Source: an uncultured Myxococcales bacterium
GTDB lineage: Bacteria; Myxococcota_A; Polyangia; Polyangiales; Polyangiaceae
Length of the DNA stretch: 61,002 bases
Assembly: GCA_937902985.1 (NCBI GenBank)
Contig: CALFNG010000170.1
Coordinates: 1-61,002 of the forward strand
Reading direction: 5' to 3'
Shown here: positions 1 through 61,002 of the stretch, piece by piece
Layout of the letters: each line of letters begins with the position of its first letter
Numbering within the stretch: the stretch's first letter is position 1
The notes under the pieces: generated by a model
The model's input: only the letters and a program-made list of their open reading frames with translations
What the model was told of the DNA's origin: nothing
Databases searched by the model: none
Translations under genes and position numbers: made by a program

Positions 1-63
1 GAAGAAGAAGAAGAAGAAGAAGAAGAAGAAGAAGAAGAAGAAGAAGAAGAAGAAGGGGAGGGG
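1..63. repeat. (GAA)18 microsatellite in a homopurine tract
   Basis: Eighteen perfect GAA triplets fill positions 1-54, and the strand stays all-purine to position 63. Such tracts can form triplex DNA and slip in length. The tract is cut by the window edge, so its full size and any gene it belongs to on the left are unknown. Confidence 0.9.
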
Positions 64-147
64 CGGAGAGAAGGGCGGAGAAGCGTGCGTGCGGGGCGTG
101 GACTGTCGAGAACTCCGACGACCAGCCGCTTGCGGCTCTCGAGGGCG

Positions 148-516
148 ATGAAGGCGAGACGCCCGAGCCCCCGATCTTGGCGCCTCTGCGCCTTCGCGGT
201 TCTCTCTCTCGGCGTCGCATGCGCGGGGTCGGTGCCGGCGGGGGCTTCGTGCCAGGCGTCGAACGAGTGCGAGCCAGGGCTCGCTTGCCTCTACGCGCTG
301 GGCGCGGGCTGCGCTTCGCCGGCTTCAACGGGGCAGTGCGCGATCCCGACCAACGACTGCAGCGGGACCGGCGCCGGGCTCGTGCTGTGCGGTTGCGGCG
401 GGGCGCAGCTCGACCTCACCTGCCTCCCCAGCTCCGCGGCCCTCCCCCAGCGCACGGCCACGGGAGCGGCCTGCAGCAGCGACGCGGGGGGGGCCGACGC
501 GCATCCTGGCGACTGA
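148..516 (+). CDS. Small Cys-rich exported protein with signal peptide
   Basis: A 122-residue protein, counting from the ATG at 148. An upstream ATG at 85 would add a 21-residue Arg-rich tail and is less likely. Residues 1-27 look like a signal peptide: basic start, hydrophobic core (LCAFAVLSLG), then VACAGS, a weak lipobox. The mature part has about ten cysteines spaced as in the short Cys-rich extracellular proteins of myxobacteria. No catalytic motif is visible. The signal-peptide codons (about 175-210) match the right arm of the dispersed inverted repeat seen at 2455 and 21672. It precedes the beta-propeller lipoprotein by 41 bp on the same strand, so they may be co-transcribed. Function unknown. 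Confidence 0.6.
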   Translation: MKARRPSPRSWRLCAFAVLSLGVACAGSVPAGASCQASNECEPGLACLYALGAGCASPASTGQCAIPTNDCSGTGAGLVLCGCGGAQLDLTCLPSSAALPQRTATGAACSSDAGGADAHPGD

Positions 517-557
517 CCCGGCGTGCGCATGGCCCGCCTGGTGCAGCTGAGGTGCTC

Positions 558-2450
558 ATGTTCAACGCTTGCGCTCTTCTGCGTCACGGCCTGCAGGTCG
601 CCGTCCCTCTGCTTTCGCCGTTGTGGGTGGGCTCGTGCGTGTCCAGCCCGGGCCACCATGTCTCGAAGGCCGAAGCCGCGGGCGGGCTCGAGGGGCGTTT
701 ACGCACCGCTGTGGAGCTTTCGTTCGCCCGCGGCGAGTGGGACGACGCGCTGTCGACCTGCCGGGCCGTCGAAGACGCCCGCCCTGACGACTGCGGCGCG
801 CATTACTGCGCGTTCATCGCGCAATCGATGCAGGCGGTCGATCGCATCAACGACTTTCTCACGCCGCACTCGGGCCTCGGGCTCGTGGGCCTCGCGATCG
901 AGATGCCGAAGCTCGACAGCGCCCTGGCCGACGCGGTGAAGGCGGCCGACGCGGTCATCGCCGGGAGCTGCGAGTACGATCTCCCGACGCTCCCGCTGCG
1001 TGTGGGCGCCGAGAAGGACCCGATCCTCCGAGGCGACGTCCGCGGCCGCTGGACGGTTCGCGACGCGCACCTCCTCGCCGCGCTCTTCAGCTCGATGCGC
1101 TACGTGATGAAGGGCGCGACGTCGTCGAAGAAGGTCCCGGTCGACAGCTCGCAGTCTCCGGCCATGCCGCCGCTCCTCGTGGACATGCAGCGGCACCTGC
1201 TCGCACAAGACGCGCTGCTCTTCTCGCAGCCCGCGGACCCGACCGTCCTCCGCGGCGGCTGGCACGACCGCAACGGCAACCGGGTGCCCGACGGGCCCGA
1301 CGAGCTCCTCGTCGACATCTTCGAGCCCGGGACCGACAAGCGCATCTTCGACTTCTCGACCGCCGAGTTCGTGAAGGGCGAGGCCTTGCCGGCGTCGCCC
1401 CTGACGCCGACCGCGAGCCTGCCCCCCGCCCGGTGCGGCTACCAGAAATTCCATATCGACGACGTCGTGAGCGGCTCCGAGGTGAGCACCACCGACGGGA
1501 TGTCGTTCTCCCCCGACGGGACCCGGGTCGTGCTCCCGCTGATGGTGAAGGGCAAGCTGCAGATCCAGCAGATCCAGGTGATGGCGCCGGACGGGAAAGA
1601 CCGGACGTGCATCACCTGCGGCCAGCCCGGGAACAACGACGGCGTTCGCTACCGCCCCGGCTCCGGCGACACGCTGCTCTTCGTGTCCGATCGCGATCAC
1701 CCGTTCGCGTTCGGCAACGACGGCGGAGGCTACGGCCAGGAGCTCTACGCGATGCGCCCCGACGGGTCGAACGTCACGCGGCTGACCACGAGCCACGTGT
1801 GGGCTGCGAACTATCACCCCAACTGGTCGCCCGACGGCAAGCGCATCGTCTGGGGGCGCACCGAAGATCGAACCTGGGACGTCGACGTCGCCGATTTCGT
1901 TTCCGACGACAAGGGCATGCGCCTCGAGTCGACGAGGCGCGTCGTTCACGATACCACGTGGTGGGAGACCCACGGCTTCTCCCTCGACGGCCGGCGCGTC
2001 ATCACCACGAACACCCGCGCGGGTCTGCTCGCGACGGACATCTACGCGGTCGACGTCGAGACCGGGAAGCGCGAGCGCCTGACCACCGCCGCGGCGTGGG
2101 ACGAGCACGCGCACCTGTCGCCCGACGGCCGCAAGCTCGCCTGGATCTCGGGCCGCGCCCGCGTCGCGCCGGTCGTCGCGCTGAGCGACGGGTCGATCTC
2201 GCCCGTCTACGACTTCATGTGGATCGGGCCCGGCATCTTCTTCGACCTCTTGCCGTCGGCGGGATACTCGACCGAGCTCACGATGATGGACGCCGACGGG
2301 TCGCACGTGCAGCGGCTGACGACCGACGATCTCATCGTCGCCGACAACGAGTGGAGCCCCGACGGGCGGCGGATCATCTTTCGCCAGACCGACGTGGGGT
2401 CGAAGAGCTCGACCAAGATCCGCATCCTCACGTTCGACGACTGCCGCTAA
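558..2450 (+). CDS. TolB-like beta-propeller (PD40) lipoprotein
   Basis: A 630-residue protein from the ATG at 558; the open frame extends upstream, but only from here does it begin with a signal peptide (MFNACALL... ending VGSC, a plausible lipobox). The first 290 residues are mostly alpha-helical with no recognised domain. From about residue 300 on there are repeated blades with the PD40/WD40-like signature (FSPDGTRV, WSPDGKRI, LSPDGRKL, WSPDGRRI), as in TolB and related propellers. This suggests a periplasmic or surface protein-protein interaction scaffold anchored by lipid, not an enzyme. A second lipoprotein with similar blades lies convergent to it downstream at 2627-4909. The propeller call is firm; the partner is unknown. 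Confidence 0.85.
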   Translation: MFNACALLRHGLQVAVPLLSPLWVGSCVSSPGHHVSKAEAAGGLEGRLRTAVELSFARGEWDDALSTCRAVEDARPDDCGAHYCAFIAQSMQAVDRINDFLTPHSGLGLVGLAIEMPKLDSALADAVKAADAVIAGSCEYDLPTLPLRVGAEKDPILRGDVRGRWTVRDAHLLAALFSSMRYVMKGATSSKKVPVDSSQSPAMPPLLVDMQRHLLAQDALLFSQPADPTVLRGGWHDRNGNRVPDGPDELLVDIFEPGTDKRIFDFSTAEFVKGEALPASPLTPTASLPPARCGYQKFHIDDVVSGSEVSTTDGMSFSPDGTRVVLPLMVKGKLQIQQIQVMAPDGKDRTCITCGQPGNNDGVRYRPGSGDTLLFVSDRDHPFAFGNDGGGYGQELYAMRPDGSNVTRLTTSHVWAANYHPNWSPDGKRIVWGRTEDRTWDVDVADFVSDDKGMRLESTRRVVHDTTWWETHGFSLDGRRVITTNTRAGLLATDIYAVDVETGKRERLTTAAAWDEHAHLSPDGRKLAWISGRARVAPVVALSDGSISPVYDFMWIGPGIFFDLLPSAGYSTELTMMDADGSHVQRLTTDDLIVADNEWSPDGRRIIFRQTDVGSKSSTKIRILTFDDCR

Positions 2451-2454
2451 ATTA

Positions 2455-2616
2455 GGAGAGAAGATTAGCCGCAGAGCCGCAGAGGGCGCAGAGATGAGAG
2501 GGTTTTTGCGCGCGCTGGGCGCAGTGTACGCAGACCGGATCCGCCGCGCAGGTCGCGAGACTTCGACCCCAATCTCTGCTTTGCGCTCTCTGCGCCTCAG
2601 CGGCCAATCTCCCTCT
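2455..2616. repeat. Dispersed inverted repeat, full copy
   Basis: The left arm (about 2465-2496, containing GCCGCAGAGGGCGCAGAGA after one change) and right arm (about 2571-2611, CTCTGCGCCTCAGCGGCC) are imperfect inverted copies. The interior shares GGTTTTTG, GCTGGGC and GGTCGCGAG in the same order with the copy at 21672-21782, so both belong to one family. It fills the gap between two convergent genes. Confidence 0.7.
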
Positions 2617-2626
2617 TTCGAGAGCG

Positions 2627-4909
2627 TTACTTGGCGATGGTGTCGACGCCACAGGTCCCGTTGATGCACGAGACGCCGGAGGCGCCGTTGCAGCAGTCGG
2701 CCGACGCGCTGCACCCTGCGCCGACGGCCTGGCAGGCGAGGGTCGTCGGGTTGGAGCAGGTGCCGTTCGTGCAGAAGCCCGAGCAGCACTCGAAGCCCTG
2801 CGTGCAGGCGCCGCCGCCATGGTCGGGCAGCGGGGTCGCGACGCACTGGGCGTTCGCCCAGAATCCGCGCATGTTGGGCGTGTCGTCCTGGCCCACGAGG
2901 AAGAACGGCGGGTGGCTCGGATCGATCGTACCGACCGCGGGGTCGATCGCCGCGACCCAGAGGCGGCGCTTGAAGTTCTCGGTCTTGGTCACGTCTTCGC
3001 CGGCGGCGACGGGGAACCCCATGTTCCCGTAAGCGCGCATGCTGGTGAAGACGACCCACGAGTACCCGCCGGCGGGCGTCGGGTCGAACGTCGGCTCGAC
3101 CGACGCGTTCCGGTCCACGATGTTCGGGGGATCGTTGATCGCCGCGAGCCGGACGGCGCCGCCGCCCGTCACGGGCGCGATGTAGAGCTGCCCGTCGTCT
3201 TTCGCGGTGTCGTCGCAGCCGTTCTGGCAGCCCGTGGCGAGCGTCCCGGCATGGAACGCGACGTACTTGTGATCGGGCGAGAACGACGGATACGCGAGCG
3301 CAGTCTCGCCCGCCGCGATGGCTGGGTCGGTCGACAAGACCACCGTGTTGAGGGTGGCGCCGAACGTCTGCGAGCTCGCCGCGTAGTCGACGTAGACGAT
3401 CGCCTTCGGGCTGTTGGGCAGCACGTTGTCGCCCGACGTGGGGCTACGCACGGCGGCCAGCATCGTCCCGTCGGGTGAGAAGGCGGGCATCGAGAGGACG
3501 TCGTTCGCGAGAGGCCCGAGCAGGGCGTCGAGGCCGCTGTTCGCCACGAGGGCCCCGGACTTCGTGTTGCTGAGCGAGAGGACCTTGGAGCCGGCGACGT
3601 TCGTCGGCGCGCCCCAGACTGCGTACGCGCCGTCCGGCGTCAACGCGATGTTCGCTCCGTACTGCGTCGACTGGTACCCGGCTTGAGGCGTCGTCTGGCT
3701 CACGTCGAAGGCAGCCCACGGGCGCGTGTAGTTCGGGTTCTGCCAGCCGAGGACGTACGGCGGCGTCGCCGGCGCGCTGGCCGGATCGTCGATCGCCGCG
3801 ACCAGCGTGGTCCCGTCGGCGCTGACGGCGTGGCACCCCATGCAGCGCCCCGAGTTGAGCTGAACGGGCAGCGCCCCGGTGCCCGGAGCCATCCGCGTGA
3901 TGTGACCGACGCTCGCGACCCCGCCGTCACCGAGAGCCGACCTCGACGCCGTCCAGTAATAGATGGCGCCGCGAAGGCTGGCGGGCGCGATGGTCCAGGT
4001 CATCGACGCCGACGCGGCCGCGGTCATGGTCGCGGCGTCGTAGCGCGAGAGCACGACCTCGAGGGGGTCGCTCGTGCCCGCGTTCGACGCCGTCACCCGC
4101 TCCCACACACCCTGGGGGATCGCCCATTGCGCCGCCGAAGGCCCGGGGCTCGTGGCCGGTAGCGGCGTCGTCGCGTAGGCGTCGTACGTGTACGAGCCCT
4201 CGGCGAAGTGCAGCCGGTACACGTCGTTCGCGTGCATCCCGCCCGTCGGCGCGGTCCACATGACGATCGGCGCCGTGAGGCCGAGAGGGAACACGGTCTT
4301 GTCGTAGGGGTACGCGATGGTGCTGACGGCCGCATCCGACCGCGTCGTGCCCGCGCCGTCGAGCGCGGTGACGATCGCCGCGGGAACGCCGCCCACGTCG
4401 CGCTGGGCGACGGTGATCGCCAGGGTCGCCTTGGCTTCGAGCCCGCCGAAGATGGCGTGGAGGGTGGCCGTGCCGCCGTACGTGCCCGTCGCCGTGACCG
4501 AGACGGGCGAGCCGATCGTGGCCCTCGCGATATCCGGCCGGTCGAACTGGAGCGACGACGGCTCGACGTTCATGACCTGCCCGTTCACCGTGGCCTGAAG
4601 CTGAAACGCAGTCGTCTGCGGCGTCACGCCGTCGACCGTGAGGGCCGTGCTCACAGGTACGAACTGGAGCTGCGTCGCCAGGACCGACGCGCTCGATCCG
4701 TCGTCTCCCGTGATGAAGCTGCCGGGAGCCCCTGCCTCGCCGGCGAGCGAACCCGCGTCCGAGCCCGCCCCCGGACCGTCGTGTTGCGCGGGCGTTCCGG
4801 CGCTTCCGCACGCCGCCGCCACGGCCGCTACCGCCACGGGACCGATCACGATCTGCCAGCCGAAACGGGCGCGCCCTCCAAGGCGGCTCCCAGACACAGA
4901 AATTCGCAT
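2627..4909 (-). CDS. Large surface lipoprotein with one CxxCH haem motif, propeller blades and Cys-rich tail
   Basis: A 760-residue protein. The N-terminus is a lipoprotein signal (hydrophobic 20-33, AAAC with Cys34), followed by a Gly/Ala/Asp-rich linker. Residues 80-170 resemble an Ig-like domain. Residues 356-360 read CMGCH, a canonical c-type haem attachment motif. PD40-like blades follow (LTPDGAYAVW, FSPDGTMLAA, FSPDHKYVAF). The last 70 residues are Cys-rich (CTQGFECCSGFCTNGTC and a second similar unit), typical of myxobacterial surface proteins. It may be a mono-haem c-type cytochrome or a protein that keeps the motif for another reason; a distal haem ligand cannot be identified by eye. 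The start has a good signal peptide but no obvious ribosome site. It is convergent with the beta-propeller gene. Confidence 0.85.
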   Translation of the reverse strand: MRISVSGSRLGGRARFGWQIVIGPVAVAAVAAACGSAGTPAQHDGPGAGSDAGSLAGEAGAPGSFITGDDGSSASVLATQLQFVPVSTALTVDGVTPQTTAFQLQATVNGQVMNVEPSSLQFDRPDIARATIGSPVSVTATGTYGGTATLHAIFGGLEAKATLAITVAQRDVGGVPAAIVTALDGAGTTRSDAAVSTIAYPYDKTVFPLGLTAPIVMWTAPTGGMHANDVYRLHFAEGSYTYDAYATTPLPATSPGPSAAQWAIPQGVWERVTASNAGTSDPLEVVLSRYDAATMTAAASASMTWTIAPASLRGAIYYWTASRSALGDGGVASVGHITRMAPGTGALPVQLNSGRCMGCHAVSADGTTLVAAIDDPASAPATPPYVLGWQNPNYTRPWAAFDVSQTTPQAGYQSTQYGANIALTPDGAYAVWGAPTNVAGSKVLSLSNTKSGALVANSGLDALLGPLANDVLSMPAFSPDGTMLAAVRSPTSGDNVLPNSPKAIVYVDYAASSQTFGATLNTVVLSTDPAIAAGETALAYPSFSPDHKYVAFHAGTLATGCQNGCDDTAKDDGQLYIAPVTGGGAVRLAAINDPPNIVDRNASVEPTFDPTPAGGYSWVVFTSMRAYGNMGFPVAAGEDVTKTENFKRRLWVAAIDPAVGTIDPSHPPFFLVGQDDTPNMRGFWANAQCVATPLPDHGGGACTQGFECCSGFCTNGTCSNPTTLACQAVGAGCSASADCCNGASGVSCINGTCGVDTIAK

Positions 4910-5083
4910 TAGAATAAAATTGCAGCTAAGCCATCAAGTAGCAATGGCCATCTGGCGTTCGCTCACGAAAGCGTGGGGGCCCATCCGACGAGAGAGCTGA
5001 CCCACCACCGCCTCGGCAAAGGATCACGGCGATCGGGAAGTGTGCTGCAGGGTGAGCGGGCTGCCTGCGCCCGGGGCTTGGTA

Positions 5084-5117
5084 GAAACCGCAAAGGCGCG
5101 AAGGCGCGCAGTTCTTG
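5084..5117. repeat. Dispersed inverted repeat, solitary left half
   Basis: GAAACCGCAAAGGCGCGAAG at about 5086-5105 matches the left arm of the copy at 21672-21702. No matching right arm follows within 150 bp, so this is a half element or a decayed copy. Confidence 0.6.
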
Positions 5118-5203
5118 GATCGAAGGGGCGTTCGCATTCGCGAACGAGAGTGCCGATCCAAGACGAGCGGATGAGATGAGAAGTCACACATTGGTTACGG
5201 TAA

Positions 5204-5251
5204 GCGTCACGACGAGCGTCACCACCGGCGTCACGACGAGCGTCACGACCG
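5204..5251. repeat. Four tandem 12-bp repeats upstream of a Ser/Thr kinase
   Basis: Four head-to-tail units, alternating GCGTCACGACGA and GCGTCACCACCG or GCGTCACGACCG. They end 66 bp before the kinase ATG. They could be a clustered protein-binding site or simple slippage; nothing distinguishes these by sequence. Confidence 0.75.
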
Positions 5252-5265
5252 GCTATCGTCCTCTT

Positions 5266-5280
5266 TCACAGGGACTGTGA
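5266..5280. promoter_or_regulatory. TCACAG-N3-CTGTGA dyad
   Basis: Perfect 6-bp inverted repeat with a 3-bp spacer, 37 bp upstream of the kinase start at 5318. Size, symmetry and place fit a repressor or activator half-site pair. The binding protein is unknown. Confidence 0.4.
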
Positions 5281-5317
5281 CGCGAGGTCGCGCGGCGCGT
5301 TATCCTTGTTGGTCCGA

Positions 5318-6805
5318 ATGCCCGACGAACCTCCGCACGATCGAGACCCATCAGCGCCCTTGCCGCCAGCGTCCGAACCCGTCAGCGCTACCCCGCCGCC
5401 CGTGCCCAGCGACCCCGGCCGCTTCAGTACTCCTCCTCGCGATCCGCATCCGCTCGTCGGCAAGGTTCTGAACGATCGGGTCCGCATCGTGCGGCCGATC
5501 GCGCGCGGCGGGATGGGCCAAGTGTACCTCGGTGAGCAGACGCGCATGAAGCGTCGCTGCGCGGTGAAGGTCCTCGATCCGCGCTTCACCGGCGCGGCCG
5601 ACGTCATCGACTTCGGCCGGCGCTTCCTCCTCGAGGCCAGCGTGGCGTCGAAGGTGTCGCACCCGAACGTCGTGACGATCTTCGACTACGGAGAGTCACC
5701 CGAAGGGTGCTTCATCGCGATGGAGTACCTCGAGGGCCGGTCGCTCTCCGAGGAGCTCACGCGCCACGGGCGCATCGCGCCGGAGCGGGCGATCCACATC
5801 GCTCAGCAGGTCGGCCGGGCCTTGCGCGAGGCGCACGCCCTCGGCGTCGTGCACCGCGACGTCAAGCCAGGCAATATCTTCCTCCTCAAGCAGGACGACG
5901 ACAACGACTTCGTCAAGGTGCTCGACTTCGGCCTCGTGCACGAGAGCAAGGGCGCCGACGGGAGCGACGGTCGCGAGCCGGGCGGCGACGTCATCATGGG
6001 CTCGCCGCGCTACATGGCTCCCGAGCAGGTGCAGGGCAAGGAGATCGACGTTCGCGCCGACGTGTACTCGCTCGGTGTCGTGCTCTACGCGATGCTGGTG
6101 GGCCGGCCGCCGTTCGAGCGGCGAACGGACCTGGCGATGATGATGGCGCACGTGTCCGATGCGCCTCCGACGATGGCCTCCCTGGCGCCGGATCTCGTGC
6201 TGCCAGCGGGCCTCGAGGCCGTCGTGATGCGCTGCCTCGCGAAGAACCCCGACAGCCGCTGGAGCTCGATGGAGGAGCTCGTCGCGGCCCTCCAGCTTCG
6301 GGACGCGACGCCGCACGCGGGAGCCGACGCGCCGAACCCCGGCCCGATCGCGGTCGCAACCGGCGCGCCCGGCGCCCGCACCTCGATCACCCCGTCGGAG
6401 CGCATTCGAAGGACGCACCGCCGCCGCAAGAACTCCGGTCGACCCCTGGCCTTCGCCGCGTTCGTGGCGGTCGTTTCGGTGCTCACCGGCGTGGCGCTCC
6501 TCGACCGGCCCCACACGGAGCCGACGGCGGCTGCCAGCGCGATGGCACTGATTCCGCCGCCCCCGGCTCCTCCGAAACCGACGGCGACCGTGCACATCGA
6601 GACCGACCCGCCGGGCGCGAAGGTGAACGAAGAGGGCGAGACCATGTGCGCCGCGACGCCGTGCGACGTGGTCTACGTGGGGCCAGGCGCCGATCCCGCG
6701 ACCGAGCACTTGCTCGCGTTCCTCTTGCCGGGCTACAAGCTCGAACGCAAGGTCGCCTACGCCGCGGGCTCTCCGGTCACCGTCAAGCTCACCAAGGCGC
6801 ACTAA
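5318..6805 (+). CDS. Ser/Thr protein kinase with C-terminal PEGA domain
   Basis: A 495-residue Hanks-type kinase. The glycine loop is ARGGMGQVY (62-70), the ATP-binding Lys is K84, the catalytic loop is HRDVKPGN (D181) and the metal site is DFG (203-205), followed by the GSPRYMAPEQ activation segment; all key residues are present. A Pro-rich leader of about 47 residues precedes it. A single membrane span lies at about 376-395, followed by a Pro linker and a PEGA domain (422-495) with two cysteines, predicted outside the cytoplasm. This is the usual myxobacterial plan of an intracellular kinase with an extracytoplasmic sensor or anchor. The ATG at 5318 is chosen over a TTG 12 bp upstream. It is divergent from the preceding lipoprotein gene, with a dyad and tandem repeats in its leader. 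Confidence 0.93.
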   Translation: MPDEPPHDRDPSAPLPPASEPVSATPPPVPSDPGRFSTPPRDPHPLVGKVLNDRVRIVRPIARGGMGQVYLGEQTRMKRRCAVKVLDPRFTGAADVIDFGRRFLLEASVASKVSHPNVVTIFDYGESPEGCFIAMEYLEGRSLSEELTRHGRIAPERAIHIAQQVGRALREAHALGVVHRDVKPGNIFLLKQDDDNDFVKVLDFGLVHESKGADGSDGREPGGDVIMGSPRYMAPEQVQGKEIDVRADVYSLGVVLYAMLVGRPPFERRTDLAMMMAHVSDAPPTMASLAPDLVLPAGLEAVVMRCLAKNPDSRWSSMEELVAALQLRDATPHAGADAPNPGPIAVATGAPGARTSITPSERIRRTHRRRKNSGRPLAFAAFVAVVSVLTGVALLDRPHTEPTAAASAMALIPPPPAPPKPTATVHIETDPPGAKVNEEGETMCAATPCDVVYVGPGADPATEHLLAFLLPGYKLERKVAYAAGSPVTVKLTKAH

Positions 6806-6836
6806 GCGCTCCGCCAAGGCCGTTCTAGCCGCCGGG

Positions 6837-7826
6837 TCACCAGCGGCCGTCGTCGACGGAGCGAACGGTGTCCTCGAGCGACGTGTGCGGCGTGAAGCCG
6901 AGGACCTCCCTCGCGCGCCGGTCGTCGACCATGCAGATGTAGCGGATGTGATCGAGCTCGGGCACCGGGAACGTCGTGAGCCGCAGCGACCACATGCGCC
7001 CCAGGATGATGCGCGCGAGAGAGTAGGGGACGCCGATGCGCTGCCGGCCGAGGATCTTCAGGTAGCGCGACAGGGGAACGGGCTCGGGGCCGGCGAGGTT
7101 GTAGATGCCACGGATGCCCGGCCTGAGGGCCAGCTCGATCGCGCGCACTGCGTCTGACTGGTGAATGACCTGCACCATCGGGTCGAAGCCCATGACGGTG
7201 CAGATCGGGTTGAGGCGCAGGAAGTTCGACGGCGCGTTGTGCACGCTTCCGAGGATGTGCACCGGGCGCAGGATCACCGTCTCCGTCTCGGGGAGCTTCC
7301 AGAAGAAGCTCTGCGCGAGCATGTCGACCTCGATGAGGTCGCGGATGTCGCTGAAGTTCTGGCCCCCGAGGAGCGGCGCCTCTTCGGTCAGGAACTGCGG
7401 ATTGCTCGGGTGCGGTCCGTAGACGTTCGCGCTCGAGAGCACGACGAGCTTGGGGACACGAAACTGCGAGACGTACTCGAGCAGCTTGGTGAAGCCGGCC
7501 ACGTTCCACGAGTGGTGCTCGGCCGACGATGCCCGCGGGTCGTGCATGACCCCGAGGTGCACGACCGCCGAGATGTCTCCAGGCCGGAATACGTCTTTGA
7601 GCTTCTTCCGGCGAATGTCGACCTGGGCGTGCTCGATGTCTTTCGGCTTGTCGAGAAAGGGGCGTCGATCGACGCCGACGACGGGTCGCTCGCGGTGCAG
7701 CACGCGCGCGAGCTGCTTGCCGAGGCGACCGCAGATGCCGGTGACGAGCACCGCGCCGCCGGAGGCGGGCGGGATCGACGGCATCCGCACGCGCGCCGCG
7801 GCCCGAAAGTTCGCGCTCTCGCTCAT
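6837..7826 (-). CDS. NAD-dependent epimerase/dehydratase (extended SDR)
   Basis: A 329-residue extended short-chain dehydrogenase. The Rossmann motif is TGICGRLGKQLA near residue 30. The catalytic Ser region is LSSANVYG; YG follows, but the usual YxxxK spacing is not clear, so activity may be atypical. The substrate-binding half contains LRPVHILG and GIYNLAGPEP, typical of sugar-nucleotide or lipid epimerases. It lies 55 bp downstream of an acyltransferase on the same strand. Acyltransferase-SDR pairs recur in Myxococcota and Actinobacteria, which suggests a shared lipid or polyketide-like substrate; this is inference. The exact substrate cannot be named. Confidence 0.85.
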   Translation of the reverse strand: MSESANFRAAARVRMPSIPPASGGAVLVTGICGRLGKQLARVLHRERPVVGVDRRPFLDKPKDIEHAQVDIRRKKLKDVFRPGDISAVVHLGVMHDPRASSAEHHSWNVAGFTKLLEYVSQFRVPKLVVLSSANVYGPHPSNPQFLTEEAPLLGGQNFSDIRDLIEVDMLAQSFFWKLPETETVILRPVHILGSVHNAPSNFLRLNPICTVMGFDPMVQVIHQSDAVRAIELALRPGIRGIYNLAGPEPVPLSRYLKILGRQRIGVPYSLARIILGRMWSLRLTTFPVPELDHIRYICMVDDRRAREVLGFTPHTSLEDTVRSVDDGRW

Positions 7827-7881
7827 CGGATCGTCACCGGAGCCATCACCCGGCGGATCAGCGCCCCTATTACCAGCCCCA

Positions 7882-8832
7882 TCACCAGAATATATGCTTT
7901 CGTTCCTTGAGAGCGCGGTTGAGCATCGACTGGACCGTCTGCTTCACGAGCCAGACCTTCTCCTCGATGATCGCGTCGTCGTCGTCGGGGTCGCCGGTGA
8001 AGCGCATGGGCTCGCCGAACCATAGCCGGTACTTGGTCGGAAGCGGGAGCTGCCCGCCGGGCAAGAACATCTGGGGCACGATCGGAAACGCGGGCGCGCG
8101 CAAGAGCTTGGCGAGCCCTTCGAAGTTGGCGACCGAGATGTATTGCTCCTCGCCGCCGACCACGGCCACCGGGACGATGGGCGTGTCGGTCTCGATCGCC
8201 AGGCGCATGAAGCCGAGGCCGAACTCGGTCAGCTTGTAGCGCTGGTCGAAGGTCTTGGTGATGCCGCGGACCCCCTCGGGGAACACCAGGAGCGCCTCGC
8301 CCTGCGCGAGCAGGCGCGTGGCGTTCTCCGGGACGCCCACGACCTGCCCGACGCGCGCGAAGAAGAGCGACACGAACGGGAGGCTCAGCGCCCACTTCTC
8401 GACCATGGCGCGAACGAGCCGTGGCGGCTCGCCGTCCATGAAGAGCGCGGCGGCGATGAGCGCGCCGTCGATGGGCACCTGACCCGAATGGTTCGCGACG
8501 AAGAGCACGCGGCCCGTGGGCACGCTGCTGACGCCGTGCACCTCGGTCCGGAAGTATTTTCGATGGAGCGTCGCCACCGCGAGGATCACGTACTTCATCC
8601 ACTCGGGGTCGAGGCCGAACGGATCGATCCCCGAGCTGCCGAGCGAGAGCGGGACGCGCGCCATGCGCTCGGCGAACGGCTCGCCGAGGAGGCGCTCGAG
8701 CGCGTCGTCGACAGCTTCTCCGGCCGCCCCGAAGAGGCGGCCCAGGAACGCGGGGGCCTCGCGCGCGGCGCGATCGATTCGCGCGAGGGCCTGAGAGGTG
8801 GCGGAGCGCTTCGCGGGCTTGCGTTGAGGCAC
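7882..8832 (-). CDS. Lysophospholipid / glycerolipid acyltransferase family protein
   Basis: A 316-residue protein with PlsC-type motifs: NHSGQVPIDG (H and D of the acyltransferase box, in the longer spacing of the MGAT/DGAT2-like group), then FPEGVRG (phosphate-binding FPEG) and IVPVAVVGGEE. The N-terminal 60 residues are charged and helical. It starts with GTG at 8832. It should transfer an acyl group to a glycerol, phosphoglycerol or related alcohol at the inner membrane. It is first in a two-gene operon with the downstream SDR gene and divergent from the LD-carboxypeptidase gene 128 bp away. Confidence 0.88.
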   Translation of the reverse strand: MPQRKPAKRSATSQALARIDRAAREAPAFLGRLFGAAGEAVDDALERLLGEPFAERMARVPLSLGSSGIDPFGLDPEWMKYVILAVATLHRKYFRTEVHGVSSVPTGRVLFVANHSGQVPIDGALIAAALFMDGEPPRLVRAMVEKWALSLPFVSLFFARVGQVVGVPENATRLLAQGEALLVFPEGVRGITKTFDQRYKLTEFGLGFMRLAIETDTPIVPVAVVGGEEQYISVANFEGLAKLLRAPAFPIVPQMFLPGGQLPLPTKYRLWFGEPMRFTGDPDDDDAIIEEKVWLVKQTVQSMLNRALKERKHIFW

Positions 8833-8960
8833 GGGGTCGGGATCGCGGCGTTTGGAAGCGGTGGAGGCGGGTGACGACGAGAGCCCGATCCGACGGCGAG
8901 GCCCATTGTGGACGCCGCGCGCCTTCCATTCAACGGGGTTATGATCGCGCCGGGGCCTCG

Positions 8961-9869
8961 ATGCGTTCGACGTTCGCGATTCCAGCGCCCCTCGAGCCGG
9001 GAGACGTCGTCGCCGTGGTGGCCCCGTCGGGTCGATTCCCCGCCGGTGATCTCTGGCGCGGCCTCGCGTGGTTGCGGTCGCGTTACCGCCTCCGGATCGA
9101 TCCGGGCGTGTTCGAGTGCGACGGGTACCTCGCGGGCAACGACGAGAGGAGGCGCGTCGAGCTCGATCGCGCGCTCCGCGATCCCGATGCGAAGGCGATC
9201 GTCGCCGTGCGCGGGGGGTATGGCGCCACGCGCATCGCCGACGAACTGCCGTGGGACGCCATCGCGAACCGGCCCCGGTGGATCGTCGGCTTCAGCGACG
9301 TCACGGCCCTGCACGCGATGGCGTGGCGGGCGGGGATCGCCTCGGTGCACGGCCCCAACGTGACGGGCCTCGGTCCGCAAGCGCCGCGAGTGCGCGCCGC
9401 GTGGCTGGCCGCGGTCGAGCGACCGACCGCGCCGCGCGTGTGGCGGGGCCTGCGCGTTCTCCATCGCGGTCAGGGCGGGCAGGCGCGAGGCCCGCTGGTC
9501 GGCGGAAACCTGTCGATCCTGCACGCGATGGCGGCCGCAGGCCGGCTCGCGATCCCGCCCGGTGCGATCCTGGCGCTCGAAGACGTGACCGAGGCTCCGT
9601 ATCGGATCGACCGGATGCTGACGTCGCTGCGCGTCGGCGAGCACCTGGCCCAGGTGTCCGCGATCGTGCTCGGCGGCTTCGACCGGTGCGTCCCGGGGCC
9701 CGACGGACGCACGGCCGAAGACGTGCTCGCGGAGCGAACGCGGTCGCTCGGCGTTCCGGTGCTCGCCGGCGCCCCGTTCGGGCACGCGCCGCACAACGAA
9801 GCGTTCGTTCTCGGGCAGACCGCGCGCGTCGAGGACGACGCTGTGACGCTCGCGGCCGGAGGCGCCTAG
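8961..9869 (+). CDS. ldcA: LD-carboxypeptidase (peptidase family S66)
   Basis: A 302-residue enzyme that removes the terminal D-Ala from L,D-linked muropeptide tetrapeptides during cell-wall recycling. Family signs: GDVVAVVAPSG near the start, VRGGYGATRI, GFSDVTALH with nucleophile Ser112, a middle GGNLSILHAM, ALEDVTEAPYRIDRML carrying the catalytic Glu, and FGHAPHNEAF carrying the catalytic His. The length is normal for the family. The ATG at 8961 is preferred; an in-frame ATG at 8871 would run into the acyltransferase promoter. Its stop overlaps the stop of the convergent TPR gene by four bases, so the two mRNAs must overlap antisense. Confidence 0.92.
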   Translation: MRSTFAIPAPLEPGDVVAVVAPSGRFPAGDLWRGLAWLRSRYRLRIDPGVFECDGYLAGNDERRRVELDRALRDPDAKAIVAVRGGYGATRIADELPWDAIANRPRWIVGFSDVTALHAMAWRAGIASVHGPNVTGLGPQAPRVRAAWLAAVERPTAPRVWRGLRVLHRGQGGQARGPLVGGNLSILHAMAAAGRLAIPPGAILALEDVTEAPYRIDRMLTSLRVGEHLAQVSAIVLGGFDRCVPGPDGRTAEDVLAERTRSLGVPVLAGAPFGHAPHNEAFVLGQTARVEDDAVTLAAGGA

Positions 9870-12800
9870 TTCGATCCGCTGCGCGGCAGAGGGGGAGGCG
9901 TGCTCCGCTTGCTGCTCGGGGGCGAGGCCGGCGCTTCGGGCTTCGCGGCGGCGTCCGGCGGTGGCTCGTCGTCGCCCTCGGCGAAGTCCTCGGGGAGCAG
10001 CACGTCCACGTCGACCGCGTCGGATTCGCCCGAGGCGTCGACGTCGATCGTGAGCTCGCTCTCGGTCGGGGGCGAGACCGCGGCCGAGTGCGGATAGGGC
10101 GTGTCGGTGAAGTCGGGCGCTTCGTGCTCGGTGGGAACGGGCGTGACCACGGACGTCTCCGGGACCCGCCCCGGCTCGGCCTCGTGGTGCACCGGACCGA
10201 GATCGAGGTGCGTGAGGTCGCGCTCCTCGGGCTCGTCGTCGTGCGGTTCGCCGCCGTGGTGTCGCGCGTCGACCGCGGGCTCGTTGGGAACGGCGGGCGC
10301 GAACGCGCCGATATCGGCGAAGGCGTTGCCGGTCATGGTGTCGCGCGCGACGATCTCTTCTTCGGGAACCGGAGTCGTGGTGGCAGACGGTGCTCCCGGC
10401 TCTTCTTGCGGCAGCGTCTCGCCGGCGGCAGGGGGCACCGGGTGCGCCGACGGTCTGCGCTCCGAGCTCGGGTCGAGCGTCTTCAGCATGTTCGACTTGG
10501 CTCGCTCGAGGCCGGCCGTGGCCTCGGGATCGCCCTGCTTCATGCGCAGCACTCGCCGCCACGCATCGGCGGCCTCGCGAGGATCGGAGAGCTCGATCTC
10601 CCACATCTGGGCGACTTTGCGCGCCAGCTCGGCGCGCGCGCTCATGTCCTTGCCTCGCAAGATCTGGTCTTCGAAGACGCGCACCATGCCGCGGTAGTCG
10701 CCGAGCTCGGTCAAGAGCGCCGTGAGCTCGCTGAGCACGGCGCTGTCGTTGGGCGACAGGTCGTGGAGCTTTTTCAGGTCGGCCGCGGCGCCCACCGTGT
10801 CTGCGAGGTGCTCGCGACGCAGCTTGGCTCGACGCGCGAGCAGCTGGCGGACGAGGGGACCGTCGAACACCTCTTCGAGCACGTGCGATAGCGTCTCCTC
10901 GGCTCGGCGAGGGGACTCGACTTCGCGAGCGAGCTCCTCGAGGGCGTCGAGTGTGAGCGGATCGACGTGCGCGACGAGCGCCACCCCGAGAAGGACGAAG
11001 GCCTCGTCGAGGTCCTTGAGATCCCGATGCGTGATGAGCGCGGCTCGCCGCAAGAGCGCGCCCCGCGTGCGGCCCCCGTCGCGCGCTCCCTGTCCCCCGT
11101 TCTCGAGCGCACCCGCGAGGGCGCGCCGGAGCGAGTCGCCGCCCGTCTCCGTGTCCCCCACCTGGGCCGCGGTCTCGAGCGTCGCGACGGCCTCTTCGGA
11201 GGGGGCGCCGCTCAGCGCGAGATCGAAGAACCCGCGCGCCCTGTCGAGCTGACTGTGCGCTGCGGCGACCTGCGCGGCTCGCGCCAGCGCGGCGGCTCGA
11301 TCCGGTGGGCTCTTGCTGCGCGTGACCTGGCGCTCGTAGAGGTCGACGACCTGCACCGGCTCGTCGGCGAGGGCCGCGAGGCGCTTCAAGAACTCCTCGG
11401 CCTCGGCCGGCGGAACGCTGGTCAGCCCCGCCTCACCGTGCTGGATCGCTTCGAGCCGCAGCGCACCGATCGGGACGCGCGCCTCGGCCTGCCGCACGAG
11501 CTCCCGAGCGCGATCGAGGCCCGCCATGTCGCGGGCGATGAGGTCGTGCGCAGTGGCGAGGGCGTCGAGGTTCTTGGTCTTGGTCGCGAGCGTCTCCAGG
11601 TGCTCGGCGAGCTCTCGATCGCCCCCCCGGCTCCTCACGAGCTCCGTGGCCACACGGACCGCGTCCTCGTCGCGGCCGACCTCGGCGAAGCGCTCGAACG
11701 CGCCGCGCAGGTGCGCGAGCCGCTCGGGCGTCGGGCTCGTCTCGAGCCACCACTCGACCAGCTTGGTGGCCACGATCCCGCGCCACCCGAGCCGGTCACC
11801 CAGCTCGACGTAGGCCGCGCGGACGCCCTCGTCGCCCTGATCGGCCATCTCGGTCAGCGTGGCGAGCGCCTCGTCGCCGCGATTCAGCTTGTCGGCGAGG
11901 ACGCCAGACAGCTTGCGCGTGAGGAGCGCGGCTTCGACCTCGTCGCCCTCGACCTCGACGCGCTGGGCGAGGAGCTCGGCGAGCTTGTCCCACTTCTCGG
12001 TCGCCTCGCAGAGCTCGCACAGTCGCGCGAGCGCGTCGAAGTCGTCGGGATCCGCCGCGCGAACGATCTCGAGCGCGCCGATGGCCTTCGCCGGGTCGCC
12101 GATCCGATCGTAGAGGGCGGCGAGCCGCGTCGCGATGGGCGCCCGCTCGGTGGGATCGGTCACGAGCTTGAGCTCGCGATCGAGCGCGCTCGCCGCGGCC
12201 GTCAGGTTGTCGCGGGCCTCCTGGAGGTCAGCGATGGCTTGCAGCGCGAGGCGCGAGGTGGGGTCGAGCTCCTTCGCGATGCGCTCGTAGCGCGCGATCG
12301 CGCTCTCGACGTCGCCGACCGCATCGGCGATGAGCTCGGCTTCGCGGAGGGCGACGCGGGCCTTGTCGGGCCCCGTCGTCGCGGCCTTCTCGAGGCGCTG
12401 GAGGAGCTGGACGGCCTCGGCGTGGTCGCCGCGCTCGATCGCGTCTTCGATGAGGCGCTCGGTCGCCTCTTCGTCGTCGCCGTCGACGAGGATCCCTCGC
12501 CAGGTCTCGCGCGCCGCGTCTTTGTCACCGAGCTGATTGGCGTAGAGCTCGGCCGCCTGGCGCTTGAGCGCCGTTCGCTGCTTGCGATCGGTCGCGTGCT
12601 TGCCGCGCTTGAGCAAGAGGTGAACGAGATCGTCCCAGCGGAGCGACGACGTGTACCGATCGGCGAGCTGCTGCGCGTGCTCTTCGTTCGTGGGGTCGAG
12701 GTCGGCCGCCTGCACCAGGTTCACGAGCGAACCGGCTTCGTCTCCTCCGCGGCCGAGGTAGTCCGAGCTGCGCGCGTAGTGACGCGCTCGGGCCTTCGGG

Positions 12801-14785
12801 TCCGGCTCTCGCTCCGCGCGCTGCACCGCCGCCTGACCTGCGCGCTCCCAGCGCTCCGAGGCCACGAAGCATCGCTCCGCCGCCTCCCACAGCTTCGCGC
12901 CGGCGGGCCCGTCGAGCGCGCCATCGGCGTACGCTTCACCGGCGCGCGCCGGGTCGTCGAGCTCTTCGTAGAGCTCGCCCAGGCGCTCGAGCAGCCCGCT
13001 CCGCGCCTTGTGATCGGGGACGCTCGGAGCGTTCGACGCGATGACCTGCGCGGCTCGATCGAGCGCGCCCGTCTTGACGAACATCTTCGACGCCGTGGCG
13101 ATCGCCTGATCGTCTTCGGGCGTCTGGTTGGCGATGCGCTCCCACGCCTCGGCGGCCGCCGACGGGTCCTTGCGCTTCACTTCGTGGAGCGTCGCCAGCT
13201 TCTTCAGCAGGAAGAGCTTTTTCTCGAGGTCGACTTCGCCGTTCTCTTCTTGCTCGTAGAGGTTCGCGAGATCGTCCCAGCGCTGCGTTCGTTCGAGCAG
13301 CCGCGTCAGCGCCTGGCGCGCCGCCTCGTCGCCGTGATCGATGGCGAGGAGCTGCTTCCACGCCGCGATGGCGCCGTCGGTGTCGCGCAGGTTGCTCTCG
13401 CAGAGGCCCGCCACTTCGCGCAGCCGGTCTCGCCTCGCCTCGACCGACTCGCCCGACGCCCGCACCGCCGCCAGGAGCACGTCGCGAAGGGGAGCGTAGT
13501 CGCGCTTCGTTCGCAGGTAGTCCTGCACCCACGACAACGCCTCGGGGTGCACCGGATCTTGCTCGAGGACTTCGCGGTACTTCTTGTAAGCGTCCGGGCG
13601 CTTGCCCGCCTTTGCCAGCGCCTGCGCCTCGTCGAGCGAACTGTCGACCCGCCCCGCCAGGGTGGGGGCGCGCCGGCTCACGGAATCGCTGGTGGCGCGC
13701 TGGGCCGGCGCCGCGAACGGCGCGTCGGACGGCATCGACCGGCCCATCTGGGCGTAGAGATCGCGCAGCTTGGCGGTGGCCTCGGGATCGCCGAGCGTGC
13801 GCAGGGGCTCGAGGATCTGGATCGCGTGCTCTTGCTGGTTCGCGCCTTCGTAGCTCGCCGCGAGCAGCCATCGGGCCTCGCCCGCCATGGCGCCCCCGGG
13901 GTTGGCCTCGATGTACGCGAGGTAGCGGACGCCGACGTCGTCTTCGCGGGCGAGGGCCTGCGCGTAGAAGGCGTAGAGCTGAACGGCTCGGTCGTGGCCG
14001 GGATCGATGTCGAGAGCGCCCGCCGAATACGCGAGGCCGTGCTCGCCGTCGTACGACTCGGCGAGACCGACGAGGAGCGACACCGCGAGGGTGCGCTCGT
14101 CGGCGGGGACCGGCTCACCATTCGCTACACGCTCGACGATGATCGCGCCGTACTCCTGCTGGAGGGTGACGTCTTGGGGGTCGAGCTCACGCGCGCGGGA
14201 AAGCACCTCCGTGGCCCCGGCGAGATTGCCCGCCGCGCGCTCGCTTGCGACGTTGTCGCGCAGGAGGGCGATCTGTCGCGTCGGGTCCCCGAGCTCGATG
14301 GCGCGGCGCAGGTTCTCTTGCGCCTTCTTCGGTTGTTGGAGGTTGTCGTTCCACAGACGACCGAGCTCTTCGTGCATCTCTGCGAGCTCGGCCCGGATCT
14401 CCGGGTTCTGAGGCGCGATGCCCGCGAGCGCCTTCGCTCGCCGCTCGAGCAGCGCGACCAGGGCCTTGTAGTCGGCCTTCTCGCGATAGAGCTGCGCCAG
14501 CCGGTCCGCCGCCACTCGCTGCGTGGGGTCGCGATCGATCGCCTGCATCAGGACGCGCGCGGCGCGGTGTGCGTCGCCAAGCGTGGTCGACCACACGTTC
14601 GCGGCCTCGCTCAACCAGTGCGAGGCGTACGAGGCGTCGCGCGTCTCGACGCCGACGCGCTCGAGGAGCAATGCATACGACTTCGGATCCGAAGCGCCTG
14701 CGTGGTGGGCGACGCCGAGCGCCTCCTCGTCATGCGGATTCGCCACGAGCCGATGGACGAGTGAATCAATTTTGCTGGGATCCAT
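9866..14785 (-). CDS. Giant TPR-repeat protein (1,639 residues)
   Basis: The N-terminus has no signal peptide (MDPSKIDSLVHRL). Residues 1 to about 1,400 are almost continuous helical pairs of TPR type, often rich in Ala, Glu, Asp and Arg (W...A...Y-L phasing, for example AAEAWERIANQTPEDDQA). The last 230 residues are Pro, Glu, Asp and Thr rich and low in order, ending in a Ser/Pro/Arg tail. It is probably cytoplasmic and works as a protein-interaction scaffold. No enzymatic motif was seen. Similar long TPR proteins occur in myxobacteria near kinases, and the next upstream gene is a Ser/Thr kinase on the same strand, 134 bp away. The partner is unknown. Confidence 0.9.
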   Translation of the reverse strand: MDPSKIDSLVHRLVANPHDEEALGVAHHAGASDPKSYALLLERVGVETRDASYASHWLSEAANVWSTTLGDAHRAARVLMQAIDRDPTQRVAADRLAQLYREKADYKALVALLERRAKALAGIAPQNPEIRAELAEMHEELGRLWNDNLQQPKKAQENLRRAIELGDPTRQIALLRDNVASERAAGNLAGATEVLSRARELDPQDVTLQQEYGAIIVERVANGEPVPADERTLAVSLLVGLAESYDGEHGLAYSAGALDIDPGHDRAVQLYAFYAQALAREDDVGVRYLAYIEANPGGAMAGEARWLLAASYEGANQQEHAIQILEPLRTLGDPEATAKLRDLYAQMGRSMPSDAPFAAPAQRATSDSVSRRAPTLAGRVDSSLDEAQALAKAGKRPDAYKKYREVLEQDPVHPEALSWVQDYLRTKRDYAPLRDVLLAAVRASGESVEARRDRLREVAGLCESNLRDTDGAIAAWKQLLAIDHGDEAARQALTRLLERTQRWDDLANLYEQEENGEVDLEKKLFLLKKLATLHEVKRKDPSAAAEAWERIANQTPEDDQAIATASKMFVKTGALDRAAQVIASNAPSVPDHKARSGLLERLGELYEELDDPARAGEAYADGALDGPAGAKLWEAAERCFVASERWERAGQAAVQRAEREPDPKARARHYARSSDYLGRGGDEAGSLVNLVQAADLDPTNEEHAQQLADRYTSSLRWDDLVHLLLKRGKHATDRKQRTALKRQAAELYANQLGDKDAARETWRGILVDGDDEEATERLIEDAIERGDHAEAVQLLQRLEKAATTGPDKARVALREAELIADAVGDVESAIARYERIAKELDPTSRLALQAIADLQEARDNLTAAASALDRELKLVTDPTERAPIATRLAALYDRIGDPAKAIGALEIVRAADPDDFDALARLCELCEATEKWDKLAELLAQRVEVEGDEVEAALLTRKLSGVLADKLNRGDEALATLTEMADQGDEGVRAAYVELGDRLGWRGIVATKLVEWWLETSPTPERLAHLRGAFERFAEVGRDEDAVRVATELVRSRGGDRELAEHLETLATKTKNLDALATAHDLIARDMAGLDRARELVRQAEARVPIGALRLEAIQHGEAGLTSVPPAEAEEFLKRLAALADEPVQVVDLYERQVTRSKSPPDRAAALARAAQVAAAHSQLDRARGFFDLALSGAPSEEAVATLETAAQVGDTETGGDSLRRALAGALENGGQGARDGGRTRGALLRRAALITHRDLKDLDEAFVLLGVALVAHVDPLTLDALEELAREVESPRRAEETLSHVLEEVFDGPLVRQLLARRAKLRREHLADTVGAAADLKKLHDLSPNDSAVLSELTALLTELGDYRGMVRVFEDQILRGKDMSARAELARKVAQMWEIELSDPREAADAWRRVLRMKQGDPEATAGLERAKSNMLKTLDPSSERRPSAHPVPPAAGETLPQEEPGAPSATTTPVPEEEIVARDTMTGNAFADIGAFAPAVPNEPAVDARHHGGEPHDDEPEERDLTHLDLGPVHHEAEPGRVPETSVVTPVPTEHEAPDFTDTPYPHSAAVSPPTESELTIDVDASGESDAVDVDVLLPEDFAEGDDEPPPDAAAKPEAPASPPSSKRSTPPPLPRSGSN

Positions 14786-14919
14786 CCCGGCCCGAACCTA
14801 TCACCTCCGGGTTTTTCCGAGCAATTGCGCCCAGCATTTCATGGTCGTCTCGACTGACGACGGATGAGAGCGGATGACGAGGTGCGCGATGTGCGGCGCC
14901 GTGCGCGAACCGTCGAGCG

Positions 14920-16410
14920 CTACTCCAAATAGCCGTAGCCGACGGAACCCGTAGAGGCAGGGGCGATATATCCGCCCTGCGCACCCTGCGCACGGCCGGG
15001 AATGCCCGGACGACGATGGCTCGAGGCCGCCGGGTGAGCGTCGGTGGGGACGCTCGGGTGCGATACGGTCGGGCCCAGTGAGTGCGGCTCGAGAGCTTTG
15101 GGCGGCCCCGGCGAGAGCACGGGCGACGGCGAGGGTACGGGTGCCGGCTCGGCGGCCGCTGGCTGAGTCGCGAGTTCAGGCAACCCATTCGCAGGCACAC
15201 CGAGCGGCGCCGGCGGCGCGATCGACGCTGCGGCGCGCTGGCGGCTCTGCAGCCACATCACGGCGATCACGATGGCGATGAACGACGCGATGACCGCGCC
15301 GCCGATCTGCATCGCGCGAGCGTTTCGCGCGCGCCTCCCGAAGGGCAACGACGACTGAGCGTCGTCGAGGGTCGACTCCGACATCGAGGCGGCGACCATC
15401 CCCGTCTTGGTCTCGAGCGCGCTCGGAATCGACGCGCGAACGCCGCTCGTCGCCGAGAGTGAGCTCTCGAGCGCACGCGCGAGCTCGGCCGCCATGGCCT
15501 CTGCGCTCTGCGGTCGATTGTCGGGATCCTTGGAGAGCACGCGCATGACCGCGCTCTCGATCTCGGGCGGAACGTGGGCGTCGGGAGCGACCTCGCGGAT
15601 CGGTCGCGGCATCGTCTTGATGTGGCGAGCCATGACGACGATGGCGTCGTCGTCGGTGAAGGGCGCGCGCCCGGTCAGCGCTTGATAGAGGATGACGCCG
15701 AGGGAATAGAGGTCGCTGCGCGCGTCGAGCACTTTGCCCTGGGCCTGCTCGGGCGACATGTAGCGCGGCGTGCCGAACACAGTGCCCGCCTGCGTCTCGA
15801 CCGCGTTCATCGCGAGCTCGTCGTCCGCCCGGAGCATCTTGGCGATGCCGAAATCGAGCACCTTCACGATCTCTTCGTAGGTCTCGTTCGTACGCAGGCG
15901 CGCGAAGAAGAGGTTGTCGGGCTTGAGGTCGCGATGGATGACCCCCTTCGCGTGGGCCTCGGCGAGCGAACGCAGCGCCTGCCTCGCGGTGTCGAGCGCG
16001 GCGGCGGGCGCGAGCCGCCCCATGCGCTTGAGCCTCTGGCCGAGCGACTCACCTTCGAGCAGCTCCATGGCGAGGTAAAATTCACCGCCCTCGTCGGCTC
16101 CGAAGTCGAAGACCGTGACCGTGTTGGGCGACGTCAGCAAGCTGTTCGCGCGCGCTTCGCGGAGGAAGCGCGCGCGGCTGGTCTCGTCGAGCGCTCGCTC
16201 GCTCCTCAGGATCTTGACCGCGACTTCGCGACCGATGGGCGACTGCTTGGCGCGATAGACGGTGCCCATCGCGCCCTCGCCCAATCGCGAGAGAACGGTG
16301 AACCGCCCGGCGATGACCCGGCCGACCATGGGATCGGACGCGCCCGAACCGGCCGATGGGTCAGACGGGGGCATGCCGTGAGAGTGATGAATTGTGGCCG
16401 GGTGGGACAC
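14920..16410 (-). CDS. Ser/Thr protein kinase, single-span membrane type
   Basis: A 496-residue Hanks-type kinase with all catalytic residues: GEGAMGTVY (44-52), K66 in VAVKIL, HRDLKPDN with D161, DFG at 186-188, and GTPRYMSPEQ (213-222). A His/Ser/Pro-rich leader of about 28 residues precedes the domain. One membrane span lies at about 368-387. The outer tail of about 105 residues is rich in Pro, Ala, Ser, then Gly and Tyr at the very end, and has no named sensor domain. It may report envelope state. It is immediately upstream of the giant TPR gene, so the TPR protein is a reasonable candidate substrate or scaffold (inference). Confidence 0.93.
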   Translation of the reverse strand: MSHPATIHHSHGMPPSDPSAGSGASDPMVGRVIAGRFTVLSRLGEGAMGTVYRAKQSPIGREVAVKILRSERALDETSRARFLREARANSLLTSPNTVTVFDFGADEGGEFYLAMELLEGESLGQRLKRMGRLAPAAALDTARQALRSLAEAHAKGVIHRDLKPDNLFFARLRTNETYEEIVKVLDFGIAKMLRADDELAMNAVETQAGTVFGTPRYMSPEQAQGKVLDARSDLYSLGVILYQALTGRAPFTDDDAIVVMARHIKTMPRPIREVAPDAHVPPEIESAVMRVLSKDPDNRPQSAEAMAAELARALESSLSATSGVRASIPSALETKTGMVAASMSESTLDDAQSSLPFGRRARNARAMQIGGAVIASFIAIVIAVMWLQSRQRAAASIAPPAPLGVPANGLPELATQPAAAEPAPVPSPSPVLSPGPPKALEPHSLGPTVSHPSVPTDAHPAASSHRRPGIPGRAQGAQGGYIAPASTGSVGYGYLE

Positions 16411-16467
16411 GAATTGCCTCCCATGTTTGCGCGGGGGGAGGGTCAGCGCAAGGCGCCGCGCGAACCC

Positions 16468-17493
16468 TCATCTGAGGGGCAGCACGTTCCGGGGATCGCA
16501 CACGACCGTATTCGTGCCGTCGATCAGCCGCGACGGAGCCAGCTTCGCGGGATCGACACCGTCGCGCAGGCGCCTAGCCTCGAGATGCAGATGTACGATG
16601 TCGGGCGAGCCGGTATCCCCCACGAAGCCGACGAGGTCTCCCTCGCGCAGCGGAGAGCCCTGCTGGAGGCCGGGCGCCGGCGCGTCGAGGTGGCCGAAGA
16701 TCAGGAGGTAGTCGCGCAGTCGGCCGCCCTCGCGGAGGGTGTGCCGCGTCACCACGGTCGTTCCGAAGAGGGGACCCACGTAGATCACCTCGGCGTCGCC
16801 TTGCTGGTGTTCGAGCGCCACGCTGGTGACCGGGGTGCCTCGCGGCTCGACGAGATCGACCGCGCCGTGGCCCACCTGCCGGAGGCGTTGCCCGTGGCGC
16901 TGGCGATCGTCGGAGCGATCGAGGTCGTAGCCGCTCACGACGCACGGGCGGGTCCCATCGGTCGCGCCGGCCCCGCAAGGAACGGGGTACCGGTAAGCGT
17001 CGTAGTCGGCCGTGCGATCGGGACGGCGGGGAATCTCGTCGTAGACCACCCACCGCCCCAGGCGATCGCGGTGCGTGTTGGTGCTGCTCTCGGCCTCGGG
17101 CTGGCCGTCGTCTTCGTCTTCGGCCGCCACGGGCAAGCGGACACAAGCGCCGTTGTCGGGCAGCGTGCCTCGTGGGCATCCGGCCTGCGCGAGCGGTTCG
17201 ATTGCCGCGCGAGCGCGCCGAAGAGTAGCGGCCGCGAGAACGGGCTCGACCGGCGGCGAGCCTAGCGAAAGCGCTGCCGTGAGCGTCAGGGCCAGCGGGA
17301 CACCCGCGTTCGACTGGAACCAGCGAAGCGCGGACGACGTGCGTAGGAGAGAACGCACTCGCGCTCTTGCGGGCGCGACCGTGGAGAGAACCGCTTTCAT
17401 GAGGGCTGACATGAGCGCTGACATGAAGGCTGATAATGACGCAGTGCGCGGCGAGCGCGCGAGCTCATCGTGCCTCATCGCGCACGAATACAT
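16468..17493 (-). CDS. M23 (LytM-type) peptidase domain protein
   Basis: Up to 341 residues. After a hydrophobic signal or anchor (about 64-82) and an acidic linker, the C-terminal half is a LytM-type fold: GHGAVDLVEPRGTPV gives the HxxxD zinc ligand pair, and HLHLEAR gives the HxH pair. These are the catalytic zinc ligands of D,D-endopeptidases that cut peptidoglycan cross-bridges, so activity is plausible. The start is uncertain: five in-frame ATGs occur between 17400 and 17493, three of them produced by 12-bp tandem repeats that read MSALMSALMKA. None has a clear ribosome site. Periplasmic location predicted. Confidence 0.85.
   Translation of the reverse strand: MYSCAMRHDELARSPRTASLSAFMSALMSALMKAVLSTVAPARARVRSLLRTSSALRWFQSNAGVPLALTLTAALSLGSPPVEPVLAAATLRRARAAIEPLAQAGCPRGTLPDNGACVRLPVAAEDEDDGQPEAESSTNTHRDRLGRWVVYDEIPRRPDRTADYDAYRYPVPCGAGATDGTRPCVVSGYDLDRSDDRQRHGQRLRQVGHGAVDLVEPRGTPVTSVALEHQQGDAEVIYVGPLFGTTVVTRHTLREGGRLRDYLLIFGHLDAPAPGLQQGSPLREGDLVGFVGDTGSPDIVHLHLEARRLRDGVDPAKLAPSRLIDGTNTVVCDPRNVLPLR
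17402..17437. repeat. Three 12-bp tandem repeats containing start codons
   Basis: Units GGGCTGACATGA, GCGCTGACATGA and AGGCTGATAATGA-like, each supplying CAT on this strand, hence an ATG for the minus-strand M23 gene. Copy-number change would alter the number of candidate starts without shifting frame. Confidence 0.6.
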
Positions 17494-17542
17494 GATTGAA
17501 TCCGTGTTGCGGGGATCCGGTCGGCCGGGTATCCGTCCCTCA

Positions 17543-18205
17543 ATGCCAGGTCTCGATCCGGTCGTCGCTCTCGCCGCTCTCTTCGATGCCGAGCGGGCGG
17601 CGCGTGACGCGCACGATGACCTCGGTCAACTCGGTCAGCGAGACCCCGCCCGGCTGCTCCCCAGCCTCGAGAAGGCGTGCCGCGAGGCCCTCGCGCTCGA
17701 CGACGAGGACGAGGCTTCGCTTCGCCTCAAGTGTCTCGCCGAGCTCCTCGGCGAGCTCGATGGGGGGCGGGTCGTGGACGTGCTCGTCGACATCCTCGGG
17801 TGCGAGGATGCCGAAGCGCGCCGGGCCGCAGGCGAAGCGCTCTCGGGCCTGGCCTTCGATCGCTTCAAGGACGTCGCCCTGGGCGTCGAGAGGGCCCTCG
17901 CGCGTTTGCCCGACGGCAACCCGGCCCTCGCCGAGCTCCCGTACCTGCTGGCCGAGGTGCCCGAGCCCGGCGTGTCCAAGCTGCTCGCTCGCTTCCTCGC
18001 GCATCGCGATCCCGACGCGGTCGCCTCGGCCATCGAGGCCCTGGTCGAGATCGGCGATCCGTCTGCGCTTCCGCTCCTCGAGCCTCTCGCCAAGGACGCG
18101 CGCCGCGTGGAGCTCGAAGACGAAGGCGGAACCGAGGGCGACGCGAGCATCGGCGAGCTCGTGTCCGAGGCGTTGAGCCTGCTCGGCCGTGGAGCTTCGG
18201 CGTGA
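17543..18205 (+). CDS. HEAT-repeat protein
   Basis: A 220-residue all-helical acidic protein from the ATG at 17543 (another ATG at 17492 would overlap the start of the divergent M23 gene). Helical pairs of HEAT type repeat about every 35 residues (LLGELDGGRVVDVLVDILG, EALSGLAFDRFKDV, AIEALVEIGDPSALPLLEP). Such proteins bind partners. No signal peptide. Its stop overlaps the GTG start of the methyltransferase gene (GTGA), so the two are translationally coupled. Confidence 0.85.
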   Translation: MPGLDPVVALAALFDAERAARDAHDDLGQLGQRDPARLLPSLEKACREALALDDEDEASLRLKCLAELLGELDGGRVVDVLVDILGCEDAEARRAAGEALSGLAFDRFKDVALGVERALARLPDGNPALAELPYLLAEVPEPGVSKLLARFLAHRDPDAVASAIEALVEIGDPSALPLLEPLAKDARRVELEDEGGTEGDASIGELVSEALSLLGRGASA

Positions 18206-19080
18206 GCGCACACCCGTTGAGCCCTCACCACGAGGGCGGCGGCGCCGCGCCGGAGGCCGAGCCCCCGGTGCACCTCGGGCCCGCCGAGGCGGCGATCTTC
18301 GAGACGTTCGTCGTGCCCCGGTACCTCTCGCTGTTCGGCGAGCTCGCGCTCGAGATGCTCGCCGAGGGCGACGAGGCGCAGGTGGTGCACATCCACTGCC
18401 GCACGGGGTATCCCGATCGCGGGCTCGCGATCCGGCTGCCCGGCGCGTACATCGTCGGGCTCGATGCGTCGTCCGCGGCGCTCGAGCTCGCGCGCGCCAA
18501 GGCCTCGACGATGCCGGAGATGGTGAGCGAGTACCGCATCATCGACGAGCTGCCGACGTCGCTGCCCGAGGCGGCGTTCTCGCATGCGCTGATGCTTCAT
18601 CCGCCGTCGACCTCCGAGGCGCGCGGTCTGCTGCTCGCCGAGGCCGCACGCCTGCTCGCGGCGCATGGCCAGGCGATTCTCGCGATGCCGCTCCGCGGGA
18701 GCTTCCAGGAGATCTTCGATCTGCTCCGGGAGTATGCGCTGAAGTACGACGACACGGCGGTCGCGGCGGCCGTCGACCAGGCGACGCTCGTCTGGCCGAC
18801 CGCCGAGACGCTGAGCGCCGAGTTCGAGCGAGCCGGGTTCGACTTCGTCGACGTCTCCTCGAGGCAGTCGTCGCTCCGGTTCCGCGGGGGTCGCGACTTC
18901 TTCGAAGATCCCGTCGCGCGCCTGGTAATCCTCCCGGAGCTGCGGTCGTCGCTCGGTCTCGACCACGCTGCCGACCAGCCCCTCGCGTACGTGCGCGAGG
19001 CCATCGACAAATACTGGGGCGGGCGGTCCTTCGAGCTCTCGGTCCACGTGGCCTGCGCCACGGGCCGCCGCCTTCCGTAG
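18202..19080 (+). CDS. Class I SAM-dependent methyltransferase
   Basis: A 292-residue protein starting at GTG 18202, overlapping the upstream HEAT gene by four bases. The Rossmann-like core is seen in VVHIHCRTGYPDRGLA (glycine motif I, degenerate), IVGLDASSAALELARAK (acidic residue that binds the ribose), EYRIIDELP and FSHALMLHPP. After that the C-terminal half has AILAMPLRGSF and ELSVHVACATGR strands. The substrate is unknown; coupling to a HEAT protein hints that the partner presents a protein substrate. leuS follows 51 bp downstream. Confidence 0.8.
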   Translation: MSAHPLSPHHEGGGAAPEAEPPVHLGPAEAAIFETFVVPRYLSLFGELALEMLAEGDEAQVVHIHCRTGYPDRGLAIRLPGAYIVGLDASSAALELARAKASTMPEMVSEYRIIDELPTSLPEAAFSHALMLHPPSTSEARGLLLAEAARLLAAHGQAILAMPLRGSFQEIFDLLREYALKYDDTAVAAAVDQATLVWPTAETLSAEFERAGFDFVDVSSRQSSLRFRGGRDFFEDPVARLVILPELRSSLGLDHAADQPLAYVREAIDKYWGGRSFELSVHVACATGRRLP

Positions 19081-19131
19081 CCGCCGACGGTTTCTCTCGC
19101 GGCGAGCGTGCTAGATCGCTCCGTCGCATCC

Positions 19132-21657
19132 ATGAGCGACGACCCCCGAGAACGCTACGAGCCCGCCACGATCGAGCCCCGGTGGCAGGCCATCTGGGAC
19201 GAGCAGGGCACCTTTCGCGCGACGCGCCGCGCCGGCAAGAAGAAGCTCTACATCCTCGACATGTTCCCGTACCCGTCGGGGTCCGGTCTCCACGTGGGCC
19301 ACCCCGAGGGGTACACCGCCACGGACATCGTGGCGCGCTACTGGCGCATGCGCGACGTCGACGTCTTGCACCCCATGGGGTGGGACGCGTTCGGCCTGCC
19401 CGCCGAGCAGCACGCGATCGCCACCAACACGCACCCTCGCGACACCACCAAGAAGAACATCGCCACCTTCAAGCGCCAGCTCAAGTCGCTGGGCCTGAGC
19501 TACGACTGGTCGCGCGAGATCGACACCACCGATCCCGGCTACGTGAAGTGGACGCAGTGGATCTTCCTCAAGCTCTTCGAGCGCGGCCTGGCCTACCAGG
19601 CGAAGATTCCCGTCAACTGGTGCCCGGCGCTCGGAACCGTGCTCGCGAACGAAGAGGTCATCGACGGCCTGAGCGAGCGGGGAGGGCACCCGGTGGAGCG
19701 CGTTCCGTTTCGGCAGTGGATGCTCCGCATCACGCAGTACGCCGATCGCCTCGACGCCGACCTTGCGACCCTCGACTGGCCCGACACCAAGGGCAAGCAA
19801 CACCACTGGATCGGCCGCAGCGAAGGCGCCGAGATCGACTTTCCCGTCGCCGTCGTGGCCGGGGCTAGCCCGGCGAACGTCCGCGTGTTCACGACGCGGG
19901 CCGACACCCTGCCGGGCGTCACGTACGTGGTGCTCGCGCCGGAGCACGCGCTCGTGGGCGAGCTGCTCGCGTTCGCGCCGCACGACCGCGCGGTCGCCGT
20001 GCGCGCCTACGTCGAGGCCGCGAGCCGAAAGAGCGACCTCGATCGCGCCGAGGCCAGGGAGAAGACGGGCGTTCCGCTCGGCGTCTCGGTGATCAACCCG
20101 ATCAACGGCGACGCTGTCCCGCTCTGGGTGGGCGACTACGTGATCGCCACCTATGGCACCGGCGCCGTCATGGCGGTCCCCGCGCACGACGAGCGTGACC
20201 ATGCGTTCGCGCTGCAGCGCAGCCTGCCCATCGTGCAGGTCATCGCACCGGACGCGTCGTCGGCGAAGGCCGGCGCCATCGACGGCCCCGACGTGAGCAA
20301 GGTCGCGTTCACCGACGACGGCGTCACGCGCTACGGCCGCGCGCTCGCCGGAGTGGTCGACGGGACGCCGAGCGCCGACGCGCGTTCGCGCATCACCGCG
20401 TGGCTCACGAAGGAGGGCAAGGGCCAGTCGAAGGTCACCTATCGCCTGCGCGACTGGGTCTTCTCGAGGCAGCGCTACTGGGGCGAGCCGATCCCCATCT
20501 ACTTCCCGGTGACGTGCGACGGCGATCCGCGCGTGCCCGGCGCGGCGTTCACGATCCATCACGACGAGCCTCTGGCGGTTCCGGTCGAAGAGCTGCCTCT
20601 CAACCTGCCCGACCTCGACGACTTCGGTCCCGGCGACGACCCCGCCGGGCCGCTGGCGCGCGTCGCCGACTGGCGCTTCTTCCAGAGAGACGGCCGCTGG
20701 TTCGCGCGCGAGACGAACACGATGCCGCAGTGGGCGGGCTCGTGCTGGTATTACCTGCGCTTCACCGACCCGCACGACGATCGCGAGGCGTGGAGCGCGC
20801 AGAGCTACGCCGACTGGATGCCCGTCGATCTCTACGTGGGCGGCAACGAGCACGCCGTCTTGCATCTGCTCTACGCCCGCTTCTGGCACAAGGCGCTCTT
20901 CGACATCGGCGCCGTGAAGGACCCGGAGCCGTTCCTCAAGCTCGTTCACCAGGGGATGATCCTCGGCGAGAACAACGAGAAGATGAGTAAATCGCGCGGG
21001 AACGTCATCAACCCCGACGACATCGTGCGCGAGTACGGCGCCGATTCGCTCCGGGTCTACGAGATGTTCATGGGCCCGCTCGAGCAGGTGAAGCCCTGGC
21101 AGACGGGCGGAATCGAGGGCGCTCGACGCTTTCTCGAGCGGGCGTGGAACGTGGCCACGGGGACCGTGACCGACGCGCCGGAGGCCTACGACGACGCCAC
21201 GCGCCGGCTCGTGCACAAGACCATTCGCAAGGTCACGCTCGACATCGAGGCGCTGCACTTCAACACCGCGATCAGCGCGATGATGATCCTCGTCCGCCAC
21301 CTCGGCGGCCTCGAAGAGGTGCCGCGTCACGCCGCCGAGAGCGTGGCGCTGCTGGTCTCGCCGTTCGCTCCGCACCTCGGCGAAGAGCTGTGGCGGCGTC
21401 TGGGGCACGCCCGGTCGCTGGCCCGCGCGCCCTGGCCGTCGTTCGACCCCGCGCTCGTCAAGGAAGACGTGGTCGAGATGGGCGTGCAAGTGAACGGCAA
21501 GCTCCGCGGCACGATCACCCTCGCGATCGACGCCGACGAGGCGACCGCGCGCGAAGCGGCGCTCGCCGAGCCGCGCGTCATGGCCCACGTCGAGGGCAAG
21601 GCGATCAAGAAATTCATCTACGTGAAGGCCAAGATCGTCAACCTCATCGTCGGTTGA
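19132..21657 (+). CDS. leuS: Leucyl-tRNA synthetase
   Basis: An 841-residue class Ia synthetase charging tRNA-Leu, cytoplasmic. HIGH-type motif HVGH at 54-57 within SGSGLHVGHPEG; KMSKS at 617-621 (NEKMSKSRGN); editing domain region about 220-420 with TRADTLPG and the conserved AVPAHDERD; anticodon-binding C-terminus with VNGKLRG. The length is normal. The ATG at 19132 (MSDDPRE) matches the family start; a TTG/ATG 24 bp upstream is less likely. The stop overlaps the next ATG (TGATG), which couples it to lptE. The leuS-lptE order is the one known from Proteobacteria. Confidence 0.97.
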   Translation: MSDDPRERYEPATIEPRWQAIWDEQGTFRATRRAGKKKLYILDMFPYPSGSGLHVGHPEGYTATDIVARYWRMRDVDVLHPMGWDAFGLPAEQHAIATNTHPRDTTKKNIATFKRQLKSLGLSYDWSREIDTTDPGYVKWTQWIFLKLFERGLAYQAKIPVNWCPALGTVLANEEVIDGLSERGGHPVERVPFRQWMLRITQYADRLDADLATLDWPDTKGKQHHWIGRSEGAEIDFPVAVVAGASPANVRVFTTRADTLPGVTYVVLAPEHALVGELLAFAPHDRAVAVRAYVEAASRKSDLDRAEAREKTGVPLGVSVINPINGDAVPLWVGDYVIATYGTGAVMAVPAHDERDHAFALQRSLPIVQVIAPDASSAKAGAIDGPDVSKVAFTDDGVTRYGRALAGVVDGTPSADARSRITAWLTKEGKGQSKVTYRLRDWVFSRQRYWGEPIPIYFPVTCDGDPRVPGAAFTIHHDEPLAVPVEELPLNLPDLDDFGPGDDPAGPLARVADWRFFQRDGRWFARETNTMPQWAGSCWYYLRFTDPHDDREAWSAQSYADWMPVDLYVGGNEHAVLHLLYARFWHKALFDIGAVKDPEPFLKLVHQGMILGENNEKMSKSRGNVINPDDIVREYGADSLRVYEMFMGPLEQVKPWQTGGIEGARRFLERAWNVATGTVTDAPEAYDDATRRLVHKTIRKVTLDIEALHFNTAISAMMILVRHLGGLEEVPRHAAESVALLVSPFAPHLGEELWRRLGHARSLARAPWPSFDPALVKEDVVEMGVQVNGKLRGTITLAIDADEATAREAALAEPRVMAHVEGKAIKKFIYVKAKIVNLIVG

Positions 21658-22319
21658 TGCCTCGCTCGATCGGGAGAACCGCAAAGGCGCAGAGGCGCGA
21701 AGGTTTTTGTTGGGCTGGGCCTCGCCCGGTCGCGAGCCAGACCCGATGTCTTCGCGCCTTCGTGCCTTTGCGGTTTCTCCCCCTCGTGCTCGCCGTGGTG
21801 GCCGCGCTTGCCTTGGCCGCGTGCGGGTATCGAGCGGTCTATGGGGAGCGACCGCCGCTACGACTCCACGTGAAGCTCGTTCGAACCCTCATCGCCGACG
21901 TCGTGGCCAGCGACGAGGTCGCCGCCGGGGTACGTGAAGAGCTGGCTCGCGCGGGCATGCTCGAGGGCGGCGACGGCTATCCGCGCGTCGAGATCGAGGT
22001 CCTCCGCGCGAGCGACGCGAGCGAGGGCGTCGCGGCGAGCGCCGGCCCCGCGTCCCGTCCGGTAGCCCGCGCGACCGACGTCGGCATCGCCGGGCGTGCG
22101 TGGGTCATGACGGCTCCCGGGGCCGCTCCCGACAGCGACACGGGCGATCTGCGGGCCGCGGAGACCATCGCTGTCGACGAGGGGCCAGCCGGTCCCGATC
22201 CGCGCGCGAGCGCCTTTCACGAGGCCGACGCGCTGCGCGCCGCGGCACGGCGTCTCGGGCGCACGCTCGCGTACAAGGTGACCGGAGAACCGGCGGCCAG
22301 CGACGACGGGAGCGAGTAG
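21657..22319 (+). CDS. lptE: LptE-like LPS-assembly lipoprotein
   Basis: A 220-residue protein. The lipobox ALAACGYR precedes a small beta-rich domain, then an acidic, low-complexity tail. The CGYR start and the position right after leuS are those of LptE, the outer-membrane lipoprotein that plugs the LptD barrel and carries LPS to the surface. The ATG at 21657 overlaps the leuS stop. The signal peptide is odd: the first 45 residues are encoded by a full copy of the dispersed inverted repeat, with left arm RTAKAQRREG and right arm LRAFVPLRFLPL. A GTG at 21762 could give a shorter, more normal signal peptide. Identity is good from context, moderate from sequence alone. Confidence 0.75.
   Translation: MPRSIGRTAKAQRREGFCWAGPRPVASQTRCLRAFVPLRFLPLVLAVVAALALAACGYRAVYGERPPLRLHVKLVRTLIADVVASDEVAAGVREELARAGMLEGGDGYPRVEIEVLRASDASEGVAASAGPASRPVARATDVGIAGRAWVMTAPGAAPDSDTGDLRAAETIAVDEGPAGPDPRASAFHEADALRAAARRLGRTLAYKVTGEPAASDDGSE
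21672..21782. repeat. Dispersed inverted repeat, full copy inside the 5' end of lptE
   Basis: The left arm at 21672-21702 begins GGGAGAACCGCAAAGGCGC. The right arm at 21749-21782 reads, in reverse complement, GGGAGAAACCGCAAAGGC followed by ACGAAGGCGCGAAG. About 31 bp match with one 1-nt indel and few changes, separated by about 46 nt. The interior resembles the copy at 2455-2616. The arms are translated as part of LptE. Confidence 0.85.
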
Positions 22320-22371
22320 CCACGAGAGTCGTCCGAGTCGTGCTAGGCTCGGCGCGCCGAATGAGCAGACC

Positions 22372-23022
22372 ATGATTACGATCGGGTGTGCTGGCTTCCC
22401 CGTCCCGGCGACGCGCTACTTCAAGGAGTTCCTCTTCGTCGAGGTGCAGGAGACGCACGTGTCCACTCCGGGCACGGGCACGATCCGCCGCTGGCGGCGC
22501 GAGGCTCCTCCGGGGTTCGTCTTCGCTCTCCTCGCCCCACGTGAGATCGGGCAAGAGGGCTTCCGCGAAGGGAAGATCACCGAGACGGCCCTCAAGAACC
22601 TGACCGAAGTGACGAAAGAGCTCGCCGGGCAAACGGCGGTGTTCGTCGCGCCGCCCGAGTTCACCGCGTCGCGCGCGAACAAGGCCGCCGTCAAAGACTT
22701 TCTGGCCGGTGTGAAGAAGAAGTACAAGCACATCGTCTGGGAGCCGCCGTCCACGTGGAACGCCGACGAGGCGCAGGTCATCGCCGCAGAGAGCGGCGCC
22801 ATGGCAGCGCGCGATCCGCTAGCCCACGGGACCACGACGGCGCAGATGGGCTATTACCGCCTGCCGGGGCCGGCCGGGCACAAGAGCCGCTACGAAGATC
22901 CCGCGATCGAGCGGCTCGCAGAAATCGCCCTCGGGACGAAGAACGAAGACGCGACCTTCGTGTTCACGAACGTCGACATGTTCGCCGACGCCAAGCGCCT
23001 GAAAAAGGCGATGAAACTCTAG
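22372..23022 (+). CDS. DUF72 family protein
   Basis: A 216-residue protein with the DUF72 hallmarks: IGCAGFPVPATRYF at the start, GFVFALLAP, a late YYRLPGPAGHKSRY segment and the closing FTNVDMFADAKRL strand. It has a TIM-barrel-like fold; the biochemical role of the family is not settled. No signal peptide, so cytoplasmic. It is the third gene after leuS on the same strand, 52 bp after lptE. A large palindrome follows its stop. Confidence 0.88.
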   Translation: MITIGCAGFPVPATRYFKEFLFVEVQETHVSTPGTGTIRRWRREAPPGFVFALLAPREIGQEGFREGKITETALKNLTEVTKELAGQTAVFVAPPEFTASRANKAAVKDFLAGVKKKYKHIVWEPPSTWNADEAQVIAAESGAMAARDPLAHGTTTAQMGYYRLPGPAGHKSRYEDPAIERLAEIALGTKNEDATFVFTNVDMFADAKRLKKAMKL

Positions 23023-23091
23023 CGGTGCCTCGAGACCGGTCGCGCCGGTCGCGCAAGCTCCGACCCCCCCGCCGGAACGTCGCGCCGACGG

Positions 23092-23212
23092 CGAAACACG
23101 TCCCAAGTTCTTCGTAACGAGCCTCGCGAAACTCGAAGTGCGTCGTTCGATCGTCGAACGACGAGCGTCGAGTTTCGAGAGCCTCGTTACGAAGACCGAA
23201 CGACGTGTTTCG
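23092..23212. repeat. 121-bp near-perfect palindrome between convergent genes
   Basis: The axis lies at 23151-23153 (TCG loop). Arms 23092-23150 and 23154-23212 are about 59 bp each. CGTCGTTCGA and TCGAACGACG flank the loop perfectly. Outer matches include CGAAACTCGA, TTCGTAACGAG and CGAAACACGTC, with a short mismatched patch of about 6 bp. It lies between the stops of the DUF72 gene and a convergent lipoprotein gene. It could be a double terminator, a small mobile palindrome or a cruciform site; it is much longer than a usual terminator stem. Confidence 0.8.
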
Positions 23213-23250
23213 AGGTCGCAACGACAAACGCGAGCCGGCGAACCCTCGCT

Positions 23251-23772
23251 CTACTGCTGTGGGCAGGCGGTGGCGCAGGCCCCGCTCGGGTTGCCGTCGC
23301 CGAGGCAGCTGAGGAACGCGGTCGCGGCCGCGACGTCAGCCGTCGTGTAGCCGTTTCCGCCGCCGTCGGGGGCGCAGAGATCGAACGCGTCGCTCATGGT
23401 CATGCCGGCGGCCGCGTCGTTGCCCGCCTCGGCGTCCTGGACGCAGGAGACGAGGTTCTCGCACATCGTCGTGACGCTGCCGCTGGTACCGAAGCACGTC
23501 TCGAGCGCCGTACAGCACATCGTCTCGAGGCAGACATCGCACGTGGCGTTGCTTGTCATCGGGGCGACGCCGCAGCCGGTGGCCCCATCTTCGAGCCCGG
23601 TGTCAGGCGCCGCCGTTCCCGTGTCGACCGCCGCATCCCCGGCGTCGTCGGGAAAGAGGGCGCCGCCGTCGCCGTTATTGACGGTGGTCGTCGACGTGCA
23701 GCCCGTGGTTGCGATCGCGGAAACGCCGACCAGGCCAAGTCCAACGGTCGCGCACAAGCCCATGAATTTCAT
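23251..23772 (-). CDS. Cys-rich lipoprotein
   Basis: A 173-residue protein starting at ATG 23772; the in-frame GTG 9 bp upstream is also possible. Signal peptide with lipobox ATTGC (Cys near residue 25), then an Asp/Gly/Ala/Thr-rich linker (about 30-60), then a domain with cysteines at close spacing (CDVCLETMCCTALETCF, CATACPQQ end). This is the common plan of secreted or surface lipoproteins in Myxococcota. No enzymatic motif; function unknown. Convergent with DUF72 across the palindrome. Confidence 0.7.
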   Translation of the reverse strand: MKFMGLCATVGLGLVGVSAIATTGCTSTTTVNNGDGGALFPDDAGDAAVDTGTAAPDTGLEDGATGCGVAPMTSNATCDVCLETMCCTALETCFGTSGSVTTMCENLVSCVQDAEAGNDAAAGMTMSDAFDLCAPDGGGNGYTTADVAAATAFLSCLGDGNPSGACATACPQQ

Positions 23773-23823
23773 ATGCGTCACTCGCTCTTCTCCCCGAGGG
23801 TCGGTCGGGGTGCCGATCAGTGA

Positions 23824-23858
23824 AAAGACAACGGCGCCTCCGTCCCCAGACGGCGCCG
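23824..23858 (-). terminator. Intrinsic-type terminator for lnt
   Basis: On the minus strand CGGCGCC, a 13-nt loop and GGCGCCG form a perfect 7-bp stem, followed by TTGTCTTTT. It sits 80 bp after the lnt stop and upstream of the next lipoprotein gene, so it would end lnt transcription. Confidence 0.55.
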
Positions 23859-23937
23859 ATTCACAACAGTATCCGAAAAATAAAGCCCCGGCACATTCGT
23901 GTCTCGCCCCGTCAGACGAGGCAGACTCGCCGATTGT

Positions 23938-25521
23938 TCACGATTCCGGCGTGGGCGCTCGAGCCAACCTACCGGCCGTTTGGCGGCGCCGCCGGAACGC
24001 CGCGTAAATCAGACCACCGGAGAGGAGCAGCCACGGCCAGTCGCCGGTCACCTCGTAAACGGTGTGCGAGCGCATCCAGTGGATGGGCGCGACCAGCGAC
24101 TCGGTGCGAAAGGTGTTCGTGTGGGCGACGACGCGCCCCACGGGATCGACCACTGCGCTCACGCCGCTGTTCGTGCCGCGAACGAAGTAGCGCCGGTGCT
24201 CGACGGCCCGCAGCTGCGTGAGCGCGAAGTGCTCCCACGGCGCCGCGGTGTCGCCGAACCATGCGTCGTTCGTCAGGTTGACGATGAGCTCCGGGTCGGC
24301 GTGCCGGACCGCGTCGTTCGTGAAGCGCGGGAGGATGTCCTCGTAGCAGATGAGGGCGCTGACCGGGTGCTTCTCGCCGCGCACGTCGACGATGAGCGGG
24401 TCGAGCGACGTGCCCGGGCTGAAGCGACCGCTATTGGGCGACCATCGATAGAGGATCGGGAACGTCTCGCCGAAGGGGAGGTACTCGCCGAACGTGAGGA
24501 GGAACTCCTTGTCGTAGCGGCCGTTGATCGCACCCCGCGCGTCGCTCGAGACGGCGCTGTTGAAGAGCACGTAGCCCCGCTCGTCGGGCACGCGCTTGAC
24601 GATCACGCCGCCGAAGATCGCCGGCAGCCCGATGCGGCTCGAGACGCCTCGAAGCTCGTCGGCGTAGGTCGGGTCGCGCACCGGGCGCATCGCGGACGTC
24701 TCGCTCCACACGACGAAGTCGGCCCCGCGCTGGCGCGCGTCTTCGCTGAGGGTCAGGTGGCGGCGAAGCCCCTCGTCGAACGACGAGCGCTTCTCGGTGA
24801 GGCCCATGTTCGCCTGGATGACACCGACGTTCGCGCTCGGAGCCGCCTGCGCCGCGGCGTCGACCTGGTGGATCCGCACGGCGCCGTAGCCGCAGGTGAT
24901 CGCGAGCACCGCCGCCCCGGTCGCGAGGGTCGGAACCGAGACGGGCCGGCGCTCGGCGCGCGACAGCACGGCTTCAGCGAGGGCGACGTTCACTGTAACG
25001 AGCGCGAGGCCAACGAGGATTGGCCCCCCCACGTCGGCGAGCTGCGACAGGACCGGTACCTGGTGCACCGTCGCCGCGTAGTACCAGACGAAGAGCACCG
25101 GAAAGAGGAGCTCGCTGGCCGCGAAGGCCGCCGCGAACACCGGCGCCCAGGGCCAGCCGCGCGCGGTCGCCCGACCGATGAGCCAGCCCTGGAAGGCGAC
25201 GCGACCGCCTTGAAAGCCGCACACGATGATCAGGAAGAGAAAGCAGACGGGCGCCGGGAACCCGCTGAACGTCGTGAGCATGCCCTGGAGCCACCAGAAC
25301 CCGCAGACGTTCATCATGAGGCCGGCCAGCCACCCGAGCAGCAGCGAGCGCCGCGGCGTCTGCCCGCGCATGGCCACGATGAGCGGCACCCAGGCGACGA
25401 ACGCCAGAGGCCAGGCGTCGACGCCCGGAAATGCGAGCCAGTAAAGAACGCCCGAGAGCGCGGCGCAGCCGTAAGCGAGGAGCGGCCGGAGCGGGAAGAC
25501 CGTCGTCGTCGTCTGGGTCAT
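23938..25521 (-). CDS. lnt: Apolipoprotein N-acyltransferase
   Basis: A 527-residue inner-membrane enzyme that adds the third acyl chain to lipoproteins. Several membrane spans fill residues 10-215. The nitrilase-like domain (about 230-500) holds the Glu-Lys-Cys triad: E274 in VWSETS, K338 in RYDKEFLLTFGEYLPF, and C392 in LICYEDILP. The ATG at 25521 is used; the frame remains open another 80 codons upstream but that part reads as the antisense of the FKBP gene. It follows an FKBP lipoprotein gene on the same strand. The window's many lipoproteins are its presumed substrates. Confidence 0.95.
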   Translation of the reverse strand: MTQTTTTVFPLRPLLAYGCAALSGVLYWLAFPGVDAWPLAFVAWVPLIVAMRGQTPRRSLLLGWLAGLMMNVCGFWWLQGMLTTFSGFPAPVCFLFLIIVCGFQGGRVAFQGWLIGRATARGWPWAPVFAAAFAASELLFPVLFVWYYAATVHQVPVLSQLADVGGPILVGLALVTVNVALAEAVLSRAERRPVSVPTLATGAAVLAITCGYGAVRIHQVDAAAQAAPSANVGVIQANMGLTEKRSSFDEGLRRHLTLSEDARQRGADFVVWSETSAMRPVRDPTYADELRGVSSRIGLPAIFGGVIVKRVPDERGYVLFNSAVSSDARGAINGRYDKEFLLTFGEYLPFGETFPILYRWSPNSGRFSPGTSLDPLIVDVRGEKHPVSALICYEDILPRFTNDAVRHADPELIVNLTNDAWFGDTAAPWEHFALTQLRAVEHRRYFVRGTNSGVSAVVDPVGRVVAHTNTFRTESLVAPIHWMRSHTVYEVTGDWPWLLLSGGLIYAAFRRRRQTAGRLARAPTPES

Positions 25522-25604
25522 CGCCGGCTCGTCGGCAGATTGCGAAGGCGGTACCCGAGCGGGAATGCAGGCGGGAGCAGAGACGAAACCGTCGGTCCCT
25601 GCCT

Positions 25605-26246
25605 TTACTTCGGGTTGATCGCCATGAGCTCGACCTCGAAGATCAAGGTCGAGTTCGGCGGAATGATCGGCGGCCTGCCCTGCGGGCCATAGGCCATGGC
25701 GGGCGGGATCGTGAGCTTGCGCTTCTCGCCCGCCTTCATGCCCGCGACGCCCTCGTCCCACCCCTTGATGACCTGGCCCTGGCCGAGTGTGAACTCGAAG
25801 GGCTTGTTGCGGTCGCGCGAGCTGTCGAACTTTTTCCCGTCGGTCAGCGTGCCCGTGTAGTGCACGCTCACATGATCGCCGGCCTTTGCGGCGGGCCCCT
25901 TGCCCGGCGTCAACGTCACGGTGCCCATCTGCTCGTCGGGCGCGACCGGCTGGGCCGACAGGGCGGGGGGAGGGGGCGCCCGCGGCGCGGCGCTCGCCGC
26001 CGACACGGCGGGGTGAGCCTCAGCCGCCGTGGCGACGGGCTCGATCGGCGTCGGCTCCGTGAGCGCCGTGCATCCACCAAAGACGGAAACCGCCAGCGCC
26101 AGCGCCACCGGCCAGCCAAGGCCGAGCGCACGCCCCGGCGGGCATCGCGGACGGCGAGGCGCCGAAACGGCGAGGGCGGGCAAGGCTAGCAAGACGGGCG
26201 AGTCGGCGAGGGAATCGGCGAGGGGATCGAGCGGCACCGTGCGCAT
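25605..26246 (-). CDS. FKBP-type peptidyl-prolyl isomerase, lipoprotein
   Basis: A 213-residue protein. The last 110 residues are a complete FKBP domain ([58 protein letters not shown]) that catalyses prolyl cis-trans isomerisation. Upstream are a hydrophobic stretch ending VFGGC (lipobox) and a Pro/Ala/Glu linker, so it is predicted to be anchored in the envelope as a folding factor. The N-terminus is longer than usual before the signal peptide, so the true start may lie further in. It is followed by lnt at 84 bp on the same strand and divergent from the histidine kinase gene. Confidence 0.9.
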
Positions 26247-26304
26247 CGTAGGGCCAGGAGAGTTACTTCGGGGCTATGCTGGAAGTCAAAGGGCTCCTGG
26301 CCGA

Positions 26305-27525
26305 ATGTCGCGCGTGCTTCATATCGAGGATGATCCGAGGAACCGGCTCCTCGTGCGAAAGCTGCTCGCGGCCGACGGGCACGAGGTCATCGACGCGACT
26401 GACGGGCTCGAGGGGGTGCGCTCGGCGCTGACCGTGCGGCCCGATCTCGTCCTGGTCGACCTGAACATCCCGGGACTCGACGGCTACGAGGTCACGCTCC
26501 GGCTTCGCGGCGAGGCCTCGCTCAGCGGCGTTCCGATCGTGGCCATCACCGCCGAGGGCGATCGCGACACGAGCTTCGCCGTCGGGTGCGACGGGTTCAT
26601 CCAGAAGCCCATCGACGCCCGGAGCTTCGGCAGCCTGGTGCGTCAGTTCCTCTCGGGCCACCGGGAGCCTTACACCTCGAGCGCCGACGCGACCGGCGAG
26701 CGCCTCCGCTTGCAGAGCCACCGGATCGTGGCTCACCTCGAGCAAAAGGTGGCCGAGCTCTCGGGCGCGAACGACCGCCTCCGCGAGGTCGAGCGCCTCC
26801 GCACCGAGTTTTACCGGAACATCAGCCACGAGCTGGCGACGCCCCTGACGCCCATCGTCGGCTACTTGCGGATGCTCATCGACGAGGAGCTCGGGGCCAT
26901 CAACAAGCCGCAGGCCAAGGCGATGCGCGCCATGGACGACTGCGTGCGGCGGCTGCGCTCGACACTCGACAACCTCATCGACGTCACCGGTCTCGAGATG
27001 GGCAAGATGCGGTTCATCCACCGCGACTACGACTTCCTCGACACGGTCCGGCGCGCGGTGGCGGGCTACGCCGACGCGTTCGCCGAGCGGCAACTCACGC
27101 TCCTCGAAGAGACGCCCCGCGGGCCCCTCCCGGGGTATGGCGACGCCGAGCGCCTCGCGCGCGCGGTCAACCAGCTGCTCGACAACGCCTACAAGTTCAC
27201 GCCGCAGGGCGGCACCGTGGGCGTGTACGTTCGCGTTCTCGAGGCCCACTACGAGCTGCTCGTGGCCGACAGCGGTCCGGGTGTGCCGCCCGAGCGGGCC
27301 GATCGCGTCTTCGATCCGTTCTATCAGGTCGACGGCTCGCCCACGCGGGCCTACGGCGGCGTTGGCGTCGGTCTCGCGATCGCGCGGCGCGTCGCCCGCG
27401 GGCTCGGCGGCGATGTGCAGGTGGCGGGCGGCGCCACCGTCGAGGGGACGTACCTGACGGGCGCGGCCTTCTCGTTCACGGTCGCCAAGCGCGCGCCGAC
27501 CGTGGTCATCGACTCGACCAGCTAG
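26305..27525 (+). CDS. Response-regulator receiver / histidine kinase hybrid
   Basis: A 406-residue cytoplasmic protein without membrane spans. The receiver domain comes first (residues 1-118; phospho-acceptor D52 in LVDLNIPG, acidic pair ED/DD at 8-10, K101), then a coiled-coil (about 140-165), a HisKA domain with H175 (NISHELATPLTPI), and a HATPase_c domain (NQLLDNAYKF N-box, VADSGPGVP, FYQVDGS, GVGVGLAIARR). Receiver-first architecture means it probably receives phosphate or binds a partner and then signals. No output domain. It overlaps no neighbour; the cysteine desulfurase gene starts 4 bp after its stop, a tight spacing that implies one transcript. Confidence 0.93.
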   Translation: MSRVLHIEDDPRNRLLVRKLLAADGHEVIDATDGLEGVRSALTVRPDLVLVDLNIPGLDGYEVTLRLRGEASLSGVPIVAITAEGDRDTSFAVGCDGFIQKPIDARSFGSLVRQFLSGHREPYTSSADATGERLRLQSHRIVAHLEQKVAELSGANDRLREVERLRTEFYRNISHELATPLTPIVGYLRMLIDEELGAINKPQAKAMRAMDDCVRRLRSTLDNLIDVTGLEMGKMRFIHRDYDFLDTVRRAVAGYADAFAERQLTLLEETPRGPLPGYGDAERLARAVNQLLDNAYKFTPQGGTVGVYVRVLEAHYELLVADSGPGVPPERADRVFDPFYQVDGSPTRAYGGVGVGLAIARRVARGLGGDVQVAGGATVEGTYLTGAAFSFTVAKRAPTVVIDSTS

Positions 27526-27529
27526 GCGA

Positions 27530-28639
27530 GTGACCTACCTCGACTGGAACGCGACCACGCCTCCGCTGCCGGCGGTCGTCGAAGCGATGGCTCGCGCGGC
27601 GAGCGAGGCATGGGGCAACCCGTCGAGCGTGCACGCGGTCGGGCGGCAGGCGCGCGCTCGGCTCGAAGACGCCCGCGCGGCCGTCGCTCGCCTTGCGCGC
27701 TGCGATCCGCGCGACGTCATCTTCACGTCGGGGGGGACCGAAGCGAACAACCTCGCGCTCCGCTCGGCCTTCGTGTCCGGCAGCGGCGCGCTCGTGACGA
27801 GCCGTCTCGAGCACCCCTCGGTCGCGCGGGTCGCCGAGGCCCTCGAGCGAGAGGGGCGCGCGCGCGTCCGCTGGGTCTCCGTGACGGGCGACGGTCTCCT
27901 CGATCTCGCGGATCTCGAGCGGGCGCTGTCCGAAGGTCCGGTCAGGCTGGTGGCGGTCCAGGCCGTGAACTCCGAGACCGGCGTGATCCAGCCGGTGGCC
28001 GAGGTGGTCGCCGCCACGCGACGCGCCGGGGCGCTCGTTCACGTCGACGCCGTGCAAGCCTTTGGGCGCATCGACGACGTCGCCTCCGGAGCTGACACGC
28101 GGAGCCTCGCGGGTCACAAGTTCCGCGGTCCGAAGTCCATCGGAGCGATCCTCGGAAGGCCCGGCGTGACGATCGCACCGGTGCTCCTCGGCGGCAGCCA
28201 GGAGCGCGGGGCGCGCCCGGGGACCACGGATCCCATTGCGGCGGCGGGGCTCGCAACCGCGGCAGTGCATGCCGTGGAGTCACCGGCTCGGTGGAGCGCG
28301 CTGGCGCCGATGCGCGACGCCCTCGAAGCCGCCCTCGTCGCCATGGTGCCGGGCGCCCGCGTCAACGGCGCGCGCGCGCCGCGGATGCCGCACGTCTCGA
28401 GCATCGCGTTTCCCCGCTGGCGGGGCCCCGAGCTGGTCGCGGCGCTCGACCTCGAAGGCGTCGCGGTGTCGGCCGGGAGCGCCTGCAGCGCAGGGACGGC
28501 CGAGCCCTCGGCGGTGCTCGTGGCCATGGGCGACGTGGAGGCCGCTGCGTCGAGCGTCCGCTTCTCGCTGGGGGAAGACACGACCGCGACCGACGTCGAG
28601 GCGGCGCTCGCGGCAGCGCGCCGCGTTTTCGTGCGTTAG
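27530..28639 (+). CDS. Cysteine desulfurase (NifS/IscS family)
   Basis: A 369-residue PLP enzyme that takes sulfur from cysteine for Fe-S cluster or thiolation pathways. FTSGGTEANNLAL, HVDAVQAFG, PLP lysine K197 in LAGHKFRGPKS and the reactive C319 in SAGSACSAG fit class I (IscS/NifS), although the loop is short. It starts with GTG 27530, 4 bp after the hybrid kinase stop. No other isc/suf genes are nearby, so the acceptor is unknown. Confidence 0.92.
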   Translation: MTYLDWNATTPPLPAVVEAMARAASEAWGNPSSVHAVGRQARARLEDARAAVARLARCDPRDVIFTSGGTEANNLALRSAFVSGSGALVTSRLEHPSVARVAEALEREGRARVRWVSVTGDGLLDLADLERALSEGPVRLVAVQAVNSETGVIQPVAEVVAATRRAGALVHVDAVQAFGRIDDVASGADTRSLAGHKFRGPKSIGAILGRPGVTIAPVLLGGSQERGARPGTTDPIAAAGLATAAVHAVESPARWSALAPMRDALEAALVAMVPGARVNGARAPRMPHVSSIAFPRWRGPELVAALDLEGVAVSAGSACSAGTAEPSAVLVAMGDVEAAASSVRFSLGEDTTATDVEAALAAARRVFVR

Positions 28640-28651
28640 ACTCGATGCGCC

Positions 28652-28747
28652 ATGGGCGATCCCGACGACGCGAGGATCCGCGTCGAGCCCTTCGAGGCGA
28701 TCGAGATCGAGATCGAGCTCGAACTCGGTGGGCTCTCGGAAAGGTGA
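28652..28747 (+). CDS. Possible 31-residue acidic small protein
   Basis: An ATG-to-TGA frame of 32 codons directly after the desulfurase stop (12 bp). The peptide is strongly acidic with an alternating run EAIEIEIELELGG, which would form an amphipathic strand or helix. Codon third positions are GC rich like the neighbours. No clear ribosome site. It may be a real small gene or chance; no family recognised. Confidence 0.35.
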   Translation: MGDPDDARIRVEPFEAIEIEIELELGGLSER

Positions 28748-28765
28748 CCGTCGGAACGCTGACGG

Positions 28766-29356
28766 TCAGTCTCCGCCAGCGTCGTTCTCCAGGGCCGCAG
28801 CGTCCGGGCTCCCGTCCGTCGTCGGGACGCCGTCGTCGGCCACGGGAGTCGAGGTGCACGTCGCGGCGTCGTACGTCGTTCCTGCGAACTCGGCCGGAAA
28901 GATCGACCGCGTGATGAGGTCCGCCTCGGCCTGGGTCAGGGGTTGCCCGGCGGCGCAGTTGCCGATGGCCGTCGCGTCCGAGATCGTGACGTGAAGCGTG
29001 TCCCCGCGCTCGACGGTGAGCGGGCTCCTGGTGCGCATCGGCAAGAGCGTCTTGGGCCGCGCTCCGGAGGTCGGAGCCCAGCCCGGCGCCAGGACCACGT
29101 AGGCGTAGTCGGTCGCCGGAATCACGCGCTTCGAGTCCGATTCGGCGCCTGCGGCCACGGGGGTCGCGAAGTACGCGACGGTCCACCACCCGCGATAGAC
29201 GACGTTCTGCGCGCCGGTGCCGCCGTCGTTCGCGGGCGACGGATAGGCGTCGTCGATGACCGCGTATGTCGCCGCGCCGGTCTCGCATGCGAAGGGAGCC
29301 GCGACGGCGATGAGGGTCACCAAGGAAAGTGCGGGGTGGCGAAGCCTGACGTTCAT
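28766..29356 (-). CDS. Hypothetical exported protein next to a TonB receptor
   Basis: A 196-residue protein from ATG 29356 (another ATG 21 bp upstream). Signal peptide LVTLIAVAAPFAC could be a lipobox (APFAC). The body has a beta-rich region with YRGWWTVAYFATP and a Cys pair (NCAAGQ, ATCTSTP), and an Asp/Ala-rich tail. No recognised domain. It follows the TonB-dependent receptor gene by 31 bp on the same strand, so it may be an accessory lipoprotein of the same uptake system, as many receptor operons have one (inference). Confidence 0.7.
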   Translation of the reverse strand: MNVRLRHPALSLVTLIAVAAPFACETGAATYAVIDDAYPSPANDGGTGAQNVVYRGWWTVAYFATPVAAGAESDSKRVIPATDYAYVVLAPGWAPTSGARPKTLLPMRTRSPLTVERGDTLHVTISDATAIGNCAAGQPLTQAEADLITRSIFPAEFAGTTYDAATCTSTPVADDGVPTTDGSPDAAALENDAGGD

Positions 29357-29387
29357 GAGTCGCGGTCTCCCGGGCATCCTTCGCGGG

Positions 29388-31958
29388 TCAATCGAGGAAG
29401 ACGGTCGCCATCACGTGGACCGTCAACGGGTACGCCGGAGTGAAGTCGACCCCTTCGCACCCGTAAAAGAGGGTTTGCCCGCGCGTGTTGGTGGCCGGCT
29501 GACCGGCGGGAGGGGCGGCGAGCCGGCCGTTCGCGCCGCAGAGGCTCGATGGCACGGGAGCGCCGATGGCGGGATCGGTGCGGAGGCGGCTGACGGTGTC
29601 GAACTGCGCCGAGCGGAAGTTGCCGTCGAGCAGGTTCGTGATGTCGAACGCGATGTCGAACCGGCGAGTGCGGTAGCCGAGATGCAAGTCGACCTGCGTG
29701 AAACCCGGAGCCACGATCGTCCCGTCGTCCGACGCGGGGCGATCGCCGATGCCGTAGACGCGGATGCCGCCGCGCGCGACCCCCGGCCCGAGTGGATGAC
29801 GCGCCGAGAGGCCGCCGTCCCAGGTCTGCTTGGGTGCCAGCGCCAGGCCGTTGCCGTTCTCGTGGTCGGTCGAGAATTGCGATTGGGTGAACGTCACGTT
29901 CGCGTCCGCGGCGAGCCAGGGAGTGAACTCGAAGCGGCTCTCGAGCTCGAGGCCGTACCGGCGCGTGGGCGGACTGACGCCGGTCGTCCCGTCGTCGCCG
30001 TTCCACGTGGTCTCGTTGTCGAGATCCAGGAGCCAGGCGGCGGCGGCGAAGTCGAGCCGGTCGAAGAGCCGCGTGCGGGCGCCGACCTCTTCGCCGATGG
30101 CGCGGGTCAGCGGCGTCACCGACGGCGTCGTGAAGACCCCGCGGACGTCGTTCGAGTGAAATCCGTTCCCGAAATTGGCGTACACGTCGAGCTCGGCGTC
30201 CTTGCGGTCGAGCGGCGTCAGCACCGCGCTGGCCTTGGGGCTGAACTGATGAGCGTCCCCGACGCCGCTCCGGGGATTGGTCGGATCCGTGGTCACGAGC
30301 CGGTTGTCGACCGAGAACGAGAGCATGTCGGCCCGGCCGCCGAGGTCGACGCGGAGGGCCTTGAACGGCGTGATCTCCTCGTTGACGTAGGCGCCGACCA
30401 TGGTCTCGTGCACGTCGTTGCCCCGGATCGCGTCCAGCTCGATGCGCTGGGCCGTGTGCCACAGTTCTTCGTGAATGTCGTCGCTACGGGCGTCGGCGCC
30501 CATCGTCGTGTCGAACTTCACGCCCGCGAGCTCGTGAACGATGCGGTACGAGACCTTGCCGCCGTAGAACGTCCGGCGATCGATCTGCTGGATCTCGTCT
30601 CCGTTCTCCGGATCGTCGAGATAGAGCGTGAAGTTCGAGAACAGGTTGAAGCGATACGTGCCCACGTACGCCAGCGCCTGGACGTCGCTGTTCTCGCTCG
30701 GTCGCAGCTTGTAAACGACAAAGAGCTGGTGCCGAGCCGTGTTCCCGCCCTCGTCGGGATCGATCGAGCCGAAGCGGCCGATGAGGCCCTGGTCCACGGC
30801 GCGCGCCGGGATCTGTCCGGAGCCGTTCCAGTTTCCGGAATAACTCGACTCGCCGAGCGTGAACGACGACGTCGGCGTCACTTCGAACGTCATCTTGTTG
30901 AACAGCTTGTAGCGATCCCACCCCTCGGGGTTGTCGAACGGCCCGTTCTGGCGCCCGACCTCGGCTGCGAAGAACGCCTTCGTCGACTCGAACTTCGGGC
31001 TGGCGACGAGGAGTCCCCGATACGAAGGCGCTCCGTCGCCGGGCGAGCCGCCCGCGCCGAAGCCAAACGAGGAGTGCTCGAAGTCGTCGCGGGTCACGAG
31101 GTTCACCGCGCCCGCCGTGGCGAAGTCGCCCTGGTTGGCGAAGTACGTCCCCTTGGTGATCTCGATGCGCTCGACGGTCTCGGGGATGATGAAGTTCGTG
31201 TCCGAGAACCCCTGGCCGTGGGCGTGCGACACCATATTGATCGGAATGCCGTCGATCGACAGAGCGACATCGGTCCCGTGGTCGGCGTCGAAGCCGCGCA
31301 GGAAGTACTGATTGGCCTTTCCGCCGCCCGAGTGCTGCACCATCACGAGCCCCGGCGTGACCCGCAAGATGTCTTGCACTGAGTCGACGGGGCGTAGCGA
31401 GAAGTCACGGTCGCGGACCGCGAACGACGAGGCCGCGCTGATCGGCTTGCGGCCCAGCACCACGGTCGATTCGCCGGCCTGGGAGATCACAGGCGCGGTC
31501 GCGAAGAGCGCGGGCGCGCTCGGCGTCGCGGACGGCAGGGTCGGCGCTGGAGGAGGCGCAGTCGGCGAGGGCAGCTGGAACGGGAGCGCGAGCTGCACGG
31601 TCGCCCGCATCGGATGCCCGTTGTTCTTCGCGGGCTCGAACGTCCATTGCTTCACCGCCGCGAGCGCGGCCTCGTCGAAGCCGTGACCGGCGGGTTGGGT
31701 CACCCGCGCGTCGACGACCGCTCCGTTCGCGTCCACCGTGAGCTCCAGTCCGACGCTGCCTTCGAGTCGATCGCGAAGCGCATCCGGCGGATAGGCCGCA
31801 TCGGGATGGTCCTTGAGGCTAGGGGCCGTAACCGCGCTTGGGTCGGTCGTGGGCGGGGGAGGCGCGCCGCCGGTGGGGTCTTGCGCATGCGAGGGCGTCG
31901 CCCCCATGACCGTCACTACGCTCGCACTTGCAGCGAGCAGGCGAGTGCGTTCGAACAT
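29388..31958 (-). CDS. TonB-dependent outer-membrane receptor with N-terminal TonB_C-like domain
   Basis: An 856-residue protein from ATG 31958: signal peptide 1-26, then (about 50-130) a domain with the energy-transducer TonB C-terminal pattern (YPPDALRDRLEGSVGLELTV, ... FDEAALAAVKQWTFEPAK). The plug follows (about 165-300: VQDILRVTPGLVMVQ, FLRGFDADHGTDVALSIDG, SHAHGQGFSD, ITKGTYFANQGDFATAGAVNL), then a 22-strand-type barrel ending in a C-terminal Phe-Leu-Asp. The plug loop DADHGTD with SHAHGQG is rich in His and Asp, which could bind a metal; the substrate is not known. A second TonB-type gene is divergent, sharing a dyad-containing promoter. Fusion of a TonB_C domain to a receptor is uncommon. 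Confidence 0.9.
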   Translation of the reverse strand: MFERTRLLAASASVVTVMGATPSHAQDPTGGAPPPPTTDPSAVTAPSLKDHPDAAYPPDALRDRLEGSVGLELTVDANGAVVDARVTQPAGHGFDEAALAAVKQWTFEPAKNNGHPMRATVQLALPFQLPSPTAPPPAPTLPSATPSAPALFATAPVISQAGESTVVLGRKPISAASSFAVRDRDFSLRPVDSVQDILRVTPGLVMVQHSGGGKANQYFLRGFDADHGTDVALSIDGIPINMVSHAHGQGFSDTNFIIPETVERIEITKGTYFANQGDFATAGAVNLVTRDDFEHSSFGFGAGGSPGDGAPSYRGLLVASPKFESTKAFFAAEVGRQNGPFDNPEGWDRYKLFNKMTFEVTPTSSFTLGESSYSGNWNGSGQIPARAVDQGLIGRFGSIDPDEGGNTARHQLFVVYKLRPSENSDVQALAYVGTYRFNLFSNFTLYLDDPENGDEIQQIDRRTFYGGKVSYRIVHELAGVKFDTTMGADARSDDIHEELWHTAQRIELDAIRGNDVHETMVGAYVNEEITPFKALRVDLGGRADMLSFSVDNRLVTTDPTNPRSGVGDAHQFSPKASAVLTPLDRKDAELDVYANFGNGFHSNDVRGVFTTPSVTPLTRAIGEEVGARTRLFDRLDFAAAAWLLDLDNETTWNGDDGTTGVSPPTRRYGLELESRFEFTPWLAADANVTFTQSQFSTDHENGNGLALAPKQTWDGGLSARHPLGPGVARGGIRVYGIGDRPASDDGTIVAPGFTQVDLHLGYRTRRFDIAFDITNLLDGNFRSAQFDTVSRLRTDPAIGAPVPSSLCGANGRLAAPPAGQPATNTRGQTLFYGCEGVDFTPAYPLTVHVMATVFLD

Positions 31959-32008
31959 GACTCTCCGTCGCGCCGGCACAGAACCGACCTCCCGCGACGA
32001 CGGCATCG

Positions 32009-32036
32009 GTAGCACGATGAAATAAAATCATGCTAC
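32009..32036. promoter_or_regulatory. 28-bp AT-rich dyad between TonB-receptor and TonB genes
   Basis: GTAGCACGAT, an 8-bp AT spacer (GAAATAAA), then ATCATGCTAC: 10-bp arms with one mismatch. It lies 51 bp from the receptor ATG (minus) and 26 bp from the TonB ATG (plus), in the only AT-rich stretch of this region, where both promoters should be. Probably the operator of a metal or nutrient regulator; the regulator is not in the window. Confidence 0.6.
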
Positions 32037-32061
32037 TCAAATCGAACCTGGTTCAAGCCCG

Positions 32062-32772
32062 ATGATCGCGCGCAAGCCCATCGCAGGAATCGTTCTGTTC
32101 GGCTCGATCGCCGTGCACTCGGGGGTCCTCGTTGGCCTGCCACCGGCGCCGTCAGAACCGCCGGTCTCCGCGGCGCTCGTCACCGAGTTCGACATCGCAT
32201 CTGCGAGCCCCGAGCCGGAGCCGTCGCCCGGCGTCGCCGCCGATTCGACCGCGGCTCCTGTGACCCCATCCGTGGCTCGAAGTCCCGCACGAGAGAGAGC
32301 CATCAACGCGCCGATCGCGCCGGATCGGGAGGTCAAGGCCGCCGAACTGCCCCCATCGCTCGTGACGAGCGACGAGCCGACGGCGCCGATAGACTTCGTC
32401 ATGACCGTGGGTCCCGCGTCGAGCGCGAAGGCGAACGTGTCACCGGCCGCCCCGGGCACAGGAAGCGAGCGTCAGGGCGACGCCGTCTATGCCGAAGAAG
32501 GCGTCGACGCCCGTCCACGCCTCCTGAACTGGCAGGCGCCGCGGTATCCACCGTCGGCGGCCTCGGCGGGCGTCGAGGTCGACGTGCCGGTCGACGTCGT
32601 CATCGATACCGAGGGAAGCGTGACCGACGTCCGACTGCCCAGGCACTTCGGCTACGGCCTCGATGAAGCGGCAGCCGCAGCCGCGCGGTCTTACCACTTC
32701 AGTCGCGGCCTGCGAGGGGGCCAGGCGGTGCGCGTGCGCATGCGCTGCACGGTCATGTTCCGGCTGAACTGA
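32062..32772 (+). CDS. TonB family energy-transducer protein
   Basis: A 236-residue protein. One N-terminal membrane span (about 8-28, GIVLFGSIAVHSGVLVGL), a Pro/Ser/Ala/Glu-rich periplasmic linker (30-140), and a C-terminal TonB domain (about 150-236: NWQAPRYPPSAASAGVEVDV, GLDEAAAAAARSYHF). This links the inner-membrane ExbB-ExbD motor to outer-membrane receptors. ExbB/ExbD are not here. Divergent from the receptor gene across the dyad. Confidence 0.88.
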   Translation: MIARKPIAGIVLFGSIAVHSGVLVGLPPAPSEPPVSAALVTEFDIASASPEPEPSPGVAADSTAAPVTPSVARSPARERAINAPIAPDREVKAAELPPSLVTSDEPTAPIDFVMTVGPASSAKANVSPAAPGTGSERQGDAVYAEEGVDARPRLLNWQAPRYPPSAASAGVEVDVPVDVVIDTEGSVTDVRLPRHFGYGLDEAAAAAARSYHFSRGLRGGQAVRVRMRCTVMFRLN

Positions 32773-32831
32773 CGGTCGCGCAGTTGGAGGCAATGCCGCT
32801 CATCGTCTGCGTCACGCCCGTGCCTCGCCAG

Positions 32832-34583
32832 CTACTCGCGGGCGACGTTCGCCCGCGACGCGCCCGAGTTGAACGGGATCCAGAGCGCGCGCACCTGGGC
32901 GCTCGCGCCTTCGCGCGAGTAGCCGGCGAGGCCGAACAGCACGTTCCAGAAGTATCCGCCGGGGCTCTCGCCGTAGGAGAAGAGCGGGACCAGGTGGAAC
33001 TGCCAGTCGGTGCCGCCGGGGACGCGCTTCTGCACGTAGAGCGTGTTCGCCGCGACCTGGACCACCGAGTCGTCGGACGTATCCGCGAGGCGCCAGTAGA
33101 GCGGGAAGCCGACCGTGGTCCGGCCCTTCTGGTTCGCGAAGTCCCAAAAGAACGGCGCCACGACGGTGTGCGACGCGTCGTCGTTGCGACCGACGTAGAG
33201 GATCGGGTGCAGCGCGTCGGACCACCCGTGCCGATCGCTCGACAGCATGAGCGTGGGAAAGACCCACCACGTGCGCGACTGACCATAGGTCTCGAAGCGC
33301 CCGACGAGGGGGGTCAGCCAGTCGTGCCCGGCCGGGCTGTCCGAGTTGTAGAAGAAGGGCGCGAGCGCCTCGGCGTGTACGCCGAGGTCGCGATCGCGGT
33401 AGTCCCACCACAGGGGCAAGATCGGGCCGATGGCCGTCAGCGAGGTCGACCCGTTGCGCGTCTCGGCGTGCGAGAAGAACGGCGTGAGCATGGTGTCGGA
33501 CGTGCGCGACACGCGGCGGTAGTAGCCGGGGACGACGAAGAGCGAGCTCTCGGGATCGTAGCCGTAATGAAAGAGCGGAAAGAGCGTCGTGTGCGACTCG
33601 GCCACGCCGCCGCTGAGGGGCTTGCCCTCGATGTGAAAGAAGATCGGCGCGAAGTCGACGATACTCCGCTTCGGATCCGACTGGACGACCACGGGTCCGA
33701 CGACCGTGGTCGTGCTCGAGTCGAGCTCGTGCTCGCCGTGGTAAAAAAGAAGCGGGGGGATGAGCGTGTATGTGCGCCGCGTGCCCTCGGTGTTGCCGTT
33801 GTCTCCGTGGAAGAAGAACGGCGCGACGCCCATGCCCACGGCCGGGCCGGTGCGGTCGCGAAAGTAGGGGCCGACGAGGGTGAACGCGCCGTCGGTCGAC
33901 CAGTGCGACGTGCTCAGGAGGAACGGCGAGTGGAAGTAGCCGCCGTCTTTGCGAGAGCCGGCGAAGAAGAGGGGCGCGATCCAGTTGTCGTTCTCGCCGG
34001 GGGCCTCGCGATGTACGACGGGTCCGGCGACGACGACGTGGTTGTCGCCGTCACGCACGCGCCAGAGGGCCGGGAAGACGACGTCCATGTCGAGCTTCAG
34101 CGAACGGCGCCGGTAGTAGAGGAGGCCGTAGAGCCCCTCGGTGTCCGGCGTCTTCGGCACGCCGTAGCGGGACTGCGACGGGTCTGTCAGCCCGCGCGTG
34201 TGCTCGAGGAGCAGCGGCGGCAGCAGTCGCAGGCGCGAATCGCCGGCGCGGTGCTCGTAGTAGGGAAACCAGGTCGTCGACGCTTCGCCTTCGGCCGCAG
34301 GCGGCCGGCCGTCCCAGTCCGTTCCGATGCGCGCGCGCGCGTCGGGCGAGATGGCGAGCGGATCCGCCGGCGGCGCGATCTCCGGTTCGGTGCGGAGCAT
34401 CGGAGTGTGGTCTTCGTCGTCGTCTGCGTCCGACTTGGGCGCCTGCTTGGGCGGCGGTGGCGGCGTGCGGCGAGGGCGCGGACCCTGGGCCGCGGCGCTC
34501 GGGGCCGCCGCGAGAACGGCAGCTGCGATCGCGACGCGGATCCCTCGCGCCCGCAGGCCAAGCGGCTCGCGAAGGCGACTCAC
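32832..34583 (-). CDS. Repetitive beta-rich exported protein of unknown function
   Basis: A 583-residue protein. Signal peptide IAAAVLAAAPSAAAQ, then a Pro/Lys/Arg linker (35-55), then about ten imperfect repeats of roughly 45 residues, each with a Pro-aromatic core (WFPYYEHR, APLFFAGS, SPFLLSTS, APFFFHGD, PPLLFYHG, PLFHYGYD, TPFFSHAE, APFFYNSD, APFFWDFA, PLFSYGES). Alternating aromatic and hydrophobic strands suggest an outer-membrane barrel or adhesin-like surface. No known domain name. The start overlaps the hisS stop by four bases (ATGA), so it is translated as hisS's partner in one operon. Confidence 0.75.
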   Translation of the reverse strand: MSRLREPLGLRARGIRVAIAAAVLAAAPSAAAQGPRPRRTPPPPPKQAPKSDADDDEDHTPMLRTEPEIAPPADPLAISPDARARIGTDWDGRPPAAEGEASTTWFPYYEHRAGDSRLRLLPPLLLEHTRGLTDPSQSRYGVPKTPDTEGLYGLLYYRRRSLKLDMDVVFPALWRVRDGDNHVVVAGPVVHREAPGENDNWIAPLFFAGSRKDGGYFHSPFLLSTSHWSTDGAFTLVGPYFRDRTGPAVGMGVAPFFFHGDNGNTEGTRRTYTLIPPLLFYHGEHELDSSTTTVVGPVVVQSDPKRSIVDFAPIFFHIEGKPLSGGVAESHTTLFPLFHYGYDPESSLFVVPGYYRRVSRTSDTMLTPFFSHAETRNGSTSLTAIGPILPLWWDYRDRDLGVHAEALAPFFYNSDSPAGHDWLTPLVGRFETYGQSRTWWVFPTLMLSSDRHGWSDALHPILYVGRNDDASHTVVAPFFWDFANQKGRTTVGFPLYWRLADTSDDSVVQVAANTLYVQKRVPGGTDWQFHLVPLFSYGESPGGYFWNVLFGLAGYSREGASAQVRALWIPFNSGASRANVARE

Positions 34584-35884
34584 GCCGGCTCCCTCGACGC
34601 CGCGGGAGCGACCATCCGCGCCGTGTCGTCGGCCAGCCGCAACGCGACCGCGCGAACGACGTCGTCGCGACCGACGCGGTCCTGCGTGTGCGCCGCGAGG
34701 TCTTTGACCTGCACCACGTTCTCGGCGAGCTCGCTGTCGCCCAGGATCACGACGATGCGCGCGCCCAGCGTGTTGGCCCGCCGCAGCTGACTCTTGAGGG
34801 ACCCGCCGCGGGTGTCGATCTCGCAGCGAACGCCCGCGCGCCGGAGGTCGCGCGCGAGCACGAGGCCCGCCGTGGTCGCGCCGGCGCCGAGGGGAGCGAC
34901 AAGGGCGTCGACCGTATTCGTCGCCTCGGTCAGGTCGCTCGCGATGAGCAGCCGCTCCAGGCCTGCGGCGAAGCCGATGGCGGGGACGCTGGGTCCGCCG
35001 AGAGCGGCGACCATGCCGTCGTACCGGCCGCCGCCGACGAGCGTGCTGCCGGCGCCGAGCTTGTCGTGGGCGCCGCGGATCTCGAACAGCGTGCGCGTGT
35101 AGTAGTCGAGGCCCCGGACGAGGCGAGGGTCGACGGAATACGGCGTGCCGAGCGCGTCGAGGGCGGCGCGCAGCCTCTCGAAGTGCTCGCGGTCACCCGC
35201 GCCGAGGAAGTCGTGCAACGTCGGCGCGTCGCTCACCGCAGCCTTGTCGCTCTCGCTCTTCGAGTCGAGGATGCGGAGCGGGTTCGTCCCGAGGCGTCGC
35301 TGGGAATCGGCGGACAGCGACTCGGCCTTCGGCGTCAAGTGCGCGACGAGCGCGGCCCGGTATTGCTCTCGCGTCGACGGACCGCCGAGCGTGTTCACGA
35401 CCACCTCGATGCCGGGGACGGCGAGCTCGTTGAGGAAACCGACGAGCATGTCGATCATCTCCGCGTCGCACCCGGGCCCCTCGTCGCCGAAGATCTCGGC
35501 GCCGACCTGGAAGAACTGCCGGTAGCGGCCGCGCTGCGGTCGCTCGGCCCGGAACATCGGCCCCGTGTACCACCAGCGCGTGACCGGCTCGCGCCCGTGC
35601 ACGGCGTGCTCGATGTAAGCGCGCGCGGCGCTCGCCGTGCCTTCGGGGCGGAGCGTGAGCGCTTCGCCGCGATGGTCGAAGGAGTACATTTCCTTCTCGA
35701 CGATGTCCGTCACTTCGCCGATGGCGCGGACGAAGAGCGCCGTCGGCTCGACGTACGGGGTCCGCACTTCGCGAAAGCCGTGCAGGGCCATCGAACGCGC
35801 GTACGCGCGTTCGACGCGCTGCCATCGCCCGACCTCGTCGGGCAGCACGTCGTTCATGCCTTTCACGGCTCGGAGCGGGGTCAT
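34580..35884 (-). CDS. hisS: Histidyl-tRNA synthetase
   Basis: A 434-residue class IIa synthetase. Motif 1 region near GMNDVLPDE, motif 2 with YTGPMFRAERPQRGRYRQF, His-specific motif LVRGLDYYTRTLFEI, motif 3 with IGFAAGLERLLIAS, and an anticodon-binding C-terminal domain. All expected parts are present; cytoplasmic, charges tRNA-His. Divergent from ruvX; two direct repeats lie between. Followed by an overlapping gene for a repetitive exported protein, an unusual operon partner. Confidence 0.97.
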   Translation of the reverse strand: MTPLRAVKGMNDVLPDEVGRWQRVERAYARSMALHGFREVRTPYVEPTALFVRAIGEVTDIVEKEMYSFDHRGEALTLRPEGTASAARAYIEHAVHGREPVTRWWYTGPMFRAERPQRGRYRQFFQVGAEIFGDEGPGCDAEMIDMLVGFLNELAVPGIEVVVNTLGGPSTREQYRAALVAHLTPKAESLSADSQRRLGTNPLRILDSKSESDKAAVSDAPTLHDFLGAGDREHFERLRAALDALGTPYSVDPRLVRGLDYYTRTLFEIRGAHDKLGAGSTLVGGGRYDGMVAALGGPSVPAIGFAAGLERLLIASDLTEATNTVDALVAPLGAGATTAGLVLARDLRRAGVRCEIDTRGGSLKSQLRRANTLGARIVVILGDSELAENVVQVKDLAAHTQDRVGRDDVVRAVALRLADDTARMVAPAASREPA

Positions 35885-35912
35885 ACGGGCGGGATCGCGG
35901 CTACTCTTAAGG

Positions 35913-35952
35913 CGTGGGCAGAAGCTGACGCAGACCGTGGGCAGAACGTGAC
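35913..35952. promoter_or_regulatory. Two 17-bp direct repeats in the hisS-ruvX divergent region
   Basis: CGTGGGCAGAAGCTGAC at 35913-35929 and CGTGGGCAGAACGTGAC at 35936-35952, differing at two adjacent positions. The 23-bp spacing is close to two helix turns, as for paired binding sites. The upstream repeat lies 29 bp from the hisS ATG. Confidence 0.4.
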
Positions 35953-36044
35953 AATCCGTGGCCGCGACTTATGGCCCCGAGCGCACGTCTCGGTCAAGCA
36001 CGCGTCGCTGGCGAAGCGCACTCGTTCGCGCTAATCGGTGCCGC

Positions 36045-36506
36045 GTGACCGCTACGCCGCGTCGGCCGGGTCGTCACGCCCGCGTCTGCGGGCTCGATCC
36101 GGGCCGGGCTCGAATCGGGGTGGCCATCGACGACGAGCTTGGTCTCCTGGCGCACCCCCGGGGCACGCTCGACCCGCGCGATCCCAAGGCGCTCGCCGCG
36201 GCCGTTCGAGACCTGGCGACCCGCGAAGACATCGGGAGGTTCATCGTCGGCTTGCCCCTTCACCTCCGGGGCGGCGAAGGGGCCTCGGCGCGCGACGCGA
36301 GGCGCCTCGGGCAGCTCGTCGCCGACAGCACGGGCTGCATGGTCGAGCTCTGGGACGAGCGGCTCTCGACCGTTCAGGCGCAGCGCTCGCTCGCGGCCAG
36401 CGAGGTGCGAGGCAAGAAGGCCCGTGCGCACATCGACGAGGCGGCGGCCTGTGCGATCCTCCAGGCGTGGCTCGACGCCCGCCAGGCCCGGCGAAAGGGG
36501 CCGTGA
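36045..36506 (+). CDS. ruvX: RuvX/YqgF-family RNase H-fold nuclease
   Basis: A 153-residue protein from GTG 36045 (an ATG 87 bp upstream would add Arg-rich residues and overlap the promoter region). Motifs CGLDPGRARIGVAIDD (catalytic Asp), GLPLHLRGGEG, WDERLSTVQAQ and HIDEAAACAILQAWL match the family, known for pre-16S rRNA 5' processing or Holliday-junction resolution. The length is as expected. mltG follows 41 bp downstream on the same strand, the known neighbourhood in many bacteria. Confidence 0.9.
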   Translation: MTATPRRPGRHARVCGLDPGRARIGVAIDDELGLLAHPRGTLDPRDPKALAAAVRDLATREDIGRFIVGLPLHLRGGEGASARDARRLGQLVADSTGCMVELWDERLSTVQAQRSLAASEVRGKKARAHIDEAAACAILQAWLDARQARRKGP

Positions 36507-36547
36507 GGCGCTCGATGACCGACCGATGACCGACCGATGAGAGAGCG

Positions 36548-37732
36548 GTGAGCGAGACCGACGGCAAGAAGCCTCCGCGGCGGCGCGGTTCGAAGCGCCG
36601 CAAGCGCCGTCCTGCAGGCGACGCCGCCGCCCCGTCCGCGACCCGCCCGCTGAAGGCGAGGGAAGCCCTCGCGCGGCGCGTCAAGGTGGCCGCTGGCGCC
36701 GCGTTCGGCCTGATCGCGCTCGCCGTCTCGACGTGGCTCTTCATCTTGTACCCCTCGTCGCGGGGGCCGGGCGACGGGCGCGCCGTCGAGCTGTTCGTGG
36801 TCCAGGATCCGGGAGCCGGTGGGCTCGCTTCGGCGCTGGCCACCGCCGGCGTCGTTTCGAGTCCGCGGCTCTTCGCCTTCTGGGTCCGGGTGACGGGGGG
36901 AACGGGCGCCGTCGTGGCCGGTCGACACCTTCTCACGGACGACGCGAGCCCTCGCGAGCTCATGGCCCGCCTCGAGCGGCGCGCGTCCGCAGGAACGACG
37001 CGCGTCACCTTCCCCGAAGGGTGGAACCGCTTCGACATGGCCCGGCGCCTCCAGGACAAGCAGGTCGTCGCCCTGCGTGACTTCCTCGACGCAACCACCG
37101 ACGCGGCGCTGCTGCGCGATCTCGGCATCGAAGGCGACAGTGCCGAGGGCTTCCTCTTTCCCGCGACATACGATCTGCCGTTCGACAGCGATCCGCGGGA
37201 GGTCGTGCGGCGTATGAAGCACGAGTTCGATCGCCGCTGGGACATCCTCTCGCGCTCGCACGGGTCGAGCCTGAACGACGTCATGACCTCGTCGCGCATG
37301 GGCATCCGCGACGTCGTGACCCTCGCGTCGATGGTCGAGAAAGAAGCGGTGGCCGACGACGAACGCCCGATCATCGCGAGCGTGTTCCTGAACCGCCTGC
37401 GCGATCCTGCGTTCCACCCCAAGCGCCTCGAGTGCGACCCGACGGCGGCGTACGGGTGCGTCGTGGCGCCCGAAAAGGCCACGTCGTGCGCCGACTTCGC
37501 GGGCAAGGCCACCGCGCCGATCGAGCACGACCCCAACAACCCGTACTCGACGTACACCCACGAGGGCCTTCCTCCGGGCCCGATCGCCAATCCCGGCGCC
37601 CGATCGCTCGAGGCGGCGATGGCCCCCGCCGCGACGCACTACTTCTTCTTCGTCGCCCGGGGCGAGGGGCGGCACGCCTTCTCCGAGACGTACGAAGCGC
37701 ACCTCAGCGCCACCAAGGCCGGCAAGCTCTAG
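36548..37732 (+). CDS. mltG: Endolytic transglycosylase MltG
   Basis: A 394-residue membrane-anchored enzyme that cuts new glycan strands to end polymerisation. Basic N-terminus, one span at about 46-68, a LysM-like subdomain (80-150), then the YceG core: PEGWNRFDMARRL, EGFLFPATYDL, catalytic Glu region ASMVEKEA (260-267), SVFLNRL, and YSTYTHEGLPPGPIANPG. It starts with GTG 36548. The 30 bp before it hold an 11-bp tandem repeat (GACCGACCGAT) that leaves little room for a ribosome site. The cysteine pair (CDPTAAYGCVV, CADF) is unusual for the family. Confidence 0.93.
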   Translation: MSETDGKKPPRRRGSKRRKRRPAGDAAAPSATRPLKAREALARRVKVAAGAAFGLIALAVSTWLFILYPSSRGPGDGRAVELFVVQDPGAGGLASALATAGVVSSPRLFAFWVRVTGGTGAVVAGRHLLTDDASPRELMARLERRASAGTTRVTFPEGWNRFDMARRLQDKQVVALRDFLDATTDAALLRDLGIEGDSAEGFLFPATYDLPFDSDPREVVRRMKHEFDRRWDILSRSHGSSLNDVMTSSRMGIRDVVTLASMVEKEAVADDERPIIASVFLNRLRDPAFHPKRLECDPTAAYGCVVAPEKATSCADFAGKATAPIEHDPNNPYSTYTHEGLPPGPIANPGARSLEAAMAPAATHYFFFVARGEGRHAFSETYEAHLSATKAGKL

Positions 37733-37835
37733 CGCCAGCAATTCGCGCTCCGCGCTACGCACTAGGGTAGGGGTGGGCCTCGGCCTCGCGGCCATGTGGG
37801 TACTCGGCGGCGCGACCTGAACATGGTAGAGCCTC

Positions 37836-38843
37836 GTGCCGGTGTTCCTGGTTGGCGACATCGGCGGCACGCACGCCAGGCTCTCGCTGCTCGACGCGCA
37901 CGGCAAGACGGTGCGCAAGCAAGAATACGCGAGTGCGAACTACCCGTCGCTCGAAGCGGTGGCCGGCGAGTTCATCGAGGCCGAGCGCACGGCCAAGGTC
38001 CGCGCCGCGGCGTTCGGAGTCGCGGGGCCGGTCGTCGCGGGGCGAGCCGCCGCTACGAACCTGCGGTGGACGATGGACTCCCGGGTCATCGCGCGAAAGC
38101 TCGGGATCAAAAAAGTCACGCTCCTCAACGACCTCGTGGCGTTGTCGCTCGGCGCCTTGCGGGTGCGCCCGGCCAAGCTTCACCGCCTGAACGACGCGGG
38201 CATGCCGAGGAGCGCTTCGAAGAAAAGGGGAGCCAACATCGCGGTCATCGCGGCAGGCACGGGCCTCGGAGAGGCGATGCTCATCTGGGACGGGGAGCGC
38301 TTCGTCCCCAGCGCGACCGAGGGCGGCCATGCCGACTTCGCGGCCCGTGACGATCTCGAGATCGAGCTCCTGCAGTTCCTGCGGGGCCGCTTCGGTCGGG
38401 TGAGCTGGGAGCGCATCCTCTCGGGCGCCGGGCTCGGAAACGTGTACGACTTCTTTTGCCAGGTGAAGGGCCTCGGCGAGACCGCCGTGAACGCCGCCAC
38501 TGTCGCGGCCGAGCCGGATCGCAACGCCGCGATCGGTGCCCTCGGAACGTCGGGCAAGAGCGAGGCGGCCGGCCGCGCGGTCGAGCTCTTCGCCTCGATC
38601 TACGGAGCGGAGGCCGGCAATCTCGCGCTCAAGACCCTGTCGCTGGGCGGAGTCTACGTTTGCGGAAACATCGCAGCGCGAATGCTCCCGGTTCTCGATC
38701 GAGGGCTATTCCGCCGCGCGTTCTGCGACAAGGGTCGCTTCAGCGCCGTGATGGAAAAGATCCCCGTCGCCGTGGTGCTCGATAGCGACGTCGGCCTCGC
38801 GGGCGCCGCGAGCGTGGCCCTTGCCGGCTCCGGACGCCACTGA
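37836..38843 (+). CDS. glk: Glucokinase
   Basis: A 335-residue ROK-independent, Glk-type glucokinase. Phosphate-1 motif VGDIGGTHARLSL, sugar-binding LLNDLVALSLGAL, AAGTGLGEAML, EGGHADFAARDD, and adenosine region VYVCGNIAARML. All key pieces are present. It phosphorylates glucose at C6 with ATP, in the cytoplasm. It starts with GTG 37836. pgl follows on the same strand after 45 bp, which makes a glucose-6-phosphate handling pair. Confidence 0.93.
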   Translation: MPVFLVGDIGGTHARLSLLDAHGKTVRKQEYASANYPSLEAVAGEFIEAERTAKVRAAAFGVAGPVVAGRAAATNLRWTMDSRVIARKLGIKKVTLLNDLVALSLGALRVRPAKLHRLNDAGMPRSASKKRGANIAVIAAGTGLGEAMLIWDGERFVPSATEGGHADFAARDDLEIELLQFLRGRFGRVSWERILSGAGLGNVYDFFCQVKGLGETAVNAATVAAEPDRNAAIGALGTSGKSEAAGRAVELFASIYGAEAGNLALKTLSLGGVYVCGNIAARMLPVLDRGLFRRAFCDKGRFSAVMEKIPVAVVLDSDVGLAGAASVALAGSGRH

Positions 38844-38877
38844 CGCCATCGCGGCGGCGTCTTACATACGCTGTTCG

Positions 38878-38887
38878 AAGGAGGTGA
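38878..38887 (+). promoter_or_regulatory. Very strong Shine-Dalgarno before pgl
   Basis: AAGGAGGTGA, a ten-base complement of the 16S anti-SD, with its AGGAGG core only 4 bases before the ATG. It fixes the pgl start at 38889. Confidence 0.7.
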
Positions 38888-38888
38888 C

Positions 38889-39632
38889 ATGAGTTCCAGA
38901 GAGATCCCCGGACAGCTCATCACCGAGAGGGACCCCGCTGCCGCCACGACCGAGGCTGCCGAGCGGATCGCAACGGCGCTGATCGAGGCCCTGGCGACTC
39001 GGGGTCGAGCCACCCTGGCGCTGTCGGGGGGAAACACCCCGCGCGCCGCTTACGCAACCCTCGCCCGGAGAGCGGGGGTCGACTGGTCGCGGGTGGACGT
39101 CTACTGGGTAGACGAGCGCGCCGTCCCGCCCGACGACGACCGCAGCAACTACCGGTGGGCCAAGGCCACGCTGCTCGACGCGGCTCCCATTGCCCCCGAG
39201 CACGTGCATCGCATGCCCGCCGATGCGCCCGATCTCGAGTCGGCGGCCAGGTCCTACGAGAAGGTCGTGAGAGAGGGCGTCCCTGTAGACGTCGACGGCG
39301 TCTCCGCGTTCGATGTCATGGTCCTCGGCGTGGGCGACGACGGGCACACCGCGTCGCTGTTCCCTGGCGATCGCACGATCGACGTCACCGATCGGTCGGT
39401 CATCGCGGTGGGCGCCCAACGAGGTCTCGAAGCTCGGCTGACGTTCACGCGCACCGTGATCCAGCACGCGCGCGTGGTGCTCGTGCTGGTGGTCGGCGCC
39501 CACAAGCGCGCCGCGCTGGCGAGGGCCTGGTCGCGCGAAGGCGACATCCATGAGACCCCCTCGCGCCTCGTGCGTGACTGCAAGGGCCAGGTTCTCTGGA
39601 TTGCCGACGAGCCCGCGGCCGCCACGGCTTGA
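38889..39632 (+). CDS. pgl: 6-phosphogluconolactonase
   Basis: A 247-residue enzyme of the pentose-phosphate/Entner-Doudoroff entry. Motifs: [51 protein letters not shown], and [21 protein letters not shown]. The length is normal. The start is set by the strong ribosome site just upstream. An antisense fragment of glucose-6-phosphate dehydrogenase, the enzyme that makes its substrate, follows its stop within 60 bp. Confidence 0.95.
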
Positions 39633-39689
39633 CGGGGACGCGGCGAGGCAAGCGCCGACACCTCGCTCGCGTCAGGCGCACGCGAGCGC

Positions 39690-39965
39690 CTTTCCCAAGG
39701 TAGTGGTCGATTCGAAAGACCTGCGGCTCGTCGAACGCCGAGGCGATCGCGTCATTGAGGGCCCGCGCGCTCGCCAGATCGTGGCCAAAAGGCTTCTCGA
39801 AGACGACCCGTGTCCAGAAGGCGCCGCTCTCGCGGCCGGCCGGGGTCGCCGGCGCGACGAGGCGGGCCGCGCGAAGACCCTCCACGATGGGACCGAACTC
39901 GCTCGGGGGCACGGCCAGGTACGATTCTGCGATCGAGTGTGTCAGCAACGTATAGCGACCTTCGT
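39690..39965 (-). pseudogene. zwf: Glucose-6-phosphate dehydrogenase fragment
   Basis: The minus-strand frame reads [20 protein letters not shown], an F/V-KPFGHDL block and [11 protein letters not shown], the G6PDH active-site signature. That is the middle of the family (about residues 120-210 of roughly 490). The coenzyme-binding N-terminus (GASGDLA) is absent upstream and the protein runs into unrelated sequence right after the RIDHYLGK motif. So about 90 residues of homology remain. A functional zwf must lie elsewhere if the pathway runs. The neighbours glk and pgl make this a remnant of a zwf-pgl-glk cluster, with an inversion or partial duplication involved. Confidence 0.75.
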
Positions 39966-40133
39966 TTCGGGTCGTCGGGCGCACGGCGCAGCGCGGGACC
40001 GTCGCGTGACCGTCCTCAGTGCGCCCCATCAGCGGCTTGGCCCACGAAGCGACCGCGGCCGGTCGAATCTCCGCTGGCCCAAACCTTGCGCGAACTGTCT
40101 TGATGTTTAGCTTGGGTGTCCAGGAGGCAGGTC

Positions 40134-40397
40134 ATGCGAGTCACTGGACATCCCTCGGGTCGCTTTGTCGGGTATGTGCACGTGCAGGTTGCCTCGCGCG
40201 TTTACGTGCTACCCGTCGAGGCTCGGTCCCTCAAGCTGGACGACGGATCCAGCCTCGAAGCGGGCTTCTTCGCGGAAGGCGCCACGGGTTTCAGCATCGT
40301 TGTAGACAGCGAGGCCACCGAAGCGGTGGTCAATCAAACGATCGATCGCGCCTCGGAAGTGGCGGCACGGCACATCGGTCGCACGTTACTGAACTGA
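40134..40397 (+). CDS. Conserved-looking small hypothetical protein
   Basis: An 87-residue protein with an AGGAGG ribosome site seven bases before the ATG. The composition is balanced, not Arg-rich, with a likely beta-rich fold (GYVHVQVASRVYVLPV, GFSIVVDSEATEAVVNQ). No recognised domain or signal peptide. It begins the less dense 39.7-43.3 kb stretch. GC seems a little lower than the flanking housekeeping genes. Confidence 0.6.
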   Translation: MRVTGHPSGRFVGYVHVQVASRVYVLPVEARSLKLDDGSSLEAGFFAEGATGFSIVVDSEATEAVVNQTIDRASEVAARHIGRTLLN

Positions 40398-40784
40398 GTC
40401 GCCAAGGGCCGCGTTCGCTCTCTCGTCGATCGCGTAGCTTCGGAACAAGCGGCTCGGCGCCGCGAGGCGCGGGCCGCGCAGAACCCGGTCCCATATTCAG
40501 GCGGCGGCCATGCGCGAGGGTTCCAGCGTGGCGCGCTCGTCGAAACGAGACGGCACGCCGCGCGTACGGCCATTGTCGAGGCTTCCCCTCGGTGTGGAAG
40601 CTCAAGCGGTGGAACTTTTCGTACGCCCACACCTCGTGCTCGCACGGCATGTGCAGCAGAAGCGATCCGGTGCCCGCGAAGGATCGGATTCTCGGCGCGG
40701 TTCTTCCAATCGCAGTGACGAGGGAATCAAACGGGCTTGTCGAGCATCAATTTAACCGAGAACACCTCGAGAAGGAACGGCAAC
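40398..40784. other. Long spacer without a supported gene
   Basis: About 390 bp. Overlapping short frames exist on both strands, including a minus frame from 40650 with aromatic residues (WAYEKFHRLSFHTEG) and a different minus frame reading SRFDERATLEPSRMAAA then stop near 40503. The coding-like pieces sit in different frames, which fits a decayed gene. Not enough to call a feature. Confidence 0.4.
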
Positions 40785-41234
40785 ATGAGCGCGGAATTGA
40801 CGGGCACGCAGGCCCAGACCCGAAACGACAACAAAAGCCAGGTGAACGGCAACCATGTGGCGCTGTCGGCATCGCAGGCGCCGCAGCAGCACCTCACGCC
40901 GGATCGCCCCCCGCAGCCCTTCGAGGGCGGTGAAACCAAGCAGAAGCGGCCACGCGGCTTTGCTGCGATGGACCGAACCATCGTCAGCGAGATCGCGCGC
41001 AAGGGTGGCAAGGCGGCTCATTCGGCCGGCACCGCCCACGAGTTCACGAGCGAAGAAGCGCGCGTAGCCGGTCGCAAGGGCGGACGGGCCACCCACGCGA
41101 AGCGTCGTCAGGGTGGCGACGAGTCGACGGGAGAGGCCGAGAGCAGCCCGTCGGTCGGTCAAGATGGCCACGAGGGCCAGCCGAGCGATGAGAGCCATGA
41201 GGGCCATGAGAGAGAGAGCGGTCAGTCGGGTTGA
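40785..41234 (+). CDS. KGG-repeat stress-type protein
   Basis: A 149-residue, hydrophilic protein from ATG 40785. It has two KGG motifs (ARKGGKAAH and GRKGGRATH) separated by GTAHEFTSEEARVA, the repeat of YciG/general-stress small proteins. The N-terminal 60 residues are Gln/Asn/Thr rich; the last 40 are Ser, Glu, His and Gly rich (DESHEGHERE). The long tails beyond the KGG core are unusual for the family. Ribosome-site-like AAGGAA is 10 bases upstream. Probably a disordered stress protein; exact role unknown. Confidence 0.8.
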   Translation: MSAELTGTQAQTRNDNKSQVNGNHVALSASQAPQQHLTPDRPPQPFEGGETKQKRPRGFAAMDRTIVSEIARKGGKAAHSAGTAHEFTSEEARVAGRKGGRATHAKRRQGGDESTGEAESSPSVGQDGHEGQPSDESHEGHERESGQSG

Positions 41235-41286
41235 TTGCTGGTCAGCCAGACATCGGGCTCTCTCCGGTTCTGCTCGAGGTGGAAGC

Positions 41287-41724
41287 CTATCGGCGGCCGC
41301 CGCCGTCGAGGACGCGCGCGAGGAGATCGAGCGCGTCCGCTAGGCGCTGCCGTTCGGTTCGCGAAAGCGGTTCGAGCAGCTTGGCATAGGCGGCCCCCCA
41401 GCCTGAAGAGACGCCCTCGGCCGTGCGCTTCCCGCGCGACGTGAGGCGGACGTCGGTTTGGCGGCCGTCGTCGGCTCCTCGCTTGCGGATGATGTAACCG
41501 CGCCGTTCGAGGCCTGCTAGGTTGCGGCTAGCGGTGGACGGATCGATGCCGAGCCGGTCGGCCAGGACCGACGTGGAAACGACGCCTCGCTCCGCGAGCA
41601 GGTGAAGCGCGTCGGCTTGTTGGGGCGTGAGCTCGGGGCCTGCTGTGCGCGCCTGCTCACGGCCCCAGCGCCCAAGGGCGCGCGCGACGCCCTGGAGCGC
41701 TCGAAGGGTCTTTGGGTCCGCCAT
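41287..41724 (-). CDS. MarR family transcriptional regulator
   Basis: A 145-residue protein starting at ATG 41724; the frame is open to 41868 but the extra 48 residues are Arg-rich and lack MarR features. It has the winged helix-turn-helix: LTPQQADALHLLAERG, VSTSVLADRLGIDPSTASRNLAGLERRGYI (recognition helix), then RKRGADDGRQTDVRLTSRGK (wing). It binds DNA as a dimer and usually responds to small phenolic ligands. It is divergent from a fatty-acid-hydroxylase gene, with 9-bp direct repeats between them, so that gene is its likely target. Confidence 0.92.
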   Translation of the reverse strand: MADPKTLRALQGVARALGRWGREQARTAGPELTPQQADALHLLAERGVVSTSVLADRLGIDPSTASRNLAGLERRGYIIRKRGADDGRQTDVRLTSRGKRTAEGVSSGWGAAYAKLLEPLSRTERQRLADALDLLARVLDGGGRR

Positions 41725-41863
41725 GGGTGAGTAGCCGATCGTCAAGGTCGCGCTCGGCGTCAATGGGCGGGTGAGCAATAAGCGACGGAACTGGCGGAGA
41801 GGCTCCGGGCGGGTCGCATCGGAACGGCCGTTGCGTCCTGCGACTTCTGGATGGTCTTCGCGA

Positions 41864-41882
41864 CTCACGCTACCTCACGCTA
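41864..41882. promoter_or_regulatory. Two CTCACGCTA direct repeats, 10-bp period
   Basis: CTCACGCTA at 41864-41872 and again at 41874-41882. One helix-turn spacing in the divergent region between marR and the hydroxylase gene suggests a binding site, but the region is long (about 315 bp) and this could be chance. Confidence 0.3.
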
Positions 41883-42039
41883 GATAGTGCCCCGTCGGGA
41901 TCAGAAGAAGGCGACCGAGGCGACTCTCGCCACCCTGTGAAAAGCTCTTCGCACCGGCTCCAAGGCTCGCGCTCCGTGACCAGCCGAGCTATTGCGCCTC
42001 GTCGGCCCGCGCTCTAGCGTAGGCCGCCAAAGGAAAGTG

Positions 42040-42723
42040 ATGGCGGATCAGGTTCTCGAGCCCCGGCTTCCCAAGCGTGTGCGCGCTGGCGTGCGCGACG
42101 CGCAAGCGGAGACTTGCCGGATGTTCGAGAGCGATTTTCTCGAACGGTTCTCGCGCATTCATCCCGCGACCCCATTCGTCGTCTGGCTTCCAGTCACGGT
42201 GTTTTTTCTCGTTCGGAGTGTGCTCCGCTACCAGGCTTCCGATGTCCACCATGCCGTGGGGCCGGTGGCGATGGCGGCGATGTTCCTCTTCGGAATGCTC
42301 GCCTGGACGTTCGCCGAGTACATCCTTCACAAGTTCGTCTTCCACTGGACGAACGAGACCCCCGCCGGCAAGCGCATCCACTTTTTGCTGCACGGGGTCC
42401 ACCACGAGTATCCGAGCGACAGGGACCGTCTGGTGATGCCTCTCCTCACCAGCGTGCCCCTGGCGATCGTCTTCTATTCGCTCTTCACGTTCGCTCTCGG
42501 CCGGGCCATCGGCGAGCCGTTTTTCGCAGGATTCGTGGTCGGATACCTCTTCTACGACGGGACGCACTACTACGTGCATCACTTCTTGCCGACCACCCGC
42601 TGGGGCAAGTTCCTCCGTCGCCATCACATGACGCACCACCACGCGGATCACGCGGGGGGCTTCGGCGTGTCGACCCCGCTGTGGGACCTGGCGTTCCGGA
42701 CAATGCCCGCGAAGAAGAAGTGA
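42040..42723 (+). CDS. Fatty-acid hydroxylase / sterol desaturase family membrane protein
   Basis: A 227-residue protein from ATG 42040 with AAGGAAAG upstream. Four membrane segments flank the diiron histidine clusters: HKFVFH (HxxxxH), HGVHHEYPSD (HxxHH), HHFLP, and HHMTHHHADH. These eight or more histidines are the family signature of non-haem diiron oxygenases that hydroxylate or desaturate lipids in the membrane. The substrate is unknown; it lacks the cytochrome b5 domain of eukaryotic forms. Likely under MarR control. Confidence 0.92.
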   Translation: MADQVLEPRLPKRVRAGVRDAQAETCRMFESDFLERFSRIHPATPFVVWLPVTVFFLVRSVLRYQASDVHHAVGPVAMAAMFLFGMLAWTFAEYILHKFVFHWTNETPAGKRIHFLLHGVHHEYPSDRDRLVMPLLTSVPLAIVFYSLFTFALGRAIGEPFFAGFVVGYLFYDGTHYYVHHFLPTTRWGKFLRRHHMTHHHADHAGGFGVSTPLWDLAFRTMPAKKK

Positions 42724-42815
42724 TCGAGCCGGTCAGCGATCGCCGGCCTCTGGCCTGAAATAGAGGCGACGACAGGGTCGGTGAAGGCAGCGAGGGAGGG
42801 CAAGGCGAGGGCGTC

Positions 42816-43295
42816 ATGACTGACAAGAGACTCGGCAAGGACATCTTCGTCGCACTCGCCGCGATCGCATGGGCCGACGGGCAACTCGACCCCGACGAGG
42901 CCGACGCGATCGTGCGCGCCGCCGTAGACGAAGGCCTGTCCCTGGAGGAAATCGCGGACATCGAAGAGTCGACGAAGCGGCCGGTGGATCTCGGGGTCAT
43001 CGACCGTGGCCCGTTGACGAAAGACGACCGGCTCTTCGTCTACGCCGTCGCGTGCTGGATCGCGCGCCTCGACGGCAGCGTGTCAGCCGCCGAGAGCGAA
43101 GCGCTGGGGGCGCTCGGCGAGCGGCTCGGAATTCCGGAGCGTCCAAGGGTCCACGCCGAGGGGGTCGCCCGCGAAATTGCCGAGCTGCCCGAAGGCGACC
43201 GGCCCGCTCGCTATAACCTCGCGGCGCTCCGGCGCACCCTGGGCGACCGGCTCCGGCAGGCGCAGGCTTCGCGTCGCCCCCCGAACGGAGCGTGA
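42816..43295 (+). CDS. TerB-like helical protein
   Basis: A 159-residue, all-alpha protein with the TerB-type beginning FVALAAIAWADGQLDPDEADAI and a second, similar half (LFVYAVACWIARLDGSVSAAESEAL). The acidic pairs fit metal or tellurite-resistance-like TerB folds. Known TerB proteins act with kinases and membrane partners; the next gene is a Ser/Thr kinase 43 bp downstream on the same strand, so they may be in one operon. No signal peptide. Confidence 0.78.
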   Translation: MTDKRLGKDIFVALAAIAWADGQLDPDEADAIVRAAVDEGLSLEEIADIEESTKRPVDLGVIDRGPLTKDDRLFVYAVACWIARLDGSVSAAESEALGALGERLGIPERPRVHAEGVAREIAELPEGDRPARYNLAALRRTLGDRLRQAQASRRPPNGA

Positions 43296-43338
43296 GTGCG
43301 CACGCCCGCCTTACCAAGCTAGTCTTTACTTCGGCGCC

Positions 43339-46300
43339 ATGACGACCGCAGGGCAAAACCAGACGGCTGGCCCATCGACCAGTGAGATCGGCACCGTCCT
43401 CGCTTACCGCTACGAGGTCGTTCGCGAGCTCGGTCGGGGAGGGATGGGCGTCGTGTACTTGTGCCGTGACATCGTCACCGGCGATCGGGTCGCGCTGAAA
43501 CGACTGCGTTCGCCCGAGAAGGGCGAGACGCGCGCCGAAGAGAGCTGGTGGTTCCATCAGGAAGCGCGCGCCGTCGCGCTCCTCAATCACGCAGCGATCG
43601 TTCGCGCCCGCGACTTCGGCCAGCTCGCCGATGGGAGCCCGTTCTTCGTGATGGACGTCCTCCCGGGGCGAAGCGTCCACGAGTGGATGCACACGATGCA
43701 TCTCCCGTGGAACGTCGTCTGGGCCATGGTCGATCAGGCGCTCGCGGCGCTCGCGCATGCACACGCGCGCGGCGTCATTCACGGCGACCTCAAGCCGTCG
43801 AACATCATGCTCGACCTGGCGTCGACGACGCTCGGTCCGCGCGCCTACGTGCTCGACCTCGGGCTGGCGTGGCTCCGCGAGTACCGGCACGACTCTCGGC
43901 TCGATGGCGCGCGAGCGCCCGAGGTGGCGGTCCACTCGGGAGCGGGGACCGTAGGGTGGGTCGCGCCCGAGCAGATCCGGAGGCAGGCGTCGCTCGTCGG
44001 TCCGGCGACCGATCTCTACGCGCTCGGGTGCGTGATGTACCGGGTCCTCGCCGGGCACGAGGTCTTCGAGGGCAACGCGCAAGACGTCCTTCGCGCGCAC
44101 AAGCGCACGCCCGTCCCGCCGCCCACGCTGCGCGACGACGTGCCCGCGCAGGCCGGCAAGTTCGTCTTGCGGCTCCTCGAGAAAAAGCCCTGGAACCGCT
44201 TCGAGTTCGCCGCCGACGCGCGCCGCGCGTGGGAGCGCCTCCGCCCCGCGCACGCGGCCACGCTCGAAGAGATCGTGCAAGGGTTGCCGAGCTCGAACGC
44301 CGCGCCGGTGGGCTACGCGCGGTCGCTCGCCCCGGGCATCCTGAGTCTGCGCGCCCCGATGCTCCTGGCGCGGCAGGAAGAGCGTCGCGAGCTCTGGAGC
44401 GCCGTCGAGCTCGTGACCTGCGGCGCGCAGCGGCAAGATCTCCTTGCTCTCATCGGGGAAGCCGGCGTCGGAAAGAGCCGCCTCGCCGAGTGGCTGTGCG
44501 CCGAGGCGCACGAGCGCGGCGTCATGGTTCCTCTGCGCGCGCGCTACGGGCGCGCGCCTTCGCCGCTCGCGGGCATCACCGGGGCCGTCAACGAGCACTT
44601 CGGATTGACGGGCGCCGACCGCGCGACAGTCGAGCAGACCCTCATGGTCCGATGGGAGGTCGCGAAAGACGACGACGAGGCCCTCACCTGGGTCGCGGCC
44701 ACGGCCGAGTGGCTCCGGCCGACGCCGCCGAACGTGCAGACGCCCATGGGACCTACGGGCAAGCGCTTCGTGCTCGACCGTCCCGAGCTCCGCTTCAGCG
44801 TCATCAAGCGCGTGCTCGAGCGCATCGGCAGGGAGCGCCCGCTCCTCATGTGGCTCGACGACCTTCACTACGCGACGCAGAACACGTTCGATGTGCTCGC
44901 GCGGCTGCGGCGAGACGCGCCCGACCTGCCGCTGCTCATCATCGTCACCGCCCGCAGCGAGACGCTCGCGACCGACCTCGACGCCGCGCTGCGAATGGAA
45001 GCCTTGCGCGCTCAATGGGGCGGGCGCGTGCTCGAGCTCAAGCCGCTGGCGACCGACGACACCGAGACGTTGCTGCGCTCGGCGCTGCCCCTCGACGACG
45101 CCGCGGTGTTGCGCGCGGTCGAGCAGAGCCGCGGCAATCCGCTCTTCGCCTTGCAGCTGCTCTACGCCTGGGCGGGCGGCGGGTACTTGACCCTCGAAGG
45201 CGACAAGTACCGTGTGCCGGAGCACGCGCTTCACGGCCGCCCCATCACGACCGCCGAGCTCTGGGACGAGCGCGTCCGCGCGATCTCCACCGAGCTTCGT
45301 CTGAGCGCGTACGCCGCCTCGGCTCTCGGCGACGACGTGCGGGGCGACGTGCTCAAGACGCTCTGCGCCTCGCTGGGAATGGACCCGCGAGACAGCCTCG
45401 TCGCCCTGACGCGCGCACAGATCCTCCTGTCGGTGGGCAACGATCAGTATCAGTGGGCGCACGCGCTGCTGCAGGAGCACCTGCTCGAGCGTCTGCAAGA
45501 GCGCAAAGACGCGCCTGCCGTCTACCGGCTCGCCGCGAACGCGATGGCCAAGCACCCCGGCGTCGGCTCGCGCCGCATCACGCAGCACCGCGTCGCGAAC
45601 TTGCTCAAGGCAGGGGACGACGACACGGCGGCGCGCCTCATGTTCGATTTCATCCGGGCGTCCTGGCGTCGCGGCCGCGACACGGCGGCCACGCTCCGTG
45701 ACATCGAGACGCTCAAGGGGCGCTTGCACGGGGTGCACGCTGCAGAGGCGGCGCTCTGGCGCGGCGAATCCCTCCGGTACCGGGGCCGGCTCGACGAGGC
45801 CGGCGCCGAGGCCGAGACGGCGCGGCGGGCCTTCGAGCATGCAGGAGACGTGGGCAACGAAGCGGCGTCGCTCCGCCTTCTCGGGTACATCGCGAGCGAC
45901 CTGGGGCAGCCCGCGCGGGGGCGGGCGATGGTCGTGCAGGCGCTCGAGCGCTACGTCCTCATCGGAGATGCCGCGGGGCGGGCTCACACCGAGGTGGTCC
46001 TTGGCGAGATCGACTACCTGCTCGGCGATCACGCCCGGTCGAGGTCCACGCTCCTCGAGGCCGTCGAGCGCTGCAGCGAGGTAGGCGACGTCCTCGGGCG
46101 GGCGCAGTGCCTCATCTTGCTCGCGCTCATCGAAGAGGCGGTCGGGGGCTTCCAGCGCGGGCGAGGTCTGCTCGCGCAGGCGCGCGCCGAGTTCGATCGC
46201 ATCGGGTATCGCCTGGGCATCGCGCAGAGCGACGTCGCTCTGGGGCACGCGGACCATCGGGCATTCGATTTCGCCGGCGCGCGGACGCGGGCGCTCGCGG

Positions 46301-46947
46301 CGCGCGCCAGCTTTCGCGAGGTGCAGAACCCGCGGGGTGAGGCGGCGTGCGAGCGCCTCCTCGCGATGGTGGCCCTCGACTCCGACGAGTACGACGCGGC
46401 CGAGGCGCATGCCCGCGTGGCGTTCAAGATCTACGAGCGCCTGCAGGACCCGTGGGGAGTGCTCGAAGCTCGATTGCTCCTCGCACAGGTGGCGCTGGCG
46501 CGTGACGATCCGCGAGCCGAGTCGCTCGTGGCGGCCTGCGATCGCGCCGTTCTCGACGAGGCCGAGCCCCGACAGCACCGGCATCTCACTCGCGCGTGGC
46601 TCGCCCAGAGGCAGGGCCGGGCGCCCGATGCCGCCATCGAGATCGACGCGGCGCGCGCCGCGTTCGTCTTCCCGATTGCCGGAGACGCCGCCCGCGCGGA
46701 TCGGCCACTCGGCGCTACCCGCATCGAACCGGCCGATCTGGCTGACGCCGGCGATGCCAGCAACGGCGCGCCCGGGCTCGAGGCCCGCGCCCGGACCGGC
46801 GACCACACCCCGCATTTGCTCGTGCGGTTCTCCCGATCCACCTGGGTCGGGCCCGCCATCGCCAAGGTCGACGCCTGGTTGAAGCAAATCGAGTCGGTCG
46901 AGGGGAGGCCTATCGCTCCTCAGCCCGTGACGACGCGCCGATCCTGA
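43339..46947 (+). CDS. Ser/Thr kinase - AAA/STAND ATPase - TPR fusion
   Basis: A 1,202-residue protein from ATG 43339. Kinase domain 1-300: GRGGMGVVY (32-40), K54, catalytic loop HGDLKPSN with D150 (HGD in place of HRD, so non-RD) and DLG (173-175) in place of DFG. The catalytic Asp, Lys and Mg-binding Asp remain, so activity is plausible without the usual activation-loop control. An ATPase domain follows (Walker A GEAGVGKS 373-380, Walker B LLMWLDD 502-508). Then there are winged-helix/TPR-like helical repeats from about 600 to 1,150. This is the architecture of myxobacterial multi-domain regulators. It probably integrates signals in a large complex. No membrane span. Confidence 0.93.
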   Translation: MTTAGQNQTAGPSTSEIGTVLAYRYEVVRELGRGGMGVVYLCRDIVTGDRVALKRLRSPEKGETRAEESWWFHQEARAVALLNHAAIVRARDFGQLADGSPFFVMDVLPGRSVHEWMHTMHLPWNVVWAMVDQALAALAHAHARGVIHGDLKPSNIMLDLASTTLGPRAYVLDLGLAWLREYRHDSRLDGARAPEVAVHSGAGTVGWVAPEQIRRQASLVGPATDLYALGCVMYRVLAGHEVFEGNAQDVLRAHKRTPVPPPTLRDDVPAQAGKFVLRLLEKKPWNRFEFAADARRAWERLRPAHAATLEEIVQGLPSSNAAPVGYARSLAPGILSLRAPMLLARQEERRELWSAVELVTCGAQRQDLLALIGEAGVGKSRLAEWLCAEAHERGVMVPLRARYGRAPSPLAGITGAVNEHFGLTGADRATVEQTLMVRWEVAKDDDEALTWVAATAEWLRPTPPNVQTPMGPTGKRFVLDRPELRFSVIKRVLERIGRERPLLMWLDDLHYATQNTFDVLARLRRDAPDLPLLIIVTARSETLATDLDAALRMEALRAQWGGRVLELKPLATDDTETLLRSALPLDDAAVLRAVEQSRGNPLFALQLLYAWAGGGYLTLEGDKYRVPEHALHGRPITTAELWDERVRAISTELRLSAYAASALGDDVRGDVLKTLCASLGMDPRDSLVALTRAQILLSVGNDQYQWAHALLQEHLLERLQERKDAPAVYRLAANAMAKHPGVGSRRITQHRVANLLKAGDDDTAARLMFDFIRASWRRGRDTAATLRDIETLKGRLHGVHAAEAALWRGESLRYRGRLDEAGAEAETARRAFEHAGDVGNEAASLRLLGYIASDLGQPARGRAMVVQALERYVLIGDAAGRAHTEVVLGEIDYLLGDHARSRSTLLEAVERCSEVGDVLGRAQCLILLALIEEAVGGFQRGRGLLAQARAEFDRIGYRLGIAQSDVALGHADHRAFDFAGARTRALAARASFREVQNPRGEAACERLLAMVALDSDEYDAAEAHARVAFKIYERLQDPWGVLEARLLLAQVALARDDPRAESLVAACDRAVLDEAEPRQHRHLTRAWLAQRQGRAPDAAIEIDAARAAFVFPIAGDAARADRPLGATRIEPADLADAGDASNGAPGLEARARTGDHTPHLLVRFSRSTWVGPAIAKVDAWLKQIESVEGRPIAPQPVTTRRS

Positions 46948-46964
46948 ACTACATTGCGCGGCCC

Positions 46965-47102
46965 ATGACGACCCCCCAAAATCCCGGTGTGCGCCGCAAG
47001 CAAAAGGCGCGTCGTACCAAGCAGCTCGCTGCCTGGCGCGTGAAGAACGCAGAGACCGCCTCGGCCCAGCCGGCACAAGCGCCCGCGAAGAAGAGCCACT
47101 GA
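46965..47102 (+). CDS. 45-residue basic small protein
   Basis: ATG 46965 to TGA 47102, MTTPQNPGVRRKQKARRTKQ at the start, then a short Ala/Gln/Pro/Lys tail. Strong positive charge in the first half, one Trp, no Cys. It starts 17 bp after the kinase stop on the same strand. The composition resembles nucleic-acid-binding peptides. I do not recognise a named family. Confidence 0.5.
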   Translation: MTTPQNPGVRRKQKARRTKQLAAWRVKNAETASAQPAQAPAKKSH

Positions 47103-47197
47103 CCCCCGCGGGCGAAGAGAAGTCGCCTCTCTGAGAAGTTGTCCTCTCCGGGGGACGGGTCGTTACGATCGGGGCCCCCATGAAAGAGGAGCCGCCC

Positions 47198-47617
47198 ATG
47201 ACGCGCACGCTCGTTCACGCTCGCCAGCGCCGAGCCGTTCGCCGCGCCATCGGGGTCGATTGCCAGGTCGTGCGAGAGCGTGACTTTCACCTCATCGGGC
47301 GCCTCGGTGTCGACGTCTCGCCCCGCGGGATGCTCGTGGCCGCGCACGAGCCAGTGCTCACCGGTGAGCCCGTGATCGTATCTTTCCGGCTCCCGCGCAC
47401 GCCGCTCTGGTTCGACGCCGAAGGAACCATCGCCCGCGTCGTTCACGGGCGCCGTCCGGGCGATCCAGGCCGAGGGTTCGGGATCCGGTTCGACCGCATC
47501 GAAGACGAGGGCGAGTGGCTCCTGGCGCGCGCCTTGCGCGACGTACCGCCGCCCGTCCCGAAGCGTGACCGACGCGTCGACTACGCCCTGAGCGTCCACC
47601 TCGCCGCTCTCTCGTGA
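47198..47617 (+). CDS. PilZ domain protein 1
   Basis: A 139-residue protein starting at ATG 47198, 7 bases after AAAGAGGAG (an ATG at 47180 lies before that ribosome site). It has the c-di-GMP-binding PilZ signature: RRAVRR (RxxxR) near the start, then DVSPRGML (D/NxSxxG), and strands ... IARVVHGRRPGDPGRGFGIRF. It probably binds c-di-GMP and alters a partner; the known roles are motility or polysaccharide control. It is followed by a close paralogue after 157 bp. Confidence 0.9.
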   Translation: MTRTLVHARQRRAVRRAIGVDCQVVRERDFHLIGRLGVDVSPRGMLVAAHEPVLTGEPVIVSFRLPRTPLWFDAEGTIARVVHGRRPGDPGRGFGIRFDRIEDEGEWLLARALRDVPPPVPKRDRRVDYALSVHLAALS

Positions 47618-47774
47618 GATGCCGCGAGGTCGCTCTTCCGGCCCTGGCGCGTGAGGGGCGCGAGCGTGAGGTGAGGATAACTTGGCCCCTCCGACGGCGC
47701 CCCCGATACCATTCGGAAGGAAGTCGACGAGCCCGCGACCCGGGCCCGGCAAGCCTTCGAGAAAGAGGAGAGCC

Positions 47775-48347
47775 ATGCGCGCGTCGTCAAGCACGCTCCC
47801 GTTCACGCCCACGCCGAGCCTTCCCTCGCCATTTCGAGGCTCCCGTGCCGCGCTCGGTCCGTTGGTGCAATCGCTACGCATGATGACACCGTCGCTGAAC
47901 CGGGCCGCGTGCAACGGGCCTCCGCCCAATCGCCGTCACGAGATGCGTCGCGCGACACGCCTCGGATGCACCGTGCGAACGATGGATGCCTGGCGGTTGG
48001 TCGGCGATCGAACGCTCGACCTCTCGCCGCAGGGGATGCTCCTGCTCTCGGACGAGCGCCTCGAGCACGGAACGGAGCTCGTGGTCAGCTTCCAGGCGAC
48101 CGAGCTTCCCATCTGGTTCGACACGCTGGCCACGGTGACCCGTGTGGTCGAGGGCCGGCGGCCCGGCGACGACGGCCGCGCGTTCGGCGTTCACTTCGAG
48201 ACGCTGCCCGCGGTCTCGCGTCTCATCCTGCGCGGACACCTTCGCCGCCATCCATCGCCGCCGCCACGCCGCGAGCGGCCCGTGGATCTCGTCTCGCCCG
48301 ACCCCGACTACGCGACGCTCGTGCGAGCGATCTGGGCCGGCCGCTGA
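47775..48347 (+). CDS. PilZ domain protein 2
   Basis: A 190-residue paralogue of the upstream PilZ protein. ATG 47775 follows GAAAGAGGAG at the same spacing as in gene 1. An extra 65-residue Pro/Ser/Arg-rich N-terminus precedes the core. The signature is RRHEMRR (RxxxR-type, shifted) and DLSPQGML; the closing VVEGRRPGDDGRAFGVHF mirrors VVHGRRPGDPGRGFGIRF in gene 1, so this is a recent tandem duplication. The divergent N-terminus could give a new location or partner. Confidence 0.88.
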   Translation: MRASSSTLPFTPTPSLPSPFRGSRAALGPLVQSLRMMTPSLNRAACNGPPPNRRHEMRRATRLGCTVRTMDAWRLVGDRTLDLSPQGMLLLSDERLEHGTELVVSFQATELPIWFDTLATVTRVVEGRRPGDDGRAFGVHFETLPAVSRLILRGHLRRHPSPPPRRERPVDLVSPDPDYATLVRAIWAGR

Positions 48348-48387
48348 CCGGTCGCGGACGCGGAGCCAGCGAGGACATGAGCGCGCT

Positions 48388-49110
48388 TCAGGAGCGTGCG
48401 ATCTCGAGGACGACCTCGGGCGCGCCGGGAGGCCCGTAGGGGCCTTCGAACCGCACGAGACGGTTCGGCGCCTGGCGCGCGTACCACATCCGGTATTTCG
48501 GAACGAAGGGCTTCACGAGGCGCGTGACCATCGCGCCCATGGGGATCCAGTCGTTCAGGTCGGGGTACATGATGACCTCGATCGCGTCGTGCGACGTCCC
48601 GCCGATGGTGACCGACTTCCGGCCCTCGACTTCGACGTACACTTTCGCGATGAAGCGGTCGTTGATCCACGCGTAGACGCTGCGTCTCTGGCCGTCGAGC
48701 GGCATCCACGCCAAGAGGAACGGCAGCGCCACCTCGGGGTAAGTGGAGAGCGGCAGTCCCAGAGAGTCGTGGCGAAAGTCGGGGACCACCTCGTTACGAA
48801 CGATCTGTCCCGTTGCGTCGAACACCTGGCGGGTCATCGCTTTCATCATCAGGCCCTCGCCATCGCGGGCCGGCACGAGCCGCATCTCTTCGCGCAGGCG
48901 CCCGTCGGCGATGGGGTGGTCGAGGCCGACCACGATCTCGTCGCCGGCGCGCGCGTACCGGACTTCGCTGACCGGGTCGTTCGAGCCGGCGAGGATCTTG
49001 TGTGCGTCGAGTACGGTGTGGAACGCTCGCTTCTCGCGCGGAAAGATCGCGTACTTCGTCACGCCTGCGAAATCGGCCGGAGGCAGGGGGATGTTGGTGG
49101 CGCGCGTCAT
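48388..49110 (-). CDS. Hypothetical beta-rich protein in a fatty-acid operon
   Basis: A 240-residue protein from ATG 49110 (an upstream ATG would add 37 Arg-rich residues and overlap the acyl-CoA dehydrogenase gene). No signal peptide. The fold appears beta-rich (YAIFPREKRAFHTVLDA, EVRYARAGDEIVVGL, RKSVTIGGTSHDAIEVIMY) and the end reads APNRLVRFEGPYGPPGAPEVV. A DUF3108-like domain is possible, not certain. It starts 2 bp after the acyl-CoA dehydrogenase stop on the same strand, so it is part of that operon. No catalytic motif. Confidence 0.65.
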   Translation of the reverse strand: MTRATNIPLPPADFAGVTKYAIFPREKRAFHTVLDAHKILAGSNDPVSEVRYARAGDEIVVGLDHPIADGRLREEMRLVPARDGEGLMMKAMTRQVFDATGQIVRNEVVPDFRHDSLGLPLSTYPEVALPFLLAWMPLDGQRRSVYAWINDRFIAKVYVEVEGRKSVTIGGTSHDAIEVIMYPDLNDWIPMGAMVTRLVKPFVPKYRMWYARQAPNRLVRFEGPYGPPGAPEVVLEIARS

Positions 49111-49112
49111 GT

Positions 49113-50327
49113 TCAGCGAAGCTCTCCGCTCGTCTTGCCGAGCAGGCGGCGCGCGACGACGAGCATCTGGATCTGTTGGGTACCTTCGAAGATGTCGAGA
49201 ATTTTGGCGTCTCGAGCCCACTTCTCGAGCAGCTCAGTCTCGTCGTATCCGCACGAGCCGCAGAGCTCGACGCAGCGGAGCGTGACCTCGGTGACCGTGC
49301 GGCCGGCCTTGGCTTTCGCCATGGACGCCTCCGTCGAATTGGGCACTCGGTTGTCTGCCATCCATGCGGCCTTCATCGTGAGGAGGCGCGCGACGTCGAC
49401 CTCGGCCTCGAGCCGCGCGAGCTCGGCCTCGAGGTGGGAGCCGACCCAGGGCGTTCGCGGGTCGCCGGTCAAGAGCCCCGCGCGCCCGAGGATCTCTCGA
49501 GCGCGCTCCAGTGCGGCGCGGGCGACGCCGCAGGCCATCGCCGCCACCACCGGCCGCGTGTTGTCGAAGGTCTTCATCGCGCCCGCGAACGACTTGCTCG
49601 TGTCGATGTCGGCGCTCCCGAGGATGTTCTCTCTGGGGATCCTGCAGTCTTCGAGCAGGAACGTCGCGGTGTCGGACGCGCGGATCCCGAGCTTGTGATC
49701 GAGCCTCTGCAGCTTGAGGCCCGGCGCGTTGCGCGGCACGAGAAACGATTTGATCGCGGCGCGTCCGAGGGACGGATCCAGCGAAGCCCATACCACCAGC
49801 GCGTCGGAGCGATCGCCGGCCGTGACGAAGATCTTCTCGCCGTTCAAGACCCACTCGTCGCCGTCGAGGCGCGCCGTCGAACGGATCGCGGCCGAGTCCG
49901 AGCCAGCGCCGGGCTCGGTGATCGCCATCGAGATCCACTGGGCGCCGTACTTGGCCTTCTGCTCCTCGGTCCCGACGGCGCTGATGGCGGCGTTGCCGAG
50001 GCCCTGGCGCGGCACGGTGAGCGCCAGGCCCACGTCGCCCCAGCAGAGCTCCATCATGGCCAGCACGGTCGCCAGGTTGCCACCGTTCTTGGTCCTCCCC
50101 CCGGTCTCGGCGGGCGCGGCGTCCTTCGCCAGCTGGGCCGCCGAGGCGCGCGACGCGCCTCCTGCGTTCACGCCGTCGATGATTGCGGCGAGGATGTCGA
50201 GCTCCTTGGGATACGTGTGCTCGAGCGAGTCGTACTTGCGGGAGATGGGCCGGAACACGTTCACCGCGATGCCGTGAGCCTGTTCGATGAAGCCGCGAAG
50301 CTTCTTGGGGGTCTCTAGATAAATCAC
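49113..50327 (-). CDS. Acyl-CoA dehydrogenase (second of pair)
   Basis: A 404-residue FAD flavoprotein oxidising acyl-CoA at the alpha-beta position. Signatures: MAITEPGAGSDSAAIRST, WVLNGEKIFVTAG, FLVPRNAPG, and the C-terminal ILDIFEGTQQIQ, the usual catalytic-glutamate region. The N-terminal 110 residues include a Gly/Ala-rich segment (GVNAGGASRASAAQLA) that is longer than typical. Lies 85 bp after the other acyl-CoA dehydrogenase gene. Confidence 0.93.
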   Translation of the reverse strand: MIYLETPKKLRGFIEQAHGIAVNVFRPISRKYDSLEHTYPKELDILAAIIDGVNAGGASRASAAQLAKDAAPAETGGRTKNGGNLATVLAMMELCWGDVGLALTVPRQGLGNAAISAVGTEEQKAKYGAQWISMAITEPGAGSDSAAIRSTARLDGDEWVLNGEKIFVTAGDRSDALVVWASLDPSLGRAAIKSFLVPRNAPGLKLQRLDHKLGIRASDTATFLLEDCRIPRENILGSADIDTSKSFAGAMKTFDNTRPVVAAMACGVARAALERAREILGRAGLLTGDPRTPWVGSHLEAELARLEAEVDVARLLTMKAAWMADNRVPNSTEASMAKAKAGRTVTEVTLRCVELCGSCGYDETELLEKWARDAKILDIFEGTQQIQMLVVARRLLGKTSGELR

Positions 50328-50412
50328 GACGTTCCTTTCGAATCCTCGTCCAGGACGGGTGCCAGGTTCACGAGCGCATCGGCGCGAGCGGTCGCGCCAC
50401 CGGCCCGCAGGG

Positions 50413-51786
50413 TCAGGCGAGCAGAGCGCCTTCCATCACGCCGATGGCGCGAAGGTCGCGGTACCAGCGCTCGACCGGGTGCTCCTTGATGAAGCCGTGA
50501 CCGCCGAGCAGCTGCACGCCGTCGGAGCCGATTCGGACGCCCTTGCTCGCGCACTGGAGTCGCGCGATCGCGGCCGACCGACCGACCACGGCTCCCGGCT
50601 GCTCGCGATCGACGCGGCTCGCGGCGCGGAGGACGAGCAGGCGCATGCCCTCGAGCTCGATGGCGATGTCGGCGATGGGAAAAGCGACGCCCTGGCGGTT
50701 CGAGATCGGCTCACCGAAGGCCTTTCGCTCGTTGCAGTACGGAATGACGTAGTCGAGCACCGCCTGGCCGGTGCCTACCGCGGTGGCTCCCCACGCGATG
50801 CGAGCCCGGTCGACCAGGGACGCGAGCTGCGCGGTGCCGTCACCGGCGAGTTCGCCGAGCATCGCGTCGTCGTCTACGCGCGCTCCGTGGAAGCGAAGGC
50901 GACCGAGGCCTGCGCCGCGGAGCCCCATCGCCGGTTCGGCCTCGACCGAGAGCCCCGGCGTGCCGCGCTCGACCGCGAAGAGCCGAGCCCCGAGCCCGCG
51001 AACGTCGGCCGCCACGACGAAGAGCTCGGCCTGCATCGCGAGCGGGACGAGCGACTTCTCGCCCCAGAGGTTCCAGCCGCCATCGGTGCGGACCGCTCCC
51101 GTGCGGAGGAGCATCGGATCGAACATCGGCCGGGGCTCGAGGAGCGCCAGCGCTGCGCCCACGAAGCGATCGCCGAGGAACGGCGGAAGATATCGCGCCT
51201 GCTGCGCGCCGGTCCCCCACTCGACGATCGCCTGAACGACCGCGAGCGGTGACAAGATCGCCACCGCGAGACCCATGTCGCCCCGAGCCAGCTCTTCGAC
51301 GATGATGGCGTTGGTCACGGCCGAACGCTCCGCCGCCATACCGCCGAGGGACTCCGGAATCACGAGGCCCGCGAGCCCCAGCGCGTGGCCCTGCTCCAGG
51401 ATCTCGGCCGGTGGACTGGCCGCGTCGTCGGCCTTGCGGGCGTTCGGACGGAGCACCTCGTCGGCGAACCGGCGCATCGAGTCGCGCATGAGAGTCTGCT
51501 CTTCGGTCCGCGTCAGATCGAAGAGACCGCCCGTGGGCGTCGGGGCGAGCCGCTTCGCCTCCGGGTGAGCCTCGCGGCCACCCTTGCCGTTGCTGCGCGC
51601 GAAGGCCACGCTCGCAGAGATCGCACGCGCGCTCGCGCGCGTCGCGAGGAACACGGCGCGCTCGGCCGGCGCCTTGAGCCCGAAACGTGTCGCGAAGTCG
51701 GATCCGCCGAAGCGCGCCAGCGCCCGGAGAGGCGCCCCTGCGATGTGTTCGAGCGAGATTCGCGAAGGTGCTGCTTGTCTCGTCAT
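50413..51786 (-). CDS. Acyl-CoA dehydrogenase (first of pair)
   Basis: A 457-residue FAD protein. Its first 85 residues are an extra Ala/Arg-rich region before the family start (LTRTEEQTLMRDSMRRFADEVLRP). The core has LGLAGLVIPESLGG, MGLAVAILSP and the FAD-binding C-terminal domain (GVQLLGGHGFIKEHPVERWYRDLRAIGV). A clear catalytic Glu of the classical kind is less obvious than in the next gene, so it may be the non-classical partner of a heterodimer; acyl-CoA dehydrogenase pairs of this type are known in actinobacteria and myxobacteria. The start overlaps the tetR stop (ATGA). Confidence 0.9.
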   Translation of the reverse strand: MTRQAAPSRISLEHIAGAPLRALARFGGSDFATRFGLKAPAERAVFLATRASARAISASVAFARSNGKGGREAHPEAKRLAPTPTGGLFDLTRTEEQTLMRDSMRRFADEVLRPNARKADDAASPPAEILEQGHALGLAGLVIPESLGGMAAERSAVTNAIIVEELARGDMGLAVAILSPLAVVQAIVEWGTGAQQARYLPPFLGDRFVGAALALLEPRPMFDPMLLRTGAVRTDGGWNLWGEKSLVPLAMQAELFVVAADVRGLGARLFAVERGTPGLSVEAEPAMGLRGAGLGRLRFHGARVDDDAMLGELAGDGTAQLASLVDRARIAWGATAVGTGQAVLDYVIPYCNERKAFGEPISNRQGVAFPIADIAIELEGMRLLVLRAASRVDREQPGAVVGRSAAIARLQCASKGVRIGSDGVQLLGGHGFIKEHPVERWYRDLRAIGVMEGALLA

Positions 51787-52409
51787 CTCTTGTCCTTGCG
51801 TTCCTTGTTCAAAGATCGAAACATCGCGGTGGTCGCGCCTGCGATGGCGTCGACCGCCGCGTCTCTATCTCGCAGCCGGCCCGCCAGGAGGGCCTCGAGG
51901 AGCCCGAGCAGCCCGGCGACGAGGAGCTCGACGTGAGCCTCCGCCGTGTCGCGCGGAAGAACGAGCCCGTGGCGCGCGAGGCTCTCTACGAGCTCGCCGC
52001 GCGCCTCGTCGAGCAGCTGCCGGAAGGTGCGCCCCAGGACCGTGCCGTCGTCAGCGCGGTGCCTGAGAAAGATGCGTGTGAGCTCGGGCTCGGAGAGGAA
52101 CGCTGCGGTCATCGACGCATAGGCCGTACGGATCGCGCGCCGAGCGCGCGTCGGGTCGAATTCGGTGAGCTGCCGCTTGAGCATCTCGATGACGCGGCGA
52201 CCGATCTCGATCGCCGCGGCTTCGAAGATGGCGTCCCGATCGGCAAAGTGAACGTAAAAGCTCGGCTGCTTGAGGCCGGCTGCGCTGGCGATGCGGCCCG
52301 TGGTCGCGGCGGCAACGCCGTCGCGGCGGAGGATTTCGATGGCTCCGTCGATCAATCGTCGCCGCGTGAGCTCGGTGCTCTCTTTTCGGGTCAGCCTCGC
52401 GGTATGCAC
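51783..52409 (-). CDS. TetR family transcriptional repressor
   Basis: A 208-residue protein from GTG 52409; the frame is open to 52508 but that part lacks the usual start. The HTH fits TetR: RRRLIDGAIEILRRDGVAAATTGRIASAAGLKQPSFYVHFADRDAIF. The ligand domain (about 80-208) is helical. It overlaps the acyl-CoA dehydrogenase gene by four bases and heads the operon, so it very likely regulates it and itself. The 23-bp dyad just upstream is the candidate operator. The ligand is perhaps an acyl-CoA (inference from the operon). Confidence 0.92.
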   Translation of the reverse strand: MHTARLTRKESTELTRRRLIDGAIEILRRDGVAAATTGRIASAAGLKQPSFYVHFADRDAIFEAAAIEIGRRVIEMLKRQLTEFDPTRARRAIRTAYASMTAAFLSEPELTRIFLRHRADDGTVLGRTFRQLLDEARGELVESLARHGLVLPRDTAEAHVELLVAGLLGLLEALLAGRLRDRDAAVDAIAGATTAMFRSLNKERKDKR

Positions 52410-52412
52410 GCA

Positions 52413-52435
52413 TTCACCGATAACATATTGGCGAA
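52413..52435. promoter_or_regulatory. Candidate TetR operator (23-bp imperfect dyad)
   Basis: TTC-x-CC-x-ATA ... TAT-x-GG-x-GAA: 8 of 11 half-site positions are symmetric around 52424. It lies 3 bp upstream of the tetR GTG, in a small AT-rich stretch, so binding would block tetR transcription. Size and symmetry suit TetR family operators. Confidence 0.5.
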
Positions 52436-52559
52436 CTGGCGCAAGGCAGGGACCGAGCCGGGACGAGCCCACGGACGCACCTAAGTTGCGTCTCCGGGCG
52501 CCGCGCACCTAGGGTGGACCGGGATCATGGGAGATGAGACACCGTTGGAGAAGAGGCAC

Positions 52560-53480
52560 ATGCGAACTGGATCCGGCCCTGGAATGAGCGCGTCGTCCTT
52601 CTGCGTCGCGCTGGCCGCCGCGTGGGTCGCGGCCGGCTGTTCCGCCAAGAGCTCCGCTCCGTTTCCCGACGTCACGAGCTTCTGCACCGCGAAGGCGCAA
52701 GCCGAGTGCCAGATCGCGTCGACCTGCGGCTTCACCAGCGCGACCGATTGCGAGACCCAGCGCGAGTCGGTCTGCAACGCCGACGCGAACGATGCCGCGT
52801 CGACCGGCTCGCGGACGCGCAAATACACGCAGGCGAACGCGGCTGCGTGCATCGATCGCGTCAACGGGCTCTTCGGAAACAACGCGTCGATGATCGCCTT
52901 CAAGGACCTCGTCGGGCCCGGGTCGCTGATCGACGTCTGCAAGCACGTCTTCTCCGGATCGGCGGCGTTCAACGAGCCCTGTCAAAGCCCGTACGATTGC
53001 GCCGACGGCAACGACGCGTGCGTACCGGTCTCGCCGGGGTCGCCGGCGCTCGTCTGCGCTCCCCCCACGAAGGTCGCGATTGGCGCGCTTTGCCAGAACG
53101 CGGGCTCCGTTTGCGATACGGACACCTACTGCGCGCCGAGCACCACCGTCGCCGCGACGTGCATGAAGTCGATGCAAGAGGGCCAGTCGTGCGCGACGGT
53201 GCCCTGCGTGAGCGCACAGCGGTGCGAAGCGACGGGCGCCACCGGCCATACGTGCGAGCCGCGCGTCGCCGAGAACCAGCCTTGCACGACGAACGACGAC
53301 TGCCTGTCCGCCGCTCCGTATTGCGATCTTTACGCGGGCAACGTGTGCAGGCCGGGGCTCTCGTTCGGATTCGGATCGGCCGATTGCAGCGGCTTCGCGC
53401 CGGGCGGCGCGGTCACGACGGGCACGGGACCTGACGCGAGCACCACGGCGATCGCCACCGACGCGGCCGCGACCGACTGA
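52560..53480 (+). CDS. Cys-rich lipoprotein
   Basis: A 306-residue protein from ATG 52560; ATG 52584 is an alternative and ATG 52527 is less likely. Signal peptide ending WVAAGC (lipobox). The mature part has over 20 cysteines in Cys-rich repeats (CQSPYDCADGNDACVP, CTTNDDCLSAAPYCD), alternating with Gly/Ala/Asp linkers and a TT/A-rich tail. This is a common type in Myxococcota, presumably surface-exposed; no enzymatic site. Divergent from tetR. Confidence 0.8.
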   Translation: MRTGSGPGMSASSFCVALAAAWVAAGCSAKSSAPFPDVTSFCTAKAQAECQIASTCGFTSATDCETQRESVCNADANDAASTGSRTRKYTQANAAACIDRVNGLFGNNASMIAFKDLVGPGSLIDVCKHVFSGSAAFNEPCQSPYDCADGNDACVPVSPGSPALVCAPPTKVAIGALCQNAGSVCDTDTYCAPSTTVAATCMKSMQEGQSCATVPCVSAQRCEATGATGHTCEPRVAENQPCTTNDDCLSAAPYCDLYAGNVCRPGLSFGFGSADCSGFAPGGAVTTGTGPDASTTAIATDAAATD

Positions 53481-53632
53481 GGCCCTTCGTCGCTCGGTTC
53501 AGCCGCCGATCTCGCGCGAGAATGGCAAATGACGCTCTCGCGGTAACGAGGAGCCGCTGACGGCGCGGATCGGCGGGGCTCTCGTTTTCTCGGCGGAGAG
53601 GCAACCGTCGCCAACGCTGCTGGCGACGTAGC

Positions 53633-53691
53633 GAGCCCCGAGCCCCGAGCCCCGAGCCCCGAGCCCCGAGCCCCGAGCCCCGAGCCCCGAG
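53633..53691. repeat. Heptamer tandem repeat GAGCCCC x8.4
   Basis: Eight perfect GAGCCCC units (53633-53688) plus GAG. A 7-bp unit shifts frame if copy number changes, but it is in the gap between two lipoprotein genes, about 90 bp from the second ATG. On the other strand it reads GGGGCTC, a G-run set that could form G-quadruplexes. Confidence 0.9.
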
Positions 53692-53777
53692 AAGGAGCGC
53701 TCGTCGGGGCATGTGGGCCAGCGGCGACGGCAGGATCAGTTGCCAGTCGTCTGCGGGTTCCCTGTATAAGGGAGATT

Positions 53778-55466
53778 ATGCCCGTCTCTGTCTCCACCGG
53801 GCGCGCGCTGCGTATCGTCGCTGCGCTCGCCATCGCTCTCGGCACCGCCCACTGCACCTCGCTTCTAGGTGATTTCGATTCTGGGGGAACCGGAGGCCCA
53901 GACGCTTCGATGGGCGAAGGAGGAGGAGAGGGCGGGAACGACGCGAACGTGACCGCGGACGGGCAGGCGACGAACGAGGCAGGGATCGTGCTCGGCACCC
54001 CATGCACGACCGCGGCCCAATGTGGCGGAGGCGCCTGTTCCGACGGCGTCTGTTGCGACGTCCCGTGCGACGGCGTTTGCATGCGCTGCGACGTGACGCC
54101 CAATGTCGGCAAGTGCTCGCCGGTCCCGGCGAAGACGGACCCCGACAAGGAGTGCGTCGCGCTGCCGGTCCCCGAGGCCGGGATGCCCGTGGTCGACGCC
54201 GCGCCGATGGACGCTGCTCCCACGGACGCTTCCGGCGATGGCGCCCCGACCGACGCCGGGACCTCTACGGACGCCAATCCGGGCGCGTCCGACGCCGCGC
54301 CGATCGAGGCCGGCCCCATGATCAACTATCCCGACGGCGGTTTGGACCCCGACGCCGGACCGTGCGCAGGCTCCTGCAACGGCGCCGGCGCCTGCGCCTA
54401 CCCCGCGACCGAGAAGGGGTGCGGCGCCCAGTTCTGCAACACGACGACGCAGCTCGCGCGGACCACGTGCGACGGTACGGGCCGATGCTCGAACATCGCG
54501 CTCTCGGACTGCACGGACTACTCGTGCGAGAAAACCGCGTGCAAGACGACCTGCTCGTCGCAGAGCGATTGCCAGGCCACGGACCGCTGCAACGGCACCA
54601 ACTGCGCCCCGAAGCTGGGCGACGGTGTCGCCTGCGCCTTGCCCACCGACTGCCAGTCCGGCAACTGCGTGCAGGTCAGTGGCGGCGCGGCTTCCGTCTG
54701 CTGCAATAGCCCGTGCAACTTCGCCGGCGGCAACTGTGCGGCGAGCGGCTCCACGACGGGACAATGCACCTGCCCGGCGTGCGCGACCGGCGGGGCGTGC
54801 GCGGTCTTCTACCCCGACAACGACAATGACGGGCACGGCGATCGAAACGCGACGGTCGCGACCGCCAATCCCAGCGCGACGAACGCGGTCGTGGCCTGCG
54901 CGGGCACGCCACCGGTTCACGGCGCCGGCTATCCCGCCGCGTATTACGTCACGAACAACGACGACTGCGCCGACCAGGACAGCACCGCCTACCCGGGCGC
55001 CTGGTTCTCGACGTCCGCCGTGGTTGGAGTCGGCGGCTACGACCACGACTGCGACGGCAAGACGACGTACGAGTACCCCCAGTTCTACGGCGCGTCGTGC
55101 CACGTGTGCACCGCCGCCGCCCCGTCGTGCGGGACGTCGTCGTGCGGCGCGACCGGCGCGGAGGGCTTCAGTACCCTCAGCTGCGAGGCGCAGTACGGCA
55201 ACTGCTGCTCTTGCTACATCCTGCTGAATCCGGTCACGACCCAGAGCCTCGTGAAGCAGAACTTCAGCGAGAACCCGGACCTCATCATTCGCCCGCTCTG
55301 CTGCGCGTGCACGACCGAGACGTGCGGCCCGAACGACACGGCGGGATTCACCGATACGTCGCTCGTCAACTGCGGCGCGTACGGCACGTACACCAGCTGC
55401 GGCTCGTGCAGCGGCACGACGCTCGGATCCGCGTCGTACTCGAGCTTGCAGCAGGCCTGCAGGTAG
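53778..55466 (+). CDS. Large Cys-rich lipoprotein
   Basis: A 562-residue protein. Signal peptide ending IALGTAHC (lipobox-like). A Gly/Asp/Ala/Glu-rich spacer (30-70), then about 45 cysteines in the rest, in short Cys-rich modules (CSDGVCCDVPCDGVCMRC, CSSQSDCQATDRCNGTNC) joined by an Asp/Ala/Pro linker (130-190). A calcium-type motif DNDNDGHGD lies near residue 350, and CDGKTTYEYP later. Probably an outer-surface protein; no catalytic motif. It precedes guaB by 166 bp on the same strand. Confidence 0.82.
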   Translation: MPVSVSTGRALRIVAALAIALGTAHCTSLLGDFDSGGTGGPDASMGEGGGEGGNDANVTADGQATNEAGIVLGTPCTTAAQCGGGACSDGVCCDVPCDGVCMRCDVTPNVGKCSPVPAKTDPDKECVALPVPEAGMPVVDAAPMDAAPTDASGDGAPTDAGTSTDANPGASDAAPIEAGPMINYPDGGLDPDAGPCAGSCNGAGACAYPATEKGCGAQFCNTTTQLARTTCDGTGRCSNIALSDCTDYSCEKTACKTTCSSQSDCQATDRCNGTNCAPKLGDGVACALPTDCQSGNCVQVSGGAASVCCNSPCNFAGGNCAASGSTTGQCTCPACATGGACAVFYPDNDNDGHGDRNATVATANPSATNAVVACAGTPPVHGAGYPAAYYVTNNDDCADQDSTAYPGAWFSTSAVVGVGGYDHDCDGKTTYEYPQFYGASCHVCTAAAPSCGTSSCGATGAEGFSTLSCEAQYGNCCSCYILLNPVTTQSLVKQNFSENPDLIIRPLCCACTTETCGPNDTAGFTDTSLVNCGAYGTYTSCGSCSGTTLGSASYSSLQQACR

Positions 55467-55472
55467 ACCGGA

Positions 55473-55487
55473 GGCCGACGATCGGCC
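55473..55487 (+). terminator. Short hairpin after the Cys-rich lipoprotein gene
   Basis: GGCCGA-CGA-TCGGCC, a perfect 6-bp stem with a triloop, 6 bp past the stop codon. No T-run follows, so it is only a possible terminator or 3'-end stabiliser. Confidence 0.3.
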
Positions 55488-55632
55488 AAGCGCATCAAAC
55501 GGGGAACACAGAAAGGATAGGCCAGCCATGCGTGGCTCGGCTGCAAGGCGTATTCCCGCGAGCTCGCGTGAGACGAGCGTCGGCGCGCGTCCCGGCTGCA
55601 CCCGGCTCGAGTCGACCGTGCTATAGGCCGCT

Positions 55633-57186
55633 ATGGCATTCATCTACGATGAGCCGAGCAGGACGTTTGGCGAGTTCCTGCTCGTTCCGAACCTGACGAC
55701 CAAGGCGAGCGTCCCCGCCAACGTCGACCTCACGGCGCCTGTCGTTCGCTTCAAGGCTGACCCGTCGCGAACCGGCGGCACGCCCCCGAGCCCGAAGCAG
55801 TCGCCTCTCACCATCGCCGTTCCGGTCACGAGCGCGCTGATGCAGTCGGTCTCGGGCGCAAGCCTCGCGATCGCGCTCGCGCGCTCCGGCGGCCTCTCGT
55901 TCATCTTCGGTTCGCAGGGCATCGCCGAAGAGGCCGCGATGGTGCGGCGCGTGAAGAACTACAAGGCCGGGTTCGTCGTCAGCGACTCGAACCTGGCGCC
56001 CGACGCCACCCTGGCCGACGTTCTGGCGCTGACGGATCGCACGGACCACTCGACGATCGCGATCACCGAAGACGGCTCGCCCCAGGGCAAGTTCGTAGGG
56101 ATCATCACGAGCCGCGACTACCGCGTCGGCAAGACGCCGATGACGATGCCGGTCCGCGAGATCATGACGCCGTTCAAGTCGATTCACGGCGCGCGGGTGG
56201 GCATCGACCTCCAGGAGGCGAATGAGCTCATCTGGCGCCAGAAGCTCAATTGCCTGCCCGTGGTCGACGAGCGACAGCACCTTCAGTATCTCGTGTTCCG
56301 GAAAGACTACGACGCCCATCAGGAACACCCGCTCGAGAACGTCGACCGCGAGAAGCGGCTCATCGTGGGCGCGGGCATCAACTCGCGCGACCATCGCGAG
56401 CGCGTCCCCGCGCTGATCGAGGCCGGGGCCGACGTGCTCTGCCTCGACTCGTCCGACGGCTACTCGGAGTGGCAACGCGACACGATCGAGTTCGTGAAGT
56501 CGAACTTCAAGAGCGCGTACATCGGTGCGGGCAACGTGGTCGATCGCGAGGGCTTCAACTACCTCGTCGAGGCGGGCGCGGACTTCATCAAGGTCGGCAT
56601 CGGCGGCGGCTCGATCTGCATCACGCGCGAGCAGAAGGGCATCGGGCGCGGGCAGGCGTCGGCGGTGATCGAAGTCGCCAAGGCCCGCGACGAATACTTC
56701 CAGAGGACCGGCGTGTACGTGCCCATCTGCTCCGACGGCGGGATCAGCCAGGACTACCATGTGACCATGGCGCTCGCGATGGGCGCCGATTTCGTCATGA
56801 TGGGCCGCTACTTCGCCCGCTTCGACGAGGCGCCGGGCCGCAAGGTGCGCATCAACAATCAGTTCATGAAAGAGTACTGGGGCGAGGGCTCGAACCGCGC
56901 GCGCAACTGGCAGCGGTACGATCACGGCGAGGCCGACAAGCAGAAGGACCAACTCGAGTTCGAAGAGGGGGTCGACAGCTACGTGCCCTACGCGGGCAAG
57001 CTCAAGGACAACCTCGACCTGACGCTGGCGAAGGTGCGCTCCACGATGTGCAATTGCGGCGCGACGAACCTTCGCGAGTTCTACCGGATGGCGCGACTCA
57101 CGGTGGCGTCGACGGTGAGCATCCACGAGGGCGGCGTGCACGACGTGATGCTCAAGGACACGCGCACGAGCCCGCGCGACACCTGA
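55633..57186 (+). CDS. guaB: IMP dehydrogenase
   Basis: A 517-residue enzyme converting IMP to XMP, first committed step to GMP. TIM barrel interrupted by two CBS domains (about 115-235: [28 protein letters not shown]). The catalytic Cys is C329 in [12 protein letters not shown], followed by [11 protein letters not shown]. The flap ([14 protein letters not shown] ... [10 protein letters not shown]) and terminal [18 protein letters not shown] are complete. Spacing and motif choice resemble the distinct IMPDH type with long insertions. Free-standing, with no guaA beside it. Confidence 0.95.
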
Positions 57187-57224
57187 CCCGTCCCGCTGGC
57201 CCGCTTGCCCCGCCTGCGACGGGC

Positions 57225-57569
57225 TCAGTTGCAGGAGCCGCAGGACCAGGCTTCGGAGCCGCCCGTGGGCGTGCCTGCAAGGGCGGCCAGCCGGACCACG
57301 AGGTCGTCGACGAGAATGCAGGCGCGGGCGATGACCGCCGCGTTCTTCTCGCGGACGGCCGAGGCCGCGAGATCGAGGCACCCGCGGGCGTCGATTCCCG
57401 CGGGGACCATCCCGCTCGGGATTTCGCTGGCCACGAGCTGCCGATACAGAGCATTCCGGAGGCCCTCGTGGCGCTCGAATTCGGGATCGTCGAGGTACGT
57501 CCAGATGCGGTCGCGAAACCCGTCACCCATGCCCCGGCGGAGTGCAAAGTCGAAGCCAGGGCGCTGCAA
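57225..57569 (-). CDS. C-terminal half of a frameshifted (or overlapping) hypothetical gene
   Basis: A 114-residue frame that overlaps the preceding frame by 47 bp and is one base out of phase. It starts with TTG or later ATG. The protein is helical with a Cys-rich last stretch (WSCGSCN). Content WTYLDDPEFERHEGLRNALY and LVASEIPSGMVPAGIDARG has normal, gene-like composition. It may be the end of the gene at 57523-57861, divided by a +1 shift. No recognised domain. Confidence 0.45.
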   Translation of the reverse strand: MQRPGFDFALRRGMGDGFRDRIWTYLDDPEFERHEGLRNALYRQLVASEIPSGMVPAGIDARGCLDLAASAVREKNAAVIARACILVDDLVVRLAALAGTPTGGSEAWSCGSCN

Positions 57570-57861
57570 CGTAGCCCTCGCGTCGTCGTACGTGGCCCAT
57601 GAGCTCGTCGCAGGAGGTGACCCCGCTGCGCACTTTGAGCACTCCGTCCCAGTACATGGTGACCATGTGGAGCCGGGTCACGGTGTCGCGGCGCAGCGCG
57701 TCCACGGTCAGCGCGGGATTCCCCAGATCCGTGCGCATCCGCTCGTCGGGGAGGAGGAGTTCATGGACGCCCACGCGGCCCTTGAGGGCCTCCAACTCGG
57801 CAATCCGATCGTCACGCGAGTCGTTCGGCACGACCCCGGTTTGCCGCAACAGGCCCGACAT
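57523..57861 (-). CDS. N-terminal half of the same hypothetical gene
   Basis: A 112-residue frame from ATG 57861. Helical with DDRIAELEALKGRVGVHELLLP, then TMYWDGVLKVRSGVTSCDEL. Its last 15 residues after GYVA look like wrong-frame sequence; continuing in the other frame from LQRPGFDF gives a longer natural protein of about 210 residues. No recognised domain. It is convergent with guaB. Confidence 0.45.
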   Translation of the reverse strand: MSGLLRQTGVVPNDSRDDRIAELEALKGRVGVHELLLPDERMRTDLGNPALTVDALRRDTVTRLHMVTMYWDGVLKVRSGVTSCDELMGHVRRREGYVAAPWLRLCTPPGHG

Positions 57862-58034
57862 GGAAAGGAGCTCCGGCGCACCCGCGCAATATCGATCTCA
57901 CACCGTGGGCAATGGACACACCGTGCCGAGCGACCCCTCGGCGCCGTGAACGGTTACAATCGAAGTTGCCATCGGCCGCCAGCGCGCAAGAGTCGAGCAG
58001 GGACTTGGACGCAGACGCGCTCCACGACAGGCGC

Positions 58035-58170
58035 CTAGTGTCGGATGGCGGGCGGCTGCTGATGCACCCAGCGTCGGAGCAAGTTGAAGGCGAGGAGCTT
58101 GAGCAGGAACGCCGCCTCGTTGGCGTCGAAGGCTTCGGTGGAGACTCGTCTGCGAAGCGCTCCACGCTCT
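58035..58170 (-). pseudogene. DDE transposase C-terminal remnant (IS1380/IS4-like)
   Basis: A minus-strand frame ending in TAG at 58035 reads STEAFDANEAAFLLKLLAFN then LLRRW, a signature of the C-terminus of IS1380/IS4-type DDE transposases, and stops after about 40 residues of homology. Upstream in this frame the protein becomes Arg/Gln-rich and unlike a transposase, so the rest of the gene is gone. No intact ends of an element were seen. Confidence 0.55.
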
Positions 58171-58331
58171 TGGGCGCGACGCGAACCTTGTTGCGGCGAC
58201 GGTCGGTCTTCGAATCGGTGGACCTCACGGTCGATGTCATCATGAACCTACGACAGAAACCCCGGCCATGGTTTCCCGCCAAACGCGTCACGTTGCAAAG
58301 ATCGCCTGAAAAAGAGGGGATCTTTCAGGGT

Positions 58332-58404
58332 TGGACGTACATGTGAGGGAACGTCCACCATTGCTCAAACGACCGCGTTGCACCGTATTGGTGTATTGTA
58401 AAAT
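58332..58404 (+). promoter_or_regulatory. Dyad and weak promoter upstream of 58448
   Basis: TGGACGT (58332-58338) and ACGTCCA (58351-58357) form a perfect 7-bp inverted repeat. It is followed by TTGCAC (58378) and TAAAAT (58399) spaced by 15 bp, a weak sigma70-like pair, 44 bp before the CDS start. Suggestive only. Confidence 0.3.
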
Positions 58405-58447
58405 CTTTCCGACCGTCACCGTTTGAGTACCGAAAGGCTCCGGGGGG

Positions 58448-59005
58448 ATGAAACGAAGCGCTCTTCCTGCAACAGCGAGTGGCCAGTCCGGCCCGGCCGC
58501 CAATTGGAACCCGCGCTCTACCGCGTTTAAGCTCCTCGATTCGGAGCCAAACGAGTTCGTGTTTGGGTCCTGGAAGAACGTGCTGATCGCCGTCTGGAAA
58601 AGCCAGGCCACCGCCCCGATGGTCGAGCGCCTCAAGAGAACAATCGATGTGATGAGCGAGCGTACTTCAGGCTACCGCTCCAACGTTCATGTGATCGTCG
58701 AAGGCGCGGCGCTCCCGAGCGCCGAGGCCCGGGCAGCGTTGGTGGAGCTGATGAAGCGCAACCGAGATGCGCTGGCCTGTGTCGCAATTGTCGTCGACGG
58801 GCGCGGGTTTTGGTCGAGCGCCCTGCGGGGCGCGATGACCGGCCTGCGCGTCCTGGCGCCGACCTCTTTCGATTTCTACGTCGCCGCGACGGTCGACAAC
58901 GTCGTCAACTGGCTTCCCGCCGTTCACGAACAGAGGACCGGCGTGAAGATGGATCCCGCTGAGCTGGGCGAGGTTCTTCGGGCCGCCCTGTCGAGCCCCG
59001 ACTAG
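58448..59005 (+). CDS. Hypothetical protein, STAS/SpoIIAA-like
   Basis: A 185-residue protein from ATG 58448. After a 30-residue loose start, the pattern is alternating strands and helices (FVFGSWKNVLIAVWKSQAT, SNVHVIVEGAALPSAEARAAL, ALACVAIVVDGRGFWSSAL, FDFYVAATVDNVVNWL) like the STAS/SpoIIAA-like domains seen in many myxobacterial proteins. No anchor or signal. It lies beside mobile-element remnants, so it may be cargo or just an old neighbour. Function unknown. Confidence 0.6.
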   Translation: MKRSALPATASGQSGPAANWNPRSTAFKLLDSEPNEFVFGSWKNVLIAVWKSQATAPMVERLKRTIDVMSERTSGYRSNVHVIVEGAALPSAEARAALVELMKRNRDALACVAIVVDGRGFWSSALRGAMTGLRVLAPTSFDFYVAATVDNVVNWLPAVHEQRTGVKMDPAELGEVLRAALSSPD

Positions 59006-59190
59006 CACTGAGCCGGATCCCCATCGAGCGCGCGGAGAATGCCGGGCACGTCGCTCTGAGCGGGGAGCGCTTGGTGGCATAGCGTGCGTAGGCGCGTAGT
59101 CAGCGGTAGCAGGATGCTCGGCTCGACATGGGACCCGAGAGCCGCGGCGAGAGCGGCAGCGCGCGTAAACGCGCCGAGAAACGGCGACAT
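59002..59190 (-). CDS. Possible 62-residue hypothetical protein
   Basis: A minus frame with normal, non-Arg-rich composition (AAALAAALGSHVEPSILLPL, LCHQALPAQSDVPGILRAL). It overlaps the upstream CDS by four bases. Could be the end of a decayed gene or real; no family recognised and the start is not supported by a ribosome site. Confidence 0.25.
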   Translation of the reverse strand: MSPFLGAFTRAAALAAALGSHVEPSILLPLTTRLRTLCHQALPAQSDVPGILRALDGDPAQC

Positions 59191-59385
59191 GCATCCCGAG
59201 GCTCGGGCGGCGCGTTGGCTCGTTCTCGAGGTTGGCGCGGCGAACGGGAACGCCGACGCTGGCCTGGGGAGCGAGGGCGACGCGCAGGGGTACGCGCCGA
59301 CCTCGAGAACGAGCGCGCGGAAAGTTGACAGGTCCGGGATGCCTCGAGTGAGGACAAGATCCTCGGAAGAAGGAGGTCATCCCGG
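59006..59385. other. 380-bp spacer before IS110 remnant
   Basis: Contains only short, Arg/Ser/Gly-rich frames and the weak 59002-59190 frame. AAGGAGGT at about 59369 is the ribosome site of the IS110 start. No other structure was seen. Confidence 0.5.
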
Positions 59386-59535
59386 ATGAAACGCAAGCGT
59401 AGTTATGCCGCCGTGGATGTCGAACAACTCGACGTGGAGGCGCTTCTGCCGCTGGTGACGGTGGGCTGTATCGTTGCGATCGACGTGGCGAAGACGAAGT
59501 TTTCGTTGCCGTCCTTCCGGGGAGGGAGGTCAAGC
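59386..59535 (+). pseudogene. IS110-family transposase N-terminal fragment
   Basis: ATG 59386 follows a strong AAGGAGGT ribosome site. The first 45 residues read like an IS110 DEDD transposase start: ...LVTVGCIVAIDVAKTKFSLP with the first acidic catalytic Asp. After about 59515 the frame continues, without a stop, into the integrase ORF, so the transposase is cut off and joined in frame to unrelated DNA. Confidence 0.6.
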
Positions 59536-60960
59536 ATGAGCACCAAAGAAGATCGCGGCTGGAACATCTACGAGCGCGCGGACGGGCAGCGCGTGCTGCA
59601 ATACCGCGTGGGGCCGGGCAAGTGGCCCGAGCACCGCATCCCGCGCGAGCACCGCACCGAGAAGGCGGCGGAGCGTTACGCGTTGACGTGGCTCTACACG
59701 TACAGGAAGGAGCTCGCTGCCAGGCCCGCGCCGCTCGTCCAGCCCGAAGGCGACCGGATCACGATCCGCAGCCTCGCGGAGAAGTGGGAGAAGCTCTGCG
59801 AGACGAACCCCAAGCTTTCGGAAGCCACGCGCGTGCAGCACGCGACGAGCATCCGCGTGCACGTCCTCCCGTACGAGATCGCCGACGCGCCGATCGCAGA
59901 GCTCGGGCCCGCGGCACTCCGCGGGTGGGTCCGCAAGGTGCGCGACGACGGCAAGGTCACGACGACGTGGGGGAAGGGCGAGGACGGCCGCGTCGAGCGC
60001 AAGTTGACGCGCGGAGGTCCCATGGCGCCGTTCACGTGCAGGAACGTCGTCAACTCGCTCACGGCGTTCTTCGCCGACGCGATGGCCGAGGAGTGGATCG
60101 ACGTGCCGGCGAACCCGATGAAGCACGAGGCCGTGCGCCGCGAAGTGCCCGAGGGCGTCACGCTGGCGGGCAAGCACACGATCGTGCACCTGACGCGGCC
60201 CGTGGCCGAGCGCGTGCTGACGTGCACCGCGGTGCCCGAGTGGCGACGGGCGCGGACGCTGGTCGCTCTGACCAGCGGCATGGCCGAGGGCGAGCTGTCG
60301 GGGCTCGCGTGGGACGATCTCGACCTCGACGCCGCGGTGCCCGTCGCGCGCGTCAACAAGGCGCTTGTTCAGAAGGGCGCGGACGGGTGGGCGACCATCG
60401 GCGCCACGAAGACGGACAACCGCATGCGGGTGCTCCCGCTGCACTCGCTCGCCGTGAGGGCCCTGAAGGCGTGGAAGGCGCAGGGCTGGGCTCGGTGGGT
60501 GGGCAAGCAGCCGAAGCCGACAGACGCGCTTTTCCCCAACGAGGCCGGCGAGGCGTGGCGCCCGGACATGGCGGAGATGCTGCGGGCCGATCTCCGCGCC
60601 GCGGAGCTGCCCGACCACTACGACGGCAAGCACCCGTTCACGGCGCACGCGACCCGCCGTAGCTTGGCAACCTGGCTCAGCGAGGTCGGGTCGCAGAGGG
60701 GACGATCAAGCGGCTCATGGGTCACGCGCGGTCGGGCGTGACTCAGCAGCACTACACGGCGCAGTCGTTGGAGACCCTCCGCGCGGCGGTCGAGAGCATT
60801 CGTTTGGACCTCTCAACGGGGCAGGTGATCGAGCTCCCGATGAGACTCGCCGCGGGGGCTCCCGAGGGCCCAAAAACCGACGGTCGTACCGCGGAGCTTA
60901 CCGCGGCTCTTACCGCGGCCCGCGGTAAGGCCCCCCGACAATCCTCAATGAATTCGGGGG
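59536..60960 (+). pseudogene. Tyrosine integrase, frameshifted, adjacent to tRNA-Gly
   Basis: Starts at ATG 59536 with GGAGGGAGGT upstream. N-terminal arm/core-binding domain 1-200, then the catalytic domain: TSGMAEGELSGLAWDDLDLD occupies the Arg-I box but has Ala where the catalytic Arg should be. HATRRSLATWL supplies the HxxR. Near 60690 a single-base loss, probably in a G run, ends the frame at 60741. In the other frame the sequence continues TIKRLMGHARSGVTQQHYTA, the GH and tyrosine-nucleophile box. So two independent faults, Ala for Arg and a frameshift, suggest an inactive integrase. The shifted frame runs past 60960 into the tRNA antisense. Integrases of this family insert at tRNA 3' ends. 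Confidence 0.75.
60886..60929. repeat. Three 12-bp repeats and an inverted repeat beside tRNA-Gly
   Basis: Units GTACCGCGGAGC, TTACCGCGGCTC and TTACCGCGGCCC run from 60886 to 60921, followed by CGCGGTAAG, which makes a perfect dyad CTTACCGCG-GCC-CGCGGTAAG (60909-60929). The place, between integrase and attachment site, fits integrase arm sites or a tRNA 3' structure. Confidence 0.5.
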
Positions 60961-61002
60961 AGCGGGACACGAGGTTCGAACTCGTGACCTTCGGCTTGGG
61001 AA
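60961..61002 (-). tRNA. tRNA-Gly(CCC), 3' part only
   Basis: On the minus strand the order is: anticodon loop TTCCCAA (60996-61002, anticodon CCC), stem GCCGA, variable AGGTC, T-arm ACGAG-TTCGAAC-CTCGT (60969-60985), acceptor GTCCCGC (60962-60968) and discriminator T73 (60961), which is the base expected for bacterial tRNA-Gly. The 5' half is beyond the window. CCA is not encoded directly after T73. The integrase converges on its 3' end. Confidence 0.85.

Follow-up and report, generated by a model that had tools for sequence, protein, structure and literature searches.

Between leuS and lptE of an uncultured Myxococcales bacterium (draft genome G000), a palindromic repeat lies in frame in the pre-sequence of the predicted lipoprotein LptE, and sequence comparison with relatives indicates that it was inserted into a signal peptide already in place, separating the n-region from the hydrophobic core. 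A tolerated in-frame insertion of a lineage-specific repeat into the LptE signal, with ATG 21657 as the likeliest start, is the explanation that we consider probable. The features are listed in Table 1, with positions referring to the window, the whole stretch of 61,002 nt that was analysed.

Table 1. Features of the leuS–lptE region (positions in the window).
Feature	Position	Strand	Remarks
leuS (leucyl-tRNA synthetase)	19108–21657	+	849-aa ORF; stop TGA 21655–21657 overlaps the lptE start
Likely ancestral lptE start, TTG 21654 / ATG 21657 (TTGATG)	21654–21659	+	Coupled to leuS stop; comparison with relatives
Host-derived n-region remnant MPRSI	21657–21671	+	Codon table; position versus relatives
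Inserted palindromic element (GRTAKAQRREGFCWAGPRPVASQTRCLRAFVPLRFLP)	21672–21782	.	111 nt, exactly 37 codons; repeat search, family consensus, profile, fold
Left arm	21672–21703	+	Starts 14 nt past leuS stop; Arg/Lys-rich translation; 45.4 bits versus arm profile
Right arm (reverse complement of consensus)	21750–21782	−	46.9 bits; holds alternative starts GTG 21762 and TTG 21768
Host-derived hydrophobic core and lipobox LVLAVVAALALAAC	21783–21824	+	Cys codon 21822–21824
Mature LptE domain (CGY...)	21822–22319	+	23 homologues aligned; AlphaFold2; Foldseek; VIA-align

The repeat search located two arms of 26 nt each (21677–21702 and 21750–21775), 88% complementary and 47 nt apart, and comparison with the family consensus widened the element to the approximate limits given in Table 1. 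The top score against the arm profile in a shuffled window was 0.7 bits, far below the score of the left arm; this arm is present in the window without mismatch, and shuffled windows gave no match even when 3 mismatches were allowed. The transcript of the element was predicted to fold into a single long hairpin of −93.3 kcal/mol (shuffled sequences −62.6 ± 4.0; z = −7.7). The dispersed palindrome of the original prediction is thus real, and the reading frame is open from ATG 21657 across both arms to the lipobox Cys, as that prediction had held, with the peptides RTAKAQRREG and LRAFVPLRFLPL encoded by the left and right arms. No clear target-site duplication was seen by eye at 21660–21795, and no Rfam family matched the element. 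The insertion between leuS and lptE is known from one genome, G000. That the two genes were joined in the assembly through an arm belonging elsewhere is very improbable: the draft consists of 563 contigs, and arms of about 30 nt recur on different contigs, but leuS and lptE adjoin in relatives too, a search of the genome with the 47-nt centre of the element found nothing beyond this copy, and the frame is kept.

The element is one copy of a larger family. At least 66 arms (up to 1 mismatch) were found in G000 and none in the same-genus genomes G001 and G002; G005 has a related arm set, and a few other genomes have small numbers. The consensus from the 66 arms is GGGAGAAACCGCAAAGGCGCAAAGGCGCGAAG. 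There are 17 two-arm elements of 77–268 nt, with arms of about 32 nt in inverted pairs, and conservation within the family is limited to the arms; since the element lengths are seldom multiples of three, coding is not the usual role of the family. Genes were called with a model of codon usage whose training set was the window, and 77 arms were placed on individual extracted loci. The outer arm end lay 0–25 nt past a stop codon in 33 of the 39 arms facing a gene 3′ end and in none of the 25 facing a 5′ end (Fisher p = 1.8 × 10−12), and the lptE element sits at this usual site. Few copies overlap called ORFs, and some of these ORFs look spurious. The family is presumably mobile. A Y1 transposase (PF01797), the sole partner family searched for, was not found in the G000 assembly (about 96% complete), and a RAYT-dependent REP was rejected on this ground. 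A literature search by the repeat sequence recognised no published description or name among the papers listed, and one on myxobacterial palindromic repeats found nothing relevant.

The leuS homologues of relatives share 63–78% identity across most of their length. For the downstream gene, none of the 23 members of the divergent family matched an LptE model in Pfam or NCBIfam, and its identity was therefore settled by fold. The AlphaFold2 model of the mature part, built from the 23-sequence alignment (pLDDT 88.2), showed the elements E15–22, H27–43, E55–72, E80–96, E110–117 and H127–153, which is the LptE order of strand, helix, three strands and helix (β-α-β-β-β-α). The top Foldseek matches were LptE or LptDE structures (E = 2 × 10−6), LptE-type proteins accounting for all, or almost all, of the first 33 titles, and VIA-align gave Z scores up to 11.8. 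The lipobox reads LALAAC-GY, with CGY invariant across the 23 homologues. The predicted fold, the place behind leuS and the invariant CGY support the assignment of the gene as lptE; the search of the G000 assembly yielded a single LptE match. By its sequence, the product is a predicted outer-membrane lipoprotein with an N-terminal lipobox Cys. LptE proteins in general act as a plug in LptD and are required for LPS assembly, and the pre-sequence of lipoproteins is removed by signal peptidase II.

In the window, as in several relatives, the start of lptE overlaps the leuS stop. In these relatives the gene begins on that stop (ATGA, GTGA or TTGATG) and encodes an ordinary signal of 17–30 residues without the repeat, as in G002 (MSVAGARGRGAIALAALVAAC), G012 (MIERRFFVAALVTLALPSC), G006 (MSGRSASAFSALAALMPMLGLSAC) and G101 (MKKLPSALVMGMAMVCSVAGC), the last with the same TTGATG start as the window; G022 likewise starts on the leuS stop and is free of the repeat. 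Some relatives depart from this arrangement, with lptE located elsewhere or its start further downstream. When 21672–21782 was removed in silico, the product was MPRSILVLAVVAALALAAC, that is, MPRSI joined to LVLAVVAALALAAC, with the Cys at position 19 as in G012, and the host Arg, like the host core, was retained. The best 11-residue Kyte–Doolittle mean was 1.35 in the repeat-encoded part versus 3.18 in the host core LVLAVVAALALA, which follows the repeat, so that the repeat is not the source of the core. The peptide LRAFVPLRFLP had been taken for the hydrophobic core, wrongly in the light of these values. The proposal that the repeat supplies the LptE signal survives in part: a lineage-specific insertion does encode a portion of the pre-sequence, and it provides neither the whole signal nor the core. 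Dependence of LptE export on the repeat was overstated, as MPRSI and the core with its lipobox are kept in the window and relatives have complete signal peptides without this repeat. The residues directly before the core are repeat-encoded whether translation begins at TTG 21654, ATG 21657, GTG 21762 or TTG 21768. In the LptE of G080 (L091, near 1423–1549), an in-frame overlapping ATG lies 43 residues before the Cys (MSPRAHEATVSARAHDGSGTCGLWRVLAKGLAAVALVLGGWAC) without sign of this repeat, and the LptE family may thus include long pre-sequences, or starts that are displaced, in any case.

In the proposed course of events, a lineage-specific stem-loop repeat, MITE- or REP-like, would have inserted 14 nt past the leuS stop, as the family usually does. 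The insertion came to lie inside lptE because this gene starts on the leuS stop and the family targets gene ends, and it would thereby have fallen between the n-region and the core. It was probably tolerated because it comprises 37 codons with no stop, Arg/Lys-rich and then mildly hydrophobic, within a segment that is cleaved off. Translation would most likely still begin at ATG 21657 (or TTG 21654), coupled to leuS termination, and yield a pre-sequence of 55 residues that is targeted through the host core and lipobox, with no change to the mature LptE. Export would presumably remain efficient enough for the cell, and the element may have persisted simply through its harmlessness.

With ATG 21657 as the start, the Cys is residue 56, and in lipoprotein signals it usually stands at 15–35. 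Counted from GTG 21762 it is residue 21 (signal MPLRFLPLVLAVVAALALAAC), and from TTG 21768 residue 19; these two positions are normal for such signals and near the values of relatives. Internal initiation at one of these codons would give textbook signals, the repeat contributing the start and an n-region MPLRF or MRF ahead of the host core and lipobox, while the upstream half of the element would serve as a leader hairpin only. We regard this as a minority possibility. Both internal codons are buried in the predicted stem and nearly fully paired (mean unpaired probability 0.05 and 0.11), a Shine–Dalgarno-like motif was found upstream of none of the three codons (ATG 21657, GTG 21762, TTG 21768), and the conserved start on the leuS stop has kept its frame, an outcome expected for one random insertion in three. 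The original start, ATG 21657 (or TTG 21654), is accordingly the more probable choice over the internal ones, being coupled, conserved, intact and in frame, with the internal codons paired in the stem. The codon-usage gene caller set the lptE start downstream, at 21870, and the coding character is therefore weak up to that point.

The arms themselves have coding properties suited to such a position. Whichever of the three frames is read, the left arm encodes a cationic stretch (mean Kyte–Doolittle value −2.05 to −2.57, net charge +2.0 to +2.7 per 9 aa), and the right arm encodes a mildly hydrophobic one (+0.66 to +1.13, versus −0.78 ± 1.08 for random sequence); of 462 arm frames, 12 contain stops. 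The polarity arises because a purine-rich strand pairs with a pyrimidine-rich one, so that codons with a middle A become codons with a middle U. This polarity and the cleavage of the pre-sequence can jointly explain how insertions survive in signal peptides; they are no demonstration that the cell needs the inserted codons. A stronger form of exaptation, in which LptE export has come to require the repeat-encoded stretches and the family acts as a portable proto-signal-peptide, would agree with the arm properties and with the lipoprotein type of all five N-terminal candidates in G000 (lptE, C364, C314, C374 and C83), but we hold it to be improbable: the host core and host Arg of LptE stay without the element, the polarity is automatic for any hairpin of purine-rich and pyrimidine-rich strands, and the related family of G005 offers no convincing N-terminal fusion.

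The four candidates besides lptE came from a scan of all elements for ORFs open across them; the set is small, was classified by hand and was compared post hoc. The clearest is a TPR lipoprotein on contig C364 (L023, G000:C364:12465–12550, minus strand), which reads MTLG-[86-nt element]-LFFCLVALSGC, with a two-arm element between the ATG and the core and an ATGA overlap with the upstream gene. In its relatives the element is absent and the start lies on the upstream stop (for example MRRRLSPAVLALCMAC and MRRAPISVLGLVLAVSAAAC), and the repeat may here supply the n-region charges, the host ones having seemingly been lost. In the C83 lipoprotein the ATG stands directly before an arm. Only this left arm was counted; an apparent right arm was dismissed as coincidence, since a similar stretch occurs in the same-genus G001, where no repeat is present. 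The C374 candidate is trypsin-like on our own reading of the sequence, and the fusions of C374 and C314 are ambiguous, each having an alternative start (GTG or ATG) after the arm. Downstream genes that appear cytosolic (RNase PH, HemE, GyrA, an SDR enzyme and ThyA, again on our own reading) start past the element. Among the codon-usage ORFs crossing elements, several are shadow frames of opposite-strand genes and were left uncounted.

An orphan Cys-rich ORF at 148–516 of the window (+), MKARRPSPRSW-RLCAFAVLS-LGVACAGSVPAGASC..., itself uncertain as a gene, has a lone right arm (176–206) that encodes the hydrophobic stretch of a predicted lipoprotein signal; no homologue was found in 37 relatives. 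The idea of a signal supplied by the repeat fits the putative cases of C364 and ORF 148–516 better than lptE. More broadly, insertion behind stop codons in overlapping gene pairs might repeatedly rebuild the n-regions of lipoproteins, that of LptE included and in C364 perhaps part of the core, which would make the family a portable proto-signal-peptide; this generalisation we consider doubtful.

Several known systems are comparable. Rickettsia palindromic elements (RPE) are dispersed, about 105–150 bp long and tolerated in frame in conserved genes (PMC10969869, PMC2229807), and the lptE element, a palindrome of similar length in frame in a conserved gene, works like an RPE here. The host lineage differs, however; almost every copy here is intergenic and directly adjoins a stop codon, and the N-terminal candidates concern cleaved lipoprotein pre-sequences, whereas RPE lie in the mature protein. 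Compared by description, the outer ends here also lack the CGTC of the R. conorii repeats (PMC3733652). In Yersinia, a YPAL/RU-2 repeat encodes residues 1–30 of YPO1552, a signal peptide built from the repeat (Delihas 2007); the LptE repeat, in contrast, interrupts an existing signal whose n-region and core still flank it, and does so in a gene that is single-copy and belongs to the LPS export machinery. GTAG REPs are palindromic and dispersed, often abut coding regions or stop codons, and are in some cases found inside ORFs (PMC3733652). The present family shares with these REP/REPIN (RAYT) sequences the palindromic form, the dispersal and the position at gene ends, but its arms of about 32 nt (consensus GGGAGAAACCGC...) lack the GTAG end, and no cognate RAYT was found in the G000 assembly. 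For ERIC/RU-1, gene fusions are known, one of which extends a gene at its 3′ end (PMC2759123). Like ERIC and other MITEs, the element is short, has inverted repeats and lacks coding capacity of its own; it is unrelated to ERIC/RU-1 on present evidence, including the Rfam result. The terminal inverted repeats, multiple copies and lineage-specific spread, with absence from same-genus genomes, are those of a MITE. In-frame palindromes are thus known from Rickettsia and one repeat-built signal from Yersinia, and the split of an existing LptE signal adds a further form to these.

The mechanism of arrival, a preference for gene ends combined with overlapping genes, is visible in the data, and it provides a route for selfish palindromes into conserved envelope genes. 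Signal peptides can absorb an insertion because they are cut off the mature protein, and the recurrence in several lipoprotein genes predicts that in-frame N-terminal palindromes will be found mainly in cleaved pre-sequences. Near such repeats, lipoprotein starts that are annotated automatically will be unreliable, the codon-usage caller having misplaced that of lptE.

The contig of the window opens in a (GAA)n tract (1–55), and the contig C205 starts with a (CTT)n tract beside a repeat arm, which hints that simple repeats break the assembly near these elements. The related repeat of G005 (L213–L248; core ACGCAAAGGCGCAGAGACGCAGAG) has a conserved outer flank and lies behind genes, mostly 9–48 nt from the stop. 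Exact arm matches were also found in Gallionellaceae, Aridibacter (Acidobacteriota), gammaproteobacterial and Rhodocyclaceae genomes (L166–L169), in each of the four in an inverted-repeat setting as judged by eye; the family, or something convergent, crosses phyla.
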